A stretch of 64,000 nucleotides of DNA from Stenotrophomonas indicatrix (GTDB taxonomy: Bacteria; Pseudomonadota; Gammaproteobacteria; Xanthomonadales; Xanthomonadaceae): the NCBI RefSeq assembly GCF_002750975.1, contig NZ_PEJS01000001.1:3410001-3474000 (forward strand), read 5' to 3'. The notes beneath the pieces are model-generated. The model was not told the DNA's origin. It did not search any database and saw nothing but the letters and a program-made list of their open reading frames with translations. Below are positions 1 through 64,000 of the stretch, piece by piece; the first letter of the stretch is position 1, and the number at the start of each line of letters is the position of its first letter. The position numbers and the translations under genes are program-made.

Positions 1-117
1 CGCCAGTGCCGGCAGGGTGGCTGCCATCAGCAGCGAGCCTACGATGGCCGATGCGAGCGGGGAAGGCAGGAAGGAACGACGGAGAGAGGTGGAGCGATAC
101 GACGTTGCAGCAGTCAT
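1..117 (-). CDS. Exported protein, N-terminal fragment only
   Basis: Only the first 39 codons lie in the window; the gene continues beyond base 1. Reading leftward from the ATG at 117, the product opens with a polar arginine-containing stretch (SLRRSF), then a hydrophobic run ending in the signal-peptidase-I-like motif ALPALA-type (residues about 34-39, LPALA). This is a Sec signal peptide. A purine-rich AAGGA lies about 11 bases before the ATG. Xanthomonad TonB-dependent receptors and other outer-membrane proteins often begin this way, but nothing in the fragment identifies the mature protein. It is divergent from the amidohydrolase pair at 373. Confidence 0.6.
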   Translation of the reverse strand, partial: MTAATSYRSTSLRRSFLPSPLASAIVGSLLMAATLPALA

Positions 118-372
118 CGGGGATTACGTCCTTGATTCCATGGATTGTTTCAGGTGCTGCTCCCTCATGGAGCTGTGTGGGAACACCTGCGCGGCGAGAC
201 AGCGCGCGCTCACCCGCATGACGCTATCGGCGGGCGTCACGAGAACTTAATACATTTTTCACATACTTGATGTCGGAAAAGTCCCTACTGCGCCCCTGCC
301 CAACGTCACTTGGCAAACCGCCGCCGTCCCGGCTAGCGTCGGTGGGTTGAACACGCTGCCAAGGGGATCTGC
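118..372. other. Divergent intergenic region upstream of the amidohydrolase operon
   Basis: This 255-base gap separates two divergently read genes and must hold both promoters. It has an AT-richer patch around 245-275 that is the best candidate for promoter elements, and an AAGGGG ribosome-binding site at 361-366 just before the ATG at 373. I see no convincing inverted repeat or terminator in it. Confidence 0.4.
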
Positions 373-1782
373 ATGACATCGACGTTGTTGCGCGCCGGGT
401 TGGGTCTGGCGCTGGTATCGCTGAGCACGGCGCCGGCCGTGGGCGCTTCGCGCTTCGTGGCCGATCCCTACCCGAGCACCTACCAGGCGCACCCCGATGG
501 GCCGCTGCTGATCCAGAACGCAACGGTGCTGACCGGCACCGGCCAGCGCCTCGACAACGCCGATGTGCTGCTGCGCGATGGCCGCATCGTCGCCGTCGGC
601 GATGCGCTGCAGGTCGATGCCAGCGTCACCCGCATCAACGCCGACGGCAAGTGGGTGACGCCCGGCCTGATCGACGTGCACTCGCACCTGGGCGTCTATC
701 CCAGCCCCGGTGTCGGCGCGCACAGCGACGGCAACGAGATGACCGCGCCGGTCACCGCCAACGTCTGGGCCGAGCATTCGGTATGGCCGCAGGACCCCGG
801 TTTCCAGGCGGCACTGGCAGGCGGAGTGACCAGCATGCAGGTGCTGCCCGGCTCGGCCAACCTGGTCGGTGGCCGCGGCGTAACGCTGAAGAACGTGCCT
901 GCCACCACCTACCAGGCGATGAAGTTCCCCGGCGCGCCGTGGGGCCTGAAGATGGCCTGCGGCGAAAACCCCAAGCGCGTCTACGGTGGCGGCAAGGGCG
1001 TGGCACCTGCAACGCGGATGGGCAACGTGGCCGGTTACCGCGCAGCCTTCATCGACGCGGCCGACTACATCGCCAAGAACAAGCCGAAGCCGGCCAAGCG
1101 CAAGGGCTGGTTCGGCAGCGACAAGGGCGACAGCGCCGGTGATGCCGGCGGCAAGCGCGACCTCAAGCTGGATACGCTCGCCGGTGCGATCCAGGGCGAT
1201 ATCCGCGTGCACATCCACTGCTATCGCGCCGATGAAATGGCCACCATGCTCGACCTGTCCAAGGAATTCGGCTTCAAGGTGGCCGCCTTCCACCACGGCG
1301 TGGAGGCCTACAAACTAGCAGACCGGCTGGCGGCCGAAGGCGTGTGCGGGGCACTGTGGGCCGACTGGTGGGGCTTCAAGATGGAAGCCTTCGACGGCAT
1401 CGCCGAGAACATCGCGCTGGTCGACCGGCCGAAGAACAGCTGCGCCATCGTCCACTCCGACTCGCCCGAGGGCATCCAGCGCCTGAACCAGGAAGCAGCC
1501 AAGGTGATGGCCGCCGCGCGCCGCGCGCACATGCCGGAGATCGCGCCGGAACGCGCGATCACCTGGATGACCGCCAACGCCGCCAAGGCGCTGGGCATCG
1601 AGGCGCAGACCGGCACGCTGGAGGCCGGAAAGATGGCCGACGTGGTGATCTGGAACGGCAATCCCTTCAGTTCGTATGCACTGGCCGAACAGGTGTTCGT
1701 CGACGGCCGCCGTGTGTACGACCGCAGCACGCCACCGGCAACGCCGCGGTCGGATTTCCAGCTTGGACAGGAGTTGCGCTGA
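373..1782 (+). CDS. Secreted metal-dependent amidohydrolase
   Basis: A 469-residue member of the amidohydrolase superfamily (imidazolonepropionase/dipeptidase-like branch). Residues 1-25 form a signal peptide, so it should act in the periplasm. The metal-binding HxH motif is at 103-105 (IDVHSHLG), followed by the later ligand motifs VHIHC, AFHHGVEAY and the aspartate motif VHSDS, all of which are intact. The C-terminal strand GTLEAGKMADVVIWNGNP is the typical closing motif. The start is fixed by AAGGGG six bases upstream. Its stop overlaps the start of the next gene (TGATG), so the two are translationally coupled. Substrate is unknown; peptide or cyclic amide hydrolysis is an inference from the superfamily. 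Confidence 0.88.
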   Translation: MTSTLLRAGLGLALVSLSTAPAVGASRFVADPYPSTYQAHPDGPLLIQNATVLTGTGQRLDNADVLLRDGRIVAVGDALQVDASVTRINADGKWVTPGLIDVHSHLGVYPSPGVGAHSDGNEMTAPVTANVWAEHSVWPQDPGFQAALAGGVTSMQVLPGSANLVGGRGVTLKNVPATTYQAMKFPGAPWGLKMACGENPKRVYGGGKGVAPATRMGNVAGYRAAFIDAADYIAKNKPKPAKRKGWFGSDKGDSAGDAGGKRDLKLDTLAGAIQGDIRVHIHCYRADEMATMLDLSKEFGFKVAAFHHGVEAYKLADRLAAEGVCGALWADWWGFKMEAFDGIAENIALVDRPKNSCAIVHSDSPEGIQRLNQEAAKVMAAARRAHMPEIAPERAITWMTANAAKALGIEAQTGTLEAGKMADVVIWNGNPFSSYALAEQVFVDGRRVYDRSTPPATPRSDFQLGQELR

Positions 1783-3044
1783 TGGGCATGTTGAACAAGC
1801 GCCGCCGGGCATGGCCCGGCGCTACCTTGGTTGCGCTGTTGGTGATGACAACCGCAGCCTCGGCGCAGGACCTGCTGGTGCGCGGTGCGACCGTCGCTAC
1901 CGCCAGCGCACGTGGCAACGTGGAAGATGCCGATGTGCTGGTGCAGGGCGGCATCATCCGTGCGGTGGGCCGGGGCCTGTCCGCACCGGCCGGTGTGCCG
2001 GTGGTCGAAGCCAAGGGACGCATGCTGACCCCTGCCCTGTTCGGTGGCATCACCGAGATCGGCATCGAGGAGGTATCCGGTGAATCAAGCACGGTCGACA
2101 GCGCCCTGAAGATCGGCGAGCAGCCGCTGCGCCCGGAGTTCGACGTGACACTGGCCTATAACCCGGCGTCCGTGCTGATTCCGGTGGCGCGCCTGGACGG
2201 CATCGGCTTCACTGCGCTGGGCGCGGCCACCGGCGGTGGCTTCGTCGCCGGCCAGGGCGGCGTGGTGCGTTTCGATGGCAGTGCCGACCCGATCGGCCCG
2301 CGCGCGCTGTTCCTGCGCCTGGGTGCTGCAGCATCTGAACTGACCGGTCAATCGCGCGCGGCGCAGTGGATGCTGCTGCAGCAGATGGTGGACGAGGCAC
2401 GCGGCCAGGTGGCCGCCGACTCGCCGCATGCGCTGCTGACCCCGGCCGGCCGCCGCACGCTCGCCCGCTATCTGTCCGGGCAGGGCCGCATCGTGGTGGA
2501 AGTGGACCGCGCGGCCGACATCCGCCAGCTGCTGCGCTGGGCGGCCCGCGAGAAGGTGAAGATCGCCATTGCCGGCGGTGCCGAGGCCTGGCAGCTGGCG
2601 CCGGAACTGGCAGCAGCCAGGGTGCCGGTATTCGTGGACGCGCTGGGCAACCTGCCGACGACCTTCGACCAGATCGGCGCCACCCTGGAAAACGCCGCGC
2701 GGTTGCGGCGCGCGGGCGTACCGGTGGCCTTCGCCCAGCGCGATGACGCCTCGCACAATGCACGCAAGATGCGCCAGCTGGCCGGCAACGCGGTGGCCAA
2801 TGGCCTGCCCTGGGCCGACGGCCTGGCCGGGTTGACCCGGGTGCCGGCCGAGGTGCTGGGCGTGGCCGACCAGATCGGCAGCATCGAGCCGGGCAAGCGT
2901 GCCGACCTGGTGCTGTGGGAAGGCGATCCGCTGGATGTGGCGCACTATGCCGAGCAGGTCTGGCTGGGCGGCCGCGCGATGCCGATGCGCTCGCGCCAGA
3001 CCGAACTGCGCGACCGCTACCTGCAGCGCAACGCGCAGCCCTGA
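1782..3044 (+). CDS. Secreted amidohydrolase paralogue lacking the metal ligands
   Basis: A 420-residue protein homologous to its upstream partner. The ATG at 1782 shares one base with the preceding stop codon. Residues 1-28 make a signal peptide (basic MLNKRRR, hydrophobic core, ASA-QD cleavage site), and part of it is encoded by a GTAG-type palindrome. Aligned by eye with the upstream enzyme, every metal-binding position is changed: HxH becomes LFGG, VHIHC becomes VVEVD, AFHHGVEAY becomes AIAGGAEAW, and VHSDS becomes AQRDD, while the fold-defining segment GSIEPGKRADLVLWEGDP is kept. It is therefore probably a non-catalytic partner subunit or a protein with another role. Confidence 0.85.
   Translation: MGMLNKRRRAWPGATLVALLVMTTAASAQDLLVRGATVATASARGNVEDADVLVQGGIIRAVGRGLSAPAGVPVVEAKGRMLTPALFGGITEIGIEEVSGESSTVDSALKIGEQPLRPEFDVTLAYNPASVLIPVARLDGIGFTALGAATGGGFVAGQGGVVRFDGSADPIGPRALFLRLGAAASELTGQSRAAQWMLLQQMVDEARGQVAADSPHALLTPAGRRTLARYLSGQGRIVVEVDRAADIRQLLRWAAREKVKIAIAGGAEAWQLAPELAAARVPVFVDALGNLPTTFDQIGATLENAARLRRAGVPVAFAQRDDASHNARKMRQLAGNAVANGLPWADGLAGLTRVPAEVLGVADQIGSIEPGKRADLVLWEGDPLDVAHYAEQVWLGGRAMPMRSRQTELRDRYLQRNAQP
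1798..1826 (+). repeat. GTAG-type REP palindrome inside a coding region
   Basis: The sequence GCCGGGCATGGCCCGGCGC followed by TACC is the same palindrome found repeatedly in intergenic DNA of this window (for example near 21750, 26540 and 30667). Here it lies within codons 7-15 of the second amidohydrolase and encodes RRAWPGAT, the n/h-region boundary of the signal peptide. Confidence 0.8.
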
Positions 3045-3063
3045 CCGTAACCAGGAGCCATCG

Positions 3064-3696
3064 ATGCCCACTCTGCGCTGGTATTTCGACTTCGTCTCGC
3101 CCTATTCCTACCTGCACTGGCAGAAGGTGAAGCAGCTGCCGCAGTTCGGGCGCATCCAACCGGTGCCCATCGCCTTTGGTGCGGTACTGCACCATCTGGG
3201 CAACCTGGGCCCGGCGGAGATCCCGGCCAAGCGCCGCTTCATGTACCGCCAGCTGCTGTGGACTGCGCAGGCCGAGGGCACCCCTCTGCGCTTCCCGCCC
3301 GGGCACCCGTTCAATCCGCTGGCGGCCCTGCGCCTGTGCCTGGCCGCCGGTGCCAGCACTGCGGCGGTGGACGTGCTGTTCGACTGGATCTGGCGCGACG
3401 GCCACGCCGGCGACACGGCCGAGGCCCTGCGCGAACCCGCCGCCCGGCTGGGTATCAGCGACGTAGAGGCGGCCATTGGCGAGCCGGCAATCAAGGAACA
3501 GCTGCGACGCAACACCGATGCGGCGATCGAGGCCGGGGTGTTCGGTGTGCCGACCCTGGCCATCGATGGGGAACTGTTCTGGGGCAACGATAGCCACCCG
3601 CTGATGGCGGCGGTGCTGGACGACCCGGGCCTGCTGGATCGCCCCGACTGGCAGCAGGCGGTGGCCCTGCCGGTGGCGGTGCAGCGCAGTCGCTGA
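3064..3696 (+). CDS. 2-hydroxychromene-2-carboxylate isomerase family (DsbA fold)
   Basis: A 210-residue cytosolic protein of the glutathione-S-transferase kappa / HCCA isomerase group. The N-terminal motif FDFVSPYSY carries the catalytic serine (S12) that replaces the cysteine of DsbA. Further on come the cis-proline loop GVFGVPT and the C-terminal LFWGNDS motif, both typical. The family performs glutathione-dependent isomerisation in aromatic degradation (NahD), but homologues are common in bacteria without that pathway, so the substrate is unknown. An AGGAGCC ribosome-binding site precedes the ATG at 3064. It lies 19 bases after the amidohydrolase pair on the same strand and may be cotranscribed. 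Confidence 0.88.
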   Translation: MPTLRWYFDFVSPYSYLHWQKVKQLPQFGRIQPVPIAFGAVLHHLGNLGPAEIPAKRRFMYRQLLWTAQAEGTPLRFPPGHPFNPLAALRLCLAAGASTAAVDVLFDWIWRDGHAGDTAEALREPAARLGISDVEAAIGEPAIKEQLRRNTDAAIEAGVFGVPTLAIDGELFWGNDSHPLMAAVLDDPGLLDRPDWQQAVALPVAVQRSR

Positions 3697-3791
3697 ACAG
3701 GGAGCGGCGCGTTTCCCTCGCGCGCCCGCCCCCGTTTTGAGATAGTTTTCACATTTCCGAACCTACAACCGCCCTGGAGGGGGAGCCGCGG

Positions 3792-4733
3792 ATGCGCATC
3801 GGAATCGTCGTCGACTCGGCCTGCGACCTGCCGCAGGACTTCATTGCCGAGCACAACATCGTGCTGCTGCCGATCACCGTGCGGATCGGCGAAGCGGTGC
3901 TCGCCGACCACCGCGACGAGCAGGCAACGCTCAGCTTCCTGCACGCGCACGTCGCCGAGCACGGCGCCGAAGCGGAGACCATCCCCTTCAGCGTCAACCA
4001 GATCCGAGACCTGTTCCTGCAACGCTTGGTGATCGACTACGACCATGTGTTCTGCATGACCATCACCAAGACCCGCAGCCCGATCCACGACAACGCACTG
4101 CAGGCCAGCTTCGCCATCCTCAACGACTACAAGCCGGTGCGGCAGGCGGCCGGCTTCAACTCGCCGTTCGCGCTGCGCGTGCTGGATACCCAGAACCTGT
4201 TCGCCGCCCAGGCGGTGACGGCGGTGGAAGCGGTGCGCCTGCGCGCCAGTGATGCCAGCGTGCAGCAGATCCGCGAGCGCCTGGAAGAACTGGCCGGCAA
4301 CGTGCACGGCTACATGGTCACCCGCGACCTGTACTACATGCGTGCCCGCGCCCGGCACAAGGGCGACCGCAGCGTCGGCCTGCTCAGCGCCGCACTGGGC
4401 AGTGCGCTGGACATCAAGCCGGTGTTGCATGGCTATCGCGGGCAGACCGGGCCGGTGGCGAAGATCAAGGGTTTCGACAATGCCGTGCTGAAGCTGTTCG
4501 GCGTGGTCGGCCGGCGCGTACGCGCCGGCCTGATGACGCCGACCGTGTGCGTCAGCTACGGCGGCGAACTGGACGAGCTGCGTGCCCTGCCCGGCTATGC
4601 GCAGATGAAGGAGGTCTGCGCCGGCCATGGCGTGACCGTGTACGAATCGGTGATGAGCCTGACCGGCATGGTCAACGTCGGCAAGGGCGCGGTCACCGTG
4701 GGTTTTGCCGATGGGCCGCATCGATTTGAATGA
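3792..4733 (+). CDS. DegV family fatty-acid-binding protein
   Basis: A 313-residue DegV/EDD-fold protein. It begins with the family signature IGIVVDSACDLP and has the lipid-pocket strands ITVRIGEAV and SLTGMVNVGKGAV near the C-terminus. DegV proteins bind long-chain fatty acids in the cytoplasm and in some bacteria hand them to fatty-acid kinase FakA; no FakA partner is visible here. The start at 3792 follows a strong GGAGGGGGAG ribosome-binding site. The gene is preceded by 95 bases of G/C-rich spacer from the isomerase and appears to have its own translation signals. Confidence 0.9.
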   Translation: MRIGIVVDSACDLPQDFIAEHNIVLLPITVRIGEAVLADHRDEQATLSFLHAHVAEHGAEAETIPFSVNQIRDLFLQRLVIDYDHVFCMTITKTRSPIHDNALQASFAILNDYKPVRQAAGFNSPFALRVLDTQNLFAAQAVTAVEAVRLRASDASVQQIRERLEELAGNVHGYMVTRDLYYMRARARHKGDRSVGLLSAALGSALDIKPVLHGYRGQTGPVAKIKGFDNAVLKLFGVVGRRVRAGLMTPTVCVSYGGELDELRALPGYAQMKEVCAGHGVTVYESVMSLTGMVNVGKGAVTVGFADGPHRFE

Positions 4734-4811
4734 AGGCCAACCGCGCTCTGGAATCTGCACATCGATTCCACCGCGCCTATGCCAGCCTAGCCGCACCTCA
4801 AGGAGATCAAC

Positions 4812-5150
4812 ATGCCTGCGCAGTACCACATCAGCCTGCCCGAACCGTCCAAGGCCCGCGGCAACGACCCCGACCTGTCTTTCCATTCGCAGGGCGCTGC
4901 CGGCTTCGCCGAAGAACTGCAGAACGCGCTGCGCAATGGCAGCCTGTTCGAGCGCTGGCGCGACAAGCAGCCGGACCCGGATGCGGTGGAGCCGCAGTGG
5001 GGGGCGACCGATCCGGAGGCCACCGTGACCGGTGAGCAGAAGGACCTGCGCATCAACCTGGTGGCCACCACCCGCATCGACAGTGACGTGTTCAAGCAGC
5101 GCCTGCGCCTGCTGGCCGGGCACCACTGGGAACTGCGCGACGTGCGCTGA
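4812..5150 (+). CDS. Conserved small soluble protein of unknown function
   Basis: A 112-residue acidic, soluble protein with no signal peptide or membrane segment. I do not recognise a domain. Visible segments are an N-terminal polar part (SLPEPSKARGNDPDLSF), an amphipathic helix (GFAEELQNALRNGSLFERWR) and a C-terminal strand/helix unit (INLVATTRIDSDVFKQRLR) ending in HHWELRDVR. An AAGGAG ribosome-binding site sits just before the ATG at 4812. It follows the DegV gene by 78 bases. Codon usage matches its neighbours, which supports a real gene. Function is not assigned. Confidence 0.75.
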   Translation: MPAQYHISLPEPSKARGNDPDLSFHSQGAAGFAEELQNALRNGSLFERWRDKQPDPDAVEPQWGATDPEATVTGEQKDLRINLVATTRIDSDVFKQRLRLLAGHHWELRDVR

Positions 5151-5161
5151 GTTCCGGCTCT

Positions 5162-5265
5162 GGTAGGCGCCAACCTTGGTTGGCGCTTTCCTGAAGGCTG
5201 CCAACCAAGGTTGGCCACTACCGGCTTCACCTTGCCGAGCTGCCGGCCAGCGGCCGGCACTACCC
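5162..5265. repeat. Cluster of GTAG-type palindromes
   Basis: Two palindromes in inverted orientation, GGTAGGCGCCAACCTTGG... and its mirror ending in CACTACC, can fold into one longer cruciform. A third palindrome of a different stem family (TGCCGGCCAGCGGCCGGCA) follows at 5241-5265. They lie immediately after the stop of the small protein and may serve as a 3' end. Confidence 0.8.
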
Positions 5266-5321
5266 GGCATCTGGGTGTGCTGGTATCGTGCCGCCGCCAA
5301 CGGTGACCGCACGGATTGCAC

Positions 5322-5720
5322 ATGGACCCCAAGCTGAAAGCGCTCATCGAGCAGACCAACCTGTCGGACCTGCTGCCGTCGGCGACTCAGGACATGGACC
5401 TGCAGCAACCGGTAGCGCCGCCGGAACCCGCAAAACCGCAGCCCGCCCGTTCCACCAACGATGCACTGCAGGTGCATTTCGGTGGTACCGACATGGTCGG
5501 CAAGCTCGCCAATGCGCCCACCAGTGGACGGATAAAGACCTTCGCCATGATCCTGCTGGGCGGGCCGACCATCGTGTTCGGCCTGCTTCTGCTGGGCATG
5601 GTCTGGACCGAGCCTGGCAAGTCGGTGGTCGCGCTGGTCTACGGCACGCTCATCGCAGCGGTGTTGATCGGTATCTGGCCCTATCTCCTGTTCCGCAAGC
5701 GCGAAAAGCCGGCGGCCTGA
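5322..5720 (+). CDS. Small membrane protein, two transmembrane helices
   Basis: A 132-residue protein starting at the ATG at 5322; a TTG two codons upstream is in frame but less likely. The first 70 residues are polar and proline-rich (a soluble N-terminal tail), followed by two hydrophobic helices at about residues 70-90 (MILLGGPTIVFGLLLLGMVW) and 100-123, and a short basic C-terminus (FRKREKPAA). Topology is probably N-in/C-in. No domain is recognised. Its last codons (GGCGGCCTGA) begin a 35-base stretch that is repeated exactly near 11540. Confidence 0.75.
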   Translation: MDPKLKALIEQTNLSDLLPSATQDMDLQQPVAPPEPAKPQPARSTNDALQVHFGGTDMVGKLANAPTSGRIKTFAMILLGGPTIVFGLLLLGMVWTEPGKSVVALVYGTLIAAVLIGIWPYLLFRKREKPAA

Positions 5721-5738
5721 CGCGGGCTGCCTGCCAGG

Positions 5739-5802
5739 GTAGTGCTGGCTGTGGCCGGCAACTCATGCAGACGGCACCTGCCGGCCAGCGGCCGGCACTA
5801 CC
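5739..5802. repeat. Pair of GTAG palindromes between convergent genes
   Basis: GTAGTGCTGGCTGTGGCCGG and the mirror CCGGCCAGCGGCCGGCACTAC form an imperfect inverted pair between the end of the small membrane protein (+) and the end of the outer-membrane factor gene (-). The position suits a shared transcription end. Confidence 0.75.
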
Positions 5803-5813
5803 CATCCTGCGCC

Positions 5814-7223
5814 TTACCAACCGCCGCCCAGTGCGCGATACAGCTCCACGCGCGCAATCGCGGCGGTCGCCTGGCTGTTGGCCAGCGCGGCCTGGTTGTC
5901 CAGCGCGATGCGCTGGGTGCTCAATACATCCAGCATGTCGACCACGCCGGCCTGGTACTGCCGACGCGCCGCACCCAGCGCCGTCTCGCTTTCATCCACC
6001 GCCACGTGCAGCTGCGCGGCACGCTGCTGTTCGGCGGCATAGCCGTCGATGGCATCGTCCACTTCATGCCAGGCCTGCAGCACGGTACGGCGGAACTGCA
6101 GGGCCGCCTGTTGCTGCTGCAGCCTGCTCAGCGCCAGGTTGGCCTTCAGGCGTCCGCCCTGGAAGATCGGCAGGCTGATCGACGGGCCGATACTGAAGCG
6201 ATGCGCGTTCCAGCCATCCAGATCATCCAGCTGCCTGGCCTGGAAACCGGCATCGCCATTCAAGGTGATGCGCGGCAGGAAGCTGGCCTTGGCCACGCCA
6301 ATTCCCGCCGTGGCAGCATGCAGCGCAGCCTCGGCACGGCGGACATCCGGGCGACGCTCGGCCAGTTCACTGGGCACGCCCACGGCCACGGTCGGCAACG
6401 CGGGCCAATCGCGACGCGCGCTCTGCAGCTGCGTATCCAGTGCCTGCGGCGGCTGTGCCAGCAGGAACGCGAGTGCATTGCGCAGCTGCGATTCGCGGTG
6501 CCGCAGCGGTGCGATGCGAGCCTGCAGCGATGCCACCTGCGCCGCCGCACTGGAGACCTGCAACGTGCTGGCCACGCCCTGGCGCTGGCGCGCTTCGGTC
6601 AGCCGCTTGATGTCGTGGGCGATGCTGAGGTTGTCCTCGGTGATGGCCAGCAGCTGGCGCGTTGCGCGCAACTGCAGGTAATCACGCGCGGTCTCGGCCA
6701 GCAGCGCGATGCGCACCGCGTGTGCATCTTCCTCAGCCATCTGCACGCGTGCGTCGGCCGCTTCCACCTGACGGCGTACGCGTCCCCACAGATCCAGTTC
6801 CCAGCTCATGCCGATGCCGGCCTGGAACAGCCCATAGTCATCGCGGCCGCCATTACCGGACGGATCGTTCAGGCCTACCTGGCTGTTGCGCGCGCGTACG
6901 CCACTGGCAGTGGCGCCGACGCTGGGCAGCCGGTCGGCCGCGGTGACGCCACGCGCGGCGCGGCTCTGCTGCACCCGGTTGGCGGCCAGCTGCAGGTCGA
7001 GATTGGCCTGTAGTACCTGCGTCGCCAGTTGCCCCAGCAGCGGATCATCGAAACCGGACCACCACCTGGCGTCGTCATCCAGCGCAGCTGAAGCCACCGC
7101 TTCGCCCTGCCACTGCGTGGGCAGTTCGGCCTGCGGGCGCACGAAGTCCGGGCCCAGCGTGCAGGCGGTCAACGCCGTGCACAGTGCCGCTGCAGCCAGT
7201 CCACGCGGGAATACGCGGATCAT
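5814..7223 (-). CDS. Outer-membrane efflux lipoprotein (NodT/OprM family)
   Basis: A 469-residue outer-membrane factor of a tripartite efflux pump. The N-terminus is a lipoprotein signal with lipobox LTAC at about residues 18-21, and the mature protein starts with the family motif CTLGPDFVRPQAELPTQW. Two repeats of long alpha-hairpins follow (QVLQANLDLQLAANR and the mirrored segment near residue 380, RRQYQAGVVDMLDVL). Its start codon overlaps the stop of the HlyD gene (ATGA), so the pump genes are coupled. It would form the channel through which the MFS/HlyD pair discharges substrates outside the cell. Confidence 0.93.
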   Translation of the reverse strand: MIRVFPRGLAAAALCTALTACTLGPDFVRPQAELPTQWQGEAVASAALDDDARWWSGFDDPLLGQLATQVLQANLDLQLAANRVQQSRAARGVTAADRLPSVGATASGVRARNSQVGLNDPSGNGGRDDYGLFQAGIGMSWELDLWGRVRRQVEAADARVQMAEEDAHAVRIALLAETARDYLQLRATRQLLAITEDNLSIAHDIKRLTEARQRQGVASTLQVSSAAAQVASLQARIAPLRHRESQLRNALAFLLAQPPQALDTQLQSARRDWPALPTVAVGVPSELAERRPDVRRAEAALHAATAGIGVAKASFLPRITLNGDAGFQARQLDDLDGWNAHRFSIGPSISLPIFQGGRLKANLALSRLQQQQAALQFRRTVLQAWHEVDDAIDGYAAEQQRAAQLHVAVDESETALGAARRQYQAGVVDMLDVLSTQRIALDNQAALANSQATAAIARVELYRALGGGW

Positions 7224-8302
7224 GCGCCTTCCCCGCCCGTGCGGTGCCGCTCGCGCTGTGCACTCTGCACCCGCTGCGGACGCTGCAGATCCACGCTGGC
7301 TTCCACCGACATGCCGGCCCGCAGTTGGCCCAGCAATGCCTGCTCCGGCTCCAGCACGATCTTCACTGGAATGCGCTGCACCACCTTGGTGAAGTTGCCG
7401 GTCGCGTTTTCCGGCGCCACCGCGGCGAACGTCACGCCAGTGGCCGGGGCGATGCTGTCGATATGGCCGCGCAGCCGCGTGCCGGGAAATACATCCACCG
7501 TCAGTTCGACCTGCTGCCCCGGCTGCATGCGGGTCATCTGCGTTTCCTGGAAGTTGGCGACCACGAAGGCGCGCTGCAGCGGCACCACCGCGGCCACCGG
7601 CGTGCCCGGGGTCAGGTAGGCGCCGACGCGCACTGCGCGGCGTCCCACCACGCCATCGATCGGTGCACGCAGCTCGGTGTGCGAAAGATCCAGTTCGGCG
7701 CGCGCCTGTGCGGCTTCGGCGCGCTGCACGGCCGCCTGTGCGGCCTGCACCCCGGCAGCGAGGATGTCGGTGCGCTGGCGTGCGGTCGACAACGCGGCCT
7801 GTCCCTGTTGCAGATGTGCACTGGCCACGGCCTGCTTCGACTGCGCCTGCTGCGCGTTCTGCACGGTACCGGCACCGTCGCGGGCCAGCTCGCGGTAACG
7901 CTGCTGGTCGGCGCTGGCCAGGGTCAGTTCGGCGCGGCTGACATCCATACTCGCCTGGGCGTGTTCGATCAGCGAGCCCTGCTGTGCCAGCGCCGCCTGC
8001 GCGTTGGCCAGCTGCGCGCGCGCATTGGCCAGGTCGGCGCGGGCGGCCAGCAACGCGACCTGGTAGTCGCGGTCATCGATGCGGGCCAGCACGTCACCGG
8101 CCTTCACCGCCTGGTTGTCTTCCACGTTCACCGCGCTGACGAAGCCGGCGATCTTCGGTGCGACCACGGTGTAGTCGGCGACCACATAGGCGTTGTTGGT
8201 GGTCTGGTGGCGGCCATCGCGCAGCAGCAGCCAGGCACCACCGGCCAGAAGCAGTACGCCCAGGCCGAGGCCGGCGTTGAGATACGTTCGATTGATTGTC
8301 AT
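7220..8302 (-). CDS. HlyD/EmrA-type membrane fusion protein
   Basis: A 360-residue periplasmic adaptor. It has one N-terminal membrane anchor (about residues 10-28, GLGLGVLLLAGGAWLLL), the biotinyl-lipoyl motif VVAPKIAGFVSAVNVEDNQ, a long alanine/glutamine-rich coiled-coil hairpin (residues about 90-200), the second lipoyl half LRAPIDGVVGRR and a beta-barrel domain. This is the EmrA layout used with MFS pumps. The ATG at 8302 is preceded by AGGAACTCCCCC; a longer upstream reading lacks a ribosome-binding site. It lies 22 bases after the MFS gene and overlaps the outer-membrane factor gene by four bases. Confidence 0.92.
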   Translation of the reverse strand: MTINRTYLNAGLGLGVLLLAGGAWLLLRDGRHQTTNNAYVVADYTVVAPKIAGFVSAVNVEDNQAVKAGDVLARIDDRDYQVALLAARADLANARAQLANAQAALAQQGSLIEHAQASMDVSRAELTLASADQQRYRELARDGAGTVQNAQQAQSKQAVASAHLQQGQAALSTARQRTDILAAGVQAAQAAVQRAEAAQARAELDLSHTELRAPIDGVVGRRAVRVGAYLTPGTPVAAVVPLQRAFVVANFQETQMTRMQPGQQVELTVDVFPGTRLRGHIDSIAPATGVTFAAVAPENATGNFTKVVQRIPVKIVLEPEQALLGQLRAGMSVEASVDLQRPQRVQSAQRERHRTGGEGA

Positions 8303-8324
8303 GGGGGAGTTCCTGCGAAGGGGA

Positions 8325-9836
8325 TCAGGCCACGGCACGTGGCGGATGGATGCGGGTGGGCATCCAGGCAATGAGGGGAATGAAGGCCAGCGCGACCAAC
8401 GCGACCAGCAGGTAGAGATCGGCCGAGGTCAACGCCTGCACCTGCGCATGCAGGCGCGCGCCAAGCTGCGGCCCTTCGGCCAGCCACGGCTGTTCGCCAA
8501 GCCGCTCGACCAGCACGGTGGAGTGGAAATGGCGGCGTCCCTGCGCGACCGCTTCCAGCACGCCGCTGGCCAGCACCGCAGCAAAGCCCTTGACCGTGTT
8601 GAACCACGCCGAGGCAAAGGGGCCGTCCTGTGGCGCCAGGCCGCCGGTGGCCAGCATCAGCAACGGCAGCACCGCCATCGGCTGCGCAAACACCTGCAGC
8701 AGCTGTACCCACAGGAAGTTGTCGCGTATCCAGCTGACGTCCAGATGCGCGCCCAGCCAGCAGGCCAGCGCCAGCAGGGCCAGGCCGGTGGCCTGCACCC
8801 AACGGCAATCGATCGCACGGATGTTCAGCAGTGCGGCGACCAACGGCAGCGCGATGACCTGCGGCACCGCCACCCACAGCAGCATCGGCGCGGTCTGTTG
8901 TGGGCGATAGCCCTGCACGCTGGCGAGGAAGCCGGAAGGAATGGAGATCACCGCCAGCAGCACGAACAGCACGCCACCGAGGGTAATCAGCGAGTAGCTG
9001 AGGTTGCGGTTGGCCAGCAGCTGCAGCTTGAAGAACGGCAGTGGATGGAACCACTCGTTGATGAAGAACAGCACCAGCAGACCCGCACCACCACCCAGCA
9101 TCAGCGTGATCAACGACGAGTCGAACCAGTTCAGGCGCGGGCCCTGCACCAGGCCCAGTACCAGCAGCACCAGCGCCGGCAGGCCGAGCATCAGGCCGAC
9201 GCCGTCGAACTGTGCGAAGCGCTCCAGCCGCAGGGGATCCTGTGGCAGGCCCCAGCCGACCATCGCCATCGCCGCCAGGCAATACGGCACGATCTGCCAG
9301 AACGCCCAGTGCCAGCCCACCTGCTCCACCCAGAATGCGGCCAGCGGAGTGCCCATGCTCGGGCCGAAGGTGGCGGTCAGTGCGTAGGCGGCCAGGCCGT
9401 ACAGCTTGATGCCCGGCGGCAGGAAGCGCAGCGCCACGCTCATCAGCAGCGGCGGCAGCGCGCCCCCACACAGGCCCTGCAATGCGCGCAGCAGCAGAAA
9501 GGTCTGCAGGTTGGGGGCGAGCGGGCACAGCACGCCCAGCACCATGAAGCCGCCGATCATCGCCAGCGCAAAGCGGCGCAGCGAGAAGGTGGCTGCGCAC
9601 CACGGTGCGAATGCCATCGCGCTGACCGACATGGCGCTGTACAGCGCCACGATCCAGCTGCCGTCATCGACGCTGAAACCCATCGCACCGCGGATGTCGG
9701 CCAGCGCGACCTTGGTGACGTTCTCGTTGAAACCCGACACCAGCACTGCCAGCAGCACACCGCACAGCCCAACCAGGATGCGCCGGTCGAAGCCGGGGGC
9801 AGCGACGGGCCGGGGCACTGCCGGCGCCGCGGGCAT
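8325..9836 (-). CDS. MFS drug efflux transporter, DHA2 (EmrB/QacA) family
   Basis: A 503-residue inner-membrane protein with about 14 hydrophobic helices, the size and helix count of the DHA2 family. The segment NENVTKVALADIRGAMGFS matches the conserved first-helix/loop region, and STPxxMG-type sequence FGPSMGTPLAAFW corresponds to motif C of antiporters. I chose the ATG at 9836; a GTG six codons upstream (9854) is equally possible because neither has a clear ribosome-binding site. It is the first gene of a three-gene pump operon read leftward, with a LysR regulator 172 bases upstream on the same strand. Substrate cannot be read from the sequence. Confidence 0.9.
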   Translation of the reverse strand: MPAAPAVPRPVAAPGFDRRILVGLCGVLLAVLVSGFNENVTKVALADIRGAMGFSVDDGSWIVALYSAMSVSAMAFAPWCAATFSLRRFALAMIGGFMVLGVLCPLAPNLQTFLLLRALQGLCGGALPPLLMSVALRFLPPGIKLYGLAAYALTATFGPSMGTPLAAFWVEQVGWHWAFWQIVPYCLAAMAMVGWGLPQDPLRLERFAQFDGVGLMLGLPALVLLVLGLVQGPRLNWFDSSLITLMLGGGAGLLVLFFINEWFHPLPFFKLQLLANRNLSYSLITLGGVLFVLLAVISIPSGFLASVQGYRPQQTAPMLLWVAVPQVIALPLVAALLNIRAIDCRWVQATGLALLALACWLGAHLDVSWIRDNFLWVQLLQVFAQPMAVLPLLMLATGGLAPQDGPFASAWFNTVKGFAAVLASGVLEAVAQGRRHFHSTVLVERLGEQPWLAEGPQLGARLHAQVQALTSADLYLLVALVALAFIPLIAWMPTRIHPPRAVA

Positions 9837-10008
9837 GGCGGCCGGCGTGCTCACTGCCGACTGCCGATCCGTGCAGTACACGGCATATATGGAGACATTG
9901 GATTGCGCTCGGTGGAACTTTCGGGAGCGCAGTCTAGAAAGGCCGTTGCCTGCGAAAAATGGCGTGCCCGGCATCGCAGGCGTGCGTCCGGCGCACGCCC
10001 GCGGGCAA

Positions 10009-10926
10009 TCAGTGGTGGGCCGCCTCGACCGAATCGCACATGCCCTTGATCGCCCGCCGCAGCCACTGGTGGGCCGGGTCGTTGTCCATGCGTGGGTGCC
10101 AGGCCTGCACCAGCGCTACGGTCCGCACCGGCACCGGCAGCGGGAACATCCGCAGCGGCAGGCCCATGCGGGTGATGCGGTCGAGCATCACGCTTGGCAT
10201 CTGCGGCAGCACCAGGTCCGAATCGGCGGCAGCAAAGATCGCGCCGTGGAAGGTAGGGATGACCACTGCCACCCGTCGTTGCAGGCCAAGCGCTGCCAGC
10301 TCTTCGTCGATCGGGCCATGCGCAAGCCCGCGCCGGGACACGGCGATGTGGTCGCACGCGGCGAAGCGCTCGACACTGATGTCGCCGTCGAACAACGGAT
10401 GGTCCTCGCGTGCCGCGCCCAGCAGCGAGGTGGTGAACAGGTGCTGCACCTTGGTTTCCGGGCTGTGCTTGCCGGCCGTGCTGATGTACAGGTCGATCCG
10501 CCCCTGCACCATCGCATCGTCATCGGTATCGCCTTCGGGCACGAAGCGCAGCATGCAGCGCGGTGCCTGCTGGCGGAAGACATCACGCAGGCGGCCGCCA
10601 TAGCTGCCGATGAACACATCGTTGGCGCGCACGCTGAACGTTCGTTCCAGCGTGGCCATGTCGACCTCGCGGCCCGCATTGAACACGCGGTGTGCCTGCT
10701 CGATCACATCGCGCACCTGCTCACGCAGTTCCAGCGCGCGTGGCGTGGGGGCGAGCCCACGGCCGGCGCGCACCAGCACCGGATCACCCAGGGCTACCCG
10801 TACCCGGCCCAGGGTACGGCTCATCGCCGGCGCACTGAGATTCATCCGTCGCGCAGCGGCCGCCACGCTGCATTCGTCGATCAGCACATCCAGTGCCAGC
10901 AACAGGTTCAGGTCCGGCAAGGGCAT
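10009..10926 (-). CDS. LysR-family transcriptional regulator next to the efflux operon
   Basis: A 305-residue LTTR. The winged helix-turn-helix spans residues 1-65 (LNLLLALDVLIDECSVAAAA ... APAMSRTLGRVR), followed by the two-lobed effector domain. Sequence style (DLNLLLALDVLIDE, RDDHPLF-like EDHPLFDG) places it in the NodD/LinR-like subgroup. It is encoded upstream of and on the same strand as the pump genes rather than divergently, so it could be the first gene of that operon or an independent local regulator. The start at 10926 agrees with the family N-terminus MPLPDLNLL. Confidence 0.9.
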   Translation of the reverse strand: MPLPDLNLLLALDVLIDECSVAAAARRMNLSAPAMSRTLGRVRVALGDPVLVRAGRGLAPTPRALELREQVRDVIEQAHRVFNAGREVDMATLERTFSVRANDVFIGSYGGRLRDVFRQQAPRCMLRFVPEGDTDDDAMVQGRIDLYISTAGKHSPETKVQHLFTTSLLGAAREDHPLFDGDISVERFAACDHIAVSRRGLAHGPIDEELAALGLQRRVAVVIPTFHGAIFAAADSDLVLPQMPSVMLDRITRMGLPLRMFPLPVPVRTVALVQAWHPRMDNDPAHQWLRRAIKGMCDSVEAAHH

Positions 10927-11067
10927 GGCAGTCTCCCGCAAATGGGATGACTCTACTGCAATCCAGATCATCCAGAATTGCGTTGTACGCACGTATTGAC
11001 TGCGGCGCACGGCATGGGTGCGCGCGACGACATCAGCGACCATCAGCGCCCTGCAAAGGAGCTTTCC

Positions 11068-11508
11068 ATGTTCAACACCCTGCTGGTCGCGCTTGATGGC
11101 GGCCCCCAGCACGACCGCGTGCTGGACCTGGCCGCCACCATGGCCGGCCCCCGCAGCCGCCTGCACCTGCTGTGCGTGCTTGACCCCGAATTCGCGCTGG
11201 CCGCTGGTGCCACTGATGCCGACCGCCGTGAGTATCCCGCCGCCGCCCGGCAGCAGGCGCATGCCGAAGCGGTACTGGCCGACGCCCTGGCCGAGCTGCG
11301 CGAGCGCGGCGTGGACGCCATCGCACAGCTGCCTTCCGGCGATCCTGGCGAAGTGATCAGCGCGCAGGCGCGTCGCCTGCAATGCGACCTGATCGTCATC
11401 GGCCACCGCCATCTGTCACGCCTGCAGCGCCTGTTCGAGCCCTCGGTGGGGCAATGGACGATCGACCATGCGCCTTGCCCGGTGCTGGTGGAAACACGTG
11501 ATCCGTAG
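11068..11508 (+). CDS. Universal stress protein (UspA family)
   Basis: A 146-residue single-domain Usp. It starts with MFNTLLVALDGGPQHDRVL, has a central DLIVIGHRHLSRLQRLFEPS segment that corresponds to the nucleotide-binding loop G-2x-G-9x-G(S/T), here with glycines partly replaced, and ends with the typical APCPVLVE strand. The degenerate loop makes ATP binding uncertain. AAGGAG precedes the ATG at 11068. It is divergent from the LysR gene, sharing a 141-base promoter region. Confidence 0.88.
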   Translation: MFNTLLVALDGGPQHDRVLDLAATMAGPRSRLHLLCVLDPEFALAAGATDADRREYPAAARQQAHAEAVLADALAELRERGVDAIAQLPSGDPGEVISAQARRLQCDLIVIGHRHLSRLQRLFEPSVGQWTIDHAPCPVLVETRDP

Positions 11509-11567
11509 GTATCGCCACCATGGCGATGTACTGGCCTGCGGCGGCCTGACGCGGGCTGCCTGCCAGG

Positions 11568-11592
11568 GTAGTGCCGGCCGCTGGCCGACAAC
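11568..11592. repeat. GTAG palindrome downstream of the usp gene
   Basis: GTAGTGCCGGCCGCTGGCCG followed by ACAAC is a single REP palindrome of the CCGGCCGCTGGCCGG stem family. The 35 bases beginning at 11540 are identical to 5711-5745. Confidence 0.7.
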
Positions 11593-11678
11593 GCCTGCGC
11601 CTGCTGGATCCGACCGGGCGGTCGCGCCAGCCCCGATCAACCACGCACATTCCTGCCGTGGCAGTCGCGCAGCCATGC

Positions 11679-13124
11679 TCAACAGTCCAGCGTGTCGTGC
11701 GCGCCCCCGTCGTCGTCCAGCACGTGTGCGTGCAGGATCACCTGGTTGCGGCCCGCACGCTTGGCCGCGTACAGGCCGGCATCGGCATCGGCCAGCAACT
11801 GTTCGGCGGTGGCCAGCGCCGGCGGATGCAGGTAACCCACGCCCACGCTGATGCTGACCCGGCCTTCCGGCAGCGGCAGCGCTTCCACCGCCTCGCGCAG
11901 GCGCTCGGCCAGCGCCAGCACACCCGACAGTGGGCTGCCGGGCACGATCACCGCGAATTCCTCACCGCCATAGCGCGCCACGCTGTCGGCCGCGCGCCCG
12001 GCGGTGGCCTGCAGCACCGCCGCCACCGCCTGCAGGCAGCGGTCGCCGGCAGGATGACCGTGCTGATCGTTGAATGCCTTGAAATGGTCGATGTCCACCA
12101 GCAGCAATGCCAGCTCGCTGCCGCTGCGGCGCGCCCGGTTCCATTCGGCCAGCAGCAGCGTATCGAACTGACGGCGATTGGCTACGCCGGTCAGGCCATC
12201 CTGCCGCGCCATCTGATCCAGGCCGGCCTGTCGTTCCAGCAGGTCGAGCTGCAGCAACGTGCTGCGCAGGCTGAAGCCCAGCGTTGCCACCACGAACCCG
12301 GTCAGCGCCAACGGCCGCGCGTGGTCCACCACCAGGGTGCCGACCACCAGCAGCAACAAGGGCAGGATGATCGGTCCACCGGCCTGCACCAATCGCAGCA
12401 GGCGAGGATGCAGCACGAAGCCCGGTGCGGGTGCCTGGCGCAGCGCCAGCAGCGCCAGCAGCAGGAACGGCAGGTCGATCAGCAGATCGTTGTAGGCGCC
12501 GAACGACTGCTCGGCGGTGTAGTGATTGATGTAGAACGCAACCAGCAGATAAGACAGCGCATACAGCGCCAGCGCGCGGTAGAAGCTGCGCCGTTCAGGC
12601 GCATCGCCGGCGACCCAGCGCACCACCGCGAAACCGGCGATGCACAGGTTCTGGATGTCGAACATGCGCTGCATGTGCGCCATCGCCTGGTCGTCAATAT
12701 CGATGCGGTCGGCGAAGGACTGGGTATGCACGAAGAACAACACACCCAGCAGGGCCGCCATCACGCCGTCGATCAGGCTGATGGTCCAGCGTTCGCGACG
12801 GGCGCGGGCCAGGATGAACACCAGCGGCACACCGTACAGCACATACAGCAGCAGGCTGGCGCGCGGGGTGATGTCGGCCCGTCCGGCGCCCAGTGCGTCT
12901 GCCATGTTGAAGGCCATGCCACCGGCCCAGAGCAGCAGCGCCACTGCAGTGGCACGCCAGCCCAGCGCAGCACGGTCGCGCTGGCCACGCCACAGGCAGG
13001 CCGCAGCCGCCAGCAGGGGTGCCACGGTCAGGAACACGAACGACCCCTCACCGGCCGCACCCGGCCAGAACGCCACGACCACGCCATGGCAGATCAGGAA
13101 CATCAGCGCCAGCACAACCAGCAT
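11679..13124 (-). CDS. Membrane-anchored diguanylate cyclase (GGDEF)
   Basis: A 481-residue enzyme predicted to make cyclic-di-GMP at the inner membrane. Residues 1 to about 280 contain eight or nine hydrophobic helices forming an uncharacterised membrane sensor. The C-terminal GGDEF domain starts with DGLTGVANRRQFD, and the active-site loop is GGEEF at 386-390. An RxxD inhibitory site (RAAD, 377-380) stands exactly five residues before it, so product inhibition is expected. The ATG at 13124 follows GGGGGA. No EAL domain is present. It stands alone, convergent with usp. Confidence 0.93.
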   Translation of the reverse strand: MLVVLALMFLICHGVVVAFWPGAAGEGSFVFLTVAPLLAAAACLWRGQRDRAALGWRATAVALLLWAGGMAFNMADALGAGRADITPRASLLLYVLYGVPLVFILARARRERWTISLIDGVMAALLGVLFFVHTQSFADRIDIDDQAMAHMQRMFDIQNLCIAGFAVVRWVAGDAPERRSFYRALALYALSYLLVAFYINHYTAEQSFGAYNDLLIDLPFLLLALLALRQAPAPGFVLHPRLLRLVQAGGPIILPLLLLVVGTLVVDHARPLALTGFVVATLGFSLRSTLLQLDLLERQAGLDQMARQDGLTGVANRRQFDTLLLAEWNRARRSGSELALLLVDIDHFKAFNDQHGHPAGDRCLQAVAAVLQATAGRAADSVARYGGEEFAVIVPGSPLSGVLALAERLREAVEALPLPEGRVSISVGVGYLHPPALATAEQLLADADAGLYAAKRAGRNQVILHAHVLDDDGGAHDTLDC

Positions 13125-13230
13125 GCATCCCCCATGCGCAAGGCCGTATGGCGGCACGATAGCGCGCTGGCACGCCACAGCGGCGTGATCCACTGCGGCA
13201 AAACGGCACTCCGGGCACACGCTCTGGTCG

Positions 13231-13300
13231 TGCCGGCCGCTGGCCGGCAACCCCAGGGAATCACGGGTCTGCAGGTTGCCGGCCAGCGGCCGGCACTACC
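13231..13300. repeat. Inverted pair of GTAG palindromes
   Basis: TGCCGGCCGCTGGCCGGCAA and its mirror TTGCCGGCCAGCGGCCGGCA, ending in CTACC, are separated by about 22 bases and could fold as one cruciform between the diguanylate cyclase promoter and the 3' end of fghA. Confidence 0.75.
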
Positions 13301-13309
13301 AGCAAAACG

Positions 13310-14140
13310 TCAGGCGTACAGCGCGCGGGCGTGGTGCGCGATGTGCTCGCCGATGAAGCTGGCGATGAAGTAATAGCTGTGGTCGTAGCCGGGCTGCAGG
13401 CGCAGGCTCAGCGGATGACCGGCAGCATCGCAGGCCTGCTGCAGGCGCTGCGGCTGCAGCTGGGTGTGCAGGAACTCATCCCCCTCGCCCTGGTCAACCA
13501 GCAGCGGCAGGCGCTCGCTGACGTGGGCCACAAGTTCGCAGGTATCCCACTGCGCCCAGTCGGCCGGGTTGTCACCAAGGTAGGCGGCGAATGCCTTCTG
13601 CCCCCACGGCACGTGGCTGGGTGCCACGATCGGCGAGAACGCCGACACGCTGCGGTAGCGGCCGGGGTTGCGCAGCGCGATCACCAGCGCGCCATGGCCG
13701 CCCATCGAATGGCCACTGATGCCTCGTGCGTCGGTTGCCGGGAAACCCGCCTCGATCAACGCCGGCAGCTCGTGAGCGACGTAGTCGTGCATGCGGTAGT
13801 GCTTGGCCCACGGCTGCTGTGTGGCGTTGAGATAGAAACCCGCGCCCTTGCCCAGGTCATAGCCCTCGGCATCGGCCACGTCATCGCCACGCGGGCTGGT
13901 GTCCGGGGCGACGATGATCACGCCGTGCTCGGCCGCATAGCGCTGCGCGCCGGCCTTGGTGATGAAGTTCTGCTCGGTGCAGGTCAGTCCGCTCAGCCAG
14001 TACAGCACCGGCAGCTTCCGGGTTTCCGCCTGCGGCGGCAGGTACACGGCGAACTGCATGTCGCAGCCCAGCGTGGTCGAATGATGGCGGTAGACATCCT
14101 GCCAACCGCCGGCACAGGCGCGGTGTTCGATACGTTCCAT
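13310..14140 (-). CDS. fghA: S-formylglutathione hydrolase
   Basis: A 276-residue esterase-D-family serine hydrolase that hydrolyses S-formylglutathione to formate and glutathione, the last step of glutathione-dependent formaldehyde detoxification. The nucleophile elbow GHSMGGHGA places the catalytic serine at residue 145, and the segments YWLSGLTCTEQNFITKAG and DTSPRG are family signatures. Length matches the usual 275-280. A GGGAGGAAACCTC ribosome-binding site precedes the ATG at 14140. It is the distal gene of frmR-adhC-fghA, 50 bases after adhC. Confidence 0.95.
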   Translation of the reverse strand: MERIEHRACAGGWQDVYRHHSTTLGCDMQFAVYLPPQAETRKLPVLYWLSGLTCTEQNFITKAGAQRYAAEHGVIIVAPDTSPRGDDVADAEGYDLGKGAGFYLNATQQPWAKHYRMHDYVAHELPALIEAGFPATDARGISGHSMGGHGALVIALRNPGRYRSVSAFSPIVAPSHVPWGQKAFAAYLGDNPADWAQWDTCELVAHVSERLPLLVDQGEGDEFLHTQLQPQRLQQACDAAGHPLSLRLQPGYDHSYYFIASFIGEHIAHHARALYA

Positions 14141-14190
14141 GAGGTTTCCTCCCGAGGGACGGCAGGCAAGCGCCTGCCGCCCGGCGCGGC

Positions 14191-15363
<1,173 letters not shown>

Positions 15364-15639
15364 TCATTTCAGGTACGAGCGGATCAACGCACTCATGTCG
15401 CGCACGCGTTCGGCGCGTTGTTCATCGGAGGCGGCGGGCTGGCCGAACTCCTCGCGCAGGTGCGCTTCCATCACTTCGGACATCAGGCCGTTGACCGCGC
15501 CACGGATGGCGGCGATCTGCTGCAGCACCGGCCCGCAGTCGGCGCCGGCTTCCAGCGCGCGGTCCAGCGCATCGCACTGGCCGCGGATGCGGCGCACGCG
15601 GGCCAGAACCTTCTTTTTCTCTTCGGGAGAGTGCGGCAT
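15364..15639 (-). CDS. frmR: Formaldehyde-responsive repressor, CsoR/RcnR family
   Basis: A 91-residue all-helical repressor. The residues that define formaldehyde sensing in FrmR are present: proline at position 2 (which reacts with the thiol partner) and cysteine at position 35 (GADCGPVLQQ). The metal-site histidines expected in RcnR are not all present, which favours FrmR over a metal sensor. It is the first gene of the frmR-adhC-fghA operon and should repress it by binding the palindrome 20 bases upstream of its start, being released by formaldehyde. Confidence 0.92.
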   Translation of the reverse strand: MPHSPEEKKKVLARVRRIRGQCDALDRALEAGADCGPVLQQIAAIRGAVNGLMSEVMEAHLREEFGQPAASDEQRAERVRDMSALIRSYLK

Positions 15640-15658
15640 CGTGGGCCGGCCTCGGAAC

Positions 15659-15677
15659 TATACTGGGGGATAGTATA
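15659..15677. promoter_or_regulatory. FrmR operator
   Basis: The inverted repeat TATACT-GGGGGAT-AGTATA lies 20 bases upstream of the frmR start codon. It matches the RcnR/FrmR operator layout TACT-G-tract-AGTA known from enterobacteria. Autoregulation of the operon by FrmR follows from position. Confidence 0.8.
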
Positions 15678-15695
15678 CAGGAGCCGATCCGGACC

Positions 15696-16604
15696 TCAAT
15701 CGAACGCCCCCTCTGCGGCCAGCCGGGTCAGCTCTTCCACCACGTAACGCACCTTCGGCCGCAGATGCCGCGTCTGTGGCCACAGCGCATGGATGTCCAC
15801 ATGGTGCTGCGTGCAGTGGTCCAGTACCGACTGCAACGCACCGGATTCCAAGTGATGGCGCACCAGAGACATCGGCATCTGGCAGATCCCCAACCCGGCG
15901 ATCGCCCCCTCGATCACCGCATCGCCATCGTTGAGCTGGTGCGTGGCACTGGGGATGAAGCTGCCGTTGGTGCCCTCGCTGCCGATCCGCCACGCCACCG
16001 ACTGGCCATGACGGAAGCCGACCACGCTGCGATGGTCGCGCAGTTCGTCCAGCGTCTGCGGCACACCATAGGCCTGCAGGTAGGCCGGCGACGCGCAGGT
16101 CACCAGGCGCTGGCTGGCCAGCTTGCGCGCGACCAGGTGCTCGGCGTGATGCAGGCCGCCAAAGCGGATCAGCAGGTCGATGCCCTCTTCCACCGGGTCA
16201 ACGAAGTGATCGGTGAAGGTCATCGTCAACTGCAGGTCCGGGTGTTCATTGCACATGCGCAGCAGTACCGGCAGCACCACCAGCCGCCCGAACGAGGACG
16301 GCATGTCGATGCGCAGGCGGCCGCTCGGCAGATGCGCAGCCGAGCTCAGGCAGGCTTCGGCCGCCGCGATTTCATCCAGGGCCGCGGCGCAGGAGGCGTA
16401 GTACGCCTCGCCGTCGGTGGTCAGCGCGATGCGCCGGGTGGTGCGATGGAACAGGCGCACGCCCAGCCGCGTTTCCAGCCGGGCGATGGCCTTGCCGACC
16501 GCCGAGCGGGAGATGCCCAGCGCGTCGGCGGCCTCGGTGAAGGTGGCCGAGCGCGCCGTGGTGACGAAGGTCGCCAGGCCATTCAGGGATTCGACGGGAA
16601 GCAT
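15696..16604 (-). CDS. LysR-family regulator, divergent from an Old Yellow Enzyme
   Basis: A 302-residue LTTR of the CrgA-like group. The helix-turn-helix is residues 1-65 (LNGLATFVTTARSATFTEAA, LGISRSAVGKAIARLE, RLFHRTTRRIALT), followed by the ligand-binding domain. Divergent from the Old Yellow Enzyme gene with 122 bases between the two start codons, the usual arrangement for a local activator/repressor; a 15-base palindrome lies in the gap. It is tail-to-head with frmR but separated from it by the FrmR operator. Confidence 0.92.
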   Translation of the reverse strand: MLPVESLNGLATFVTTARSATFTEAADALGISRSAVGKAIARLETRLGVRLFHRTTRRIALTTDGEAYYASCAAALDEIAAAEACLSSAAHLPSGRLRIDMPSSFGRLVVLPVLLRMCNEHPDLQLTMTFTDHFVDPVEEGIDLLIRFGGLHHAEHLVARKLASQRLVTCASPAYLQAYGVPQTLDELRDHRSVVGFRHGQSVAWRIGSEGTNGSFIPSATHQLNDGDAVIEGAIAGLGICQMPMSLVRHHLESGALQSVLDHCTQHHVDIHALWPQTRHLRPKVRYVVEELTRLAAEGAFD

Positions 16605-16622
16605 CGGCAGGCTCGCTCATTG

Positions 16623-16637
16623 GGGACAGATTGTCCC
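16623..16637. promoter_or_regulatory. Palindrome in the LysR/OYE divergent promoter
   Basis: GGGACA-GAT-TGTCCC is a perfect six-base inverted repeat with a three-base centre, located 19 bases upstream of the lysR start and about 90 bases upstream of the oxidoreductase start. It is the only clear dyad in the gap and is the best candidate operator for this regulator. Confidence 0.5.
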
Positions 16638-16726
16638 GCCTGACGGGAAATCTACCGCCTTTATGTGCCCGCATGTCAACTCCATCATGGTGCTGTCGCG
16701 CCGTTGGCGCCCTCCCCCGCTCCGAG

Positions 16727-17839
16727 ATGACTGACATGACCGCCGCCCTGTTCCGCCCCTTCGACCTCGCTGGACTACCCCTGCACAACCGCATCGCGAT
16801 GGCGCCGATGACCCGCGCCCGCAACCCCGGCGCCATCGCCAATGCGCTGACCGCCCAGTATTACCGGCAGCGCGCCAGCGCCGGCCTGATCATCAGCGAA
16901 GGCACGCCGGTGTCGGCGCAGGGCCAGGGTTACATCGACGTGCCGGGCATCTGGTCGGCCGAGCAGGTGGCCGGTTGGACGCTTGTCACCGACGCTGTAC
17001 ACGCTGCGCAGGGCGCGATCTTCGCGCAGCTGTGGCACGTCGGCCGCATGTCACACGCCTCGCTGCAGCCCGACGGCGGCCAGCCGGTAAGCGCCGGCAC
17101 GCGGCCGGTGGCGAGCGATCCGAAGAACACCTCGTTCGTCTATCTGGACGACGGCAGCCGTGGCCATGCCGATCCGACGCCGCCGCGTGCACTCAGCACG
17201 GAAGAAGTGCCGGGCATCGTCGCCGACTTCGTGCAGGGTGCCGACAACGCGATCGCCGCCGGCTTCGATGGCATCGAACTGCATGCGGCAAACGGCTATC
17301 TGTTCGAGCAGTTCCTCAACCCGGTCACCAATGACCGGCAGGACGTGTACGGCGGTTCGCTGCGCAACCGCGCGCGGCTGATCCTGGACACCGTGGATGC
17401 GATGGCCGCGCGCATCGGCGCGCACCGCATCGGCGTGCGCCTTGCGCCGAACAGCCAGGTCTTCGACATGCCCGCCTATGCGGAAAACGAAGCCAGCTAT
17501 CTGTACCTGGCCGAGGAACTGGGCAAGCGCGGGCTGGCCTATGTGCATCTGAACGACAACTACCTGCACGGCGCACCGGCGATCGGCGAGGCCTTCCTCA
17601 AGGCCTTCAAGCAGGCTTACGGCGGCACGGTGATCCTGGCCGGCGGCATGACCCGCGAACGCGCCCTGCGCCTGGTCGAGGAAGGCATCATCGATCTGGC
17701 CGCCTTCGGCCAACCGTTCATCGCCAACCCGGATCTGGTCGAGCGCCTGCAGCGCGATGTCCCGCTGGCCATCCCCGACCGCAGCACTTATTACGGCGGC
17801 GGCAGCGAGGGCTACCTCGACTACCCGCCGGCCCCGTAG
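16727..17839 (+). CDS. Old Yellow Enzyme family flavin oxidoreductase (NemA-like)
   Basis: A 370-residue FMN-dependent ene-reductase with a TIM-barrel fold. Signatures: LFRPFDLAGLPLHNRIAMAP at the N-terminus, the active-site/FMN segment IELHAANGYLFEQFL with the paired H and N residues near 180, QDVYGGSLRNRARL, and the C-terminal FMN-phosphate loop FGQPFIANPDLVERL. It reduces activated double bonds, quinones or nitro compounds using NAD(P)H. The ATG at 16727 or one three codons later could start it; neither has a strong ribosome-binding site. Divergent LysR gene is the likely regulator. Confidence 0.93.
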   Translation: MTDMTAALFRPFDLAGLPLHNRIAMAPMTRARNPGAIANALTAQYYRQRASAGLIISEGTPVSAQGQGYIDVPGIWSAEQVAGWTLVTDAVHAAQGAIFAQLWHVGRMSHASLQPDGGQPVSAGTRPVASDPKNTSFVYLDDGSRGHADPTPPRALSTEEVPGIVADFVQGADNAIAAGFDGIELHAANGYLFEQFLNPVTNDRQDVYGGSLRNRARLILDTVDAMAARIGAHRIGVRLAPNSQVFDMPAYAENEASYLYLAEELGKRGLAYVHLNDNYLHGAPAIGEAFLKAFKQAYGGTVILAGGMTRERALRLVEEGIIDLAAFGQPFIANPDLVERLQRDVPLAIPDRSTYYGGGSEGYLDYPPAP

Positions 17840-17862
17840 ATCCACACCACGCGTGGATGCGG
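17837..17862. repeat. GTAG palindrome after the OYE gene
   Basis: GTAGATCCACACCACGCGTG followed by GATGC is a REP palindrome of the ATCCACGC/GCGTGGAT stem family, overlapping the stop codon region of the oxidoreductase and lying between two convergent genes. Confidence 0.65.
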
Positions 17863-17885
17863 CGCGCCATTCGCCACCGAACACA

Positions 17886-18455
17886 TCACGGCACCTTCTC
17901 GACCTTCGTCGAGTCCGAATCAAAGGTCAGCACACGGGTGCTGATCTCGCCCCTGGCCGAGTCCTTGCGGCTCAGCTCAAGCCGCCCCTGGTTGCCCTGC
18001 GCCACCAGGCTGGCGGCAAAGCTGCCCTCGTTGGACAGTGCCGTGATCACGGCGGTGCCATCGGGCGCGACTCTCATACCCGCCCGATCGCGAACCTTGT
18101 ATCCCACGCCAACCGGTGCATCCAACGCCATTACCGCGCTGCCGTTGGCCATGGTGCCGATGCCACCGCGCTCATCGCCCTTCGCATCGTAGATGGTCAT
18201 GCCCGTTGCGCGTGAGTTGCGGGCAATGTCACTGGCATCCTCGGCAATCTGCACGCGCGTGCGCCCTTCACTGTCGAGCACGGTCAGCTTGTAGGTACGG
18301 ATCTCCGGCACTACGTCGGCATCGGGCGTGGCTACGCTGGTCCCGATCAGGGCCAACGATGCGCCCAGCGCGAACATCGAGGCAGCAAGCAGATTCCTGC
18401 GGCGCAGCCTGTGTTCCAGGCGTTCCAGGCGTACGGCTATATCCTGCTCATGCAT
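17886..18455 (-). CDS. Membrane-anchored protein of unknown family, paralogue of its neighbour
   Basis: A 189-residue protein. Residues 1-20 are charged and helical (RLERLEHRLRRR), followed by one hydrophobic segment (about 21-42, LLAASMFALGASLALIG), after which the rest should be outside the cytoplasmic membrane. The exported part is rich in short units of the form LD-x-x-GR-x-RV-x-I, IYDAKGDERGGI and LDAPVGVGYKVRDRAGM. The gene 34 bases upstream encodes a clear paralogue with the same layout. I do not recognise the family. Function is unknown. Confidence 0.8.
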   Translation of the reverse strand: MHEQDIAVRLERLEHRLRRRNLLAASMFALGASLALIGTSVATPDADVVPEIRTYKLTVLDSEGRTRVQIAEDASDIARNSRATGMTIYDAKGDERGGIGTMANGSAVMALDAPVGVGYKVRDRAGMRVAPDGTAVITALSNEGSFAASLVAQGNQGRLELSRKDSARGEISTRVLTFDSDSTKVEKVP

Positions 18456-18489
18456 GTTGCGCTCCCTGTTTGAGTCTGTGGTTGTTCCA

Positions 18490-19047
18490 TCACCTGCTAT
18501 CGGCCTCCACGTGGATCACACGGGTGGATGCTCGGCCTTCGGTGGAATCCACGCGGCTCACCTCCAACTGTCCTTCCGCCCCCTGCGCGATCAGCCTTGC
18601 GGCAAAGCCCCCGGCATTGGACAGGACACCGATGAGCGCCGAACCGTCCGCTCCCACTTTCATTCCGGCCCGATCTGACACGCGATAGCCGACGCCACGC
18701 GGCGCATCCAGGGCAACCGTAGCGCTGCCATCGTCGGCGGTGACCATGCCTCCGCATTCCTGTTCATTGCCATCGAAGATGATCAACCCCGCCACCCGGG
18801 CATTGCGCTTGATGTCCAGATCCGGCGCGTCCTCACCGATCTCCACCCGCTTGCGCCCTTCCTGATCAAGCACGATCAGGCGTTGGGTGCGGATCTCCGG
18901 AACAATGCCGACCTCCAGCCTGGCAAAACCGCGACCGGCCAGCACAATCGCCATCAATAGGACGGGGGTAGCTACCAGCAGCCAGCGCCATCGGCCTGCC
19001 CGTCGCTCCAGCTTGCGTACTCGCGCTTCCACTTCCAGATCCCGCAT
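18490..19047 (-). CDS. Membrane-anchored protein of unknown family, first of a paralogous pair
   Basis: A 185-residue protein starting at the ATG at 19047, which follows AGGGAGGATTCC. It has an N-terminal charged coiled-coil-like stretch (LEVEARVRKLERRAG), one transmembrane helix (about residues 23-42), and an exported domain that aligns with the next gene: GIVPEIRTQRLIVLDQEGR, LIIFDGNEQECGGM, LDAPRGVGYRVSDRAGM, LSNAGGFAARLIAQGAEG and STRVIHVEAD. The repeating D-x-x-G/DRAG spacing suggests a small repeated beta fold. Together the two genes form a two-gene operon of unknown role. Confidence 0.82.
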   Translation of the reverse strand: MRDLEVEARVRKLERRAGRWRWLLVATPVLLMAIVLAGRGFARLEVGIVPEIRTQRLIVLDQEGRKRVEIGEDAPDLDIKRNARVAGLIIFDGNEQECGGMVTADDGSATVALDAPRGVGYRVSDRAGMKVGADGSALIGVLSNAGGFAARLIAQGAEGQLEVSRVDSTEGRASTRVIHVEADSR

Positions 19048-19160
19048 GGAATCCTCCCTGGCAACGAGGCCACCGATCGCAACGACCGGGCACTCCGATC
19101 CTGAACTACAGTTCGATCCTAGACCGCACATCCGTGCCCAACAACATGACGAAAGTCTCC

Positions 19161-19577
19161 ATGAACTCCGTCACCACTTCGTTCATCGTCAACCTCGACG
19201 TGCCCGATCTTGCTGCCGCTGAAATCTTCTACACCGCAGCCTTCGACCTGCGGGTCGGCCGCCGCCTTGGCCCCGGTGCGCTGGAACTGCTCGGTGGCCC
19301 CACGCCGCTGTACCTGCTGCAGAACGATGCCGGCAGCGCAGCGACCGAAGACGGCGATGTGCGCGATTACGAGCGCCACTGGACACCCGTGCATCTGGAC
19401 TGGGTGGTCGCTGACATCGACGCGGCGCTTGCCCGCGCGGTTGCGGGCGGAGCCGCGCTCGAACGTCCCATCCGCGAACGCCGCTGGGGAAAGATCGCCG
19501 TGCTGTCCGATCCGTTCGGCCATGGCTTCTGCCTGATCCAGTTCAGCGATGCAGGGTATGACGCGCTGGTCGAATGA
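19161..19577 (+). CDS. VOC-superfamily (glyoxalase/bleomycin-resistance) protein
   Basis: A 138-residue protein with two beta-alpha-beta-beta-beta modules. FIVNLDVPDLAAAEIFYTAAF opens the first module; the second includes HWTPVHLDWVVADIDAALAR and closes with IAVLSDPFGHGFCLIQF, the usual position of the last metal or substrate ligand. Members bind metals or antibiotics or act as lyases/dioxygenases; no specific role can be given. Start codons at 19146 (ATG) and 19134 (GTG) are in frame; I chose 19161 because GAAAG precedes it and the fold begins there. Confidence 0.82.
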   Translation: MNSVTTSFIVNLDVPDLAAAEIFYTAAFDLRVGRRLGPGALELLGGPTPLYLLQNDAGSAATEDGDVRDYERHWTPVHLDWVVADIDAALARAVAGGAALERPIRERRWGKIAVLSDPFGHGFCLIQFSDAGYDALVE

Positions 19578-19589
19578 ATTGCTGGCTGC

Positions 19590-19626
19590 GTAGCGGGCGC
19601 CAATCCACGCATGGCGTGGATCTACT
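19590..19626. repeat. GTAG palindrome between convergent genes
   Basis: GTAGCGGGCGCCAATCCACG followed by CATGGCGTGGATCTAC carries the ATCCACGC-AT-GGCGTGGAT hairpin. It separates the VOC gene (+) from the LysR gene (-). Confidence 0.65.
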
Positions 19627-19644
19627 GATGCGGGTGATCGCCAT

Positions 19645-20529
19645 TCACTCGCGCAGCATGTCCACGAACGCACGCAGCGCACCTGGCATCTGCCGCTGCT
19701 TCGGGTAATACAGCGCAAACCCGGCGAACGGTTCGCTCCAATCTTCCAGCACCGCCACCAGTCGGCCGTCGTCCAGATACGGCCGCGCGGTGTCTTCCAG
19801 CACATAGGCCAGGCCGATGCCATCAAGCACCGCGCCAACCACGGTGCCCTGCTCGCACAGCGTCAGCCGACCCGGTACGTCGATCTCCAGGGTCTGGCCA
19901 TCGCGTTCGAACTGCCACTTGTACAGATGGCCGCTGGCGAAACGGAAACGTACGCACTCGTGCGCGGCCAGGTCGCGCGGATGCTGCGGGGCCGGCCGGC
20001 GCCGCAGGTACTCGGGTGAACCGACAATCAATCCGCGCAGCGGCGGCCCCATCGGCACCGCCACCATGTCCTCGGGCACGAACTCGTGCAGGCGCACGCC
20101 AGCGTCGTAGCCCTCGGCAACGATATCGACCAGGCCATCGTTCTCGGTCAGCTCCACCCGTACGTCCGGATGCGCGTGCAGGAACCGCGCCAGCCGCGGC
20201 CCCAACTGGGTCGCCACCGCCGCCCGCGTCGCATTGATCCGCAGCAGGCCGGCCGGCACCGCGCGGAAGTGGTTCATTTCCTCCAGCGCGTCATGCACCT
20301 GCCCCAGCGCCGGCTGCAGGCGCTCCAGCAGGCGCTGCCCGGCCTCGGTCAGGGCCACGCTGCGGGTGGTACGGTGGAACAGGCCCACCCCCAGCCGTTC
20401 CTCCAGCGCGCGGATCGCATAGCTCACCGCCGAGGTCGACAGGGCCAGCTCGGCACCAGCCCGGCGGAAACTGCGGTGGCGGGCGACCGCAGCGAAGGCG
20501 GCCAGGTGGGTCAGGTTGTCAGTGGCCAT
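19645..20529 (-). CDS. LysR-family regulator, divergent from a zinc alcohol dehydrogenase
   Basis: A 294-residue LTTR with the helix-turn-helix at residues 1-65 (LTHLAAFAAVARHRSFRRAG, LALSTSAVSYAIRALEER, LFHRTTRSVALT). The effector domain follows with no unusual feature. It is divergent from the alcohol dehydrogenase at 20637 with 107 bases between start codons, and that gap contains two widely spaced inverted repeats that could be its binding sites. It most likely controls that dehydrogenase. Confidence 0.92.
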   Translation of the reverse strand: MATDNLTHLAAFAAVARHRSFRRAGAELALSTSAVSYAIRALEERLGVGLFHRTTRSVALTEAGQRLLERLQPALGQVHDALEEMNHFRAVPAGLLRINATRAAVATQLGPRLARFLHAHPDVRVELTENDGLVDIVAEGYDAGVRLHEFVPEDMVAVPMGPPLRGLIVGSPEYLRRRPAPQHPRDLAAHECVRFRFASGHLYKWQFERDGQTLEIDVPGRLTLCEQGTVVGAVLDGIGLAYVLEDTARPYLDDGRLVAVLEDWSEPFAGFALYYPKQRQMPGALRAFVDMLRE

Positions 20530-20565
20530 GATTGTGCAGTCTGCCTTGATGAATCATGCCGATAT

Positions 20566-20597
20566 ATACGCTTCTTACCCCGAGGTACGGAGCGTAT
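20566..20597. promoter_or_regulatory. Spaced inverted repeat in the LysR/ADH divergent gap
   Basis: ATACGCT and AGCGTAT form a perfect seven-base inverted repeat separated by 18 bases, 40 bases upstream of the dehydrogenase start. A second spaced pair, ATGATT and AATCAT, overlaps the lysR start. Wide spacing suits binding by a LysR tetramer, but this is inference. Confidence 0.4.
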
Positions 20598-20636
20598 TGT
20601 AAAACGCCTTTCGACAAACCCTGCCAAGGATTCCCC

Positions 20637-21689
20637 ATGTCCCTCGCCCGTGGTTACGCCGCCCACACCCATACCGACCCGCTGGTGCCCTTCGAATTCG
20701 AGCGCCGCGCGGTTGGCCCGAACGATGTGCGCATCGAGATCCTGTACAGCGGCATCTGCCATTCCGACCTGCACCAGGCCCGCGACGACTGGGGTGGCTC
20801 GATCTACCCGATGGTGCCGGGCCACGAGATCATCGGCCGGGTCACCGAAGTCGGCAGCGAGGTCACCCGCTTCAAGGTCGGCGACCACGCCGGTGTCGGC
20901 TGCATGGTCGACTCCTGCCGCCATTGCGATGCCTGCCAGCACGACCTGGAGCAGTACTGCGCCGAAGGTGCGACCTGGACCTACAACGGCCGCGAGCGTG
21001 AAAGCGGCGCACCGACCTACGGCGGCTATTCCGACCACGTGGTGGTCGAGCAGCGTTTCGTGGTCAAGGTCTCCGAAACGCTGGACCTGAAGGCAGCCGC
21101 GCCGCTGCTGTGCGCCGGCATCACCACCTGGTCGCCGCTGCGCCACTGGAAGGTCGGCCCGGGCCAGAAGGTCGGCGTGATCGGTCTGGGTGGCCTCGGC
21201 CACATGGGCGTGAAGTTCGCCAAGGCGCTCGGCGCGCACGTGGTGATGATCACCACCACCCCGGAAAAGGGCGCCGATGCCAAGCGCCTGGGCGCTGACG
21301 AAGTGCTGGTTTCGCGCGATGCCGAGCAGATGAAGGCGCATGCCGGCAGCTTCGACTTCCTGCTCAACACCATCCCGGTCAGCCATGACACCAACCCGTA
21401 CATGGGCCTGCTCAAGCGCGAAGCGACCATGTGCCTGGTCGGTGTGCTGACCGAACTGGACCCGCCGCTGACCGGTGGCAGCGTGATCTTCGGTCGCAGG
21501 AGCCTGACCGGCTCGGCGATCGGCGGCATGGCCGAAACCCAGGAGATGATGGACTTCTGCGCCGAGCACGGCATCGTCAGCGACGTGGAGATGATCGACA
21601 TCAAGAACGTCAACGAAGCCTGGGAGCGCATGGCCAAGAACGATGTGCGCTACCGCTTCGTGATCGACATGGCCACCATCAAGGCCTGA
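20637..21689 (+). CDS. NADP-dependent zinc alcohol dehydrogenase (YahK/CAD family)
   Basis: A 350-residue medium-chain dehydrogenase. Catalytic zinc ligands are in GICHSDLHQ and PGHEIIG, the four structural-zinc cysteines are in CMVDSCRHCDACQHDLEQYC, and the cofactor fold motif is GVIGLGGLGHMG, typical of the cinnamyl-alcohol dehydrogenase group that reduces aldehydes with NADPH. An AAGGA ribosome-binding site precedes the ATG at 20637. The gene is followed at once by a strong intrinsic terminator, so it is monocistronic. The divergent LysR gene is its probable regulator. Confidence 0.94.
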   Translation: MSLARGYAAHTHTDPLVPFEFERRAVGPNDVRIEILYSGICHSDLHQARDDWGGSIYPMVPGHEIIGRVTEVGSEVTRFKVGDHAGVGCMVDSCRHCDACQHDLEQYCAEGATWTYNGRERESGAPTYGGYSDHVVVEQRFVVKVSETLDLKAAAPLLCAGITTWSPLRHWKVGPGQKVGVIGLGGLGHMGVKFAKALGAHVVMITTTPEKGADAKRLGADEVLVSRDAEQMKAHAGSFDFLLNTIPVSHDTNPYMGLLKREATMCLVGVLTELDPPLTGGSVIFGRRSLTGSAIGGMAETQEMMDFCAEHGIVSDVEMIDIKNVNEAWERMAKNDVRYRFVIDMATIKA

Positions 21690-21707
21690 TCGCTGCGCTG
21701 ATGGAAT

Positions 21708-21737
21708 GAAAAACCCCGGCATTGCCGGGGTTTTTTT
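21708..21737 (+). terminator. Rho-independent terminator after the alcohol dehydrogenase
   Basis: ACCCCGGC-ATT-GCCGGGGT followed by seven T residues is a canonical intrinsic terminator 20 bases after the stop codon. The A-run on the left side would also allow it to work for the opposite strand. Confidence 0.9.
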
Positions 21738-21749
21738 GCGAAAGCCCCC

Positions 21750-21810
21750 CGCCGGGCATGGCCCGGCGCTACCGGATTCGTGGCGGGTAGCGCAGGGCCA
21801 TGCCCGGCGG
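21750..21810. repeat. Inverted pair of GTAG palindromes
   Basis: GCCGGGCATGGCCCGGCGC-TACC and the mirror GTAGCGCAGGGCCATGCCCG form an inverted pair between the dehydrogenase terminator and the 3' end of gshA. Confidence 0.8.
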
Positions 21811-21818
21811 GCGCATTT

Positions 21819-23183
21819 TCAGTACGCGAACTCGCGGAACACCGGGTCGACGTCGCCGTGCCAGCGGCCATGGAACAGCGCCAGCTTGCGCTCGGCCGGG
21901 GTCAGGCCGGACTCGACGATTTCCTGCAGCACGTCCAGGAACTTGCTTTCATCCTGGCCATCGGCATTGCGCGCCGCACGGCGCTTGAGCCCATCCACCG
22001 AAATCTTCACCGCCTCGCGGGCGAGGTCACGCACGGTGCCACCGCGGAACGGCAGGCCCATCGCGTGCTTGGGCACCCCATCACGCAGCGCATGGCGCTC
22101 GGCCAGGCTGAAGTCACGCACCAGATCCCACGCCGCATCCAGCGCCGTGTCGTCGTACAGCAGGCCCACCCAGAAGGCCGGCAGCGCACACAGCCGGCTC
22201 CACGGGCCACCATCGGCACCGCGCATTTCCAGGTACTTCTTCAACCGCACTTCCGGGAACGCGGTCGTGGTGTGGTCCGACCAGTCGCGCAGGGTCGGCA
22301 GCTGGCCCGGCAGCACCGGCAGCTTGCCCTGCATGAAGTCGCGGAAGCTCTGCCCGCTGGCATCGTGGTAGATGCCATCGCGGTAGGAGAAATACATCGG
22401 CACATCGAGCAGGTAGTCGACATAGCGCTCGTAACCGAAGCCGTCCTCGAACACGAAGTCGAGCATGCCGGTACGGTCGGCATCGGTATCGGTCCAGATG
22501 TGCGAGCGGTAGCTGAGGTAGCCGTTCGGCTTGCCTTCGGTGAACGGCGAGTCGGCGAACAGTGCGGTGGCGATCGGCTGCAGCGCCAACGACACACGGA
22601 ACTTCTTCACCATGTCCGCTTCGCTGGCGTAATCCAGGTTCACCTGCACGGTGCAGGTGCGGGTCATCATGTCCAGGCCGAGCGAACCGACCTTGGGCAT
22701 GTACGAGCGCATGATCTTGTAGCGGCCCTTGGGCATCCACGGCATTTCATCGCGCGTCCACTTCGGCTGGAAGCCCATGCCGAGGAAACCCAGCTGCAGT
22801 TCGCCGGCCACCTGCGCCACTTCATTGAGGTGGGTGCCGGTTTCCACGCAGGTCTGGTGAATGGTTTCCAGCGCCGCACCGGACAGCTCCAGCTGGCCCG
22901 CCGGCTCCAGGGTCACCGAGGCGCCATCACGCAGCAGGGCGATGGTGTTGCCGTTCTCCTGCACCGGCGTCCAGCCGAAGCGGACCAGGCCGTTGAGCAG
23001 GGCCTCGATGCCGCGCTCGCCATCGAAGGTCGGCGGACGCAGGTCATCCAGGCGGAACCCGAACTTCTCGTGCTCGGTACCGATGCGCCACTGCGAACGG
23101 GGCTTCTCGCCGGAGGCGATCTCCGCCACCAGTTGCGAGCGGTCGGTAATGGGCGTATCGGCGACGTGGCTGGGGCTCGACAA
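21819..23183 (-). CDS. gshA: Glutamate-cysteine ligase, plant/proteobacterial GCS2 type
   Basis: A protein of about 454 residues that catalyses the ATP-dependent joining of glutamate and cysteine, the first step of glutathione synthesis, in the cytoplasm. Signatures: [12 protein letters not shown] near residue 35, [11 protein letters not shown], the substrate/ATP region [26 protein letters not shown] and the C-terminal [20 protein letters not shown]. This belongs to the class shared by Xanthomonas and plants, not the E. coli class. I start it at the TTG at 23183 ([11 protein letters not shown]), which gives the usual family length; another TTG at 23240 is in frame. No ATG is available upstream. 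Confidence 0.9.
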
Positions 23184-23335
23184 GGGGGTGGCTCGCTGGA
23201 CGGTGGCAGGGGATGTGGGGCTGGGAGCCTTGCATCGCAAGGGCGCACTATAGCGTGGCGGCTCGTTACGTCATGCGACGGTGACGGGTTTCAGCATCCT
23301 ACCGACACCCTCTTGACCCTCGTACACTCAGGGCC

Positions 23336-24040
23336 ATGAGCCGCCATTCACGACATCCCGAGCTGCACCGTGCCGATCGCGTGGGCTGGCTGCGGGCCGC
23401 CGTACTGGGCGCCAACGATGGCATTGTCTCGGTCGCCGGCCTGGTGGTCGGCGTGGCCGCCAGCGGCGCCTCGGCCAGCACGATCCTGGCCACCGGCGTG
23501 GCCGGCACCGTGGCCGGCGCGATGTCGATGGCCGCCGGCGAGTATGTGTCGGTGCAGACCCAGGCCGATACCGAGAATGCCGATCTGGCGATGGAGAAGC
23601 GCGAGCTGCACGAAGACCCGCACAGCGAACTGGACGAACTGACCGCGATCTACCGCCATCGCGGGCTGGAGCCGGCGTTGGCGCGCCAGGTTGCCGAACA
23701 GCTGACCGCCCACGACGCGCTGGGTGCCCACGCGCGCGACGAACTGGGCATCACCGAGGAACTGCGCGCGCGGCCGTTGCAGGCCGCATTGGCGTCGGCC
23801 GCCGCCTTCACCTGTGGCGCCGCGCTGCCGGTGCTGACCGCACTGCTGACGCCGGTACAGAACGTCGCCACGGCCACCACGGTCAGCACGCTGGCCGGCC
23901 TGTGCCTGACCGGCGCGATGGCGGCACGCGCCGGCGGCGCATCACCCACGCGCGGCGCCCTGCGCGTGATGTTCTGGGGTGCACTGGCGATGGCCGCCGC
24001 GGCCGCGGTCGGTCGCCTGCTGGGCGCGCACGTCATATGA
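23336..24040 (+). CDS. VIT1/CCC1-family metal transporter
   Basis: A 234-residue inner-membrane protein with about five hydrophobic helices. The first helices contain the family motif LGANDGIVSVAGLVVGVAAS and GAMSMAAGEYVSVQTQADTE, which are diagnostic for the Ccc1/VIT1 group of iron or manganese carriers; the hydrophilic loop (residues about 85-145) is the cytosolic metal-binding domain with several acidic and histidine residues. Its stop codon overlaps the start of the following AraC regulator (ATGA), so both are made from one message. Confidence 0.9.
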   Translation: MSRHSRHPELHRADRVGWLRAAVLGANDGIVSVAGLVVGVAASGASASTILATGVAGTVAGAMSMAAGEYVSVQTQADTENADLAMEKRELHEDPHSELDELTAIYRHRGLEPALARQVAEQLTAHDALGAHARDELGITEELRARPLQAALASAAAFTCGAALPVLTALLTPVQNVATATTVSTLAGLCLTGAMAARAGGASPTRGALRVMFWGALAMAAAAAVGRLLGAHVI

Positions 24041-24861
24041 CCGGTATGCCCCCCACCGCCATGGCACTACTGGCGGAGATGGCCAGCCTGGCCGGCTGCC
24101 AACGCGCTGAGGGCTATGCCTGCATCACCGCCCGCCGCGAGCACGGTGCCAGTTCGGTGGAGATTCCCCAGCCACAGTTCGCCATCCTGCTGGAAGGCCG
24201 CAAGCAGGTACGTACCGCCCACCAGTCGCTGACCTTCGTCCCCGGCGACATCCTGCTGATCACCCAGCGCTGCCGCATCGACGTGGTCAATACACCGGAC
24301 CCGCAGACCGGCCGCTACCTCAGCGCGATCGTGCCGCTGTGCACGGAAGTCCTGGCGGCAGCGCGCACGCTGTGGAGCGAGGCCTTGCCAACGGCCGGAG
24401 CGGCGCTGGCCCGGCAGGCGCTGGGCGATCACGCCACGGTACTGCGCAGCTGGCGGCAGTCGTTGCAGGACGGCCACTACAGCGAAGCGCGGTTGGCGCT
24501 GGCCACGCTGGTGCTGGCGTGGTGCCGGCAGGGCCACGGCAACCTGCTGTTGCCGCACGCACCGACGCTGGGCGAGCAGATCCGCGACCGCATCGCCGCC
24601 GAGCCGGCCCGCGACTGGCATTCGCGCGACGTTGAGGCGCACTTCGCGCTGAGCGGTGCGACCCTGCGGCGGCGGTTGGCCGCCGAAGCCACCAGCCTGC
24701 GCCAGCTGCTGACCGAAGCGCGCCTGGCCCATGGCATGCAGCTGCTGTACACCACCGATCTGCCGTTGAAGACCGTGGCAGCGCGCGCGGGGTATCGTTC
24801 CGCAGCGAGTTTCAGCAAGCGCTTCGCCGAGCAGTACGGGCTGGCTCCCACAGATATTTGA
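24037..24861 (+). CDS. AraC-family regulator coupled to the VIT-type transporter
   Basis: A 274-residue regulator. The N-terminal half is a cupin-type AraC_N domain (IPQPQFAILLEGRKQVRTAH, FVPGDILLI), and residues about 180-274 carry the two helix-turn-helix units (DVEAHFALSGATLRRRL and LPLKTVAARAGYRSAASFSK). The ATG at 24037 overlaps the stop of the metal transporter by four bases, indicating translational coupling. Possible role: control of the transporter operon or of efflux; the effector is unknown. Downstream lie nearly 700 bases of palindromic DNA. Confidence 0.9.
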   Translation: MTGMPPTAMALLAEMASLAGCQRAEGYACITARREHGASSVEIPQPQFAILLEGRKQVRTAHQSLTFVPGDILLITQRCRIDVVNTPDPQTGRYLSAIVPLCTEVLAAARTLWSEALPTAGAALARQALGDHATVLRSWRQSLQDGHYSEARLALATLVLAWCRQGHGNLLLPHAPTLGEQIRDRIAAEPARDWHSRDVEAHFALSGATLRRRLAAEATSLRQLLTEARLAHGMQLLYTTDLPLKTVAARAGYRSAASFSKRFAEQYGLAPTDI

Positions 24862-24865
24862 GGGT

Positions 24866-25073
24866 TCTTCAGCAGGGCTGCGCCCTGCACCCGCAGAGGC
24901 AACGGCAACAGCCGAAGCAACAGCAACAGCGTGCATTCCGTGGGGTGGCGGGGCGGTGTGGGTATGCAGGACACGCCGTAAACCCATCCATGGGGGCTCG
25001 ATGGCGCCATCCATGGCGCCAACGGTCCTGCATACCCACACCGCCCCGCCTTCGACAGTTTCCCGGTGGCCCG
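24866..25073. repeat. Large palindromic element 1
   Basis: About 200 bases without a gene. It starts with a GCAGGGCTGCGCCCTGC palindrome, then a tract of CAACGGCAACAG/GAAGCAACAG units, then a 26-base arm (24947-24972) whose exact complement lies at 25025-25050. The 52-base apical part holds two smaller dyads, CCCATCCATGGG and TGGCGCCATCCATGGCGCCA. TTCGACAG follows the right arm. A second element with the same plan lies head-to-head at 25226-25460. Confidence 0.85.
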
Positions 25074-25200
25074 TAAATCCACGCCATGCGTGGATGATTT
25101 CCTCCACGTTCATTCGATTCATTTCGATGATTCCGAATTGAATTCGAAGAGCATCCACGCATGGCGTGGATCTACGTGTCGACCAAGGTCGACACCCACC
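25073..25200. repeat. REP palindromes and AT-rich spacer between two large palindromic elements
   Basis: Two copies of the ATCCACGC/GCGTGGAT hairpin (25076-25095 and about 25153-25175) and one GTGTCGACC-AA-GGTCGACAC hairpin surround an unusually AT-rich patch with GAATTGAATTCGAAG around 25134. No coding potential is seen. Confidence 0.7.
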
Positions 25201-25225
25201 AAAAGCAGGTCATGCCATTCCAACA

Positions 25226-25460
25226 GATCGCGGGAATCTGTCGAAGGCGGGGTGGGTCCGGTTGTGGGGGTGTCCGCGGCATGGATGCCGCGGCCAAGCC
25301 CCCATGGATGGGTTCACGGCGTCCCCCGCAACCGGACCCACCCCGCCTCCCCACAGGAAGCCAGCTTCTGCTGTTGCTTCGGCCGTTGCTGTTGCTTCGG
25401 CCGTTGCCGTTGCTGTTGCCTCTGCGGGTGCAGGGCGCAGCCCTGCGGATAACCCCCATT
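25226..25460. repeat. Large palindromic element 2 (inverted relative to element 1)
   Basis: A 25-base left arm (25246-25270) pairs with 25323-25347 with a single G-U wobble. Inside are CCGCGGCAT-GG-ATGCCGCGG (25274-25293) and CCCATGGATGGG. To the right are GTTGCTGTTGCTTCGGCC repeats and GCAGGGCGCAGCCCTGC. The order of parts is the reverse complement of element 1, but the long stem has a different sequence. It ends about 95 bases before the metallo-beta-lactamase-fold gene. Confidence 0.85.
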
Positions 25461-25555
25461 GAGCATTCCGCGCAGTGCTTTGAGCGCCGCACGCACGCGC
25501 AACACGGCACGCTGTGCGCAACGGGCCTGCCCATCACTCACCGAGAAGAACCGCC

Positions 25556-26530
25556 ATGACCCTGCGTCATCTGCCATTGCACGCCGCCCTGCTGCTGGCC
25601 CTGTCCTCCCTGCCGCTGGCCGCGCTGGCCGAAGCCACCTCGCCCGCCCCCACCCAGCAGGTGCCGGGCGTGCAACACCAGCGCATCGGTGCGCTGCAGG
25701 TCACGGCCCTGTTCGACGGCGTGGTTGCGCTCGGCCGGCAGGAAGTGGTCGACGTGCCGCCAACGCTGGTCAGCCGCCTGCTCGAAGGCCGCTATGTGCC
25801 CGAAGACAAGAAGGGCCTGCAGACCGCGATCAACGCCTTCCTGGTGCGCCAGGGCAAGCACCTGACCCTGGTCGATGCCGGCACCGCGCAGTGCTTCGGC
25901 CCTGACCAGGGCCAGGTGCTGGGCAACCTGCGTGCGGCCGGCGTAGACCCGGCCGAGATCGATGAGGTGCTGCTGACCCATGCCCATCCCGATCATCTGT
26001 GCGGGATCCTCGATGCACAGGGCAAGCCGGCCTATCCGAATGCGACGGTGTGGCTGTCCAAGGCCGATGCCCGCTACTGGCTCGACCCGGCCAGCGAAGC
26101 CACGGCACCGCAGGGCGTGCGCTTTGCCTTCGCGCTGGCACGCAACGCGATCGCGCCGTACCAGGCCGCCGGTCGCCTGCACACCTTCCAGCCTGGCGAC
26201 GCCCTGCCGGGGCACGCGGTGGCGATGGATACCCACGGCCACACGCCGGGGCATGTGTCCTACCGCTTCGACAGCCAGGGCCAGTCACTGCTGGTGTGGG
26301 GCGATGTGCTGCATTTCCATGCGGTGCAGTTCGCACACCCGGAAGCAGCATTCGAGGCCGATTCGGATCGCACGGCGGCTACGGCCAGCCGTCGCAGCCT
26401 GTTGCAGGAAGCCACCGCCAAGGGCTGGTGGGTTGCCGGCGCGCACCTGCCCTTCCCCGGCCTGGGGCACGTGCGCAGCGAAGGCCAGGCCTATGCGTGG
26501 GTACCGGCGGAATATTCGCCACTGAAATGA
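25556..26530 (+). CDS. Periplasmic metallo-beta-lactamase-fold hydrolase
   Basis: A 324-residue MBL-fold protein with a signal peptide (about residues 1-25, ending PLAALAEA). The zinc motif HxHxDH is intact in LLTHAHPDHLCGIL (near residue 140), a second ligand histidine is in DTHGHTPGHVSYRF, and the bridging aspartate is in LLVWGDVLHF. Sequence style is that of lactonase-like or hydrolase members rather than beta-lactamases. It should act in the periplasm on an unknown ester, lactone or thioester. GAGAAGAA precedes the ATG. The gene is flanked on both sides by palindromic repeats. Confidence 0.9.
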   Translation: MTLRHLPLHAALLLALSSLPLAALAEATSPAPTQQVPGVQHQRIGALQVTALFDGVVALGRQEVVDVPPTLVSRLLEGRYVPEDKKGLQTAINAFLVRQGKHLTLVDAGTAQCFGPDQGQVLGNLRAAGVDPAEIDEVLLTHAHPDHLCGILDAQGKPAYPNATVWLSKADARYWLDPASEATAPQGVRFAFALARNAIAPYQAAGRLHTFQPGDALPGHAVAMDTHGHTPGHVSYRFDSQGQSLLVWGDVLHFHAVQFAHPEAAFEADSDRTAATASRRSLLQEATAKGWWVAGAHLPFPGLGHVRSEGQAYAWVPAEYSPLK

Positions 26531-26534
26531 TGTG

Positions 26535-26609
26535 CCGCCGGGCATGGCCCGGCGCTACCGGATCGCGGTGACGGAAAACATCAGGGTAGCGCCGGGCCAT
26601 GCCCGGCGA
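26535..26609. repeat. Inverted pair of GTAG palindromes
   Basis: GCCGGGCATGGCCCGGCGC-TACC and its mirror GTAGCGCCGGGCCATGCCCG are separated by about 28 bases between the convergent MBL-fold gene and engB. Confidence 0.8.
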
Positions 26610-26624
26610 GCGCAGCGGAGCGCC

Positions 26625-27227
26625 TTATTCCAGCCCCAGCCAGCCGCCGATGATGCCGCGGGCTTCATCCACGCCGGTACGGGCCGAGCCGGAGAACACC
26701 TGCACACTCACCGTATCGCCGAACGACGAATGCAGTTCCTTGCGTACCTTCTGCAGGGTCTGCATCTGCTGGCTGCGGCTGAGCTTGTCGGCCTTGGTCA
26801 GCAGCGCATGCGCCGGCAGGCCACGCTGCACGGCATAGGCCAGCATCTGCCGGTCGTAGTCCTTCAGCGGATGACGGATGTCCATCACCACCACCAGCCC
26901 CTTCAAGGCCTCGCGGGTGCGGAAGTAGCGGTCGATGAAGGCCTGCCAGTGCGCCTGCAGGTCCAGCGGCACCTTGGCGTAGCCGTAACCGGGCAGATCG
27001 ACCAGATGGGCGTCCGGGGTAACCTGGAAGAACACCAGCTGCTGGGTCCGGCCAGGCGTCTTGGAGACCCGGGCCAGGCTGTTCTGGCGGGTCAGCGCAT
27101 TGAGCGCGCTGGACTTGCCGGCGTTGGAGCGACCTGCAAAGGCCACTTCAGAACCTTCATCGGGCGGCAGCTGCCCCATGTTGTGGGCAGAGAGGTGGTA
27201 TTGGGCGCGTTCGATGAGCAATGACAT
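26625..27227 (-). CDS. engB: Ribosome-biogenesis GTPase EngB (YsxC)
   Basis: A 200-residue essential TRAFAC GTPase needed for assembly of the large ribosomal subunit. Motifs: G1 GRSNAGKSS, G2 with TPGRTQQ, G3 DLPGYGYAKV, G4 TKADKL and G5 FSGSAR. Length and the N-terminus MSLLIERAQYHLSAHN agree with xanthomonad homologues; an ATG two codons earlier (27233) is also possible. It is divergent from cytochrome c4. The neighbourhood engB / cytochrome c4 / dsbA is widely conserved in gammaproteobacteria. Confidence 0.95.
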   Translation of the reverse strand: MSLLIERAQYHLSAHNMGQLPPDEGSEVAFAGRSNAGKSSALNALTRQNSLARVSKTPGRTQQLVFFQVTPDAHLVDLPGYGYAKVPLDLQAHWQAFIDRYFRTREALKGLVVVMDIRHPLKDYDRQMLAYAVQRGLPAHALLTKADKLSRSQQMQTLQKVRKELHSSFGDTVSVQVFSGSARTGVDEARGIIGGWLGLE

Positions 27228-27382
27228 GCGCATAGGATCGCATGTTGCGGCGCCGCGCGCCCGGCCCGGGGCCTTCCAGCGGGAAAATGCTGCACTGCTG
27301 CGTTGACCGTGCAAGGAAACGGCGTTGATAATCCGGGCGATGCCGGCCGCCGCCGCCCGGCCGGTCCATACGGAGCTTCAGC

Positions 27383-28180
27383 ATGCGCCACGCTCGCGTT
27401 CTTGCCGTATCCGCCCTTGCTACTGCCGTTGTTGCCGCTGCTGCCTTTGCGCAGACCACGCTGACCCCGCTGCCCGACAACGGCCCGATCAAGACCGCCT
27501 CGCTCGAGGTGGATTTCAGCAAGACCACCTGGGGCGATGCCAAGGCCGGCCAGACCAAGGCCACCGCGTGTGCCGCCTGCCATGGTGCCGATGGCAATTC
27601 CACGGTGGAGATGTATCCCAGCATCGCCGGCCAGAGCGAGCGCTACGTCGCCCAGCAGATGGCCCTGATCGCCAATGGCCAGCGCAGTTCCGGCGCCGCC
27701 GTGGCGATGGTGCCCTTCGTGCAGAACCTCACCCCGCAGGACATGCGCGATATCGGCGCGTTCTTCGCCACGCAGAAGGCCAACGCCGGCATCGCCGATG
27801 ACACGCCGGTGGCCGAAGGCCCGTACAAGGGCATGAAGTTCTACCAGATCGGCCAGCAGCTTTACCGCGGCGGCGACGCCCAGCGCGGGCTGCCGGCCTG
27901 CATGGCCTGTCACGGCCCCAGCGGCGCCGGCAACCCCGGCCCGGCCTACCCGCACATCGGCGGCCAGCACGCCAGCTATGTCGCCCGGCGCCTGCAGGAG
28001 TACCAGGCCGGACAGACCAACGAGACCGACAAGGCGCACTTCCAGATCATGGCCACGGTGGCGCAGAAGCTGACCGAGCAGGAGGTGCAGGCCCTTTCCA
28101 GCTACCTGCAGGGCCTGCACAACAAGGCCGACGATCTCGCCGCCGAAGGCGCTTCGACGCGACCGGCTGCCGCCCCCTGA
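27383..28180 (+). CDS. Diheme cytochrome c4
   Basis: A 265-residue periplasmic electron-transfer protein, somewhat longer than the usual 190-220. Signal peptide residues 1-23 (ending AAFAQ). Two haem-binding motifs: CAACH at 63-67 and CMACH at 173-177, with the methionine-containing segments after each domain expected to give the axial ligand. The tail (ADDLAAEGASTRPAAAP) is an extra alanine/proline-rich extension. It passes electrons to terminal oxidases. First gene of the c4-dsbA-dsbA run. Confidence 0.94.
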   Translation: MRHARVLAVSALATAVVAAAAFAQTTLTPLPDNGPIKTASLEVDFSKTTWGDAKAGQTKATACAACHGADGNSTVEMYPSIAGQSERYVAQQMALIANGQRSSGAAVAMVPFVQNLTPQDMRDIGAFFATQKANAGIADDTPVAEGPYKGMKFYQIGQQLYRGGDAQRGLPACMACHGPSGAGNPGPAYPHIGGQHASYVARRLQEYQAGQTNETDKAHFQIMATVAQKLTEQEVQALSSYLQGLHNKADDLAAEGASTRPAAAP

Positions 28181-28237
28181 CCGCCACTGGTCGGCGCCGG
28201 TCGCCACGACGGCCCGTCGCTGCGGTATGTTTCCTTC

Positions 28238-28269
28238 ACGCCGGCGGCTGCGCCGGCGTTGTCATTTTC
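28238..28269 (+). terminator. Terminator-like hairpin after cytochrome c4
   Basis: ACGCCGGC-GGCT-GCGCCGGCGT followed by TGTCATTTT is a GC-rich stem with a weak T-tract, 58 bases after the stop codon. It could end the cytochrome message or attenuate read-through into dsbA. Confidence 0.5.
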
Positions 28270-28286
28270 AACGGAGATGCGTGTCG

Positions 28287-28937
28287 ATGAGGTTGATTCC
28301 CCGCCTTCTGCTGTCCCTGCTGGTGCTGCTGCCGTTGGCGGCCTGCGCTGCCACCCCCGCCAACGCCCCGCTGGTCGAAGGCAAAGACTACGAGCGCATC
28401 GCCCAGCCTGGCCCGTTCCAGCCGCTGGCCGGCAAGATCGAGGTGGTCGAGGTGTTCGGCTACACCTGCCCGCACTGCGCCCATTTCGAACCGCAGCTGG
28501 CCGCCTGGGCCGCCAAGCTGCCGGCCGACGTGCGCTTCACCCCGGTCCCGGCCGCCTTCGGCGGTGCCTGGGATGCCTGGGCACTGGCCTACTACGCCGC
28601 CGACGAAGTGGGCGTGGCCAAGCGCAGCCACGCCGCTGTGTTCAAGGCCCTGCACGATGACGGCACGCTGCCGATGCAGAACGTCTCGGCCGATGAGCTC
28701 GCCAACTTCTACAAGGCCTACGGCGTGACCCCGGAGCGCTACACGCAGGCCCTGCGCGGCGAGGCGGTACAGAAGAAGGTCGATGCCGCCCGTGCCTTCG
28801 CCCAGCGCACCCAGGTGCCGGGAACCCCGGCCATCATCATCAATGGCCAGTACCTGGTCCGTGGCAAGAGCTTCGACGACCAGCTGCGCATCGCCTCGGC
28901 GCTGATCGCCCAGGCCCGCGCCGCCCGCGGCCGCTGA
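28287..28937 (+). CDS. dsbA: Thiol:disulfide interchange protein DsbA, first of two
   Basis: A 216-residue periplasmic oxidoreductase that introduces disulfide bonds. The N-terminus MRLIPRLLLSLLVLLPLAAC reads as a lipoprotein signal with lipobox LAAC at about residue 20, so it may be membrane-tethered. Active site CPHC at 61-64 (FGYTCPHC), the classical DsbA pair, and the cis-proline loop VPGTPAIIING near residue 178. The paralogue 106 bases downstream has a different active site. GGAG lies before the ATG. Confidence 0.93.
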   Translation: MRLIPRLLLSLLVLLPLAACAATPANAPLVEGKDYERIAQPGPFQPLAGKIEVVEVFGYTCPHCAHFEPQLAAWAAKLPADVRFTPVPAAFGGAWDAWALAYYAADEVGVAKRSHAAVFKALHDDGTLPMQNVSADELANFYKAYGVTPERYTQALRGEAVQKKVDAARAFAQRTQVPGTPAIIINGQYLVRGKSFDDQLRIASALIAQARAARGR

Positions 28938-29043
28938 ACCAACACACACCATCGACACGGCGCTGTCGCCGCCGCATGTCATCATTTCCCTCTGGCCGGC
29001 GCCTGACGCCGGCCCCACCTTTCCAGATGCTGGAGACGCTTCC

Positions 29044-29859
29044 ATGAAGACCCGTTTCGCCGCCCTCGCCCTCGCAGCGCTGCTGCCGATCCTGGCGGCC
29101 TGCAAGGCCGACGATGGCACCACCAACACCTCCGCCCCGGCAGAACCGGCCGCGACCCCGGCCAGCACCGAACCGGCCGCGCCGGCCGCAGGCGGCGAAG
29201 CCGCTGCCCCGGCTGCCGAAGGTGACAAGACCGCTGCCAGCGCCGCGCCGGCCCCGACCACCGCCGCGCTGACCGGCCCGGCCCCGGTGGAAGGCGCCGA
29301 CTACCAGCTGATCCCGAACGGCCAGCCGTTCCAGCCGGCCGCCGGCAAGGTCGAAGTGGTCGAGATCTTCGGTTACGTCTGCCCGGCCTGCGCTGCGTTC
29401 CAGCCGCTGGTCGGCCCGTGGAAGGCTGGCCTGCCCAGCGATGTGAACTTCGTCTACGTGCCGGCCATGTTCGGCGGCACCTGGGACAACTACGCCCGTG
29501 CCTTCTACGCCGCACAGACCCTGGGCGTGCAGGAGAAGACCCACGAAGCGCTGTACTCGGCCATCCACTCGCAGAAGACCCTGAAGGGCGAGCGCGGTGC
29601 TGATTCGGTCGATGACATCGCCAAGTTCTACGGTGCCTACGGCGTGGATCCGAAGCAGTTCGCCGCCACCATGGGCAGCTTCGCGGTCAATGCCAAGACC
29701 AACTCGGCCAAGCAGTTCGCCCAGCGCAGCCAGATCAGCGGCACCCCGTCGATCATCGTCAACGGCAAGTACCTGGTGAAGGGCAAGAGCTTCCCGGACA
29801 TGCTGCGCATTGCCGACCACCTGATCGCCCGCGAACGCGGTGCGGCCCAGGCTCACTGA
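29044..29859 (+). CDS. DsbA-family thiol-disulfide oxidoreductase, second of two
   Basis: A 271-residue paralogue of the upstream DsbA. The signal ends in a lipobox (ILAAC near residue 20), so it is probably a lipoprotein. A linker of about 65 alanine/proline/threonine-rich residues (20-85) separates the lipid anchor from the thioredoxin domain. Active site is CPAC (113-116), unlike the CPHC of its partner, and the cis-proline loop is ISGTPSIIVNG. A change between the cysteines shifts redox potential, so the two are likely to have different substrates. Tandem DsbA copies are also known in Xylella. Confidence 0.92.
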   Translation: MKTRFAALALAALLPILAACKADDGTTNTSAPAEPAATPASTEPAAPAAGGEAAAPAAEGDKTAASAAPAPTTAALTGPAPVEGADYQLIPNGQPFQPAAGKVEVVEIFGYVCPACAAFQPLVGPWKAGLPSDVNFVYVPAMFGGTWDNYARAFYAAQTLGVQEKTHEALYSAIHSQKTLKGERGADSVDDIAKFYGAYGVDPKQFAATMGSFAVNAKTNSAKQFAQRSQISGTPSIIVNGKYLVKGKSFPDMLRIADHLIARERGAAQAH

Positions 29860-29881
29860 TCAAAGAGACGTTTTCCCGGCC

Positions 29882-30649
29882 GTGACTTCCCCCACAACAC
29901 GGACCCTGCGCTTGCTGACGGCCAACATCCAGGCCGGCTCAAGTACCCGCCGCTACAGCGACTATGTGACCCGCAGCTGGTCACATGCGCTGCCGGCGGG
30001 TCGCAAGCGCAGCAGCCTTGACGCGATTGCCACTTTGGCGCGCGGTCATGACATCGTCGGCCTGCAGGAGGCCGACCCGGGCAGCCTGCGCTCGGGCTTC
30101 ACCAACCAGACCCATTACCTGGCCCAACGCGCCGGCTTCAATTACTGGAGCCACCAGCCGAACCGGCGCATGGGTGGCGTCGCCTCCAGCGCCAACGGCC
30201 TGCTGAGCAAGCTGGAACCGGTGGAAGTGCAGGACCATGCCCTGCCCGGCCGTATCGGCGGGCGCGGCGTGCTGCTGGCCAAGTTCGGCGACGGTCGCGA
30301 TGGCCTGGCCGTCGCGGTAGCGCATCTGTCCTTGGGCGCCGGTTCGCGGATGGCCCAGCTCGGCTTCATTGCCGAGCTGTTGTCCGACCATCCCAATGCG
30401 GTGCTGATGGGCGACTTCAACTGCCTGGCCGAGCGTCCGGAAATGCAGGTGCTGTACCAGAAGACCCGGCTGCAGCCGCCCGGCTGCATCGTGCCGACCT
30501 TCCCCAGCTGGCGCCCCGACCGCGCCATCGACCACATCCTGGTCAGCAGCGGCCTGCAGACCCGCACCGTGGAAGCGGTGCCCGCTGCGTTCTCCGACCA
30601 TCTTGCCCTGGCGATGGCAATCGACGTCCCGGCCGACGCCCTGCGCTGA
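29882..30649 (+). CDS. Endonuclease/exonuclease/phosphatase-fold protein
   Basis: A 255-residue member of the EEP superfamily. Visible motifs: LLTANIQAG (metal-binding asparagine), IVGLQEADPGS (catalytic glutamate), VAVAHLSLGAGSR, NAVLMGDFNCL (the DxN motif) and the terminal FSDHLALAMAI (SDH motif). All catalytic elements are present. No signal peptide, so it is cytosolic. I use the GTG at 29882, which gives the natural N-terminus; a longer reading overlaps the dsbA paralogue. Substrate (DNA, phospholipid or phosphoester) is unknown. Confidence 0.85.
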   Translation: MTSPTTRTLRLLTANIQAGSSTRRYSDYVTRSWSHALPAGRKRSSLDAIATLARGHDIVGLQEADPGSLRSGFTNQTHYLAQRAGFNYWSHQPNRRMGGVASSANGLLSKLEPVEVQDHALPGRIGGRGVLLAKFGDGRDGLAVAVAHLSLGAGSRMAQLGFIAELLSDHPNAVLMGDFNCLAERPEMQVLYQKTRLQPPGCIVPTFPSWRPDRAIDHILVSSGLQTRTVEAVPAAFSDHLALAMAIDVPADALR

Positions 30650-30666
30650 GCGCTGCCGCTGCGCTC

Positions 30667-30784
30667 GCCGGGCATGGCCCGGCGCTACCGCCCCTGGTAG
30701 GGGACCTTGGTTGGCACGCTGCCCTGGTGGGTGCGGACCGTTGGTCCGCACGCTCTCCGCCGGGCATGTGGCCCGGCGCTACCC
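30667..30784. repeat. Cluster of GTAG palindromes
   Basis: Two GCCGGGCAT-GGCCCGGCGC palindromes (30667-30690 and about 30760-30784) flank shorter dyads, GGTAGGGGACCTTGGTTGGC and GTGCGGACCGTTGGTCCGCAC. All lie between two convergent genes. Confidence 0.8.
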
Positions 30785-31654
30785 CGCCTGCGCCACCGGC
30801 ACCTTCAACCGCCGTGCGGTCATCGTGCTGCCCACCGAGGCCAGTACCGTGCAGCCGATGGCCAGCCACTGCAGGCCATGCAGGTGCTCATGCAGCAGCA
30901 GCATCGCCCACAGCGCGGCCACCGCCGGTTCCATGCTGATCAGGATGCCGAAGGTCTCCTTCGGCAGGCGCTTGAGCGCCATCATTTCCAGTGACATCGG
31001 GATCGCGCTGGACACCAGCGCCACCACCAGCCCGGCCAGCAGGATCTTCGGCTCCAGCAACGCCGCACCGGCATGCACCACGCCCACCGGCACCACCACC
31101 AGCGACGCGGCCAGCAGCCCCAGCGACACCGAATGCCCAGCGTGCAGGTGGCCGGCGCGCTTGCCGAACACGATGTACAGGCCCCAGCACGCTGCTGCCC
31201 CCATGGCGTACAGCACGCCCACCGGGTCCAGTGCCGGGCCGCCGCCGATCGGCAGCAGCAACAGCAGCCCGACCGCTGCGCAACCCACCCACAGGAAATC
31301 GATCGGACGCCGCGACGACAGCATCGCCACCGTCAACGGGCCGGTGAATTCGATGGCCACCGCGATGCCGAACGGGATCGTGCGCAAGGCCATGTAGAAC
31401 AGCAGGTTCATCAGGCCCAAGGTGAGGCCGTAGCGCAGGATGGTGACCGCATCCACGCGGCTGGTCTTCCAGCGCCATGGCCGCCAGAACAGCAGCAGCA
31501 ACAACGCCGAAAAGCCCACGCGCAGCGCGCTGGTGCCCTGCGCGCCGATCAACGGAAACAGCTGCTTGGCGTAGGAGGTACCAATGGCCAGTGCGGTGAC
31601 CGAGCCGAGCACCGCCAGCGCCGGCAACATCGGCGCGATTCGAGAAGTCTGCAT
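30779..31654 (-). CDS. EamA/RhtA-type amino-acid exporter
   Basis: A 291-residue inner-membrane protein with ten predicted helices in two EamA repeats. Features such as ALRTIPFGIAVAIEFTGPL, ACWGLYIVFGKRAG and SSAIPMSLEMMALKRLP are close to RhtA, the threonine/homoserine exporter. A divergent Lrp/AsnC regulator starts 72 bases away, as expected for an amino-acid-responsive exporter. The downstream end reaches into the palindrome cluster. Substrate specificity is inferred. Confidence 0.9.
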   Translation of the reverse strand: MQTSRIAPMLPALAVLGSVTALAIGTSYAKQLFPLIGAQGTSALRVGFSALLLLLFWRPWRWKTSRVDAVTILRYGLTLGLMNLLFYMALRTIPFGIAVAIEFTGPLTVAMLSSRRPIDFLWVGCAAVGLLLLLPIGGGPALDPVGVLYAMGAAACWGLYIVFGKRAGHLHAGHSVSLGLLAASLVVVPVGVVHAGAALLEPKILLAGLVVALVSSAIPMSLEMMALKRLPKETFGILISMEPAVAALWAMLLLHEHLHGLQWLAIGCTVLASVGSTMTARRLKVPVAQAG

Positions 31655-31726
31655 GCCGCCAGTCTATTGCGTCGGCGGCGAGCACTTGGCTCAATTGACG
31701 GCCCGTCCGTGCAACTTCTGCTCACC

Positions 31727-32200
31727 ATGGCCACCGCCCCCGTGCTGGACAGCTTCGACCGCGCCATCCTCGCCCTCCTGCAGCAGGACAACACCCTGCC
31801 GCAGCGGCAGATCGCCGAAGCCGTGCACCTGTCCACGCCGGCGGTGCAGCGGCGGATCAGGCGCCTGCAGGACAGCGGGGTGATCGCCGCCAATGTGGCG
31901 GTGATCGACGCCGCGAAAATCGGCCGGCCGCTGACCATCATCGTCGAGGTGCGCGTGGTCAGCGAACAGCGCGAGAAGGTCGCCCCGTTCCGCCGCCGCG
32001 TGCAGAACGACCCTGCCGTGCAGCAGTGTTACTCGATCACCGGCGACGGCGATTTCCTGCTGCTGCTCTCGGCGGCATCGATGGAGGAATACGAGGCGAT
32101 CACCGAGCGCTTGTTCGGCGGTGATGACAACATCGAGCGCTTCCGCACGTCGGTGGCGCTGGGCACGTTGAAGCGCGGGTTCGACGTGCCGCTGACATGA
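31727..32200 (+). CDS. Lrp/AsnC-family transcriptional regulator
   Basis: A 157-residue regulator with the N-terminal helix-turn-helix (LDSFDRAILALLQQDNTLPQ, HLSTPAVQRRIRRLQ) and a C-terminal RAM effector domain (VQQCYSITGDGDFLLLL). These proteins sense amino acids. It is divergent from the RhtA-like exporter, so the most natural role is to control that gene. The ATG at 31727 fits the family N-terminus; no other start with the fold upstream is needed. Confidence 0.92.
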   Translation: MATAPVLDSFDRAILALLQQDNTLPQRQIAEAVHLSTPAVQRRIRRLQDSGVIAANVAVIDAAKIGRPLTIIVEVRVVSEQREKVAPFRRRVQNDPAVQQCYSITGDGDFLLLLSAASMEEYEAITERLFGGDDNIERFRTSVALGTLKRGFDVPLT

Positions 32201-32243
32201 CGCAGATGCCGTCGAGCCTGTCCTGCTCCTACACTGGTGACGC

Positions 32244-32813
32244 ATGAACACCGCTTCCCCCTCCAACGCCAGACGCCTGCGCCGCTGGTTGCTGCGTGGC
32301 GCCTTCCTGCTGATCCTGGTCATCGCGGCGATGGCCTTCTGGAACAGCCCGTGGGCTGCCGCACCGAAGATGCTGTGGACACTCTCGCGCATGCCACCGG
32401 CCACGCAACTGCCGGTACCGGTGGACGGCGTGCGGCCCCGGCAGATCGCCGATACCTTCGGCGCACCGCGCGGGCGCGACCGCACGCACGCGGGTATCGA
32501 CATCTTCGGCAAGCGCGGCACGCCGGTGCGCAGCGCTACCCCCGGCGTTGTCGCCGACATCCGCGACAGCGGACTCGGTGGCCGCCAGGTCTGGGTGATC
32601 GGGCCGGGACGCGAGCGCTATTACTACGCGCACCTGGAAGACTGGGCCGATGGCCTGGCGCGCGGCCAGGTGGTGCAACCCGGCGACCTGCTCGGCCATG
32701 TTGGCGACACCGGCAACGCCAAGGGCACGCCGCCCCATCTGCATTGGGGCATCTATGGCGCCGATGGCGCGCGGGACCCGCTGCCGCTGCTGCAACCGCA
32801 GGGCACCCGCTGA
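32244..32813 (+). CDS. M23-family metallopeptidase (cell-wall hydrolase)
   Basis: A 189-residue protein with an N-terminal membrane anchor (residues about 15-32, LLRGAFLLILVIAAMAF) and a LytM/M23 domain. Zinc motif HAGIDIF provides the first H and D, and PPHLHWGIYG the HxH pair, so the active site is complete. It should cut peptidoglycan cross-links in the periplasm. It follows the Lrp gene by 43 bases on the same strand. No coiled coil of the EnvC kind is present. Confidence 0.92.
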   Translation: MNTASPSNARRLRRWLLRGAFLLILVIAAMAFWNSPWAAAPKMLWTLSRMPPATQLPVPVDGVRPRQIADTFGAPRGRDRTHAGIDIFGKRGTPVRSATPGVVADIRDSGLGGRQVWVIGPGRERYYYAHLEDWADGLARGQVVQPGDLLGHVGDTGNAKGTPPHLHWGIYGADGARDPLPLLQPQGTR

Positions 32814-32862
32814 CGGCAACCGAGCCGAGCCTCGAGGCCGCACGCGTTTGTTCATGATTTGT

Positions 32863-32884
32863 AAATAGGAATAGTTCGTATTAC
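32863..32884. promoter_or_regulatory. Possible Fur box upstream of a siderophore receptor
   Basis: AAATAGGAATAGTTCGTATT is an AT-rich, partly palindromic stretch in otherwise GC-rich DNA, about 110 bases before the receptor start. It resembles the GATAAT-type Fur consensus only in part, but its position upstream of a siderophore receptor supports the reading. Confidence 0.4.
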
Positions 32885-32995
32885 CATTTCTTTCGTTTCC
32901 GGTGGTGCCAGGACGGCCTGCCCGCCCTTCCCCTACCCGTAGCGCCTCGACTCCTGGATGACGGCCGAACGCGCGTGCCCGTTGCAGGAATCCGC

Positions 32996-35155
32996 ATGAT
33001 CCGTTCCGCCCTCCGTACCCCGCAGCCGCAGCGGCTGTCCGTTGCCGTGCTCGTCGCGCTCTGCGCCGTCGCACCCACCGCTTTCGCCGAAACCGCCACC
33101 GACCCGACCACCCTCGACAAGGTCGTAGTGAAGGGCGAGCGCGCCGAAGGCTATTCGGTGCGCCGTACCTCGGCCGGCACCCGTTTCGACCTGGCGCCGC
33201 GCGAGATCCCGCAGTCGGTCAGCATCATCAGCCACCAGCGCATCGAAGATCAGCAGTTGGACGACATCATCGACGTGCTGGGCAACACCACCGGCGTCAC
33301 CAGCACCCAGTCCGACAGCGAGCGCACCGAATTCTATGCGCGCGGCTTCTACATCGATGCGTACCAGTTCGATGGCCTGCCCACGCAGATGGTGCAGAAC
33401 TGGAGCTACGGTGACTCCGGCCTGGACCTGGCCCTGTATGACCGCGTGGAAGTGGTGCGCGGCGCCACCGGCCTGCTCAGCGGCGCCGGCAATCCTTCCG
33501 CCTCGGTGAACCTGATCCGCAAGCACGCCGACAGCGCCGAACTGACCGGCAGCGTGTCGGTCAACGTCGGCAGCTGGGGCCGCACCCGCACCACCGTGGA
33601 CGTGGGCAGCGCACTCAACGCCAGCGGCACCGTGCGCGGCCGGGTGATCGGCAGCTACCTGGACACCGATGGGCAGATGGACCGCTACAACCAGCGCAAG
33701 ACGCTGGGCTATGCGGTGATCGACGCCGACCTGACCCCGGATACCCAGCTCAGCGTGGGCTACGACTACCAGCAGAAGCGCGCCAACGGCGCGACCTGGG
33801 GTGGCTTCCCGATGCTGTACTCCGACGGCAGCGCGACCCCGTACGACGAATCGTTCAACGCCAGCCCGAACTGGACCTACTGGGACACCACCAGCAAGCG
33901 CGCGTTCGCCACCCTGCAGCACGCCTTCAGCAACGGCTGGAAGTTCAAGATCGGCGCAACGCATGACCAGACCAAGGCCGACGACAAGCTGTTCTACCCT
34001 GCGTACAACGATTGGACCACCGGCGCCTCGAACTTCGACAAGACCACCGGTGCAGGCATTTCGCCGTCCGCAGGCTTCTACAACACCGAGCGCAAGGTCA
34101 CCGGTGTCGATGGCTACGTTGATGGTCCGTTCCAGCTGTTCGGCCGCGAGCACCAGTTCATGGCCGGGCTGAGCTACAACAAGCGCGACTACGCCAACCA
34201 CGGCGACTACCAGGTCGGCGGCGCCGGCCAGAGCTGGGACCCGTTCGCCAGTTACCTGAACTGGACGGGCAACATCAGCGAGCCGAACTGGAACCCGCTG
34301 GCGCTGGCCAGCGAGGGCACCATCACCCAGAAGGCCGGCTATGCCGCTGCACGCCTGTCGCTGGCCGATCCGTTGAAGCTGATCATCGGCGCGCGCTACA
34401 CCGACTGGAAGAGCGAGGGCGAAGGCGCAGATCGCCAGCACAAGGTGACTACGCCGTATGCCGGCCTCGTGTTCGACATCAACGACACCTACTCGGCGTA
34501 CACCAGCTACACCGAGATCTTCCAGCCGCAGACGCTGAAGGACCGCAACGGCAGCTATCTTGACCCGGTGGATGGCAAAAGCTACGAAGTGGGCGTCAAG
34601 GGCGCCTGGTTCGACAACCGCTTGAATGCCTCGCTGGCGGTGTTCCGCATCGAACAGGACAACGTCGGCCAGATCACTGGCGAGCCGGTGCCCGGCAGCC
34701 AGAACGAATTCGCCTATCGCGCCGCACGCGGCACGGTCAGCCGTGGCTTCGAGTTCGAGCTCAACGGCGAACTGGCACCGGGCTGGAACGCCACGTTCGG
34801 CGCCTCCCGTTACGTGGCCAAGGATGCCAACGACGCCGACATCAACACCAACCTGCCGCAGACCGCGCTGAAGCTGTTCACCAGCTACACCCCGCAGTCG
34901 CTGCAGGAACTGACTGTCGGTGGCGGTGCCAACTGGCAGAACCGCATCTACTACCCGGTGCCGGCCTATGGCCGCATCGAGCAGAGCGGCTACGCACTGG
35001 TCAGCGCCTTCGTGCGCTACCGCATCTCGCCGGAGTTCAGCGTGCAGGCCAACCTCAACAACCTGCTGGACAAGAAGTACCTCTCGCAGATCAATGGCTA
35101 CGGTGCGTATGGCGATGGTCGCAACGGCTCGCTGACGTTTACCTGGTCGTTCTGA
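32996..35155 (+). CDS. TonB-dependent siderophore receptor (FpvA/FhuE type)
   Basis: A 719-residue outer-membrane receptor. Signal peptide residues 1-31 (ending TAFA), a TonB-box-like TLDKVVVKG, the plug-domain signature of siderophore receptors REIPQSVSIIS, then YDRVEVVRGATGLLSGAGNP and a 22-strand barrel closing with GSLTFTWSF, the terminal phenylalanine being the assembly signal. AGGA precedes the ATG at 32996. It should import a ferric hydroxamate- or pyoverdine-like siderophore using TonB energy. No signalling N-terminal domain is present, so it does not control an anti-sigma factor itself. Confidence 0.93.
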   Translation: MIRSALRTPQPQRLSVAVLVALCAVAPTAFAETATDPTTLDKVVVKGERAEGYSVRRTSAGTRFDLAPREIPQSVSIISHQRIEDQQLDDIIDVLGNTTGVTSTQSDSERTEFYARGFYIDAYQFDGLPTQMVQNWSYGDSGLDLALYDRVEVVRGATGLLSGAGNPSASVNLIRKHADSAELTGSVSVNVGSWGRTRTTVDVGSALNASGTVRGRVIGSYLDTDGQMDRYNQRKTLGYAVIDADLTPDTQLSVGYDYQQKRANGATWGGFPMLYSDGSATPYDESFNASPNWTYWDTTSKRAFATLQHAFSNGWKFKIGATHDQTKADDKLFYPAYNDWTTGASNFDKTTGAGISPSAGFYNTERKVTGVDGYVDGPFQLFGREHQFMAGLSYNKRDYANHGDYQVGGAGQSWDPFASYLNWTGNISEPNWNPLALASEGTITQKAGYAAARLSLADPLKLIIGARYTDWKSEGEGADRQHKVTTPYAGLVFDINDTYSAYTSYTEIFQPQTLKDRNGSYLDPVDGKSYEVGVKGAWFDNRLNASLAVFRIEQDNVGQITGEPVPGSQNEFAYRAARGTVSRGFEFELNGELAPGWNATFGASRYVAKDANDADINTNLPQTALKLFTSYTPQSLQELTVGGGANWQNRIYYPVPAYGRIEQSGYALVSAFVRYRISPEFSVQANLNNLLDKKYLSQINGYGAYGDGRNGSLTFTWSF

Positions 35156-35164
35156 AGGAAACGT

Positions 35165-35188
35165 TGCCGGGCATGGCCCGGCGCTACC
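35165..35188. repeat. GTAG palindrome
   Basis: TGCCGGGCATGGCCCGGCGC-TACC, a single REP palindrome after the siderophore receptor stop codon and just before the bidirectional hairpin. Confidence 0.75.
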
Positions 35189-35194
35189 GCGGCA

Positions 35195-35227
35195 ACAGCA
35201 GCGCCGGGATCTCTCCGGCGCTGCTGT
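35195..35227. terminator. Long hairpin between convergent receptor genes
   Basis: ACAGCAGCGCCGG and CCGGCGCTGCTGT form a perfect 13-base stem with a 7-base loop, eight bases from the stop of the second receptor. It lacks a T-tract, but its place between two convergent genes suggests a shared 3' end. Confidence 0.6.
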
Positions 35228-35234
35228 ACCCACA

Positions 35235-38099
35235 TCAGAACCGCAGGTCCGCGCGCAGGTACCAGTAACGGCCACGCGGGATGTCGTAGGTCGAGGCGTC
35301 ATAGCCGTTCAACGAACACGACAGGCAGATCGGCGGGTCCTTGTCGAACACGTTGTTCAGGCCCGCCGTCAGCTGCAGGCCCTTCATCCAGTCGATCTTG
35401 TAGCCCACCTGCATGTCATGGAAGGTGGTGGCCGACAGCGTGTTGGTGCCGGCGGCCTGGTTGCTGCACACCGGGAACGCCACGGCGTCACCGCAGTCTT
35501 CGGTCAGTTCGGAAATGTGGCGTACCGTCCAGTTGGCGCTCCAGTTGTCCAGCGTCCAGCCGATGCTGGCGTTGCTGGTCCACTCCGGAATCGAACTGTC
35601 AGCCACTTCCACGCCGGGCTTCTGTGGCTGCCGCTGGCCGGCCGCACCGGTGGCCTCGTAGCGACCGACGAACGTGTTCTTCCAGCCCAGCTTGAACTGG
35701 CCGATCGAGCTCTGCGGCAGGGTCCAGAACAGGTCCACATCCCAGCCGTCGGTCTTGATCGAACCCAGGTTGGTCAGGCGGTTGTTGAAGCTGCTGACCG
35801 CACCGGTGCTGGCACGGGTGATGCCGTCGCAGTAGATCGGGTCCAGGGTATCCACGCACAGGTCCAGCTGGGTCTGCGCGTTGATCGCCTGGATCGCGCC
35901 ATCGATGTTGTGGCGGTAGAACGTCACTTCCACGTCGAAGCGCTCCGACCACGATGCATCGTTGCCGAACCAGGGGCTCCACACGAAACCGGCACTGAAG
36001 CTGCGCGACCGCTCCGGCTCCAGCTCGCGGTTGCCGCCGGTGGTCACCGAGATCTGCGAGTTGGCCTGCTGGAAGCCGGTCGGCACGCCCAGCGACGCGC
36101 AGTTGGCCGCACTGCCACGCGGCGGTGTGCCACCCAGGCCCACCGAGCAGGGATCGAACAACTGCAGATCCGCGCGCGCGGCCGAACCGTACAGCTCGCC
36201 GATCGACGGTGCGCGGAAGCCTTCGGCATAGGTGGTACGCAGCACGAAGTCATCGGTCACCTGCCAGCGCAGGCCGTACTTGGGCGTGAACTCGCCACCG
36301 AAGGTCGAGTAATCCGAGTAGCGGCCAGCCAGGCTCAGGTCCAGCTTCTTGCCCAGTGCCGAGTCGGCGAAGATCGGCACGCTCAGCTCCAGGTACGCTT
36401 CGTTGACGTCGTAGGAGCCGGACGTCGGCTGCGACGGTACGCCGTTGTAGTGGCCGATCACCGTCAGCGGGTCAGGCTGGTACGAACCTTTGTACTTGCG
36501 GTGTTCGAGGCCGGTGGCGAAGGACACCGGGCCGGCCGGCAGGGTGAACAGATCGCTGGACAGGTTGGCGGTGAACAGGCTCAGCTCGTTCTGGCTGCGG
36601 TCGCGCACCACCGGCTGGATCCAGCGCAGCATGTCCGGGGTGATCGAACCGGCGCCACCGAAGATGTTCAGCGGTACGCAGCCCGGCGTGGCCGCGCACA
36701 CCGCAGGATCGCCCAGCGCCATGTTGACGTTGTAGATGTTGTAGCTGCCGTAGTTGGTCTGCTCGGCCTTGTTCTTGCTGTACATGCCGTTGACGTCCCA
36801 GTACCAGCTGCGGTCAGCGGCCTGGAAGTTGCCGACCAGGCCGGTGGCGAAGTACGTGGTGTCCACCTGCTGTTCGAATACGCGCGCGCCGCCTTCCACC
36901 GGACGGCGGCCGATCAGGCTCATGTTGCCCGACGACACCAGGTCGAAGCCGAACGGGTTGTACGGGTTCAGTGCCGAGACCACGATGTTGTCGGCCAGCG
37001 GATTGCCGGTGGCACCATCAGGGCCGAAGAACAGCGGCTCCGGGCCGGCCTGGTTGGTCGACTCGCGGCGGTTGCCCAGTGCCTTGACGTACCACTGCAC
37101 GTTGTCGGTGATGTCGAACCGGAACTGGCCGAACAGGCCCTTACGCTCCGACGGTGTCAGCACCATGTTGTATTCGGCGAAGTTGAAGCGGTCGGCGCTG
37201 GTGAAGCAGTGGTAGTCGTCGGTGCGGTTGCAGCCGGCGCTGCCGTCGTAACGCGGGCTGCTCACGCCGGTGTTGGGCACGATGTCCTGTTCGGCACCGG
37301 TGTTGGGATCGACGAAGGCGAAGCGCCCCTGCGGAATGCCGCCGCTGCCGAAGGCCAGGCCGGTGCCGGGGATAGGGAAGCGCGACTGCTCGCGGTCCTT
37401 CGCATACACCGGGTCCTGCTTGGTCCAGCTTGCGCCCAGGAACAGGCTGTAACGGTCGCCGCTCTTGCCCCAGGCCAGGTCCACGCCCTTCTGCGTGCCA
37501 TCGCCCTTGCCGTACTGGCCGTAGTTCATCGTCACCTGGCCACCATCGAAATCGCGGCGGGTGATGATGTTGACCACGCCGGCGATGGCATCGGAGCCGT
37601 ACAGCGACGATGCGCCGTCTTCCAGCACTTCGATGCGCTCAACGATCGCCAGCGGGATGGTGTTGAGATCGGTGGCCGAGCCCACGCCCGAGGCCGAGGA
37701 TTCATTGACCCAGCGGATGCCATCGACCAGCACCAGTACACGCTTGGCACCGAGATGGCGAAGGTCCACCTGCGCCGAACCCGCGCCGACGCCGCTGCCG
37801 TCGGGTGGGAAACCGAAGTTGCCCGAGGAATTGAACTTGGCATTGAGTGCCGAGCCCGAGCCGGTGAGCTGTTGCAGCACTTCACCGATCGAGGTCAGAC
37901 CGGTGCGTTCGATGTCGGCGCGGTTGAGCGTCTGGACCGGCACCTGGCCTTCCACTTCAGCGCGCTTGATGCGGGTACCTGTGACTTCGACGCGATCCAG
38001 GTCGGTGGTGGCCGATTGGGCAGCAGCCCCCAACGGGGCCAGTGCGGTCACGCACAGCGCGACGGCAACCGCCAAGGGGCGGTGATGCAGGTAATTCAT
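35235..38099 (-). CDS. TonB-dependent outer-membrane receptor, unknown substrate
   Basis: A 954-residue receptor. Signal peptide residues 1-28 (ending GAAAQ), TonB-box-like region [15 protein letters not shown], a plug domain with [32 protein letters not shown] and [12 protein letters not shown], then a large beta-barrel ending in [12 protein letters not shown]. Cysteine pairs in extracellular loops suggest stabilised loops. The size class is that of xanthomonad receptors for carbohydrates or peptides, not siderophores. GGAGAGAG precedes the ATG at 38099. A lone ExbD-like gene lies on the same strand upstream. Confidence 0.93.
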
Positions 38100-38326
38100 T
38101 CGCTCTCTCTCCAAAGGAATGTCGGGACATGGACTGCCGCGCTCCCCCCTGCATGGCGGCAGCGTCTCCTTTGTAAACAAGCGTTAAACATCGCGGCGTG
38201 ATGCCCGACACTCTTTCACGCGAATTTGACGATTCTGAAAGCAGATAACGTCATTTGCTTACGTATTCACCGGAATGCGCGTACGACAACATCGCCGTAG
38301 CGCTGGGTCATTCCCCCCGGGGTCAC
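38100..38326. other. Promoter region of the second receptor
   Basis: Over 200 bases without a gene upstream of the receptor. The portion 38175-38270 is unusually AT-rich (GTAAACAAGCGTTAAACATC and TTGCTTACGTATTCACC) and probably contains its promoter. I see no Fur-like or clear LacI-like dyad. Confidence 0.4.
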
Positions 38327-38422
38327 GGTAGCGCCGGGCCATGCCCGGCGAATTGTCGAAGAGGTCTCTGCCAAGCCCGGCGCACATCGCAGGTCTGCCG
38401 CCGGGTATGACCCGGCGCTACC
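38327..38422. repeat. Inverted pair of GTAG palindromes
   Basis: GTAGCGCCGGGCCATGCCCG and the mirror CCGGGTATGACCCGGCGC-TACC are separated by about 50 bases downstream of the exbD gene. Confidence 0.8.
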
Positions 38423-38429
38423 GGTACAC

Positions 38430-38457
38430 GTGCGGCCTTCCCTTGGGAAGGCCGCAC
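38430..38457. terminator. Hairpin at the 3' end of exbD
   Basis: GTGCGGCCTTCCC-TT-GGGAAGGCCGCAC is a perfect 13-base stem with a 2-base loop, 11 bases after the exbD stop. There is no T-tract, so it may stabilise the 3' end rather than terminate by itself. Confidence 0.5.
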
Positions 38458-38468
38458 CGATGAATCGC

Positions 38469-38876
38469 TCACTGCACGAACGCGATGCGTTGCATGCCGG
38501 TGGCTTCGGCGGCGGCCAGGATCTTGGCCATACCGTCGTACTCGGCCGACGGATCGGTGCTGATGCGCAGCTCCGGCAGGTTGCCGGCATGCTCGCTGGC
38601 CTGCGCCTGCAGGCGCGACTGCAGATCACCGATGGCCATCGGCTGCCCGTCCCAGCTCAACTGGCTGGACGCATCGAGGCGCAGCTCGATCGGCGGTGGC
38701 GGTTCGGGGCGATCCACCACGCGATCGGTGGCCTGCGGCAACTGCACGTTGATCGGCCGCGACAACATCGGCGCGGTCACGATGAAGATGATCAACAACA
38801 CCAGCATTACATCCACCAGTGGCGTGACGTTGATGTCCGCCAGCGGGCCGCTTCTTCCTGCGCTACTGAATGCCAT
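38469..38876 (-). CDS. exbD: ExbD/TolR-family proton-channel subunit
   Basis: A 135-residue inner-membrane protein. It has a short cytosolic N-terminus, one transmembrane helix carrying the conserved proton-carrying aspartate (NVTPLVDVMLVLLIIFIV, residues about 20-37), a proline-rich link (PEPPPP) and a periplasmic domain. ExbD works with ExbB and TonB to energise outer-membrane receptors. No exbB or tonB is adjacent, so this is a stand-alone copy next to two TonB-dependent receptors. AGGGAG precedes the ATG at 38876. Confidence 0.9.
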   Translation of the reverse strand: MAFSSAGRSGPLADINVTPLVDVMLVLLIIFIVTAPMLSRPINVQLPQATDRVVDRPEPPPPIELRLDASSQLSWDGQPMAIGDLQSRLQAQASEHAGNLPELRISTDPSAEYDGMAKILAAAEATGMQRIAFVQ

Positions 38877-39039
38877 GTGCCGCTCCCTGCAGCAGGGCCG
38901 GTCGCCCCAGCCCAAACCTACGCCGGACAACCGCCTTCGCGGCAGTGCGGATCCCGCCGTCATTCAGCTGTCGTTGCCATCTTCGGCCGTGTACACGATG
39001 CGAAACTGAATTCAGCCACTGCCCGCTATGCTGGTCGCC

Positions 39040-41013
39040 ATGACCCGACGATCTTCGACCGCCCTGTCCCTGCTCCCGCTGGCCACCACGCTGCTGATCG
39101 GCTGCGCGAGTGCCCAGTCCCTCGATGCCCAGAACGCCCAGCTGAAGGCCGCCATCGCCGCCGCCGAACGTGGCCAGTTCGATCCCGGCCAGGCCGCCGC
39201 GCTAAGCCGCCATCCCGCGTATGGCTGGCTGGAGTTCGCCAACCTGCGGCGCAACATCGACACCGTCGATACGGCGCAGGCACAGGCCTTCCTCAAGCGC
39301 TACCAGGGCCAGGCCGTGGCCAACAGCTTCCGCAGCGCCTGGCTGCCCTCTGTAGCGCGCCGCCAGGACTGGCCGACGCTGCTGGCCAACTGGGCTCCCA
39401 CCGACAACCTCGGCCTGCGCTGTGCGCAGCTGACAGCGCGCCAGGCCACCGGCAAGCTGGACCCGCAGTGGATCGGTGAAGCCCAGGATCTGTGGCGCAA
39501 GAACGGCAAGTCGTTGCCCGATGCCTGCGACGCCGTGTTCGCCGTGCTGCAGGCGCAGGGTGGCATGAGCGATGCGCTGCGCTGGGAACGCATCGATGCC
39601 GCTGCCGATGCACAGCAGCCGGCGGTGATGCGTTCGGCCGCGCGCGGCCTGCCGGCCAGTGATCTTGCCCTGGCCAACACCTACGCGACCTTCGTCGACA
39701 AGCCCAATGCCAGCGCCCTGAACTGGCCGCGCAACGAGCGCAGCCGGCGCATCGCCACCGACGGCCTGGCCAAGCTGGCCAAGGCCGACCCGGATGCTAC
39801 CGAACAGCAGCTGCCGCAGTACGCGCAGGCGCTGGGCCTGAGCGCCGAACAGCAGGGCCAGGTGCGTTACCAGATCGCCCTGTGGACGGTGGCGTCGTAC
39901 CTGCCCGACTCGGCTCGCCGTTTGAATGCCGTGCCCGATGCGGCCTACGACGAACGCCTGCACGAATGGCGCGCACGCGAAGCGATGTCGCGCGGCGATT
40001 GGCCGGCGACGCTGGCAGCGATCCGCAAGATGGGCCCGACCCAGCGCAACGATTCGCGCTGGCGCTATTTCGAAGGCCGCATGCTGGAAAAGACCGGCCA
40101 GGCACAGCAGGCGCAGCCGTTGTTCCGCGAAGCCGCGCGCGCACCGACCTTCCATGGCTTCCTCGCTGCGGACAAGCTGCAGCAGCCCTACACGCTGTGC
40201 CCGTGGAAGCCCAACGACAGCGCACAGGCGCAGGCCGCGGTGGCCCGCGATCCGGCCATCCAGCGGGCGATGGCGCTGTACCAGATCGACCGCGCCGGCT
40301 GGGCGGTGGCCGAATGGAACAATGCGCTGTCGCGCTTCGATGACACCCAGCGTCGCCTCGCCGTGCGCGTAGCGCAGGACAACGGTTGGTTCGACCGCGC
40401 GGTGTTCGCGCTCGGCAAGCAGCCGCAGGAGCAACGCCTGTACGACCTGCGCTTCCCGCTGCACCACGACGCCACGATCCGCCGTGAATCGGCACGCAAT
40501 GCCATCGACCCGGCCTGGGTGGCCGCCGAGATCCGCGCCGAAAGCACTTTCACCCCGCGCGCGCGTTCGCCTGCCAATGCGATGGGCCTGATGCAGGTAC
40601 TGCCGGCGACCGGCGCCGGCGTGGCCAGGTCCATCGGCCTGACCGGCTACGGCGGCGCTGACAGCCTGTACGACCCGGATACCAACATCGCCATCGGCAC
40701 CGCGTACCTGCGGCAGTTGATGAACAAGTACGACGGCCTGCCCTACGTGACCATCGCCGCCTACAACGCGGGCCCGACGCCGACCGCACGCTGGCAGACC
40801 CAGCGCCCGGGCTTCGATCCGGACCTGTGGATCGAGACCATCAGCTACAAGGAAACGCGCGAGTATGTCGCCCGCGTGCTGGCCTTCAGCGTGATCTACG
40901 ACTGGCGACTCAATGGCGACGCATTGCCGCTGAGCGACCGCCTGATGGGCCGCCTGGTGGACAAGCGCAAGGCCTTCACCTGCGCCGCCAACGCCGACCA
41001 GGGCGGCGATTGA
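39040..41013 (+). CDS. slt: Soluble lytic murein transglycosylase
   Basis: A 657-residue periplasmic enzyme that cuts the glycan strands of peptidoglycan with formation of anhydro-muropeptides. The N-terminus has a signal with lipobox-like LIGCAS, so a lipid anchor is possible. A long alpha-superhelical domain (residues about 30-450) precedes the C-terminal SLT domain: EIRAESTFTPRARSPANAMG with catalytic glutamate E501, GLMQVLPATG, NIAIGTAYLRQL and YVTIAAYNAGP. Starts at 39028 and 39040 are in frame; I use 39040 (MTRRSSTAL). Length matches E. coli Slt70. Confidence 0.93.
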   Translation: MTRRSSTALSLLPLATTLLIGCASAQSLDAQNAQLKAAIAAAERGQFDPGQAAALSRHPAYGWLEFANLRRNIDTVDTAQAQAFLKRYQGQAVANSFRSAWLPSVARRQDWPTLLANWAPTDNLGLRCAQLTARQATGKLDPQWIGEAQDLWRKNGKSLPDACDAVFAVLQAQGGMSDALRWERIDAAADAQQPAVMRSAARGLPASDLALANTYATFVDKPNASALNWPRNERSRRIATDGLAKLAKADPDATEQQLPQYAQALGLSAEQQGQVRYQIALWTVASYLPDSARRLNAVPDAAYDERLHEWRAREAMSRGDWPATLAAIRKMGPTQRNDSRWRYFEGRMLEKTGQAQQAQPLFREAARAPTFHGFLAADKLQQPYTLCPWKPNDSAQAQAAVARDPAIQRAMALYQIDRAGWAVAEWNNALSRFDDTQRRLAVRVAQDNGWFDRAVFALGKQPQEQRLYDLRFPLHHDATIRRESARNAIDPAWVAAEIRAESTFTPRARSPANAMGLMQVLPATGAGVARSIGLTGYGGADSLYDPDTNIAIGTAYLRQLMNKYDGLPYVTIAAYNAGPTPTARWQTQRPGFDPDLWIETISYKETREYVARVLAFSVIYDWRLNGDALPLSDRLMGRLVDKRKAFTCAANADQGGD

Positions 41014-41025
41014 TCACGTTGTATC

Positions 41026-41088
41026 GGTAGCGCCGGGCCATGCCCGGCGAACGCCATGTGTTCGGCCGGGCACGGCCCGGCGCTACCG
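41026..41088. repeat. Inverted pair of GTAG palindromes between slt and cca
   Basis: GTAGCGCCGGGCCATGCCCG and CCGGGCACGGCCCGGCGC-TACC lie in inverted orientation, separated by about 18 bases, and end 16 bases before the cca start codon. Confidence 0.8.
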
Positions 41089-41103
41089 TGCCATCATCCC
41101 CCC

Positions 41104-42324
41104 ATGAAGATCTATCTTGTCGGCGGCGCCGTGCGCGACCGCCTGTTGCAGCGCCCTGCCGGCGACCGTGACTGGGTCGTCGTCGGCGCCACGCCCGCGC
41201 AGATGGAAGCGCAGGGCTTCACCGCCGTGGGCCGTGATTTTCCCGTCTTCCTGCACCCGAAGACCGGCGAGGAATACGCGCTGGCCCGCACCGAACGCAA
41301 ATCCGGCCGTGGCTACCGCGGCTTCGTCGTTGATGCCGATCCGGCGGTGACGCTGGAAGAAGACCTGCAGCGCCGCGACTTCACCATCAATGCCATCGCC
41401 TGCGATGAAGACAGCGGCACGCTGGTCGATCCCTATGGCGGCGCGCGCGACATCGAGCAGCGCGTGCTGCGCCATGTCGGTCCTGCATTCGTTGAAGACC
41501 CGCTACGCGTCCTGCGTGCGGCGCGCTTCATGGCCCGCTTCGCCTCGCTCGGTTTTACCGTCGCGCCGGAAACCATGGCGCTGATGCGCGAGGTGGCCGC
41601 CAGTGGCGAGCTCGACGCGCTGGTACCGGAACGTGTGTGGCAGGAACTGCGCAAGGCACTTGTGTGCGAGCGCCCATCGGCGTTCCTGCGCACCCTGCAC
41701 GACGCGCACGCGCTTGGCCCGATACTGCCGGAGCTGGAAGCGCTGTACGGCGTACCGCAGCGCGCGGAATTCCATCCGGAAGTCGACACCGGCATCCACC
41801 AGGAAATGGTCAGCGACATGGCGGCGACGCTGGCGCCCGGTGATGACCTGGTCGGCTTCGCCGCACTGACCCACGACCTCGGCAAGGGCCTGACCCCAGC
41901 CGAGGAATGGCCGCGCCACATCATGCACGAGCAGCGCGGCATCAAACCGCTGAAAGCACTGTGCGCGCGCCTGAAGATTCCGACCGAGCACCAGCAACTG
42001 GCCGAGGCCGTCTGCCGCGAGCATCTGAACGTGCATCGCATCGACGAACTGCGCGATGCCACCGTGCTGGAACTGCTGGGCCGCTGCGATGCGTTGCGCC
42101 GGCCGGAGCGGGTGGCACGCATCGCGCTGTGCTGCGAGGCCGACAAGCGTGGCCGGCTCGGTTTCGAGGACAGCGACTACCCGCAGGGCGAGACGCTGAA
42201 GCGCCTGCACCGGGCGGCGCTGTCAGTGCAGGCGCGTGACCTGGACACCACACACCTCAAAGGCCCGGCCATTGGTGAGGCGCTGGCCAAGGCGCGTGTA
42301 CGGGCGATCGCCGCCGCCCGCTGA
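41104..42324 (+). CDS. cca: Multifunctional CCA-adding enzyme
   Basis: A 406-residue class II tRNA nucleotidyltransferase that builds and repairs the 3' CCA end. The nucleotidyltransferase head has GGAVRDRLL and the metal-binding pair D21/D23 (GDRDWVV), then [10 protein letters not shown] and [14 protein letters not shown], the nucleotide-selecting region. The C-terminal HD domain (THDLGKG, HEQRG) gives the phosphatase/phosphodiesterase activities seen in E. coli Cca. Length is near the E. coli enzyme. Same strand as slt, separated by REP palindromes. Confidence 0.95.
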
Positions 42325-42329
42325 AGCAC

Positions 42330-42355
42330 CTAGTAGTGCCGGCCGCTGGCCGGCA
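42330..42355. repeat. GTAG palindrome after cca
   Basis: TAGTAGTGCCGGCCGCTGGCC-GGCAAC, a single palindrome of the CCGGCCGCTGGCCGG family between two convergent genes. Confidence 0.7.
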
Positions 42356-42367
42356 ACCTCAGCGCTA

Positions 42368-42802
42368 TCAGTGCGCCATCCCGCGGGTGATCGCCGCAGC
42401 GCGCTCTTTCAGCTGCGCCACGGCATCGGGAATCATCTCCATGCCCACGTCCAGGCCGGGGTTCAGCACCAGGCCGACGCCCTCGCCGATGCCCGACAGC
42501 AGTGCATGCACCGCGATGGGCATGGCGTGGGCAAACTGCGGCAGCTGCTCGTGCCAGATCTCCGCGCGCTCGGGCGCGGTGAACACCGCAAACATCGGCT
42601 CGCCGCTTTCGCTGGTCAGCACCAGCGGCGAAATGCTCTCGTCCCAGGCGCCGTCTTCACCGATGGCCTTGTCCAGCAGCACGAACACCGGCGCGGTCAG
42701 CAGGCCGTCGAGGAACTGCGAAGCCGTGAGGGTTCCGTCCTGGGCCTGCAGCAGGCGCACTTCCAGGTCGTTGGCGGGTTCGAACGGCGTTTCGTGGTCC
42801 AT
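42368..42802 (-). CDS. SseB-like protein
   Basis: A 144-residue soluble protein resembling the N-terminal domain of enterobacterial SseB: FEPANDLEVRLLQAQDGTLT, FLDGLLTAPVFVLLDKAI, SPLVLTSESGEPMFAVFTAPERA and GVGLVLNPGLDVGMEM. The family occurs in many bacteria; no activity is established for this stand-alone domain. No signal peptide. It is convergent with cca and upstream of a HigA-like gene's 3' end. Confidence 0.8.
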   Translation of the reverse strand: MDHETPFEPANDLEVRLLQAQDGTLTASQFLDGLLTAPVFVLLDKAIGEDGAWDESISPLVLTSESGEPMFAVFTAPERAEIWHEQLPQFAHAMPIAVHALLSGIGEGVGLVLNPGLDVGMEMIPDAVAQLKERAAAITRGMAH

Positions 42803-42889
42803 GGTCGGTTCCGGTACGTGGTAGCTGGCTGCAACTTTAGCAGGCCCGGCATCAGCCTACGTACACCCCGTTCCACAGCGGAATCGACC

Positions 42890-43249
42890 TCAGCGGCCGA
42901 TCAGGCTTTCCGCCGGAATGCCCAGGTTGCGGTGCAGATTGCGGATCATCTCCAGAGTCAATCCGCGCTTGCGATTCAATACCTCGTATACGCGGTTGAG
43001 CTGACCAATCGAGGGCACCAGATCCTTGACGGTCAGACCGCCCTGCTCCATGCGGAAGCGGATCGCTTCGATCGGGTCCGGCAGCTCGATCGGGTAGTGC
43101 TTCGCTTCGTAGGCCTCCACCAAGGTGGCGAGAATCTCGAAACGATCTCCCTCTTCGCTATCCAGCGCAGGTTCGTTCTCGAAATAGGCCTCCAGCTCGC
43201 GCAACGCGTTCTGGTAGTCGACTTCTGTGCGAACAGGACGAATGTTCAT
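42890..43249 (-). CDS. higA: HigA-type helix-turn-helix antitoxin without a visible toxin
   Basis: A 119-residue protein of the COG5499 HigA group: N-terminal helical part (VRTEVDYQNALRELEAYFEN), a YEAKHYPIELPDPIEAIRFR linker typical of this family, and a C-terminal helix-turn-helix (LTVKDLVPSIGQLNRVYEVL, LTLEMIRNLHRNLGIPAESL). Antitoxins of this type repress their own operon and neutralise an mRNA interferase HigB, normally encoded just upstream. Here only about 60 bases separate it from the next gene, so no HigB is encoded. GGAG precedes the ATG, which overlaps the stop of a 28-codon reading frame. Confidence 0.85.
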   Translation of the reverse strand: MNIRPVRTEVDYQNALRELEAYFENEPALDSEEGDRFEILATLVEAYEAKHYPIELPDPIEAIRFRMEQGGLTVKDLVPSIGQLNRVYEVLNRKRGLTLEMIRNLHRNLGIPAESLIGR

Positions 43250-43332
43250 GGAAACTCCGCAGTACAAGCGCCAACCAGATCATAAGCCGCACGCAGCACT
43301 TCAGTTATACGGTCAGCCCCCACCGTGTCCAT
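43246..43332 (-). CDS. Possible 28-residue leader peptide upstream of higA
   Basis: An ATG at 43332 opens a frame of 28 codons (MDTVGADRITEVLRAAYDLV...CTAEFP) whose TGA shares its TG with the ATG of higA. The peptide would form an amphipathic helix. The ATG lies within the 3' end of the zinc-ribbon gene in another frame and has no clear ribosome-binding site. It is either a coupling leader or the decayed tail of a former partner gene, or chance. Confidence 0.3.
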   Translation of the reverse strand: MDTVGADRITEVLRAAYDLVGACTAEFP

Positions 43333-43651
43333 GCCGCCACATCCACCCCGCCACCGCCAGCCCGGCCACTATCACCAGCATCACCGGCAGCCCAAAGCGG
43401 TGCCGGAACGGGATCGGCACCCCGCCCAGCTGCTGGTCCATGCTTTCGGTATCCAGCACCCAGCCATGTTCGCAGCCGGTGCAGGCCAGCTCGTAGCGGC
43501 GCTGGTAGACGAAGCCGAACAGCAGGTCGATGCGCGCCATCCTGTAGCGCAGTTGCGGGGCGAATTCGGTTTCGGTCTGGCAGCGCAGGCAGTGGTGGGA
43601 TTCGGTAGGGCCGACAATCAGCACCCGCTCGTGTTGGCCGATCAGCAGCAT
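43313..43651 (-). CDS. Zinc-ribbon protein with C-terminal membrane helix
   Basis: A 112-residue protein. Two CxxC pairs (HHCLRCQTETEF and ACTGCEHGWVL, residues about 21-24 and 57-60) form a zinc ribbon; one hydrophobic helix (LPVMLVIVAGLAVAGWMW, about 88-105) anchors it, with a short His/Gly tail. Similar zinc-ribbon membrane proteins are common but uncharacterised. Its start lies three bases after the stop of the S41 peptidase gene, so they are one operon, suggesting a linked role. Confidence 0.82.
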   Translation of the reverse strand: MLLIGQHERVLIVGPTESHHCLRCQTETEFAPQLRYRMARIDLLFGFVYQRRYELACTGCEHGWVLDTESMDQQLGGVPIPFRHRFGLPVMLVIVAGLAVAGWMWRHGHGGG

Positions 43652-43654
43652 GGC

Positions 43655-44689
43655 TCAGCCGTCCTTGCAGGCCGGCTGGGCGAGCAACCATGTTTCTGCG
43701 GCCAGCAGGGTGGAAGGGCCACTGGGCGTGATCTGGTCGGGCTGCAGCTTGGCGCCATCGCCCTGTCCACTGCGGTCGGTCATCACATTCCCTGTCAGCA
43801 CAAGCATCGAGCCATCTACCAGAGGAACCGGGCGGTTGCCGGTGGAAAGGCCCGCGCTGGGCTGGCCGAAACTGCGGCTGCCCGGCTGACCGCGGAACGC
43901 CAGCGCCACGGCCTCGCCGGAACTGGCCGTGCCTGCACCCATCACGACCGCGACAGGTGCGGGCGACACCCGCAACGTGTAGGTGGCCTGACGCGAGCGC
44001 AGCGAGCCATTGCCGCCGGCCGTCACCGCTCCCTCCCCCTGCCGCCAGGGCTGCAGGCCGCCAGCACTGCGGAACCCACCAATCACACCTCCCTCGGGAT
44101 CCGTGGTTCCATGCAGCAACGGCAACAGTCCCAACAGCATGGGCCACATATTGCCGCCGCCATTGCTGCTTACATCCACCACCCAACCGCACCGTGCACC
44201 ATCATCCAAGGTGGCGATGCGCTGCTGCAGCGCCAGCGCGTACGCCTTGCGCGCCGTATAGCGCTCCTGCTCGCTCTTTCGCAGATCCTCAACGAAGGGG
44301 CTCACCTGCAATATGCCGATGCGTGGGTTGTCCTGCCGAGGCGCGGACAAGGCAGCGCTCTGGCCCCCGTTCAAACGCTGGGCGCGCTGGGAACGTTGGT
44401 GCTGCTCGCCGGGCGAGATCCATCGCCCATGCCCTCCGCTGCTGCGTGCAGCCGCCTCATCCAGCAAACGGCGTTGCAGAACGCGGTCACTGCCAGCGGC
44501 GGCCAGCTGCATGCGCACCTCGCTCCAATCCACGCGGTCGCGATACAGCGACTGCGTTTCCAGCAGTTCCAACATCTGGTCACGTGCTTCAGGCGTAGGC
44601 AGTTCGACCGCAGCTTCCGCCGCTCCGGCAGCGGATGGAATCAGAAGCATGCCGAGCATGGCTACGCGCGCATCCCTGTACTTCAGCAT
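43655..44689 (-). CDS. Periplasmic S41-family serine peptidase
   Basis: A 344-residue exported protein (signal peptide about residues 1-23, ending SAAGA). The S41 core is recognised from WVVDVSSNGGGNMWPML and VVMGAGTASSGEAVALAF, where the serine of TASSGE is the nucleophile, and GQPSAGLSTGN. The lysine found in CtpA-type GKG motifs is absent; the GxSTGN form is that of the nisin-resistance/IRBP-like branch, which uses a histidine instead, possibly that in GGHGRWIS near residue 86. No PDZ domain is evident. Cotranscribed with the zinc-ribbon protein. Confidence 0.85.
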   Translation of the reverse strand: MLKYRDARVAMLGMLLIPSAAGAAEAAVELPTPEARDQMLELLETQSLYRDRVDWSEVRMQLAAAGSDRVLQRRLLDEAAARSSGGHGRWISPGEQHQRSQRAQRLNGGQSAALSAPRQDNPRIGILQVSPFVEDLRKSEQERYTARKAYALALQQRIATLDDGARCGWVVDVSSNGGGNMWPMLLGLLPLLHGTTDPEGGVIGGFRSAGGLQPWRQGEGAVTAGGNGSLRSRQATYTLRVSPAPVAVVMGAGTASSGEAVALAFRGQPGSRSFGQPSAGLSTGNRPVPLVDGSMLVLTGNVMTDRSGQGDGAKLQPDQITPSGPSTLLAAETWLLAQPACKDG

Positions 44690-45081
44690 TGACGACTCCG
44701 TGTCATGTAGTGAACGGGAAGGATAACTGTGTCCAATGGCCTGGCGCTATCACGCAACGCGTCGTTTCTGGCACGACATGCACCCTCCGGAAATCTGCAA
44801 CTTCACTCATTCCAACAGGCCGGCCAGCGTGTGAAATTCCTTATGCCAGCGCGTTCTGTGTTGGCCGGGATTGGCGTCCCGAATGAAGCTTTTCAGAGGC
44901 GGGCTTGCAACGACGTTGCAGGACCGAACAATGCACCGTCCGTCGTTCTGCGGCGGGCGGTGCGAGGGGATCTTCCGGATCCGCCGGCTTCATTTCCTCT
45001 GGAAAGCTTCACCGGCACGCCAACCCGCACCGCCCGCCACCTTGCATTCCGCAGGTGGCCCAGCCCTGTGAGGTTGTTGCC
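44690..45081. other. Intergenic region with a long-range hairpin
   Basis: About 390 bases without a gene between the divergent S41 gene and the unknown gene at 45082. The only structure I see is GGCGGGCGGTGCG (44952-44964) paired perfectly with CGCACCGCCCGCC (45026-45038), with 61 bases between. The part near 44700-44850 is less GC-rich and likely carries the promoters. Confidence 0.5.
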
Positions 45082-45504
45082 ATGACCACGCTCTACCCCA
45101 CCTATCCGCGCCTGCACACATTGCTGGGCGATGCCCTGCCCGACCTGCAGCTGCCCAATGCCACTGCCGAAGCGTTGGAAGACGCGCTGACCGAAGCCGA
45201 TGAAGCTGCTCCCACGCCCGCCTTCTTCAAGCGGCTGCGCGACGTCACGCACTGCCACGCCGCTGACGGCGAGCCGTGGACGGAACTGCGCATCACGCCG
45301 GCGCGGGCGCGCGATCTGGCCTGCACCACGCGCTGCCTGCTGGCGTTGTCGGCGCTGGGAGGTGTGCTGCTGGCGACGCAGGCGGCGCGTGAACTGGACG
45401 ACGCGGAAGCGCAGTGCCCGCCGCTGACGGAGGAAGGGCTGTTGCACGCGGTGCAGCTGCTGGCCGATCACGCGGGCGCGTTGCTGGGGCGTTCGCCGTT
45501 GTGA
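45082..45504 (+). CDS. Conserved protein of unknown function
   Basis: A 140-residue, mostly helical, acidic protein. The central part has a moderately hydrophobic helix (TRCLLALSALGGVLLATQAA, about residues 80-100) that may be a membrane segment or a buried core helix. No recognised domain. An AGG lies about 10 bases before the ATG at 45082. The gene is preceded by a long-range hairpin in the 5' region and followed by a 53-base tandem repeat. Codon use is like the neighbours. Confidence 0.65.
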   Translation: MTTLYPTYPRLHTLLGDALPDLQLPNATAEALEDALTEADEAAPTPAFFKRLRDVTHCHAADGEPWTELRITPARARDLACTTRCLLALSALGGVLLATQAARELDDAEAQCPPLTEEGLLHAVQLLADHAGALLGRSPL

Positions 45505-45542
45505 TGCAGCGGCGTTGGGATTGCTTGATTGGTAGCCAGGGC

Positions 45543-45755
45543 GTGTCGACCGAGGTCGACACCTACCAGAGCGGGTCATGGCGCTGGAGGGATTCGTGTC
45601 GACCGAGGTCGACACCTACCAGAGCGGATCATGGCGCCGGGGGGATTCGTGCCGACCTGGGTCGGCACCCACCAGAGCGGGTCATGGCGTCGGTTGGATT
45701 CGTGTCGACCAAGGTCGACACCCACCCAAGCGAAGGTCGTCACCAGTCCGCGCGC
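45543..45755. repeat. 53-base tandem repeat of SalI-like palindromes, four copies
   Basis: Unit starts at 45543, 45596, 45649 and 45702, an exact period of 53. Each begins with a hairpin: GTGTCGACC-GA-GGTCGACAC twice, GTGCCGACC-TG-GGTCGGCAC, then GTGTCGACC-AA-GGTCGACAC, followed by a spacer with AGAGCGGGTCATGGCG. The third copy changes both stem strands together. The last copy runs into the autotransporter stop region. Confidence 0.85.
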
Positions 45756-48700
45756 AGGCCGATGTTGCCTTCGATGATGCGGCGCTTGCCGTTGTCGCTG
45801 CCACCCACCTCGCGGGTGTAGTCGGCCACGGCATACGCGCTGATCGTGCGGTTGAAGCGCCCGACCACGCCGACACCGGCCTCCACAGCACGCGAGCGTT
45901 GCGAATTGATGATCGCGTCGCTGTCGAACAGGATGCGGTCCTCGCCCGAACGGCCATGCCAGTAGTTCAACTTGAAGTACGGCTGCCAGCCGTTGTCGGC
46001 CAACTGGTAATCGCCCGCCAGGCGCAGGCCGACGCGGCCGGTCCAGGCGTTGTCGTTGTCGAAGGAAACGGTGGACACCAGATCACGCTGGTCATCCAGT
46101 GAACTGCGCTGCCAGATCACCTGCAGCTGCGGTTCCAGCCACCACGTTGACTGCCCGAACTGCAGCAGTGGCTTGCCCGCTTCCAGCGACAGCGTGGTGC
46201 CATCGCCCTTGAGGTCGATGCCCAGCCCGCGCGAGGAGCGCGTGCGGCCGTCGTAGCGGCTCTGCATCGCCACCGCGTCGATGTAGCCGCCGCTGCTGTC
46301 GGTCAACGTCCAGTACAGGCCCACGTGCTTGTCGTCCAACCGGCTCTGGCCGACCAACACGTTGTCCCAGCCCACCGCCAGGCCGGTGATCCTGCCATCG
46401 GCGCGGGTGCGGCCGACGAACACGCCGATCTGGTTGCGGTGGCTGTCACCGCTGGCAGCCCACACATCCAGGCCTGCCTGCACACCCATCACGTCACCAT
46501 CGAAGCCGGGCCGTGCATCGCCTTTCCAGTGGATCTCGCTGCTCTGCCCGACCAGCCGTCCCCATGCCGTGCGGAAGGCGCCCTGGTTGTACAGCAGGCG
46601 CTGTTCGCCCTGGCGCTCATGGAAGGTCCCCAGGCTGGCCAGCGAGGTCTCGCGCAGCAGCGGTGGCACCACGGCGTAGGCCGCGGTCTCCAGGCGGTAG
46701 AGCGGCACCAGGCCGTTCTCGTTCGGCGCGGCGGGCCTTGCCCCCGCACTGGGCGGCGGCGAACCGGTGCCGGGCAGGCTGCCACCGGCCACCGGCACGT
46801 CCGGTACGGGTGGATCACTGGGCGGCGCTACCGGCGCAGGTTCCGGCGGCGGTGGCGGCGGTGCCGTCTCGCCTGCGGTCAGGTCCGGATCGGTGGCGCC
46901 CTCTGGCGGCGGTGGGGGTGCCGGGGGAATCGGCGGCGGTGGCGCCACCGGGGGCGTCGGCGGTGGCGGCGGGAGTACGTCGCCGCCGCCGTTCGGCGCG
47001 GGCGTCGGCCCTGCCGCCAATGTCGAACGCAGGTACCAGTTCTCGCCGGTGCCGGCGCTGACGCCGCCCTTGAACAGGAAATACTCGTAGGCACCGGCCG
47101 AGACCGGTGCGAACAACGAGAACGCGCTTGGCGCGGTGGTTGCGCCGTTCAGCGCCTGCACCACCAGGATACCGTCGACCAGCGTGGCCGCTCCTCCGCC
47201 ACCGGTGTTGATGATGCCAAGGCCGGTGCTGCCGGTGGCGGTGCCGCCATCAAAGACCAGGCGGTCGCTGGCTGAGTCGTCCGCACCCAGCACGGTCTGC
47301 AGGTACACGCCACCGCCGTCGCCGCGATAGTTGCCACGGATGGTGAAGGCATCGCCGGCGCCGCTGTTGTTGGTCAGATCAACGCGCCCGGCGTTGACCA
47401 TGTTCACCAGCGCAGCTGCCGCGAACGGACGGATCGCATGGTTGCCGCCACCGCCGAACAGCGTGCTGGTCTCGTCCACGTTCAAGCTGCCGGTGCCGGT
47501 GGCACTGTCGCCCAGCACCAGGTCGCCATCGAAGGTGAGCTCGGTGCTGCTGGCCAGGCTGATCGCTTCCCAGTTCTGGAAGCGCCCGACACCAGCGGTC
47601 TTGACGTTGTTGAAGCTGAGGCGATCGCTGCCGGTGCCACCATCGAACAGCGGTACAGCGCCGAGGTTGGCCTGGTTGAGATTGCCCAGGGTCGCGACGT
47701 CATCGTCGGGACCCATGTCGATGGCGCCGTAGACAATGCCGCCGCCATTCCAGTTGAAGGTGTCGTTGCCGGTACTCAGCAGCACCTGGCCACGCACCGT
47801 GCCACCGGTGATGGTGACGCTGTCGACGCCGCCACTGACGCTGATGTTGCCGCCGATGTAGGCGTCGTTGGAGATGATGATGGTGTCGGTGTCGAAGCCG
47901 GTGACCACGTTACCGTCGACGGTGCCGCCGGACATGTCCCACAGGTTCTTGTCCAGTTTCATGTTGACGCGGCCGATGCGGCCGCCGGTCATCCACGCCT
48001 GGTCGCCATCTTCGAACGCGCCGACGATGCGGCCACCGCTCATGCGGAAGGTGTCGATGTTGTCGCCCTGCTGCAGGGCGCCGATGGTGCCGCCGGTCAT
48101 GACGAAATCATCGCGGCCACTGCCCTGCGTCACCAGTCCGGTGATGGTGCCGGCGTTGACGGTCAGCTGGTCATCGCCATTGCCCTGGTCGAGGCTGTCG
48201 ATGGTGCCGCCGCTGAGCAGGAGCACGTCGTTGCCATCGCCCTGCTGCACGCCACCGCTGATGCTGCCGCCCAGCATCTGCAGACGATCGTTGCCGGCAC
48301 CGAACTGCACGCCGCTGCTGCCACTAATGGTGCCGCGGTTGACCAGCTCGCTGTCGCCGGCACCGCTGAACTGCAGTGCGATACCGCTGCCGGAACTGAT
48401 GCTGCCGGTGTTGTCGACGCGGCTGCCGCCGCCAAGCTGTACCGCGGTACCGCTCGCCGAGCTGATGGTGCCGAGATTGGTGAGCACGTGCCCGCCCGCG
48501 CCGAGCAGGGAGACGGCGCTGCCCGCGCCGGCCTGCTGCAGCTGCGCGCCATTGCCAACATTCACGGTGATGCCTGCCGCGCCACTGGCGCTGATGGCTG
48601 CTGTCTCGGGATTGGGGGCGGTGCTGCTGCAGGTGACGGTCTGCCCGGCCACGGGAGCCGTCGTATCGCACCCGGCCCAGGCGGCAGGGGCGGACAGGGC

Positions 48701-48784
48701 AAGCAGCGAGGGCATCGCCAGAATCTGCAGCAGGGAAACGGTCAAGTGTCGCTGGCGGAACCCGCGCGGGACGACATGGTACAT
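45740..48784 (-). CDS. Autotransporter (type V secretion) with GxGxD-repeat passenger
   Basis: A 1014-residue autotransporter. An extended signal peptide (residues about 1-37, ending PAAWAG) leads to a passenger predicted to be a beta-helix. Residues about 120-350 consist of coils of roughly 20 residues with the pattern GxGxD-hydrophobic-GGxI (GAGNDRLQMLGGSI, GDGNDVLLLSGGTI, GNGDDQLTVNAGTI and others). A proline-rich linker of about 90 residues (590-685, PPPPPTPPVAPPPP and similar) precedes the translocator barrel (about 720-1014) that ends in GNIGLRADW, an aromatic terminal residue. AGGAG precedes the ATG at 48784. Likely a surface adhesin or biofilm protein; no catalytic site is visible. 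Confidence 0.9.
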   Translation of the reverse strand: MYHVVPRGFRQRHLTVSLLQILAMPSLLALSAPAAWAGCDTTAPVAGQTVTCSSTAPNPETAAISASGAAGITVNVGNGAQLQQAGAGSAVSLLGAGGHVLTNLGTISSASGTAVQLGGGSRVDNTGSISSGSGIALQFSGAGDSELVNRGTISGSSGVQFGAGNDRLQMLGGSISGGVQQGDGNDVLLLSGGTIDSLDQGNGDDQLTVNAGTITGLVTQGSGRDDFVMTGGTIGALQQGDNIDTFRMSGGRIVGAFEDGDQAWMTGGRIGRVNMKLDKNLWDMSGGTVDGNVVTGFDTDTIIISNDAYIGGNISVSGGVDSVTITGGTVRGQVLLSTGNDTFNWNGGGIVYGAIDMGPDDDVATLGNLNQANLGAVPLFDGGTGSDRLSFNNVKTAGVGRFQNWEAISLASSTELTFDGDLVLGDSATGTGSLNVDETSTLFGGGGNHAIRPFAAAALVNMVNAGRVDLTNNSGAGDAFTIRGNYRGDGGGVYLQTVLGADDSASDRLVFDGGTATGSTGLGIINTGGGGAATLVDGILVVQALNGATTAPSAFSLFAPVSAGAYEYFLFKGGVSAGTGENWYLRSTLAAGPTPAPNGGGDVLPPPPPTPPVAPPPPIPPAPPPPPEGATDPDLTAGETAPPPPPPEPAPVAPPSDPPVPDVPVAGGSLPGTGSPPPSAGARPAAPNENGLVPLYRLETAAYAVVPPLLRETSLASLGTFHERQGEQRLLYNQGAFRTAWGRLVGQSSEIHWKGDARPGFDGDVMGVQAGLDVWAASGDSHRNQIGVFVGRTRADGRITGLAVGWDNVLVGQSRLDDKHVGLYWTLTDSSGGYIDAVAMQSRYDGRTRSSRGLGIDLKGDGTTLSLEAGKPLLQFGQSTWWLEPQLQVIWQRSSLDDQRDLVSTVSFDNDNAWTGRVGLRLAGDYQLADNGWQPYFKLNYWHGRSGEDRILFDSDAIINSQRSRAVEAGVGVVGRFNRTISAYAVADYTREVGGSDNGKRRIIEGNIGLRADW

Positions 48785-48977
48785 ACAGCACTCCTGGGTC
48801 GGGGGATCAGGAACTGCGGATGCTCTGTACGACACTGCTGATGCAGTCTGCCCTGCCATGAATGGTTTCGATAGGTGAACTTATCGGCAGTCGGTCACGC
48901 TTTCGTTGTGAAACCGGGAAGTAGTCACGCAGCCCGCATGTCGATGAACCGATTCATTTCCCATCGCCCGGATGGAA

Positions 48978-49114
48978 CATCCACGCATGGCGTGGATCTA
49001 CAGCGGGCATGCCACGTGTGGATGGGCCATGGATCCGCGCCACGCGTGGATGAACCGTGGCGCCACACCACACACGGATTGGCCATGCCCAGTAGACCCA
49101 CGCCATGCGTGGAT
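48978..49114. repeat. Cluster of ATCCACGC-family palindromes
   Basis: Three to four related hairpins: ATCCACGCATGGCGTGGAT at 48980, GCCACGTGTGGATGGGCCAT, ATCCGCGCCACGCGTGGAT and GACCCACGCCATGCGTGGAT. They occupy most of the 358-base gap between nagX and the autotransporter start; the autotransporter promoter probably lies in the AT-richer part 48860-48960. Confidence 0.75.
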
Positions 49115-49142
49115 GGGCCTTTCTCCACGATGTTTGCCGCGC

Positions 49143-50210
49143 TCAGATCTTCAGATAAATGCGACGTCGGTCCAACCACCACGCCACGCCCCACCACAGC
49201 GCGACGAACGCCAGCGCCTGCAGCATCGAGGCCAGCTCCAGCGCCTGTGGCATTGCTGCGGCCAACTGTTGCCAGACCCAACCCCAGGCGCCGGTGGCCA
49301 ACAGGATCACCGACATCACCGAGGCACCCAGATAGGCGGTGATGGCATTGACGCCGAAGCGCCGGCCCAGTGCCGGCCATCCCTTGCGGTCGATCAGCAG
49401 GTGGCCCAGCCACAATGCCAGCGCGGCCAGGCCACCGGTCCACAGCACGTAGCTGGGCGTCCACAGCTGCTTGTTGAGCGGCAGTACGGTTGCCAGCAGC
49501 AGGCCAAGCACGGCGGTGACCGCACCCAGCGCGGCCAATGCACCGGCGCGGCCACTGCGCAGCAGGCCACCGGCCAGCAGGCCCAGCACGGTGCTGGCCA
49601 ATGCGCCGAGACTGCTCAGCAATCCTTCCGGGTCATGGCCCAGACCGGTATCGGCCTGCCATTGGTAGATCCATGGCGCGAACAAGGTGGTATCCAGGCG
49701 ACTGGCCGGGTTGGTCCACGGCGCCAGGTCACCCACGCCCAGCAGCAGCGCGGCGTAACCCACCAGCAGCGCTACCAGCGCGGCCGCCTGCACGCGCGGG
49801 CGCGCATACACCGCCAGCACGCCCACCACGGCCGCGCACAGCGCAATGCGCTGCAGCACGCCCCAGATGCGGAAATGGTTCGTGTGCAGTGCCCACCACA
49901 CCAGCAGGTGCAGCAGCACACCGGCAACGGCGATGCGCAACGCGCGTTCCAGCACGCCACGTGCAAGCGCAGGCCGTGCGGCCGGATCCAGCGCGCGCGG
50001 TGCGACGCTGAAGGCCATCGACACGCCAACAAGGAACAGGAAGAACGGGAACACCAGATCGGTCGGCGTACAACCGTGCCAGTCGGAATGGCGCAGCGGT
50101 GCGAACACCGCGCTCCAGTCGCCTGGGTTGTTGACCAGCAGCATCGCCGCCACGGTCATGCCGCGCAGGGCGTCGATCGAGCCCAACCGGTGTGGCGGCG
50201 CGCTGCTCAT
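49143..50210 (-). CDS. nagX: NagX-type multi-pass membrane protein (acyltransferase-like)
   Basis: A 355-residue inner-membrane protein with about ten helices, related to heparan-alpha-glucosaminide N-acetyltransferase and to the DUF5009/NagX proteins of bacterial GlcNAc clusters. The N-terminal motif RLGSIDALRGMTVAAMLLVN and DLVFPFFLFLVGVSMAFS are diagnostic. It is the last gene of the nag operon, beginning two bases after nagA ends, which supports a role in amino-sugar transport or acetylation. The exact activity is not established. Confidence 0.88.
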   Translation of the reverse strand: MSSAPPHRLGSIDALRGMTVAAMLLVNNPGDWSAVFAPLRHSDWHGCTPTDLVFPFFLFLVGVSMAFSVAPRALDPAARPALARGVLERALRIAVAGVLLHLLVWWALHTNHFRIWGVLQRIALCAAVVGVLAVYARPRVQAAALVALLVGYAALLLGVGDLAPWTNPASRLDTTLFAPWIYQWQADTGLGHDPEGLLSSLGALASTVLGLLAGGLLRSGRAGALAALGAVTAVLGLLLATVLPLNKQLWTPSYVLWTGGLAALALWLGHLLIDRKGWPALGRRFGVNAITAYLGASVMSVILLATGAWGWVWQQLAAAMPQALELASMLQALAFVALWWGVAWWLDRRRIYLKI

Positions 50211-50212
50211 CG

Positions 50213-51361
50213 TCAGGCCGCCTCGTACTGGCCGGCGATCCACGTACCACGCACCTGCAGCGCGTCGTCCAGCAGCACCAGGTCGGCCTGGTAGCCCTCG
50301 GCGATGTAACCCAGGCGATCATCGACATTGAGGAACTGCGCCGGATAGGTCGAGGCCATGCGCGCGGCTTCAGCCAGCGGCTGGCGCAGCAACTGCACGG
50401 TGTTGCGCACGGCGGTGGCCATGTCCAGCGCCGAACCGGCCAGCGAGCCGGCCGCGTTGCGCACCACGCCGTCGATGGCAGTAATGGTTTCGCCATACAG
50501 CACGTAGCTCGGATCGTCGGCACCGACCGGCGGCATCGCGTCGGTCACCAGCAGCAGGCGGCCACGCGGCTTGGCCGCCAGCGCCACCCGCAGGCTGGCC
50601 GGATGCACGTGCACGCCATCGACGATGATGCCGATCCAGCTGTCGCGATCTTCCAGCGCCGCGCCGACTGCGCCGGGTTCGCGGCCCTGCAGCGGCGACA
50701 TCGCGTTGTACAGATGGGTGAAGCCACGCACGCCGGCATCGAGGCCGGCACGGATCTCTTCATAGGTGCCGGCCGTGTGGCCAGCAGCGACGATCACACC
50801 GCGCTCGACCAGCGCGCGGATGGTCTCCAGCGGCACGCGCTCGGGCGCCAGGGTCAGCAGGGTCACGCCGTTGTCCAGCGACGACGCCAGTTCGATTTCC
50901 TGCTCGTCCGGCACGCGGAACTTGCTGGCATCGTGCGTGCCCTTGCGCGCCGGTGCGATGTAAGGGCCTTCCAGGTGGATGCCGATCACGCCGGGCACGC
51001 CCTGTGCGATCGCCTGGCGCATCGCGCCGATCGCCTCGCGCATCACGACCACGTCGTCACTGATCAGGGTCGGCAGCATCGCCGTGGTGCCGAAGCGGCG
51101 ATGCGCACGGGCAATCGTGTGCAGCGACTCGACGTCGGGCGTGTTGTTGAACAGCGCGCCGCCACCGCCATTGACCTGTACATCGATGAAGCCGGGCAGC
51201 AGCCAGCCACCGCCCAGATCCACCTGCTCGTCGGCCGTACCCAGCTGCGGCGCCGCGTCGGGCAGCAGCGCGCTGATGTGGCCGTCTTCGATCACCACCG
51301 CAAGATCATCGCGGAACTCATCGCCGGCAAGAATGCGGGCATTGCGCAGGACGGTTGCCAT
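50213..51361 (-). CDS. nagA: N-acetylglucosamine-6-phosphate deacetylase
   Basis: A 382-residue amidohydrolase that removes acetate from GlcNAc-6-phosphate. Motifs: GFIDVQVNGGGG, the glutamate metal ligand in GIHLEGPYIAP, the histidines in VAAGHTAGTYEE and GFTHLYNAMSPLQGREPG, and the catalytic aspartate in LLVTDAMPPVG. The usual HxH of the family is replaced by QxN as in other NagA proteins. Start ATG at 51361 overlaps the stop of the deaminase gene (TGATG). Third enzyme of the nag operon. Confidence 0.96.
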   Translation of the reverse strand: MATVLRNARILAGDEFRDDLAVVIEDGHISALLPDAAPQLGTADEQVDLGGGWLLPGFIDVQVNGGGGALFNNTPDVESLHTIARAHRRFGTTAMLPTLISDDVVVMREAIGAMRQAIAQGVPGVIGIHLEGPYIAPARKGTHDASKFRVPDEQEIELASSLDNGVTLLTLAPERVPLETIRALVERGVIVAAGHTAGTYEEIRAGLDAGVRGFTHLYNAMSPLQGREPGAVGAALEDRDSWIGIIVDGVHVHPASLRVALAAKPRGRLLLVTDAMPPVGADDPSYVLYGETITAIDGVVRNAAGSLAGSALDMATAVRNTVQLLRQPLAEAARMASTYPAQFLNVDDRLGYIAEGYQADLVLLDDALQVRGTWIAGQYEAA

Positions 51362-52389
51362 CACACCGTCTCCGTCACCTTGTTCAGATGCGGCGGCAGA
51401 TCCGGGTTGAAGCCACGGCGCAGCGCCAGTGCATTGATCGCGCGATAGAAGCTCTGCACCGTCAACAGCGGCGCGCACAGCGGATGCGGCGCGGCAGCGA
51501 CCGGCAGGTTGCCGCCGGCACCGGCCAGCCACACCTTGGCGCCACGTGCGGTGAACTCTTCAGCCACGGCACGGGTACCGGCGCCGGTCTCATCGGGCTG
51601 TGCAAAGGCCAGCACCGGAAAGCCGCGATCGACCAGCGCCATCGGACCATGCTTGACCTCGGCCGAGCTGTAGGCCTCGGCATGCAGGCTGCAGGTTTCC
51701 TTGAACTTCAGCGCCGCTTCCTGCGCCGCGCCCAGGCCGAGGCCACGGCCGAGCACGAACAGGTTGTTGGCCTCCACCAGGCCATCGGTCACCGCGCTCC
51801 AGTCGCATTGCCAGGCCTCGCGCATGGCATCGGGCAGCAGGTCCAGAGCGTTGCGCAGCGCGCTGTCCTGCTTCCAGTACGCGGTCAGCTGCAGCAGCGC
51901 GGACAACGAAGCGAGGTAGCTCTTGGTCGCCGCCACGCTCTTCTCCACGCCGGCATGCAGCGGAATGACCGTGTCGGCCAGTTGTGCCAGCGGAGAATCC
52001 TCGACGTTGACCAGCGCCACCACGCGCGCGCCAGCGGCCTTGGCCGCTTCAGCATTGCGCAGCAGGTCCGGGCTCTTGCCGGACTGCGAGATGACAATGA
52101 ACAACGCACCGCGCAGCTGCAGCGGTGCCGCGTAGACCGAGCCCACCGATGGCGAGGCCGAGGCAACGACCAGGCCCAGCTGGGTTTCCAGCAGGTACTT
52201 GCCGTAGGTGGCGGCATGGTCGGAGCTGCCACGTGCGCAGGTCACCACGAACGGCGGCGGCACAGCGCGCAGGCTGGCTGCCAGCGTCTCCATCACGGCG
52301 TGGTTGCGGGCGAACTGGCGGGCAACGACCTCGGCCGCTTCGGCGGCCTCGGCGAACATCAGGGTGGCGGTGGGATCGGACAGCGACAT
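51361..52389 (-). CDS. Glucosamine-6-phosphate deaminase, SIS type (NagB-II)
   Basis: A 342-residue protein with two SIS sugar-isomerase domains, like the C-terminal half of GlmS but without a glutaminase domain. Signatures: VVTCARGSSDHAATYGKYL, IVISQSGKSPDLLRNAE, VLGRGLGLGAAQEAALKFKE and EAYSSAEVKHGPMAL. In Xanthomonas and Shewanella such proteins convert glucosamine-6-phosphate to fructose-6-phosphate plus ammonia, replacing classical NagB. Its start is seven bases after nagR. Overlaps nagA by one base. Confidence 0.93.
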   Translation of the reverse strand: MSLSDPTATLMFAEAAEAAEVVARQFARNHAVMETLAASLRAVPPPFVVTCARGSSDHAATYGKYLLETQLGLVVASASPSVGSVYAAPLQLRGALFIVISQSGKSPDLLRNAEAAKAAGARVVALVNVEDSPLAQLADTVIPLHAGVEKSVAATKSYLASLSALLQLTAYWKQDSALRNALDLLPDAMREAWQCDWSAVTDGLVEANNLFVLGRGLGLGAAQEAALKFKETCSLHAEAYSSAEVKHGPMALVDRGFPVLAFAQPDETGAGTRAVAEEFTARGAKVWLAGAGGNLPVAAAPHPLCAPLLTVQSFYRAINALALRRGFNPDLPPHLNKVTETV

Positions 52390-52396
52390 GGCAGGC

Positions 52397-53464
52397 TCAG
52401 GAAGGATCGGAAGGAAGGGGGCGCGCGGCGGCAGGACGCATCGGTGCGGTCGAGCCGCGCACCACCAGTTGCGGCACGAAGCCCTGGTTGTGCAGCGGCG
52501 CCGGCGCATCGTCGTAGGCATCGCTGCGCAGCTGTGCGATCAGCAGGCGCGCGGCATGGCGGGCGATGTCTTCGGTGGCCTGCTTGGCGGTGGTCAGCGG
52601 CGGCCACGACTGGCGCGAGAACGGACTGTCCTCGAAGCCGGCAATGGACAGGTCGTAGGGCACGTTCATGCCGGCCGACTTCGCTGCGGCCAGCACGCCG
52701 GCGGCGATTTCATCGTTGGAACCGAAGATGGCGGTGGGCGGTTCGCGCAGTGCCAGCAGGCGCCGCGCACCGCGGAAACCATCGTCGAAGGTGTAGTCGC
52801 CCTGCACCACCAGATGCTTGTCCACGGTCATGCCGTAGTCCTTCAGCGCGGCCTCGTAACCGGCGTAGCGTTCGCCCGAAGAACGGTGCGAGGTGCCACC
52901 CCAGAGGAAGCCGATGCGCTGGTGGCCCAGCTGGATCAGGTGCTCGGTGATTTCATAGGCGGCTTCGCGGTCGTCGACGAACACGCAGGCGCCATCGGCC
53001 GGATCTTCGGTGGCGGCAATGATCCGCACCAGCTTGATGCCGCGCGCGGTGAGCGCCTGGACCAGGTCGCGACGTTCGGACATCGGTGCGGTCAGCACCA
53101 GCCCGGCCAGGCGCGAGCGCTGCACCCAGTCGGCCAGTTCATCGGCCAGCAGCGGCGAACTGGAATCGCACGGATGGATCTGCAGGCCGAAGCCGGTTTC
53201 GCGGCAGGCCGCGAGCACGCCGTTCTGCACGCCGATGATGTGGTACGGGTTCGGGTTGTCGTACACCAGCCCGATCACGAAGGTGGTGCCGCTGCGCAGG
53301 TTGCGCGCCGACGGATCGGGTTCGTAGTCGAGCTCGGCAATGGCACGCAGCACCCGCGCACGGGTGGCCTGCATCACCGAGGGCTCGTTGTTGATCACCC
53401 GCGACACCGTCTTCAGCGAGACCTTGGCCTTTTCGGCAACGTCCTTGATGGTCGCTCTGCGCAT
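52397..53464 (-). CDS. nagR: LacI-family repressor of the GlcNAc regulon
   Basis: A 355-residue LacI-family regulator. Helix-turn-helix and hinge occupy residues 1-58 (TIKDVAEKAKVSLKTVSRVI, YEPDPSARNLRSG), followed by the periplasmic-binding-protein-like effector domain. Located between nagP and nagB-II in the same operon, as in Xanthomonas, where NagR responds to GlcNAc derivatives. I chose the ATG at 53464, preceded by CAGGA; an upstream ATG at 53497 lacks one. Matching operators lie near 54850 and 55085. Confidence 0.94.
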   Translation of the reverse strand: MRRATIKDVAEKAKVSLKTVSRVINNEPSVMQATRARVLRAIAELDYEPDPSARNLRSGTTFVIGLVYDNPNPYHIIGVQNGVLAACRETGFGLQIHPCDSSSPLLADELADWVQRSRLAGLVLTAPMSERRDLVQALTARGIKLVRIIAATEDPADGACVFVDDREAAYEITEHLIQLGHQRIGFLWGGTSHRSSGERYAGYEAALKDYGMTVDKHLVVQGDYTFDDGFRGARRLLALREPPTAIFGSNDEIAAGVLAAAKSAGMNVPYDLSIAGFEDSPFSRQSWPPLTTAKQATEDIARHAARLLIAQLRSDAYDDAPAPLHNQGFVPQLVVRGSTAPMRPAAARPLPSDPS

Positions 53465-53503
53465 CGGCTTTTCCTGGGGTTGGCTGCCGTCCATCATCGC
53501 CGA

Positions 53504-54796
53504 TCAGACCTTGTCCTGCGGCAGGCCGACGCGATGGCCGACCACCGAGTAGAACAGGATGTACAGGTAGCAGGGCACCATCAGCAGCAGGAACACCAGC
53601 TGGAAGTCGATGTGCTGCTTGAGCACGGCAAACAGCTGCGGAATGATCGCGCCGCCGGCGATGCCCATGACCAGCAGCGCCGAACCGGTTTCGGTGAAGC
53701 GGCCCAGGCCACGGATCGCCAGCGGGAAGATCGCCGGCCACATCATCGCGTTGGCAAAGCCCAGCAGTGCCACGAAGGCGACCGACACATAGCCGTGGGT
53801 GAAGAAGGCGCCCAGGCAGAACAGCACGCCCAATACCGCCGAGACGGTCAGGTAGCGCGACTGCGAGACCACTCGCGGGATCAACACCAGGCCGACCACG
53901 TAGCCGATGAGCATCGCAAACAGGGTGAACGCGGTGAACATCTTGGTCTGGTCCAGCGGCAGGTCGAAGCCATGACCGTAGGTACCGATGGCATCTCCGG
54001 CCATCACTTCCACGCCCACGTAGACGAACAGGCAGAGCACGCCCAGCCACAGATGCGGGAACTGGAAGATGCTGCTGCGCTCGGCCTTGCCTGGCACGCC
54101 GGCCGGTGTGGCATTGGCCTCGGAGGCCTTGATTTCGGGCAGCGGCGAGAACAATACCGCCACCGCCAGCAGCACCAGCAAACCGGCCATGGCCAGATAC
54201 GGCGCGTGGATCTTGGCCGCGAACTGGTTGAGCAGCGTGGCCTTGGTGGCCGCATCGGCGGCCTGCACCTGAGCGTCGAGATCACCGATGCCATGCAGCA
54301 CCAGGGTGCCGATCAATATCGGCGCAAGGATGCCGGCGATCTTGTTGCAGATGCCCATCATCGCGATGCGCCGTGCGGCGGTTTCGATCGGGCCGAGGAT
54401 GGAGATGTACGGGTTGATCGCGGTCTGCAGCAGCGCAAGGCCGCTACCGATCACGAACAGGCCGCCCAGAGCACCGGGATACCAGCGCTGGGTGGCGAAT
54501 TCACCGAACAACGCCGCACCACCGGCCATCACCAGCAGGCTCAGGCTCAGGCCTTTTTTCATGCCGGTGCGGCGCAGGATCCACGACGCCGGCAGGGCCA
54601 GGAAGAAGTAGGACAGGTAGAACACCATCAGCACCAGGAAGGCGCCGACCTCGCTCAGCTCGAAGGCGAGTTTGACGAAGGTGATCAACGGGCCGTTGAG
54701 CCAGGTGAAGAAGCCGATCAGGAAGAACAGCACGCCGACGATGGCGATGGACGAGGCCACGTTCGGGCGTGCGCTTGCAGCGGGGACGGCTGACAT
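53504..54796 (-). CDS. nagP: MFS N-acetylglucosamine transporter NagP
   Basis: A 430-residue inner-membrane permease with 12 helices in the FucP/GluP branch of the MFS. Signatures: FFLIGFFTWLNGPLITFVKL, ALLQTAINPYISILGP, MMGICNKIAG and GLGRFTETGSALLVMGIAGG, shared with NagP of Xanthomonas and Shewanella. It would bring in GlcNAc by proton symport without phosphorylation, which explains the separate kinase gene. AGGAGCC precedes the ATG at 54796. First gene of nagP-nagR-nagB-nagA-nagX. Confidence 0.94.
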   Translation of the reverse strand: MSAVPAASARPNVASSIAIVGVLFFLIGFFTWLNGPLITFVKLAFELSEVGAFLVLMVFYLSYFFLALPASWILRRTGMKKGLSLSLLVMAGGAALFGEFATQRWYPGALGGLFVIGSGLALLQTAINPYISILGPIETAARRIAMMGICNKIAGILAPILIGTLVLHGIGDLDAQVQAADAATKATLLNQFAAKIHAPYLAMAGLLVLLAVAVLFSPLPEIKASEANATPAGVPGKAERSSIFQFPHLWLGVLCLFVYVGVEVMAGDAIGTYGHGFDLPLDQTKMFTAFTLFAMLIGYVVGLVLIPRVVSQSRYLTVSAVLGVLFCLGAFFTHGYVSVAFVALLGFANAMMWPAIFPLAIRGLGRFTETGSALLVMGIAGGAIIPQLFAVLKQHIDFQLVFLLLMVPCYLYILFYSVVGHRVGLPQDKV

Positions 54797-54848
54797 CAGG
54801 AAGGCTCCTGCGGCGACGGCCGCAGAACACGGCGTCGGAGAGTGGCTG

Positions 54849-54864
54849 GGAACAACGTTGTCAC
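54849..54864. promoter_or_regulatory. Probable NagR operator upstream of nagP
   Basis: GGAACAACGTTGTCAC has the inner palindrome ACAACGTTGT and fits TGACA-n-CG-n-TGTCA with two mismatches in the left half. It is 53 bases upstream of the nagP start codon. Confidence 0.6.
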
Positions 54865-55025
54865 ATTCTTTCGATGGACAGCGACCGTTTGTCAACTTCC
54901 CTGCACAGGCCACCACGCCTCATGTTGCACTGCGCAAGCGCGCTGCACGGCCGTCCGCTGAATGCGCTTGGCCCTTGAAGCCCCTTGCTGCAACGGTTCC
55001 GGCCCGGATGCAGCACTCACGCCAT

Positions 55026-55037
55026 GTAAACGTTTAC
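55026..55037. promoter_or_regulatory. LacI-type palindrome GTAAACGTTTAC
   Basis: A perfect 12-base palindrome with central CG, characteristic of LacI/GalR-family operators but different from the NagR pattern. It stands between the nagP and glucokinase start codons and may be read by a different LacI-family regulator. Confidence 0.6.
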
Positions 55038-55084
55038 GGCGATCTGCATTCGCTGCGGCGCAGCAACGAAAGTGTCACGAACTC

Positions 55085-55102
55085 GTTGACATCGTTGTCA
55101 AC
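55085..55102. promoter_or_regulatory. NagR operator upstream of the glucokinase gene
   Basis: GTTGACA-TCGT-TGTCAAC is a perfect seven-base inverted repeat that fits the TGACA-n-CG-n-TGTCA pattern known for Xanthomonas NagR. It is 80 bases before the GTG start. Confidence 0.75.
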
Positions 55103-55181
55103 GCGGTTACAGACTCCGCCCCAATCGCCGGCTCCATCGTTGCCCTTCCCGGGGCCGGCCCCACCTGCAGCAGGAGCCCGC

Positions 55182-56198
55182 GTGACCGCCAGCCATCCCG
55201 CCCCGGCCCATGTCCTGTCCCGCGTCGCGCCCTCGTTCCTGGCTGCCGACGTTGGCGGCACCCATGTGCGTGTCGCCCGGGTCCAGGCCAGCGGCGACGA
55301 TGCCCATCCGGTGCAGGTGCTCGATTACCGCAAGTACCGCAACGCCGACCACGCCGGGCTCAGCGCGATCCTCGCCGACTTTCTGGCCGAAGGCCCGCGC
55401 CCGTCGCATTGCGTGGTCGCCACCGCCGGCTACGCCCGCGAAGACGGCACGGTGATCACCGCCAACGTGCCGTGGCCGTTGTCGGCGCGGCAGATCGAGG
55501 CCGACGTCGGCCTGCAGCGGGTGCACATCGTCAACGACTTCGAAGCGGTGGCCTACGCGGCCGCGCAGGTCGATGCCAGCGGCGTGCTGCACCTGTGCGG
55601 CCCGGAAACGGCACCGCGCGGCCCGACCCTGGTGGTCGGCCCCGGCACGGGCCTGGGCGCAGCGCTGTGGATTCCCACCGCCAACGGCCCGGTGGTGCTC
55701 GCCACCGAAGCCGGCCAGCCGACCCTGGCCGCCAGCACCGAACTGGAAATGGCGATCGTCCGCCACATGCAACGCGACCGCGCGCACGTGTCGATCGAAC
55801 ATGCCCTTTCCGGTCCCGGCCTGATGAACCTGTACCGCGCGATCTGCGCGCTGCAGGGGCAGGCACCGGCGCTGGCCAGCCCCGATGCGGTCACCGCTGC
55901 GGCGATGACCGGCACCGATCCGCTGGCGCGTCAGGCGCTGGATGTGTTCTGCGGCCTGCTCGGCAGCACCATCGGCGACATGGCCCTGTTCTATGGCGCC
56001 CACGGCGGGGTGTACCTGGCCGGCGGGATCCTGCCGCAGATCCGCGAGTACCTGCGCACCAGCACCTTCGTCGAACGCTACCTGCAGAAGGGGCCGATGG
56101 GCGAGGCGCTGGCACGCATCCCGGTGAAGGTGGTCGAGCACGGACAGCTGGGCGTGATCGGCGCTGCCAGCTGGTACCTGCTCCACGCCGACGCCTGA
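55182..56198 (+). CDS. glk: Glucokinase-family sugar kinase of the GlcNAc cluster
   Basis: A 338-residue ROK-unrelated, Glk-type hexokinase. ATP phosphate loop: FLAADVGGTHVRVARV; substrate loop with the catalytic aspartate: IVNDFEAVAYA; second phosphate motif VVGPGTGLGAALW; adenosine motif GGVYLAGGILPQI. The acceptor may be glucose, GlcNAc or both; its place opposite nagP, with a NagR-type operator between them, favours GlcNAc phosphorylation. Starts with GTG at 55182 after a good CAGGAG. Followed on the same strand by the TonB-dependent receptor. Confidence 0.92.
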   Translation: MTASHPAPAHVLSRVAPSFLAADVGGTHVRVARVQASGDDAHPVQVLDYRKYRNADHAGLSAILADFLAEGPRPSHCVVATAGYAREDGTVITANVPWPLSARQIEADVGLQRVHIVNDFEAVAYAAAQVDASGVLHLCGPETAPRGPTLVVGPGTGLGAALWIPTANGPVVLATEAGQPTLAASTELEMAIVRHMQRDRAHVSIEHALSGPGLMNLYRAICALQGQAPALASPDAVTAAAMTGTDPLARQALDVFCGLLGSTIGDMALFYGAHGGVYLAGGILPQIREYLRTSTFVERYLQKGPMGEALARIPVKVVEHGQLGVIGAASWYLLHADA

Positions 56199-56340
56199 AC
56201 CTGCAATCGGCTTCAACGCAATCGCAGCACGCAGTACGTGGCACGCCAATGCCGGGACATCGCCGCCGCCCCGCGCACGTCATCGCAACCGCAATCCCAT
56301 ATCGCCGCCGGCATCCAATCGAGTGATGAGGAGAGACATC

Positions 56341-59004
56341 ATGAATACCCGCAAGACCTTGCTTTCGGCCGCCATCGTCAGCTGCATCGCCTTCAGTGCG
56401 CACGCGCAGCAGGCCGCCCCGACCGCCACCGATCTGGACACCGTCACCGTTACCGGTATCCGCGGTTCGATGGAGAAGTCGCTGGACACCAAGCGCGAAG
56501 CCAATGCGCGCGTGGAAGTGGTCACCGCCGAAGACGTGGGCAAGCTGCCGGCGCACAACGTCGCCGATACCCTGCAGCGCCTGCCGGGCGTCAACATCAG
56601 CTCGTCCAGCGCCGATGAGGGCGGCTTCGACGAAGCCGACCGTGTCAGCCTGCGCGGCACCAGCCCCAGCCTCACCCAGACCCTGATCAACGGCCACACC
56701 GTCGGTTCGGCCGACTGGTTCGTGCTCAGCCAGGGCAACAACGTCGGCCGCAGCGTCAGCTACTCGCTGCTGCCGTCGGAACTGGTCAGCTCGGTGGAAG
56801 TGAACAAGTCCTCGCAGGCCAAGCTGCAGGACGGTGGCACCACCGGTACCGTCAACATCATCACCCGCAAGCCGCTGGAGTTCTCCAAGCAGTTCACCGC
56901 TGAAGGCTCGATCGGCATGGTGCGTTCGGACCAGGCCAAGTCCAACGACCCGCAGTACTCGGCATTGTTCAACTACAAGAACGAAGAAAACACCTTCGGC
57001 GTGATGGTGCAGGGCTTCAGCCAGAAGCGCGAACTGCGCCGTGAAGCGCAGGAAATTCCGGGTGGCTTCTTCCAGATCGGTCCCAAGGATCCGGTGGCCC
57101 TGACCAATCCGGACCTGATCGGCGTCAACGTTCCCGGCCTGCTGGGTTCGACCCTGTTCGAACAGACCCGTGAGCGCAAGGGTGGCCTGGTCTCGCTGCA
57201 GTTCAAGCCGACCGACACCCTCACCCTGGGCCTGAATGGTTTCAGCTCCGAGCTGAAGGCGAACAACTACAACCGCAACTTCATGATGTTCGGCAACAGC
57301 TTCGCCAAGGTGCAGGCGCCGAACCCGGGCTATGTGGTCAAGGATGGCGTGCTGACCAACGCCACCTACGCAGGCGTGCCGGGCACCAACTACGCGGTGT
57401 ACGACATGATCTACCGCGAGTCGAAGGCCAAGTCGAGCTACGTCACCTTCGATGCCGACTGGCAGATCAGCGACAGCCTGACCGCCAAGTTCCAGGCCGG
57501 CAGCACCAAGGGCACCGGTGAGACCCCGCGCCAGTACATCGCCGAGGTCACCCTGGCCGGCGGCGGTGGCGCCAGCTGGGCCACGCACGGCAGCGGCTCG
57601 CCGATCGACTGGAACGTCGGCGGCGACCTCTCGCCCAACGGCGTCACCAGCTTCGGCACCTGGGGCAACCAGCAGGTCACCGCCGAAGACAAGGAGAAGT
57701 GGGCCACGCTCGACTTCAACCAGTACTTCAACGACGGCGGCGTGCTGAGCTCGCTCGATTTCGGTGTGCGCTTTGCCGATCACAAGCGCGAAGCGCTGTC
57801 GCCGGAAGGCGCGACCCCGGGTGACATCTGGAGTGCACTGAAGAACGGCGCCACCTCCAACTACCCGAACGGTTTTGCCGGCGATATCGGCGGCACCTTC
57901 CCGCGCAACATCTGGTACTTCACCCCCGGTGCGCTGAAGGAGGCGGTGACCAACAACTCCACCTGGCTGGCGGGCAACGACGGTCCGACCGGTCGCCACA
58001 ATTACGGCGCCGAGTGGCGGGTGAAGGAAAAGAACTTCGCCGGCTACGTGCAGGCCAATTTCCGCGGTGACTGGTGGAGCGGCAACCTGGGCCTGCGCTA
58101 CGTCAACATCAAGCAGGACATCGATACCTACAACGCCGTCAGCAATGCTGCCGATGCGGATGTCAGCAGCCTGTTCGGCATGTGGGAACGCATGGCCTTC
58201 CAGAACAAGCGCAACCGCGTGCTGCCCAGCGCCAACATCAAGTTCGACCTGGACGACAACCTCGTGCTGCGCGTGGCCGCGTCGCAGACCCAGACCCTGC
58301 CGGACTACTCGGCACTGGGCGCGTCCTCGTACGGTTCCGACCTGAACCGGACCGGTGGCGGCGGCAACCCGAACCTCAAGCCGACCCTGTCCACCAACCT
58401 GGATGCCAACCTGGAGTGGTACTTCATGCCGCGCGGCCTGTTGTCGATCGGCGCCTACCACATGGACCTGAAGGACTACATCGCCTTCGACGTCGTCTCG
58501 CGCCAGCTGTACAGCGAACTGACCAACCAGCTTGAGACCTACCAGATCTCCACCCCGATCAATGCCGACGGCAAGGTCACCGGCGTGGAAGTGGCCTACG
58601 AGCAGCCGATCGGCGAATACTTCGGCGTCAACGCCAACTACACCTACGCCAACGGCACGACCGCGCACACCTGGTCCGATGGTTCGCACAACCTGCTGGG
58701 CACCTCGAAGAACACCTACAACGTGGGCGCGTACTTCGAGAACGAGCGCTTCGGTGCACGGGTCAGCTATACCCACCGTTCCTCGTTCCTGATCAGCCTG
58801 TCGGGCACCAACCCGTACTACCAGGATGACTTCGGCACGCTGTCGGCGTCGCTGAGCTTCAAGGCCACCGACTGGCTGAGCATCAGCCTGGATGGCCTGA
58901 ACCTCAACAACCCGACCTACAAGTACTACCAGACCGCGGCCATTCCGACCTCGTTCTACAGCAACGGTCGCCAGTACTACCTGAACTTCCGCTTCAAGTA
59001 CTGA
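56341..59004 (+). CDS. TonB-dependent receptor of the GlcNAc/chitin-oligosaccharide system
   Basis: An 887-residue outer-membrane receptor. Signal peptide residues 1-22 (ending SAHAQ), TonB-box-like LDTVTVTGIRGSMEKSLDTK, a plug with AEDVGKLPAHNVADTLQRLP, QTLINGHTVG and GTTGTVNIITRKPLE, and a barrel ending in QYYLNFRFKY. The IRGSMEKSLDTKR segment is typical of the xanthomonad/Caulobacter carbohydrate receptors (NagA-type). GAGGAGAG precedes the ATG at 56341. Lying between the kinase and the GH20 enzyme, it is the likely importer of chitin or glycan oligosaccharides. Confidence 0.93.
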   Translation: MNTRKTLLSAAIVSCIAFSAHAQQAAPTATDLDTVTVTGIRGSMEKSLDTKREANARVEVVTAEDVGKLPAHNVADTLQRLPGVNISSSSADEGGFDEADRVSLRGTSPSLTQTLINGHTVGSADWFVLSQGNNVGRSVSYSLLPSELVSSVEVNKSSQAKLQDGGTTGTVNIITRKPLEFSKQFTAEGSIGMVRSDQAKSNDPQYSALFNYKNEENTFGVMVQGFSQKRELRREAQEIPGGFFQIGPKDPVALTNPDLIGVNVPGLLGSTLFEQTRERKGGLVSLQFKPTDTLTLGLNGFSSELKANNYNRNFMMFGNSFAKVQAPNPGYVVKDGVLTNATYAGVPGTNYAVYDMIYRESKAKSSYVTFDADWQISDSLTAKFQAGSTKGTGETPRQYIAEVTLAGGGGASWATHGSGSPIDWNVGGDLSPNGVTSFGTWGNQQVTAEDKEKWATLDFNQYFNDGGVLSSLDFGVRFADHKREALSPEGATPGDIWSALKNGATSNYPNGFAGDIGGTFPRNIWYFTPGALKEAVTNNSTWLAGNDGPTGRHNYGAEWRVKEKNFAGYVQANFRGDWWSGNLGLRYVNIKQDIDTYNAVSNAADADVSSLFGMWERMAFQNKRNRVLPSANIKFDLDDNLVLRVAASQTQTLPDYSALGASSYGSDLNRTGGGGNPNLKPTLSTNLDANLEWYFMPRGLLSIGAYHMDLKDYIAFDVVSRQLYSELTNQLETYQISTPINADGKVTGVEVAYEQPIGEYFGVNANYTYANGTTAHTWSDGSHNLLGTSKNTYNVGAYFENERFGARVSYTHRSSFLISLSGTNPYYQDDFGTLSASLSFKATDWLSISLDGLNLNNPTYKYYQTAAIPTSFYSNGRQYYLNFRFKY

Positions 59005-59039
59005 TCCAGCGGCAGCCTCATCGCCGAGTCGTGCACGCA

Positions 59040-59074
59040 CGCCGGGCCTGGGTCATTCCGGGCCCGGCGTTTTT
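59040..59074 (+). terminator. Intrinsic terminator after the TonB-dependent receptor
   Basis: CGCCGGGCC and GGCCCGGCG form a perfect nine-base stem followed by GTTTTTC, 36 bases after the receptor stop codon. The hexosaminidase gene begins 43 bases later, so it may need its own promoter or read-through. Confidence 0.8.
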
Positions 59075-59116
59075 CATGTATAGCGAACATCGCACCCGAT
59101 CCAAGGAGTCCTTCCG

Positions 59117-61474
59117 ATGACGAAGCCCACCCGCGCCAGGATGCGCAGCCTTCTGTTGCTGGGCAGCCTGCTGGCCGCCCTGCCTGTGCTGCCGGCACTG
59201 GCCGCCGATGCCCCGGCACTCGATACCGGCCCTGGCCCGCAGCTGCGCGCCGGCAGCCTGATGTTGATTCCCGCACCGGCCAACGTGCAGCGCGGCAACG
59301 GCGCGGGCATCACCGTGGGCGCCACTACCGTGCTGCATGCCGATGGCGAAGCCGCACAGCGCGTGGCCGCACAGTTCGCCGACCTGCTGGCGCGCAGTGG
59401 GGGGCCGCGACTGGCCGTGGCCAACGGCAAGGCCGCCGCCAAGGGCAACAGCATCCGCTTCCAGATCGTGCCGACCTTCCGCGACAGCGGCGAGGGCTAC
59501 ACGCTGGAAAGCACCGCGCAGGGCGTGCTGGTGCAGGCCGGCAACGAGACCGGCCTGTTCTACGGCGCCACCACCCTGGCCCAGCTCGCCACCGGCGGCA
59601 GCAACGGCGTGCTGCCGGCCGTGCAGATCCAGGATGCGCCGCGTTTCAGCTGGCGTGGCTTCATGCTCGACTCGGCGCGGCACTTCCAGAGCCTGGACGA
59701 GATCAAGCGCGTGCTCGATGCGATGGCCGCGCACAAGCTCAACACTTTCCATTGGCACCTGACCGACGACCAGGGCTGGCGCATGGAGATCAAGCGCTAC
59801 CCGAAGCTCACCGAAGTCGGCAGCTGCCGCCTTCCGGCCGGTGATGGCGGCATCGATCCGGTCAGTGGCAAGGAGCATCCGTACTGCGGCTTCTACACGC
59901 AGGACCAGATCCGCGAAGTGATCGCCTACGCCGCCAAGCTGCATATCCAGGTCATTCCGGAGATCGATGTACCCGGCCACGCCACCGCTGCCATCGCCGC
60001 CTATCCGGAACTGGGTACGATCGACACGCCGTTGAAGCCGTTGAGCGAATGGGGCGTGTTCCCGAACCTGTTCAACGTCGAGGACGGCACCGTTACCTTC
60101 CTGGAAAACGTGCTGGAAGAAGTGATCCAGCTGTTCCCGGCCAGGTATGTGCATGTGGGTGGCGACGAGGCGGTGAAGGACCAGTGGGAAGCATCAAAAC
60201 GGGTGCAGCAGCGCATGCGCGCGCTCGGCATCAAGGATGAGATGGCCATGCAGAGCCACATCATCAAGCGCCTGGAAACCTTCCTGGAACAACACGACCG
60301 TCGCCTGATCGGCTGGGACGAAATCCTTGAGGGCGGCCTGCCGCCGCAGGCCACGGTAATGTCCTGGCGCGGCACCGAAGGCGGCCTTGCTGCGGCCAGC
60401 GCCGGCCACGATGTGGTGATGTCGCCGGTCAGCCACCTGTACCTGGATTACCTGCAGACGTCCTCGCCGAACGAACCGCCGGGCCGGCCGACGCAGGTGA
60501 ACCTGGCCAAGCTCTACAATTACGAACCGGTGCCGGCCGAACTGGCCGCCGACAAGCGCGGGCACATCCTCGGCCTGCAGGCGAACATGTTCACCGAGCA
60601 CACGCGCACTTACGCGCGTCTGCAGCACAACCTGTTCCCGCGCCTGGCCGCCGTGGCCGAGACCGGCTGGAGCACGCCGGAGCATCGTGATTTCCGCGAC
60701 TTCCTGGCCCGCCTGCCCTCGCAGCTGCAGCGCTATCGGGCCTGGGGCCTGGCCTACGCGCAGACGCCGTTCGAAGTAGGCGTGGCCTACACCGATGACC
60801 GCGCGGCGAACACGGTGACCGTGTCGCTGGCCAATCCACTGGGCTATGAAGTGCGCTACAGCAGCAACGGCAAGCCGGTGACGGCACAGTCGCCGCTGTA
60901 CCAGCAGCCACTGACGTCCACGCTGCCGGCGACGGTGCAGGCTGCCGCCTTCTACCAGGGCCAGCCGCTGGCTGCGAAGCCGACGGTGGCGGCGTACACC
61001 GCGCAGTCGCTGCTGTCGCGGCACAGCGAAGCACTGCGCAGCTGCGTCGGCGAGAAGGGCTTGGTACTGCGCCTGGAAGATGATGGTCCGCGCGAAGGTG
61101 CGCGTGCGGTGTTCACCGTTGACATCTTCCAGCCGTGCTGGCGTTGGCCGCAGGCACAGCTGGATGGCATCGGCAGCGTGGAAGTGCGCGCAGGCCGCAT
61201 TCCGTACTACTTCCAGCTGGCCCACGACGAGCCGAAGCGTCGCTTCGAAAAGGCCCGGAGCGCGCACGGCGAAATGCTGATCCGTCGCGGTGACTGCACC
61301 GGCAAGGTCCTGGCGCAGGTGCCGCTGCCGGCGCAGACCGATGTCGACGGCTTCGTGACCCTGCGTGCGGCTTTGCCGAAGGGCACCTCGGGCACGGGCG
61401 ATCTGTGCATCAACTTCACCGGCGACACGCGCCCGGCGATGTGGGTGCTGGATGAGGTGACGCTGGGGAAATAA
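59117..61474 (+). CDS. Beta-N-acetylhexosaminidase, GH20
   Basis: A 785-residue exported glycosidase. Signal peptide residues 1-29 (ending ALAAD). An N-terminal GH20b domain (about 40-165) precedes the catalytic TIM barrel: FSWRGFMLDSARHFQ, HWHLTDDQGWRMEIK, IPEIDVPGHA, and the catalytic Asp-Glu pair D350-E351 in HVGGDEAVKDQW, which supports substrate-assisted hydrolysis of terminal GlcNAc. The C-terminal 200 residues form a beta-rich accessory domain. AAGGAG precedes the ATG. It would release GlcNAc for NagP import. Confidence 0.95.
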   Translation: MTKPTRARMRSLLLLGSLLAALPVLPALAADAPALDTGPGPQLRAGSLMLIPAPANVQRGNGAGITVGATTVLHADGEAAQRVAAQFADLLARSGGPRLAVANGKAAAKGNSIRFQIVPTFRDSGEGYTLESTAQGVLVQAGNETGLFYGATTLAQLATGGSNGVLPAVQIQDAPRFSWRGFMLDSARHFQSLDEIKRVLDAMAAHKLNTFHWHLTDDQGWRMEIKRYPKLTEVGSCRLPAGDGGIDPVSGKEHPYCGFYTQDQIREVIAYAAKLHIQVIPEIDVPGHATAAIAAYPELGTIDTPLKPLSEWGVFPNLFNVEDGTVTFLENVLEEVIQLFPARYVHVGGDEAVKDQWEASKRVQQRMRALGIKDEMAMQSHIIKRLETFLEQHDRRLIGWDEILEGGLPPQATVMSWRGTEGGLAAASAGHDVVMSPVSHLYLDYLQTSSPNEPPGRPTQVNLAKLYNYEPVPAELAADKRGHILGLQANMFTEHTRTYARLQHNLFPRLAAVAETGWSTPEHRDFRDFLARLPSQLQRYRAWGLAYAQTPFEVGVAYTDDRAANTVTVSLANPLGYEVRYSSNGKPVTAQSPLYQQPLTSTLPATVQAAAFYQGQPLAAKPTVAAYTAQSLLSRHSEALRSCVGEKGLVLRLEDDGPREGARAVFTVDIFQPCWRWPQAQLDGIGSVEVRAGRIPYYFQLAHDEPKRRFEKARSAHGEMLIRRGDCTGKVLAQVPLPAQTDVDGFVTLRAALPKGTSGTGDLCINFTGDTRPAMWVLDEVTLGK

Positions 61475-61479
61475 CGGCG

Positions 61480-62374
61480 GACACGCATGGCGTGGATCTA
61501 CCGTAGCGCCAGGCCATGCCTGGCTGCCTTGGTAGTCGCCAACCTTGGTTGGCGCCGCCGAGATCTATCCACGCATGGCGTGGATCTACTGTAGAGCCAG
61601 GCCATGCCTGGCTGCCTTGGTAGACGCCAACCTTGGTTGCCGCCGGCGAGATTCATCCACGCATGGCGTGGATCTACTGTAGAGCCAGGCCATGCCTGGC
61701 TGACTTCGGTAGACGCCAACCTTGGTTGGCGCCGGCGAGATCCATCCACGCATCGCGTGGATCTACCGTAGAGCCAGGCCATGCCTGGTTGCCTTTGGTA
61801 GACGCCAACCTTGGTTGGCGCCGGCGAGATCCATCCACGCATCGCGTGGATCTACTGTAGAGCCAGGCCATGCCTGGCTGCCTTGGTAGACGCAAACCTT
61901 GGTTGGCGCCGGCGAGATTCATCCACGCATGGCGTGGATCTACAGTAGAGCCAGGCCATGCCTGGCTGCCTTTGGTAGACGCCAACCTTGGTTGGCGCCG
62001 GCGGTTTCATCCACGCATGGCGTGGATCTGCCGTAGAGCCAGGCCACGCCTGGCTGCCTTTGTTAGACGCCAACCTTGGTTGGCGCCGGGAAGATTCATC
62101 CACGCATCGCGTGGATCTACCGTAGAGCCAGGCCATGCCTGGCTGCCTTTGGTAGACGCCAACCTTGGTTGGCGCCGGCGGTTTCATCCACGCATGGCGT
62201 GGATCTGCCGTAGAGCCAGGCCACGCCTGGCTGCCTTTGGTAGACGCCAACCTTGGGTGCCGCCGGCGAGATTCATCCACGCATGGCGTGGATCTACTGG
62301 GCATCTACGCGCATCTGAAAGTTTCAGCCACACGCGATGTGGATCCAGAGTAGAGCCAGGCCATGCCTGGCTGC
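61480..62374. repeat. Tandem array of 88/89-base units made of three palindromes
   Basis: About 900 bases without a gene. The anchor ACGCATGGCG (or ACGCATCGCG) recurs at 61483, 61571, 61659, 61748, 61837, 61925, 62013, 62102, 62190 and 62279, that is at steps of 88 or 89. Each unit holds, in order, the hairpins ATCCACGC-AT-GGCGTGGAT, AGCCAGGC-CA-TGCCTGGCT and ACGCCAACC-TT-GGTTGGCGCC, each joined by GTAG/CTAC. A degenerate final unit reaches the stop codon of the VanZ-like gene. Apparent long reading frames across it are by-products of the repetition. Confidence 0.9.
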
Positions 62375-62375
62375 C

Positions 62376-62768
62376 TTACCCCCGCCAGCGCAGCAGCATG
62401 TCGCGCAGCGGGGTCAATGCGGTAGCCATCCCCGCCAACACGCCAACGGTATTGGCCACCGCATCCATCGGATCGGCCATGCGGTTGCTGGTCAACGCGC
62501 CCTGCGCGAACTCGATGCCGACGCCCATCAGCACTAGGCCAGCACCCACCCACAGCAGCGGGCGGCCACGCCGGAACAACTGCACCGCGCTGCCAGCCAG
62601 GATGAAATAAGCCAGGAAATGCTCGCCCTTGTCGCTGTTTTCCGGCAGCGGGATCGGCGGCGGCGGAATCAGGCAGACCACGATCACCGTCAGCACCGCC
62701 AACACCCACAACGCGGTCCACAGTCGTGGCCGCCGCAGCGGCTTGATCACCGGCAACGCTGCACTCAC
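62376..62768 (-). CDS. VanZ-like membrane protein
   Basis: A 130-residue protein with four hydrophobic helices. The VanZ-family pattern is visible as NSDKGEHFLAYFILAGSAVQ in the second helix, GVGIEFAQGALTSNRMADPM and DAVANTVGVLAG. VanZ proteins are of unclear function, some raising resistance to glycopeptides. Its stop codon abuts the large palindrome array. Its start overlaps the stop of the upstream methyltransferase gene by four bases (ATGA), so the two are coupled. Confidence 0.88.
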   Translation of the reverse strand: MSAALPVIKPLRRPRLWTALWVLAVLTVIVVCLIPPPPIPLPENSDKGEHFLAYFILAGSAVQLFRRGRPLLWVGAGLVLMGVGIEFAQGALTSNRMADPMDAVANTVGVLAGMATALTPLRDMLLRWRG

Positions 62769-63949
62769 AGGCGCCAGCTCAGGTCGCCCAGTTCGAAGGC
62801 CGGTTCGAAATCGACGTCGCGCTGCAGGCCAATGGCCTGGAAACGCTCGCCCATCTCCGTTGGCAGGGTCAGCTTCTTCACCTGGTCGCGCAACTGGATG
62901 CGGCCCACTTCATCGGTGCGCTCCTCGGCCAGGGTCAGTACCTGGTCCAGGCCGTTGCCGAGCAGGAAACTGGCCTGGCTGCAGTACCCAGCCAATTCAA
63001 ATCCGCCATGCAGGCCGGCCTCGGCCATGGCAGTGAAATCGACCGATGCGGTGATGTCCTGCAGGCCCGGCCAACGATGGATCTCGTTGTGCACGTGGTG
63101 ACGGTAGAACGCGCGCACGGTGCCGTCATCGCGTTCTTCCTGGTAGAACTCGCCACGGTTGTAGCCGTAGTCCACGAACAACATCGCGCCGCGCCGCAGG
63201 CCACCGGCCACCGCCTGCAGCCAGAACGGCAGCTGCGGCAGAACTTCGGAACGGTAGCCGTCGGCAAAGGGCTTTTCCAGGTAGCGCTCGAGATGACGCA
63301 CCGCGCCGTTGAGCAGCAGGTCGGCCGGCTGCGCGCCACGGATGAAGTTGCCTTGCCCGTCCAGTTCGACGGTTTCCTCGTATACCTCGCCGTCCTTGAT
63401 GAGGAAGCGCGGTGTCGGCAGCGCATCGATCACCTCGTTGGCGAACACCACGCCGTCCCAGTCGTCCTCGAACGGACGATCAAGCCATTCCACCCGGCCG
63501 GCCAGTTCGGGCGGCAGGTTCTGCTGCAGGCGCTCCTGCTGGCGCTGGCGCAGGTCCGCACTGGGCTCGAGGATCGCGTAGCGGGCCGGCAGCGCCTCCA
63601 GCTCGGCCAGGCGCAGCAGCACCGCCTCGGCGAAGGCGCCGGTACCGCCGCCCAGTTCCAGCATCCGTGCGTGCGCATCGAGCTGGCCGAACACCGGCGC
63701 CAGTGCATTGGCCACGCTGCCGGCGAACAGGCTGCCGAGTTCCGGTGCGGTGGTGAAATCGCCGCTGCCGCCGAATTTGCTGGCACCGGCGCTGTAGTAG
63801 CCCCAGCCCGGCGTGTACAGGCACAGCTCCATGAAGCGGGAGAACGGCATCGCCCCCCCCTGTGCGAGGATCTCGGCACGCAGGGCGGCGGCCAGTTGAT
63901 CGCTGTGGGCCAGGGCATCGGCTTCGGGCAGGGGGAAGGTAGGCTGCAT
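62765..63949 (-). CDS. MidA/NDUFAF7-type SAM-dependent methyltransferase
   Basis: A 394-residue protein of the DUF185 family. Signatures: MPFSRFMELCLYTPGWGYYS, GDFTTAPELGSLFAG, the SAM-binding loop MLELGGGTGAFAEAVL, VVFANEVIDALPTPRF and MLFVDYGYNRGEFY. In mitochondria the homologue dimethylates an arginine of a complex I subunit; the bacterial substrate is not known from sequence. No signal peptide. First gene of a two-gene operon with the VanZ-like protein. The ATG at 63949 agrees with the family N-terminus. Confidence 0.92.
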   Translation of the reverse strand: MQPTFPLPEADALAHSDQLAAALRAEILAQGGAMPFSRFMELCLYTPGWGYYSAGASKFGGSGDFTTAPELGSLFAGSVANALAPVFGQLDAHARMLELGGGTGAFAEAVLLRLAELEALPARYAILEPSADLRQRQQERLQQNLPPELAGRVEWLDRPFEDDWDGVVFANEVIDALPTPRFLIKDGEVYEETVELDGQGNFIRGAQPADLLLNGAVRHLERYLEKPFADGYRSEVLPQLPFWLQAVAGGLRRGAMLFVDYGYNRGEFYQEERDDGTVRAFYRHHVHNEIHRWPGLQDITASVDFTAMAEAGLHGGFELAGYCSQASFLLGNGLDQVLTLAEERTDEVGRIQLRDQVKKLTLPTEMGERFQAIGLQRDVDFEPAFELGDLSWRL

Positions 63950-64000
63950 GGCGTCTTCGAATGCGGTGACAATGGTGCACAGGATAGCCGAGCCTTGGAG

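Follow-up and report, generated by a model that had tools for sequence, protein, structure and literature searches.

The window analysed here, a stretch of 64,000 nucleotides from Stenotrophomonas indicatrix, contains two long palindromic elements arranged head to head between a gene for an AraC-like regulator and a metallo-beta-lactamase-fold-like ORF (Table 1). Genes related to the AraC-like one occur at 21 loci of named or MAG records. Each unit, read in its own orientation, comprises a short hairpin, a hexamer tract (GCAACR), a stem of ~26 bp capped by two hairpins (P2 and P3), and GACAG. Throughout, the strand carrying the tract is termed plus and its complement minus.

Table 1. Features of the paired elements and flanking genes, in window coordinates
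Feature	Positions	Strand	Basis
Upstream gene, AraC-like regulator (stop codon 24859-24861)	24040..24861	+	ORF; family named by eye
Leading hairpin GCAGGGCTGCGCCCTGC, adjoining the stop codon	24872..24888	+	Sequence
Hexamer tract, GCAACR type (GAAGCAACAG)	24889..24930	+	Sequence
Element 1, tract orientation (complement = folded strand)	24943..25062	+	Model R1, 141.7 bits
Element 1 outer stem, left arm	24947..24972	+	Inverted-repeat search
Element 1 hairpin P2, minus-strand loop CCATGGATGG	24983..24994	-	Sequence, folding, loop-motif count
Element 1 hairpin P3, minus-strand loop CCATGGATGG	25002..25021	-	Sequence, folding, loop-motif count
Element 1 outer stem, right arm	25025..25050	+	Inverted-repeat search
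REP of class SM4 (known; outside the element proper)	25073..25095	+	Sequence vs class table (PMC3686654)
Second SM4 REP, inverted	25153..25175	-	Sequence vs class table (PMC3686654)
SM1-like REP palindrome	25176..25200	-	Sequence vs class table (PMC3686654)
Element 2, head-to-head (folded GGA strand = window +)	25234..25351	-	Model R1, 126.6 bits
Element 2 outer stem, one arm	25246..25270	+	Inverted-repeat search
Element 2 hairpin P3, loop GCATGGATGC	25274..25293	+	Sequence, folding
Element 2 hairpin P2, loop CCATGGATGG	25301..25312	+	Sequence, folding
Element 2 outer stem, partner arm	25323..25347	+	Inverted-repeat search
Hexamer tract, mirror image	25365..25428	-	Sequence, inverted-repeat search
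Leading hairpin, mirror image	25430..25446	-	Sequence, inverted-repeat search
Downstream gene, metallo-beta-lactamase-fold-like ORF	25556..26530	+	Gene call; named by eye (HAHPDH-type motif)

An earlier note on this DNA had described a perfect 26-base stem in element 1, and an inverted-repeat search returns exactly that (26 nt, 100%). It had also described a long stem with one non-Watson-Crick pair in element 2; here the search gives 25245-25270/25323-25348 (26 nt, 96%), and the sole such pair is G.U on the window + strand and A.C in the element's own tract-first orientation. Sequence and folding likewise bear out the two inner hairpins with TCCA loops in both elements, a shared CCCATCCATGGG hairpin, and the TTCGACAG edge, the tract, the leading hairpin and the head-to-head arrangement. 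The GGA-to-GGA distance between P2 and P3 of element 1 is 23 nt. Folding z-scores for the two strands are -9.2 and -8.7 for element 1 and -8.4 and -7.3 for element 2 (0 of 200 shuffles in each case), and, taken as a whole, the paired unit also reads as a loose inverted repeat. No third copy was found in the window at E 0.01 when it was scanned with the family covariance model R1 (see below); the other R1 matches, at 47.9 and 38.2 bits, are reverse-strand shadows of the same two elements. Among copies, the hexamer tract and leading hairpin (24872-24930 and 25365-25446 in the window) vary in length and sequence, and at some loci an SM8 REP lies within the tract. This part of the unit could possibly serve as a length-variable typing locus.

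A dispersed family with covarying stems

A core pattern allowing up to two mismatches has 77 matches in the genome, compared to one for the reversed-pattern control. From 68 own-genome copies we built the covariance model R1, which has at least 150 matches in the same genome; the fetched own-genome loci contain 156 distinct copies, a minimum for the genome. The earlier note had proposed that the stems vary in sequence while remaining paired, and had suggested a covariance model as the check. Both the copies and the covariation were found: 29 of 38 pairs have changed on both sides and standard pairs fill 96.3% of the cells of the 68-copy alignment, cells that are not independent events because the copies share descent. 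The covariation score is 0.478, versus 0.135 for shuffled and 0.04-0.07 for slid partners. Head-to-head pairs are frequent. When neighbours less than 600 bp apart are considered among the 156 copies, 49 pairs face inward (median gap 153 bp), one is tandem and none faces outward.

Within the genus, the core pattern is present in 74 of 91 genomes, with 0 to 104 matches per genome. Several draft contigs (L136, L138, L142 and others) end in or just past the palindrome; hence, assemblies can break at elements and counts from drafts may be low. Across the family, 66 of 297 genomes (17 of 54 genera) have matches, as do 54 of 250 genomes (20 of 77 genera) across the order, although in these wide searches lone matches may be due to chance, the reversed control giving one or two matches in a few genomes.

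Kinship with YPAL, RU-2 and Ysr224

At gathering score, Rfam reports nothing at either element. The sole match in the window lies elsewhere, a C4 antisense RNA (RF01695) at 44946-45044 (+), upstream of a small ORF, which at 53.8 bits is above the cut-off. The same model gives 27.8 bits on the minus strand of element 1, 33.7 bits at locus L067 and 26.6 bits at L014, all below its gathering score of 45 bits, and we therefore did not assign the elements to C4 antisense RNA. Under permissive settings, Ysr224 (RF02770) matches element 1 at 26.6 bits and element 2 at 29.5 bits. It also matches elements at 10 of 20 further loci, with scores up to 44 bits (L116), including 6 of the 7 own-genome loci among the 20. 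One caveat here is that unrelated microRNA models score alike on the long stem, so the Ysr224 scores alone are not decisive; the many weak microRNA matches themselves we take to be chance hits to a long stem.

Comparison with RU-2 provides a second line of evidence. By eye, Ysr224 is the reverse complement of RU-2/YPAL, as judged from the RU-2 sequence given in PMC2759123. Local alignment to RU-2 on the complementary strand yields scores of 55 for element 1 and 54 for element 2, compared to maxima of 26 and 23 over 300 RU-2 shuffles, with the opposite orientation at noise level. A class-wide search with Ysr224 (E 0.001) finds matches in 38 of 369 genomes and 35 of 271 genera, and in none of 14 named controls. 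Conversely, R1, built from own-genome copies only, matches 27 of the 28 fetched loci outside the genus that had been found with Ysr224. One further copy lies on the Marinobacter adhaerens plasmid pHP-187, where the R1 score is 78.9 bits and the arms are wholly different; with core queries, this was the only match among plasmids, phages and E. coli. Viral contigs gave no match to an exact 25-nt pattern.

Homology of the core with Yersinia YPAL/RU-2 and with Ysr224 is well supported by these alignments and searches, which indicate that relatives occur in other gammaproteobacterial families. Neither the kinship nor the GGA loops figured in the earlier note. The resemblance to YPAL/RU-2 extends over a homologous core of ~50 nt, both hairpins, the CANGGANG loops (present in both hairpins of RU-2 as well), and the character of a mobile intergenic repeat; the GGA spacing is 24 nt in YPAL/RU-2 and 23 nt here. 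YPAL/RU-2 was described as a Yersinia element of ~168 bp (Delihas 2007, PMC2759123), whereas the present family comprises at least 156 copies, has near-perfect arms of ~26 bp in very many sequences, often forms head-to-head pairs, and carries a hexamer tract, a leading hairpin and, in either loop, structured inserts. With the element read tract first, Ysr224 aligns to its core. In contrast to Ysr224 proper, the present loci fall below its cut-off of 70 bits, which explains why Rfam is silent at its own threshold; this value was exceeded in none of the 369 genomes (best, 51.3 bits in genome G750). Because the gathering score is not reached, we class the repeat as a relative of Ysr224 rather than Ysr224 itself, and the sequence comparisons place it as a branch within a known family rather than as a new kind of element. 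Ysr224 is described as an sRNA found by RNA-seq, several copies of which are differently expressed in Y. ruckeri, with the strand as given by Rfam (PMC12112432).

Placement and turnover in intergenic regions

The elements keep beside gene ends: at least one gene 3' end adjoins 99 of 107 units. The 59 single copies with a gene on both sides lie in convergent (27), sense tandem (18), antisense tandem (12) and divergent (2) intergenic regions. A sense gene is located upstream in 45 of these and missing in 14, and in 43 of the 45 the distance to it is 33 to 116 nt. YPAL is said to insert close downstream of stop codons, and the placement seen here is of that kind. Pairs, defined as inward neighbours less than 260 bp apart, number 48, of which 17 are in convergent, 25 in tandem and 6 in divergent regions; for all gene neighbours in the window, the corresponding numbers are 10, 34 and 9. 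Genes for these counts were predicted from a simple codon score. Between tandem genes, orientation is not fixed.

The earlier note had suggested comparing occupied and empty sites, and inspection by eye of orthologous positions revealed occupied, altered and empty ones, as in YPAL, with gain and loss left unpolarised. The AraC site is occupied in named Stenotrophomonas records by left and right elements that belong to different subfamilies and share their position. Some of these carry large structured inserts in the loop of P2 or P3; in the distant genome L152 the site is empty. Two further sites show the same arms with or without a P3 insert (L221 versus L222), swapped P3, and wholly new arms with the flanks kept (L223, L225). 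They are element-free at L228, L231, L232, L234, L236, L237, L239 and L262-L268, and at L254 and L256 the palindrome is shortened, with the inner part of the element missing, as expected from deletion at a long palindrome. The structured inserts are ~70-85 nt long and sit inside the P3 or P2 loop (L016, positions 1467-1665; L221; L226; locus L135 of D457). In strain LMG 978 (L148), the stretch with the left element occurs twice in tandem at the AraC site, again by eye.

For a quantitative view, copies were compared with those of a second genome, G068. A syntenic fetched locus is available for 108 of the 156 own copies, 97 of them with an element in like orientation; as the G068 loci were chosen for having elements, loss is unsampled in these numbers. 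Identity is at least 85% for 38 of the 97 orthologues. The stems of these 38 differ by 44 one-sided changes (65 when pairs beyond the stem are included) and 15 both-sided Watson-Crick changes, against a chance expectation of less than one both-sided change by a rough hand estimate. At 45 diverged sites with differing arms, a near copy of the own arm was found elsewhere in 28 cases and of the G068 arm in 33. These data fit copying between loci together with template switching inside the palindrome, in line with the copying mechanism that the earlier note had offered as one source of the double changes.

Strand asymmetry, loop motif and candidate ligand

Mismatches in the outer stems are distributed unequally between the strands. 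In 303 elements with distinct arms, drawn from the 353 without loop inserts, the plus strand has 6865 Watson-Crick pairs, 25 G.U, 210 A.C and 169 others. A.C on plus corresponds to G.U on minus, which argues for minus as the folded strand, on which G.U pairs make up only ~3%. The bias recurs in own copies (A.C 63, G.U 10), in G068 (60, 9), and in 83 copies from other genomes, 33 of the genus and 50 of the family (91, 6). Counted per element, 146 lean to A.C and 14 to G.U. A single recurrent position contributes 35 of the 210 A.C pairs, leaving 175 without it. The same tendency is seen in 33 copies from other gammaproteobacterial families (45 versus 8; 21 elements versus 1). Control REP stems from the own and G068 loci are close to even (SM4, 9 A.C and 11 G.U; SM1-like, 10 and 6) or uninformative (SM8, 0 and 0). 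Substitutions in the flanks of orthologues lean slightly the opposite way (A/G 464, C/T 539), compared to 22 to 10 in the stems (binomial P = 0.05; Fisher test against flanks P = 0.018, although P values from pooled counts are too small because copies share descent). RNA folding energy favours minus by a mean of 2 kcal/mol, with 232 of 353 copies lower on minus and 121 on plus. The fold and its strand preference are thus well supported by stem sequences, and the bias would look similar for folded RNA and single-stranded DNA.

Of the forms that the earlier note had left open (structured RNA, DNA cruciform, mobile element), the cruciform loses ground here. Long perfect palindromes in many intergenic copies might well suggest a double-stranded cruciform acting as a DNA site, for gyrase, IHF or chromosome structure. 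Both strands would then fold alike, and A.C and G.U should be equal, as they nearly are in the REPs; the asymmetry of the stems makes this reading very improbable and favours one folded strand. Comparing A.C with G.U in this way offers a cheap test, for palindromic repeats in general, of whether one strand folds or a cruciform forms.

On the minus strand, both loops carry CANGGANG in 336 of 353 copies (P2, 343; P3, 345), a conservation that for P2 is partly by construction because the core pattern used for retrieval contained the P2 TCC; TAC-type P2 copies and P3 lay outside that pattern, and later R1 searches include both. Sites for the motif number 693 on minus and 23 on plus, and the spacing between the two is 23 nt in 325 of the 336 copies. 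The first N of P2 can be any base (T 199, G 85, A 47, C 12), the second is nearly always a pyrimidine (T 172, C 168, A 2, G 1), and the same loop is kept across three kinds of P2 stem (CCC, TAC, TCC). Structured inserts in the P2 loop mostly have non-GGA loops. GGA in hairpin loops is what would be looked for in a CsrA/RsmA-binding RNA. The preferred target of these proteins is given as RUACARGGAUGU in hairpin loops (PMC7937890), and shorter forms as ACARGGAUG (PMC3937308) and ANGGA (PMC7366521). Among 33 distant copies, 25 have the motif in both loops; UACARGGAUGU is found in 8 and the complete RUACARGGAUGU in 3. L389-L418 span 88,752 bases with 9 ACARGGAUG sites, every one of them within an element; near home, this longer form is rare (1 of 353 copies). 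CsrA is encoded in all 91 genomes of the genus, including those free of the element.

We propose, with a probability of roughly 0.45, that the repeat is a mobile, gene-converting element whose RNA offers paired sites for RsmA/CsrA. Its working form would be the minus strand alone, folded into the ~26-bp stem with two short hairpins. The loops would present CANGGANG 23 nt apart, and the most likely ligand, to judge from the loop motif, is CsrA/RsmA, a dimer of which could bind both. Transcripts carrying an element might be bound in cis, and >150 copies could titrate RsmA in trans; a head-to-head pair would place a GGA-loop hairpin in the transcript whichever direction is read. The unit itself would spread, and be overwritten, by copying in intergenic space, whether by transposition, gene conversion or both. 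We infer transcription of the folded strand, binding of RsmA, an effect in the cell and the mode of mobility from these features. The interpretation in the earlier note is in part supported, and two alternatives that it had set side by side hold jointly on this view: a mobile or gene-converting element, with a copying process adding double changes, and selection on a folded form, to which strand choice and loop conservation point in the shape of a single-stranded fold. Several observations count against RsmA. The Ysr224 model lies on the opposite, UCC-loop strand, and transcripts of the relatives may be that strand; orientation between tandem genes is mixed; and P2 inserts lose the GGA loop. 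A role for the plus-strand UCC loops as anti-Shine-Dalgarno sequences was set aside on the strength of the mismatch bias, although the orientation of Ysr224 keeps it alive.

Known RsmA ligands differ in several respects. RsmX/Y/Z, CsrB/C and RsmU also have hairpins with GGA in their loops, whereas the present family is a dispersed repeat with two sites per unit and no known promoter. A 138-aa HHH_3 ORF was taken for comEA, the source gene of RsmU. No R1 match adjoins it at eight loci of one genus (g18), and at L384 and L387 a match lies ~1.3 kb away; a link to RsmU was therefore dropped. RsmU is described as 3'-UTR derived (PMC7694677). Intergenic repeats at ISPpu8 sites were recovered together with three Rsm proteins of P. 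putida; one of them was called a 'long palindromic region' (PMC7937890), and the repeats may belong to the present family.

The main rival holds that the folded strand is single-stranded DNA and that the hairpin pair is a signal for an HUH (Y1) or other transposase acting in trans, making the repeat selfish and MITE-like. Strand-specific folding fits the tolerance of DNA for G.T, and presence, absence and replacement at orthologous sites are natural outcomes of transposition. The two elements of the window are separated by REPs, which are thought to be mobilised by Y1 enzymes. According to PMC2229807, YPAL is a mobile element with target duplications; the ends of the units studied here are poorly delimited. 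Copy number rises with Y1 transposase matches across the 91 genomes (Spearman 0.62); however, 14 of the 17 element-free genomes have such matches as well, so the correlation may reflect ancestry. REPs and BIMEs resemble the present family, as does SMAG, in being high-copy intergenic palindromes, but REPs consist of one short hairpin with a GTAG tag and have nearly equal mismatch classes. By eye, the 68-copy alignment has neither a GTAG nor a CGTC tag at the hairpin foot, and the family is not among the 13 REP classes tabulated in PMC3686654. As this reading also leaves the loop match to a known RNA-binding consensus unexplained, we consider it possible and somewhat unlikely.

A plain 3'-UTR hairpin, stabilising or terminating the upstream transcript or serving RNase III without RsmA, would owe its loops to descent only. 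That single copies avoid divergent intergenic regions and often closely follow stop codons is what such a role predicts. A 2006 paper on YPAL reportedly measured an effect at the mRNA level. YPAL is also said to possibly influence upstream transcripts (PMC2229807). Yet the first loop base is free while CA, GGA and G are kept across the three P2 stem kinds, orientation relative to genes is mixed, and the stem is followed by TTNGACAGNTTC in place of a U-run, on which ground an intrinsic terminator was rejected. We regard this explanation as improbable. It is less probable still that the repeat has no function, with arms kept matched by template switching during replication and copies spread by ectopic conversion. 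The excess of both-sided changes and the near arm copies elsewhere are as this account would have them, but strand-specific mismatches and conservation of the loops from Stenotrophomonas to Yersinia are not explained by it. Template switching and conversion may well renew the arms beside a function.

Our literature search, in which subscription journals were mostly outside, found no published account of the strand-specific stem mismatches, of the GGA loop motif, of the RsmA link or of the Stenotrophomonas branch; among the matches listed for CCATCCATGG, no title concerned such a repeat. A broader form of the RsmA reading, which we put forward with considerable doubt, is that a mobile family has carried paired CsrA/RsmA sites across the Gammaproteobacteria and, in Stenotrophomonas and relatives, has become a dispersed sponge of >150 units that replaces or adds to RsmB-type antagonists. 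Homologues of rsmB were stated in 2014 as not identified in Xanthomonas (PMC3937308), and RsmU was later reported in one species (PMC7694677). If the idea is correct, repeats so far seen as mobile clutter or as stabilisers of mRNA would instead supply a global regulator with binding sites that spread, and the activity of RsmA would vary with the number of repeats, which ranges from 0 to >100 copies between species of one genus. The rsmB gap in Xanthomonas would then become testable.
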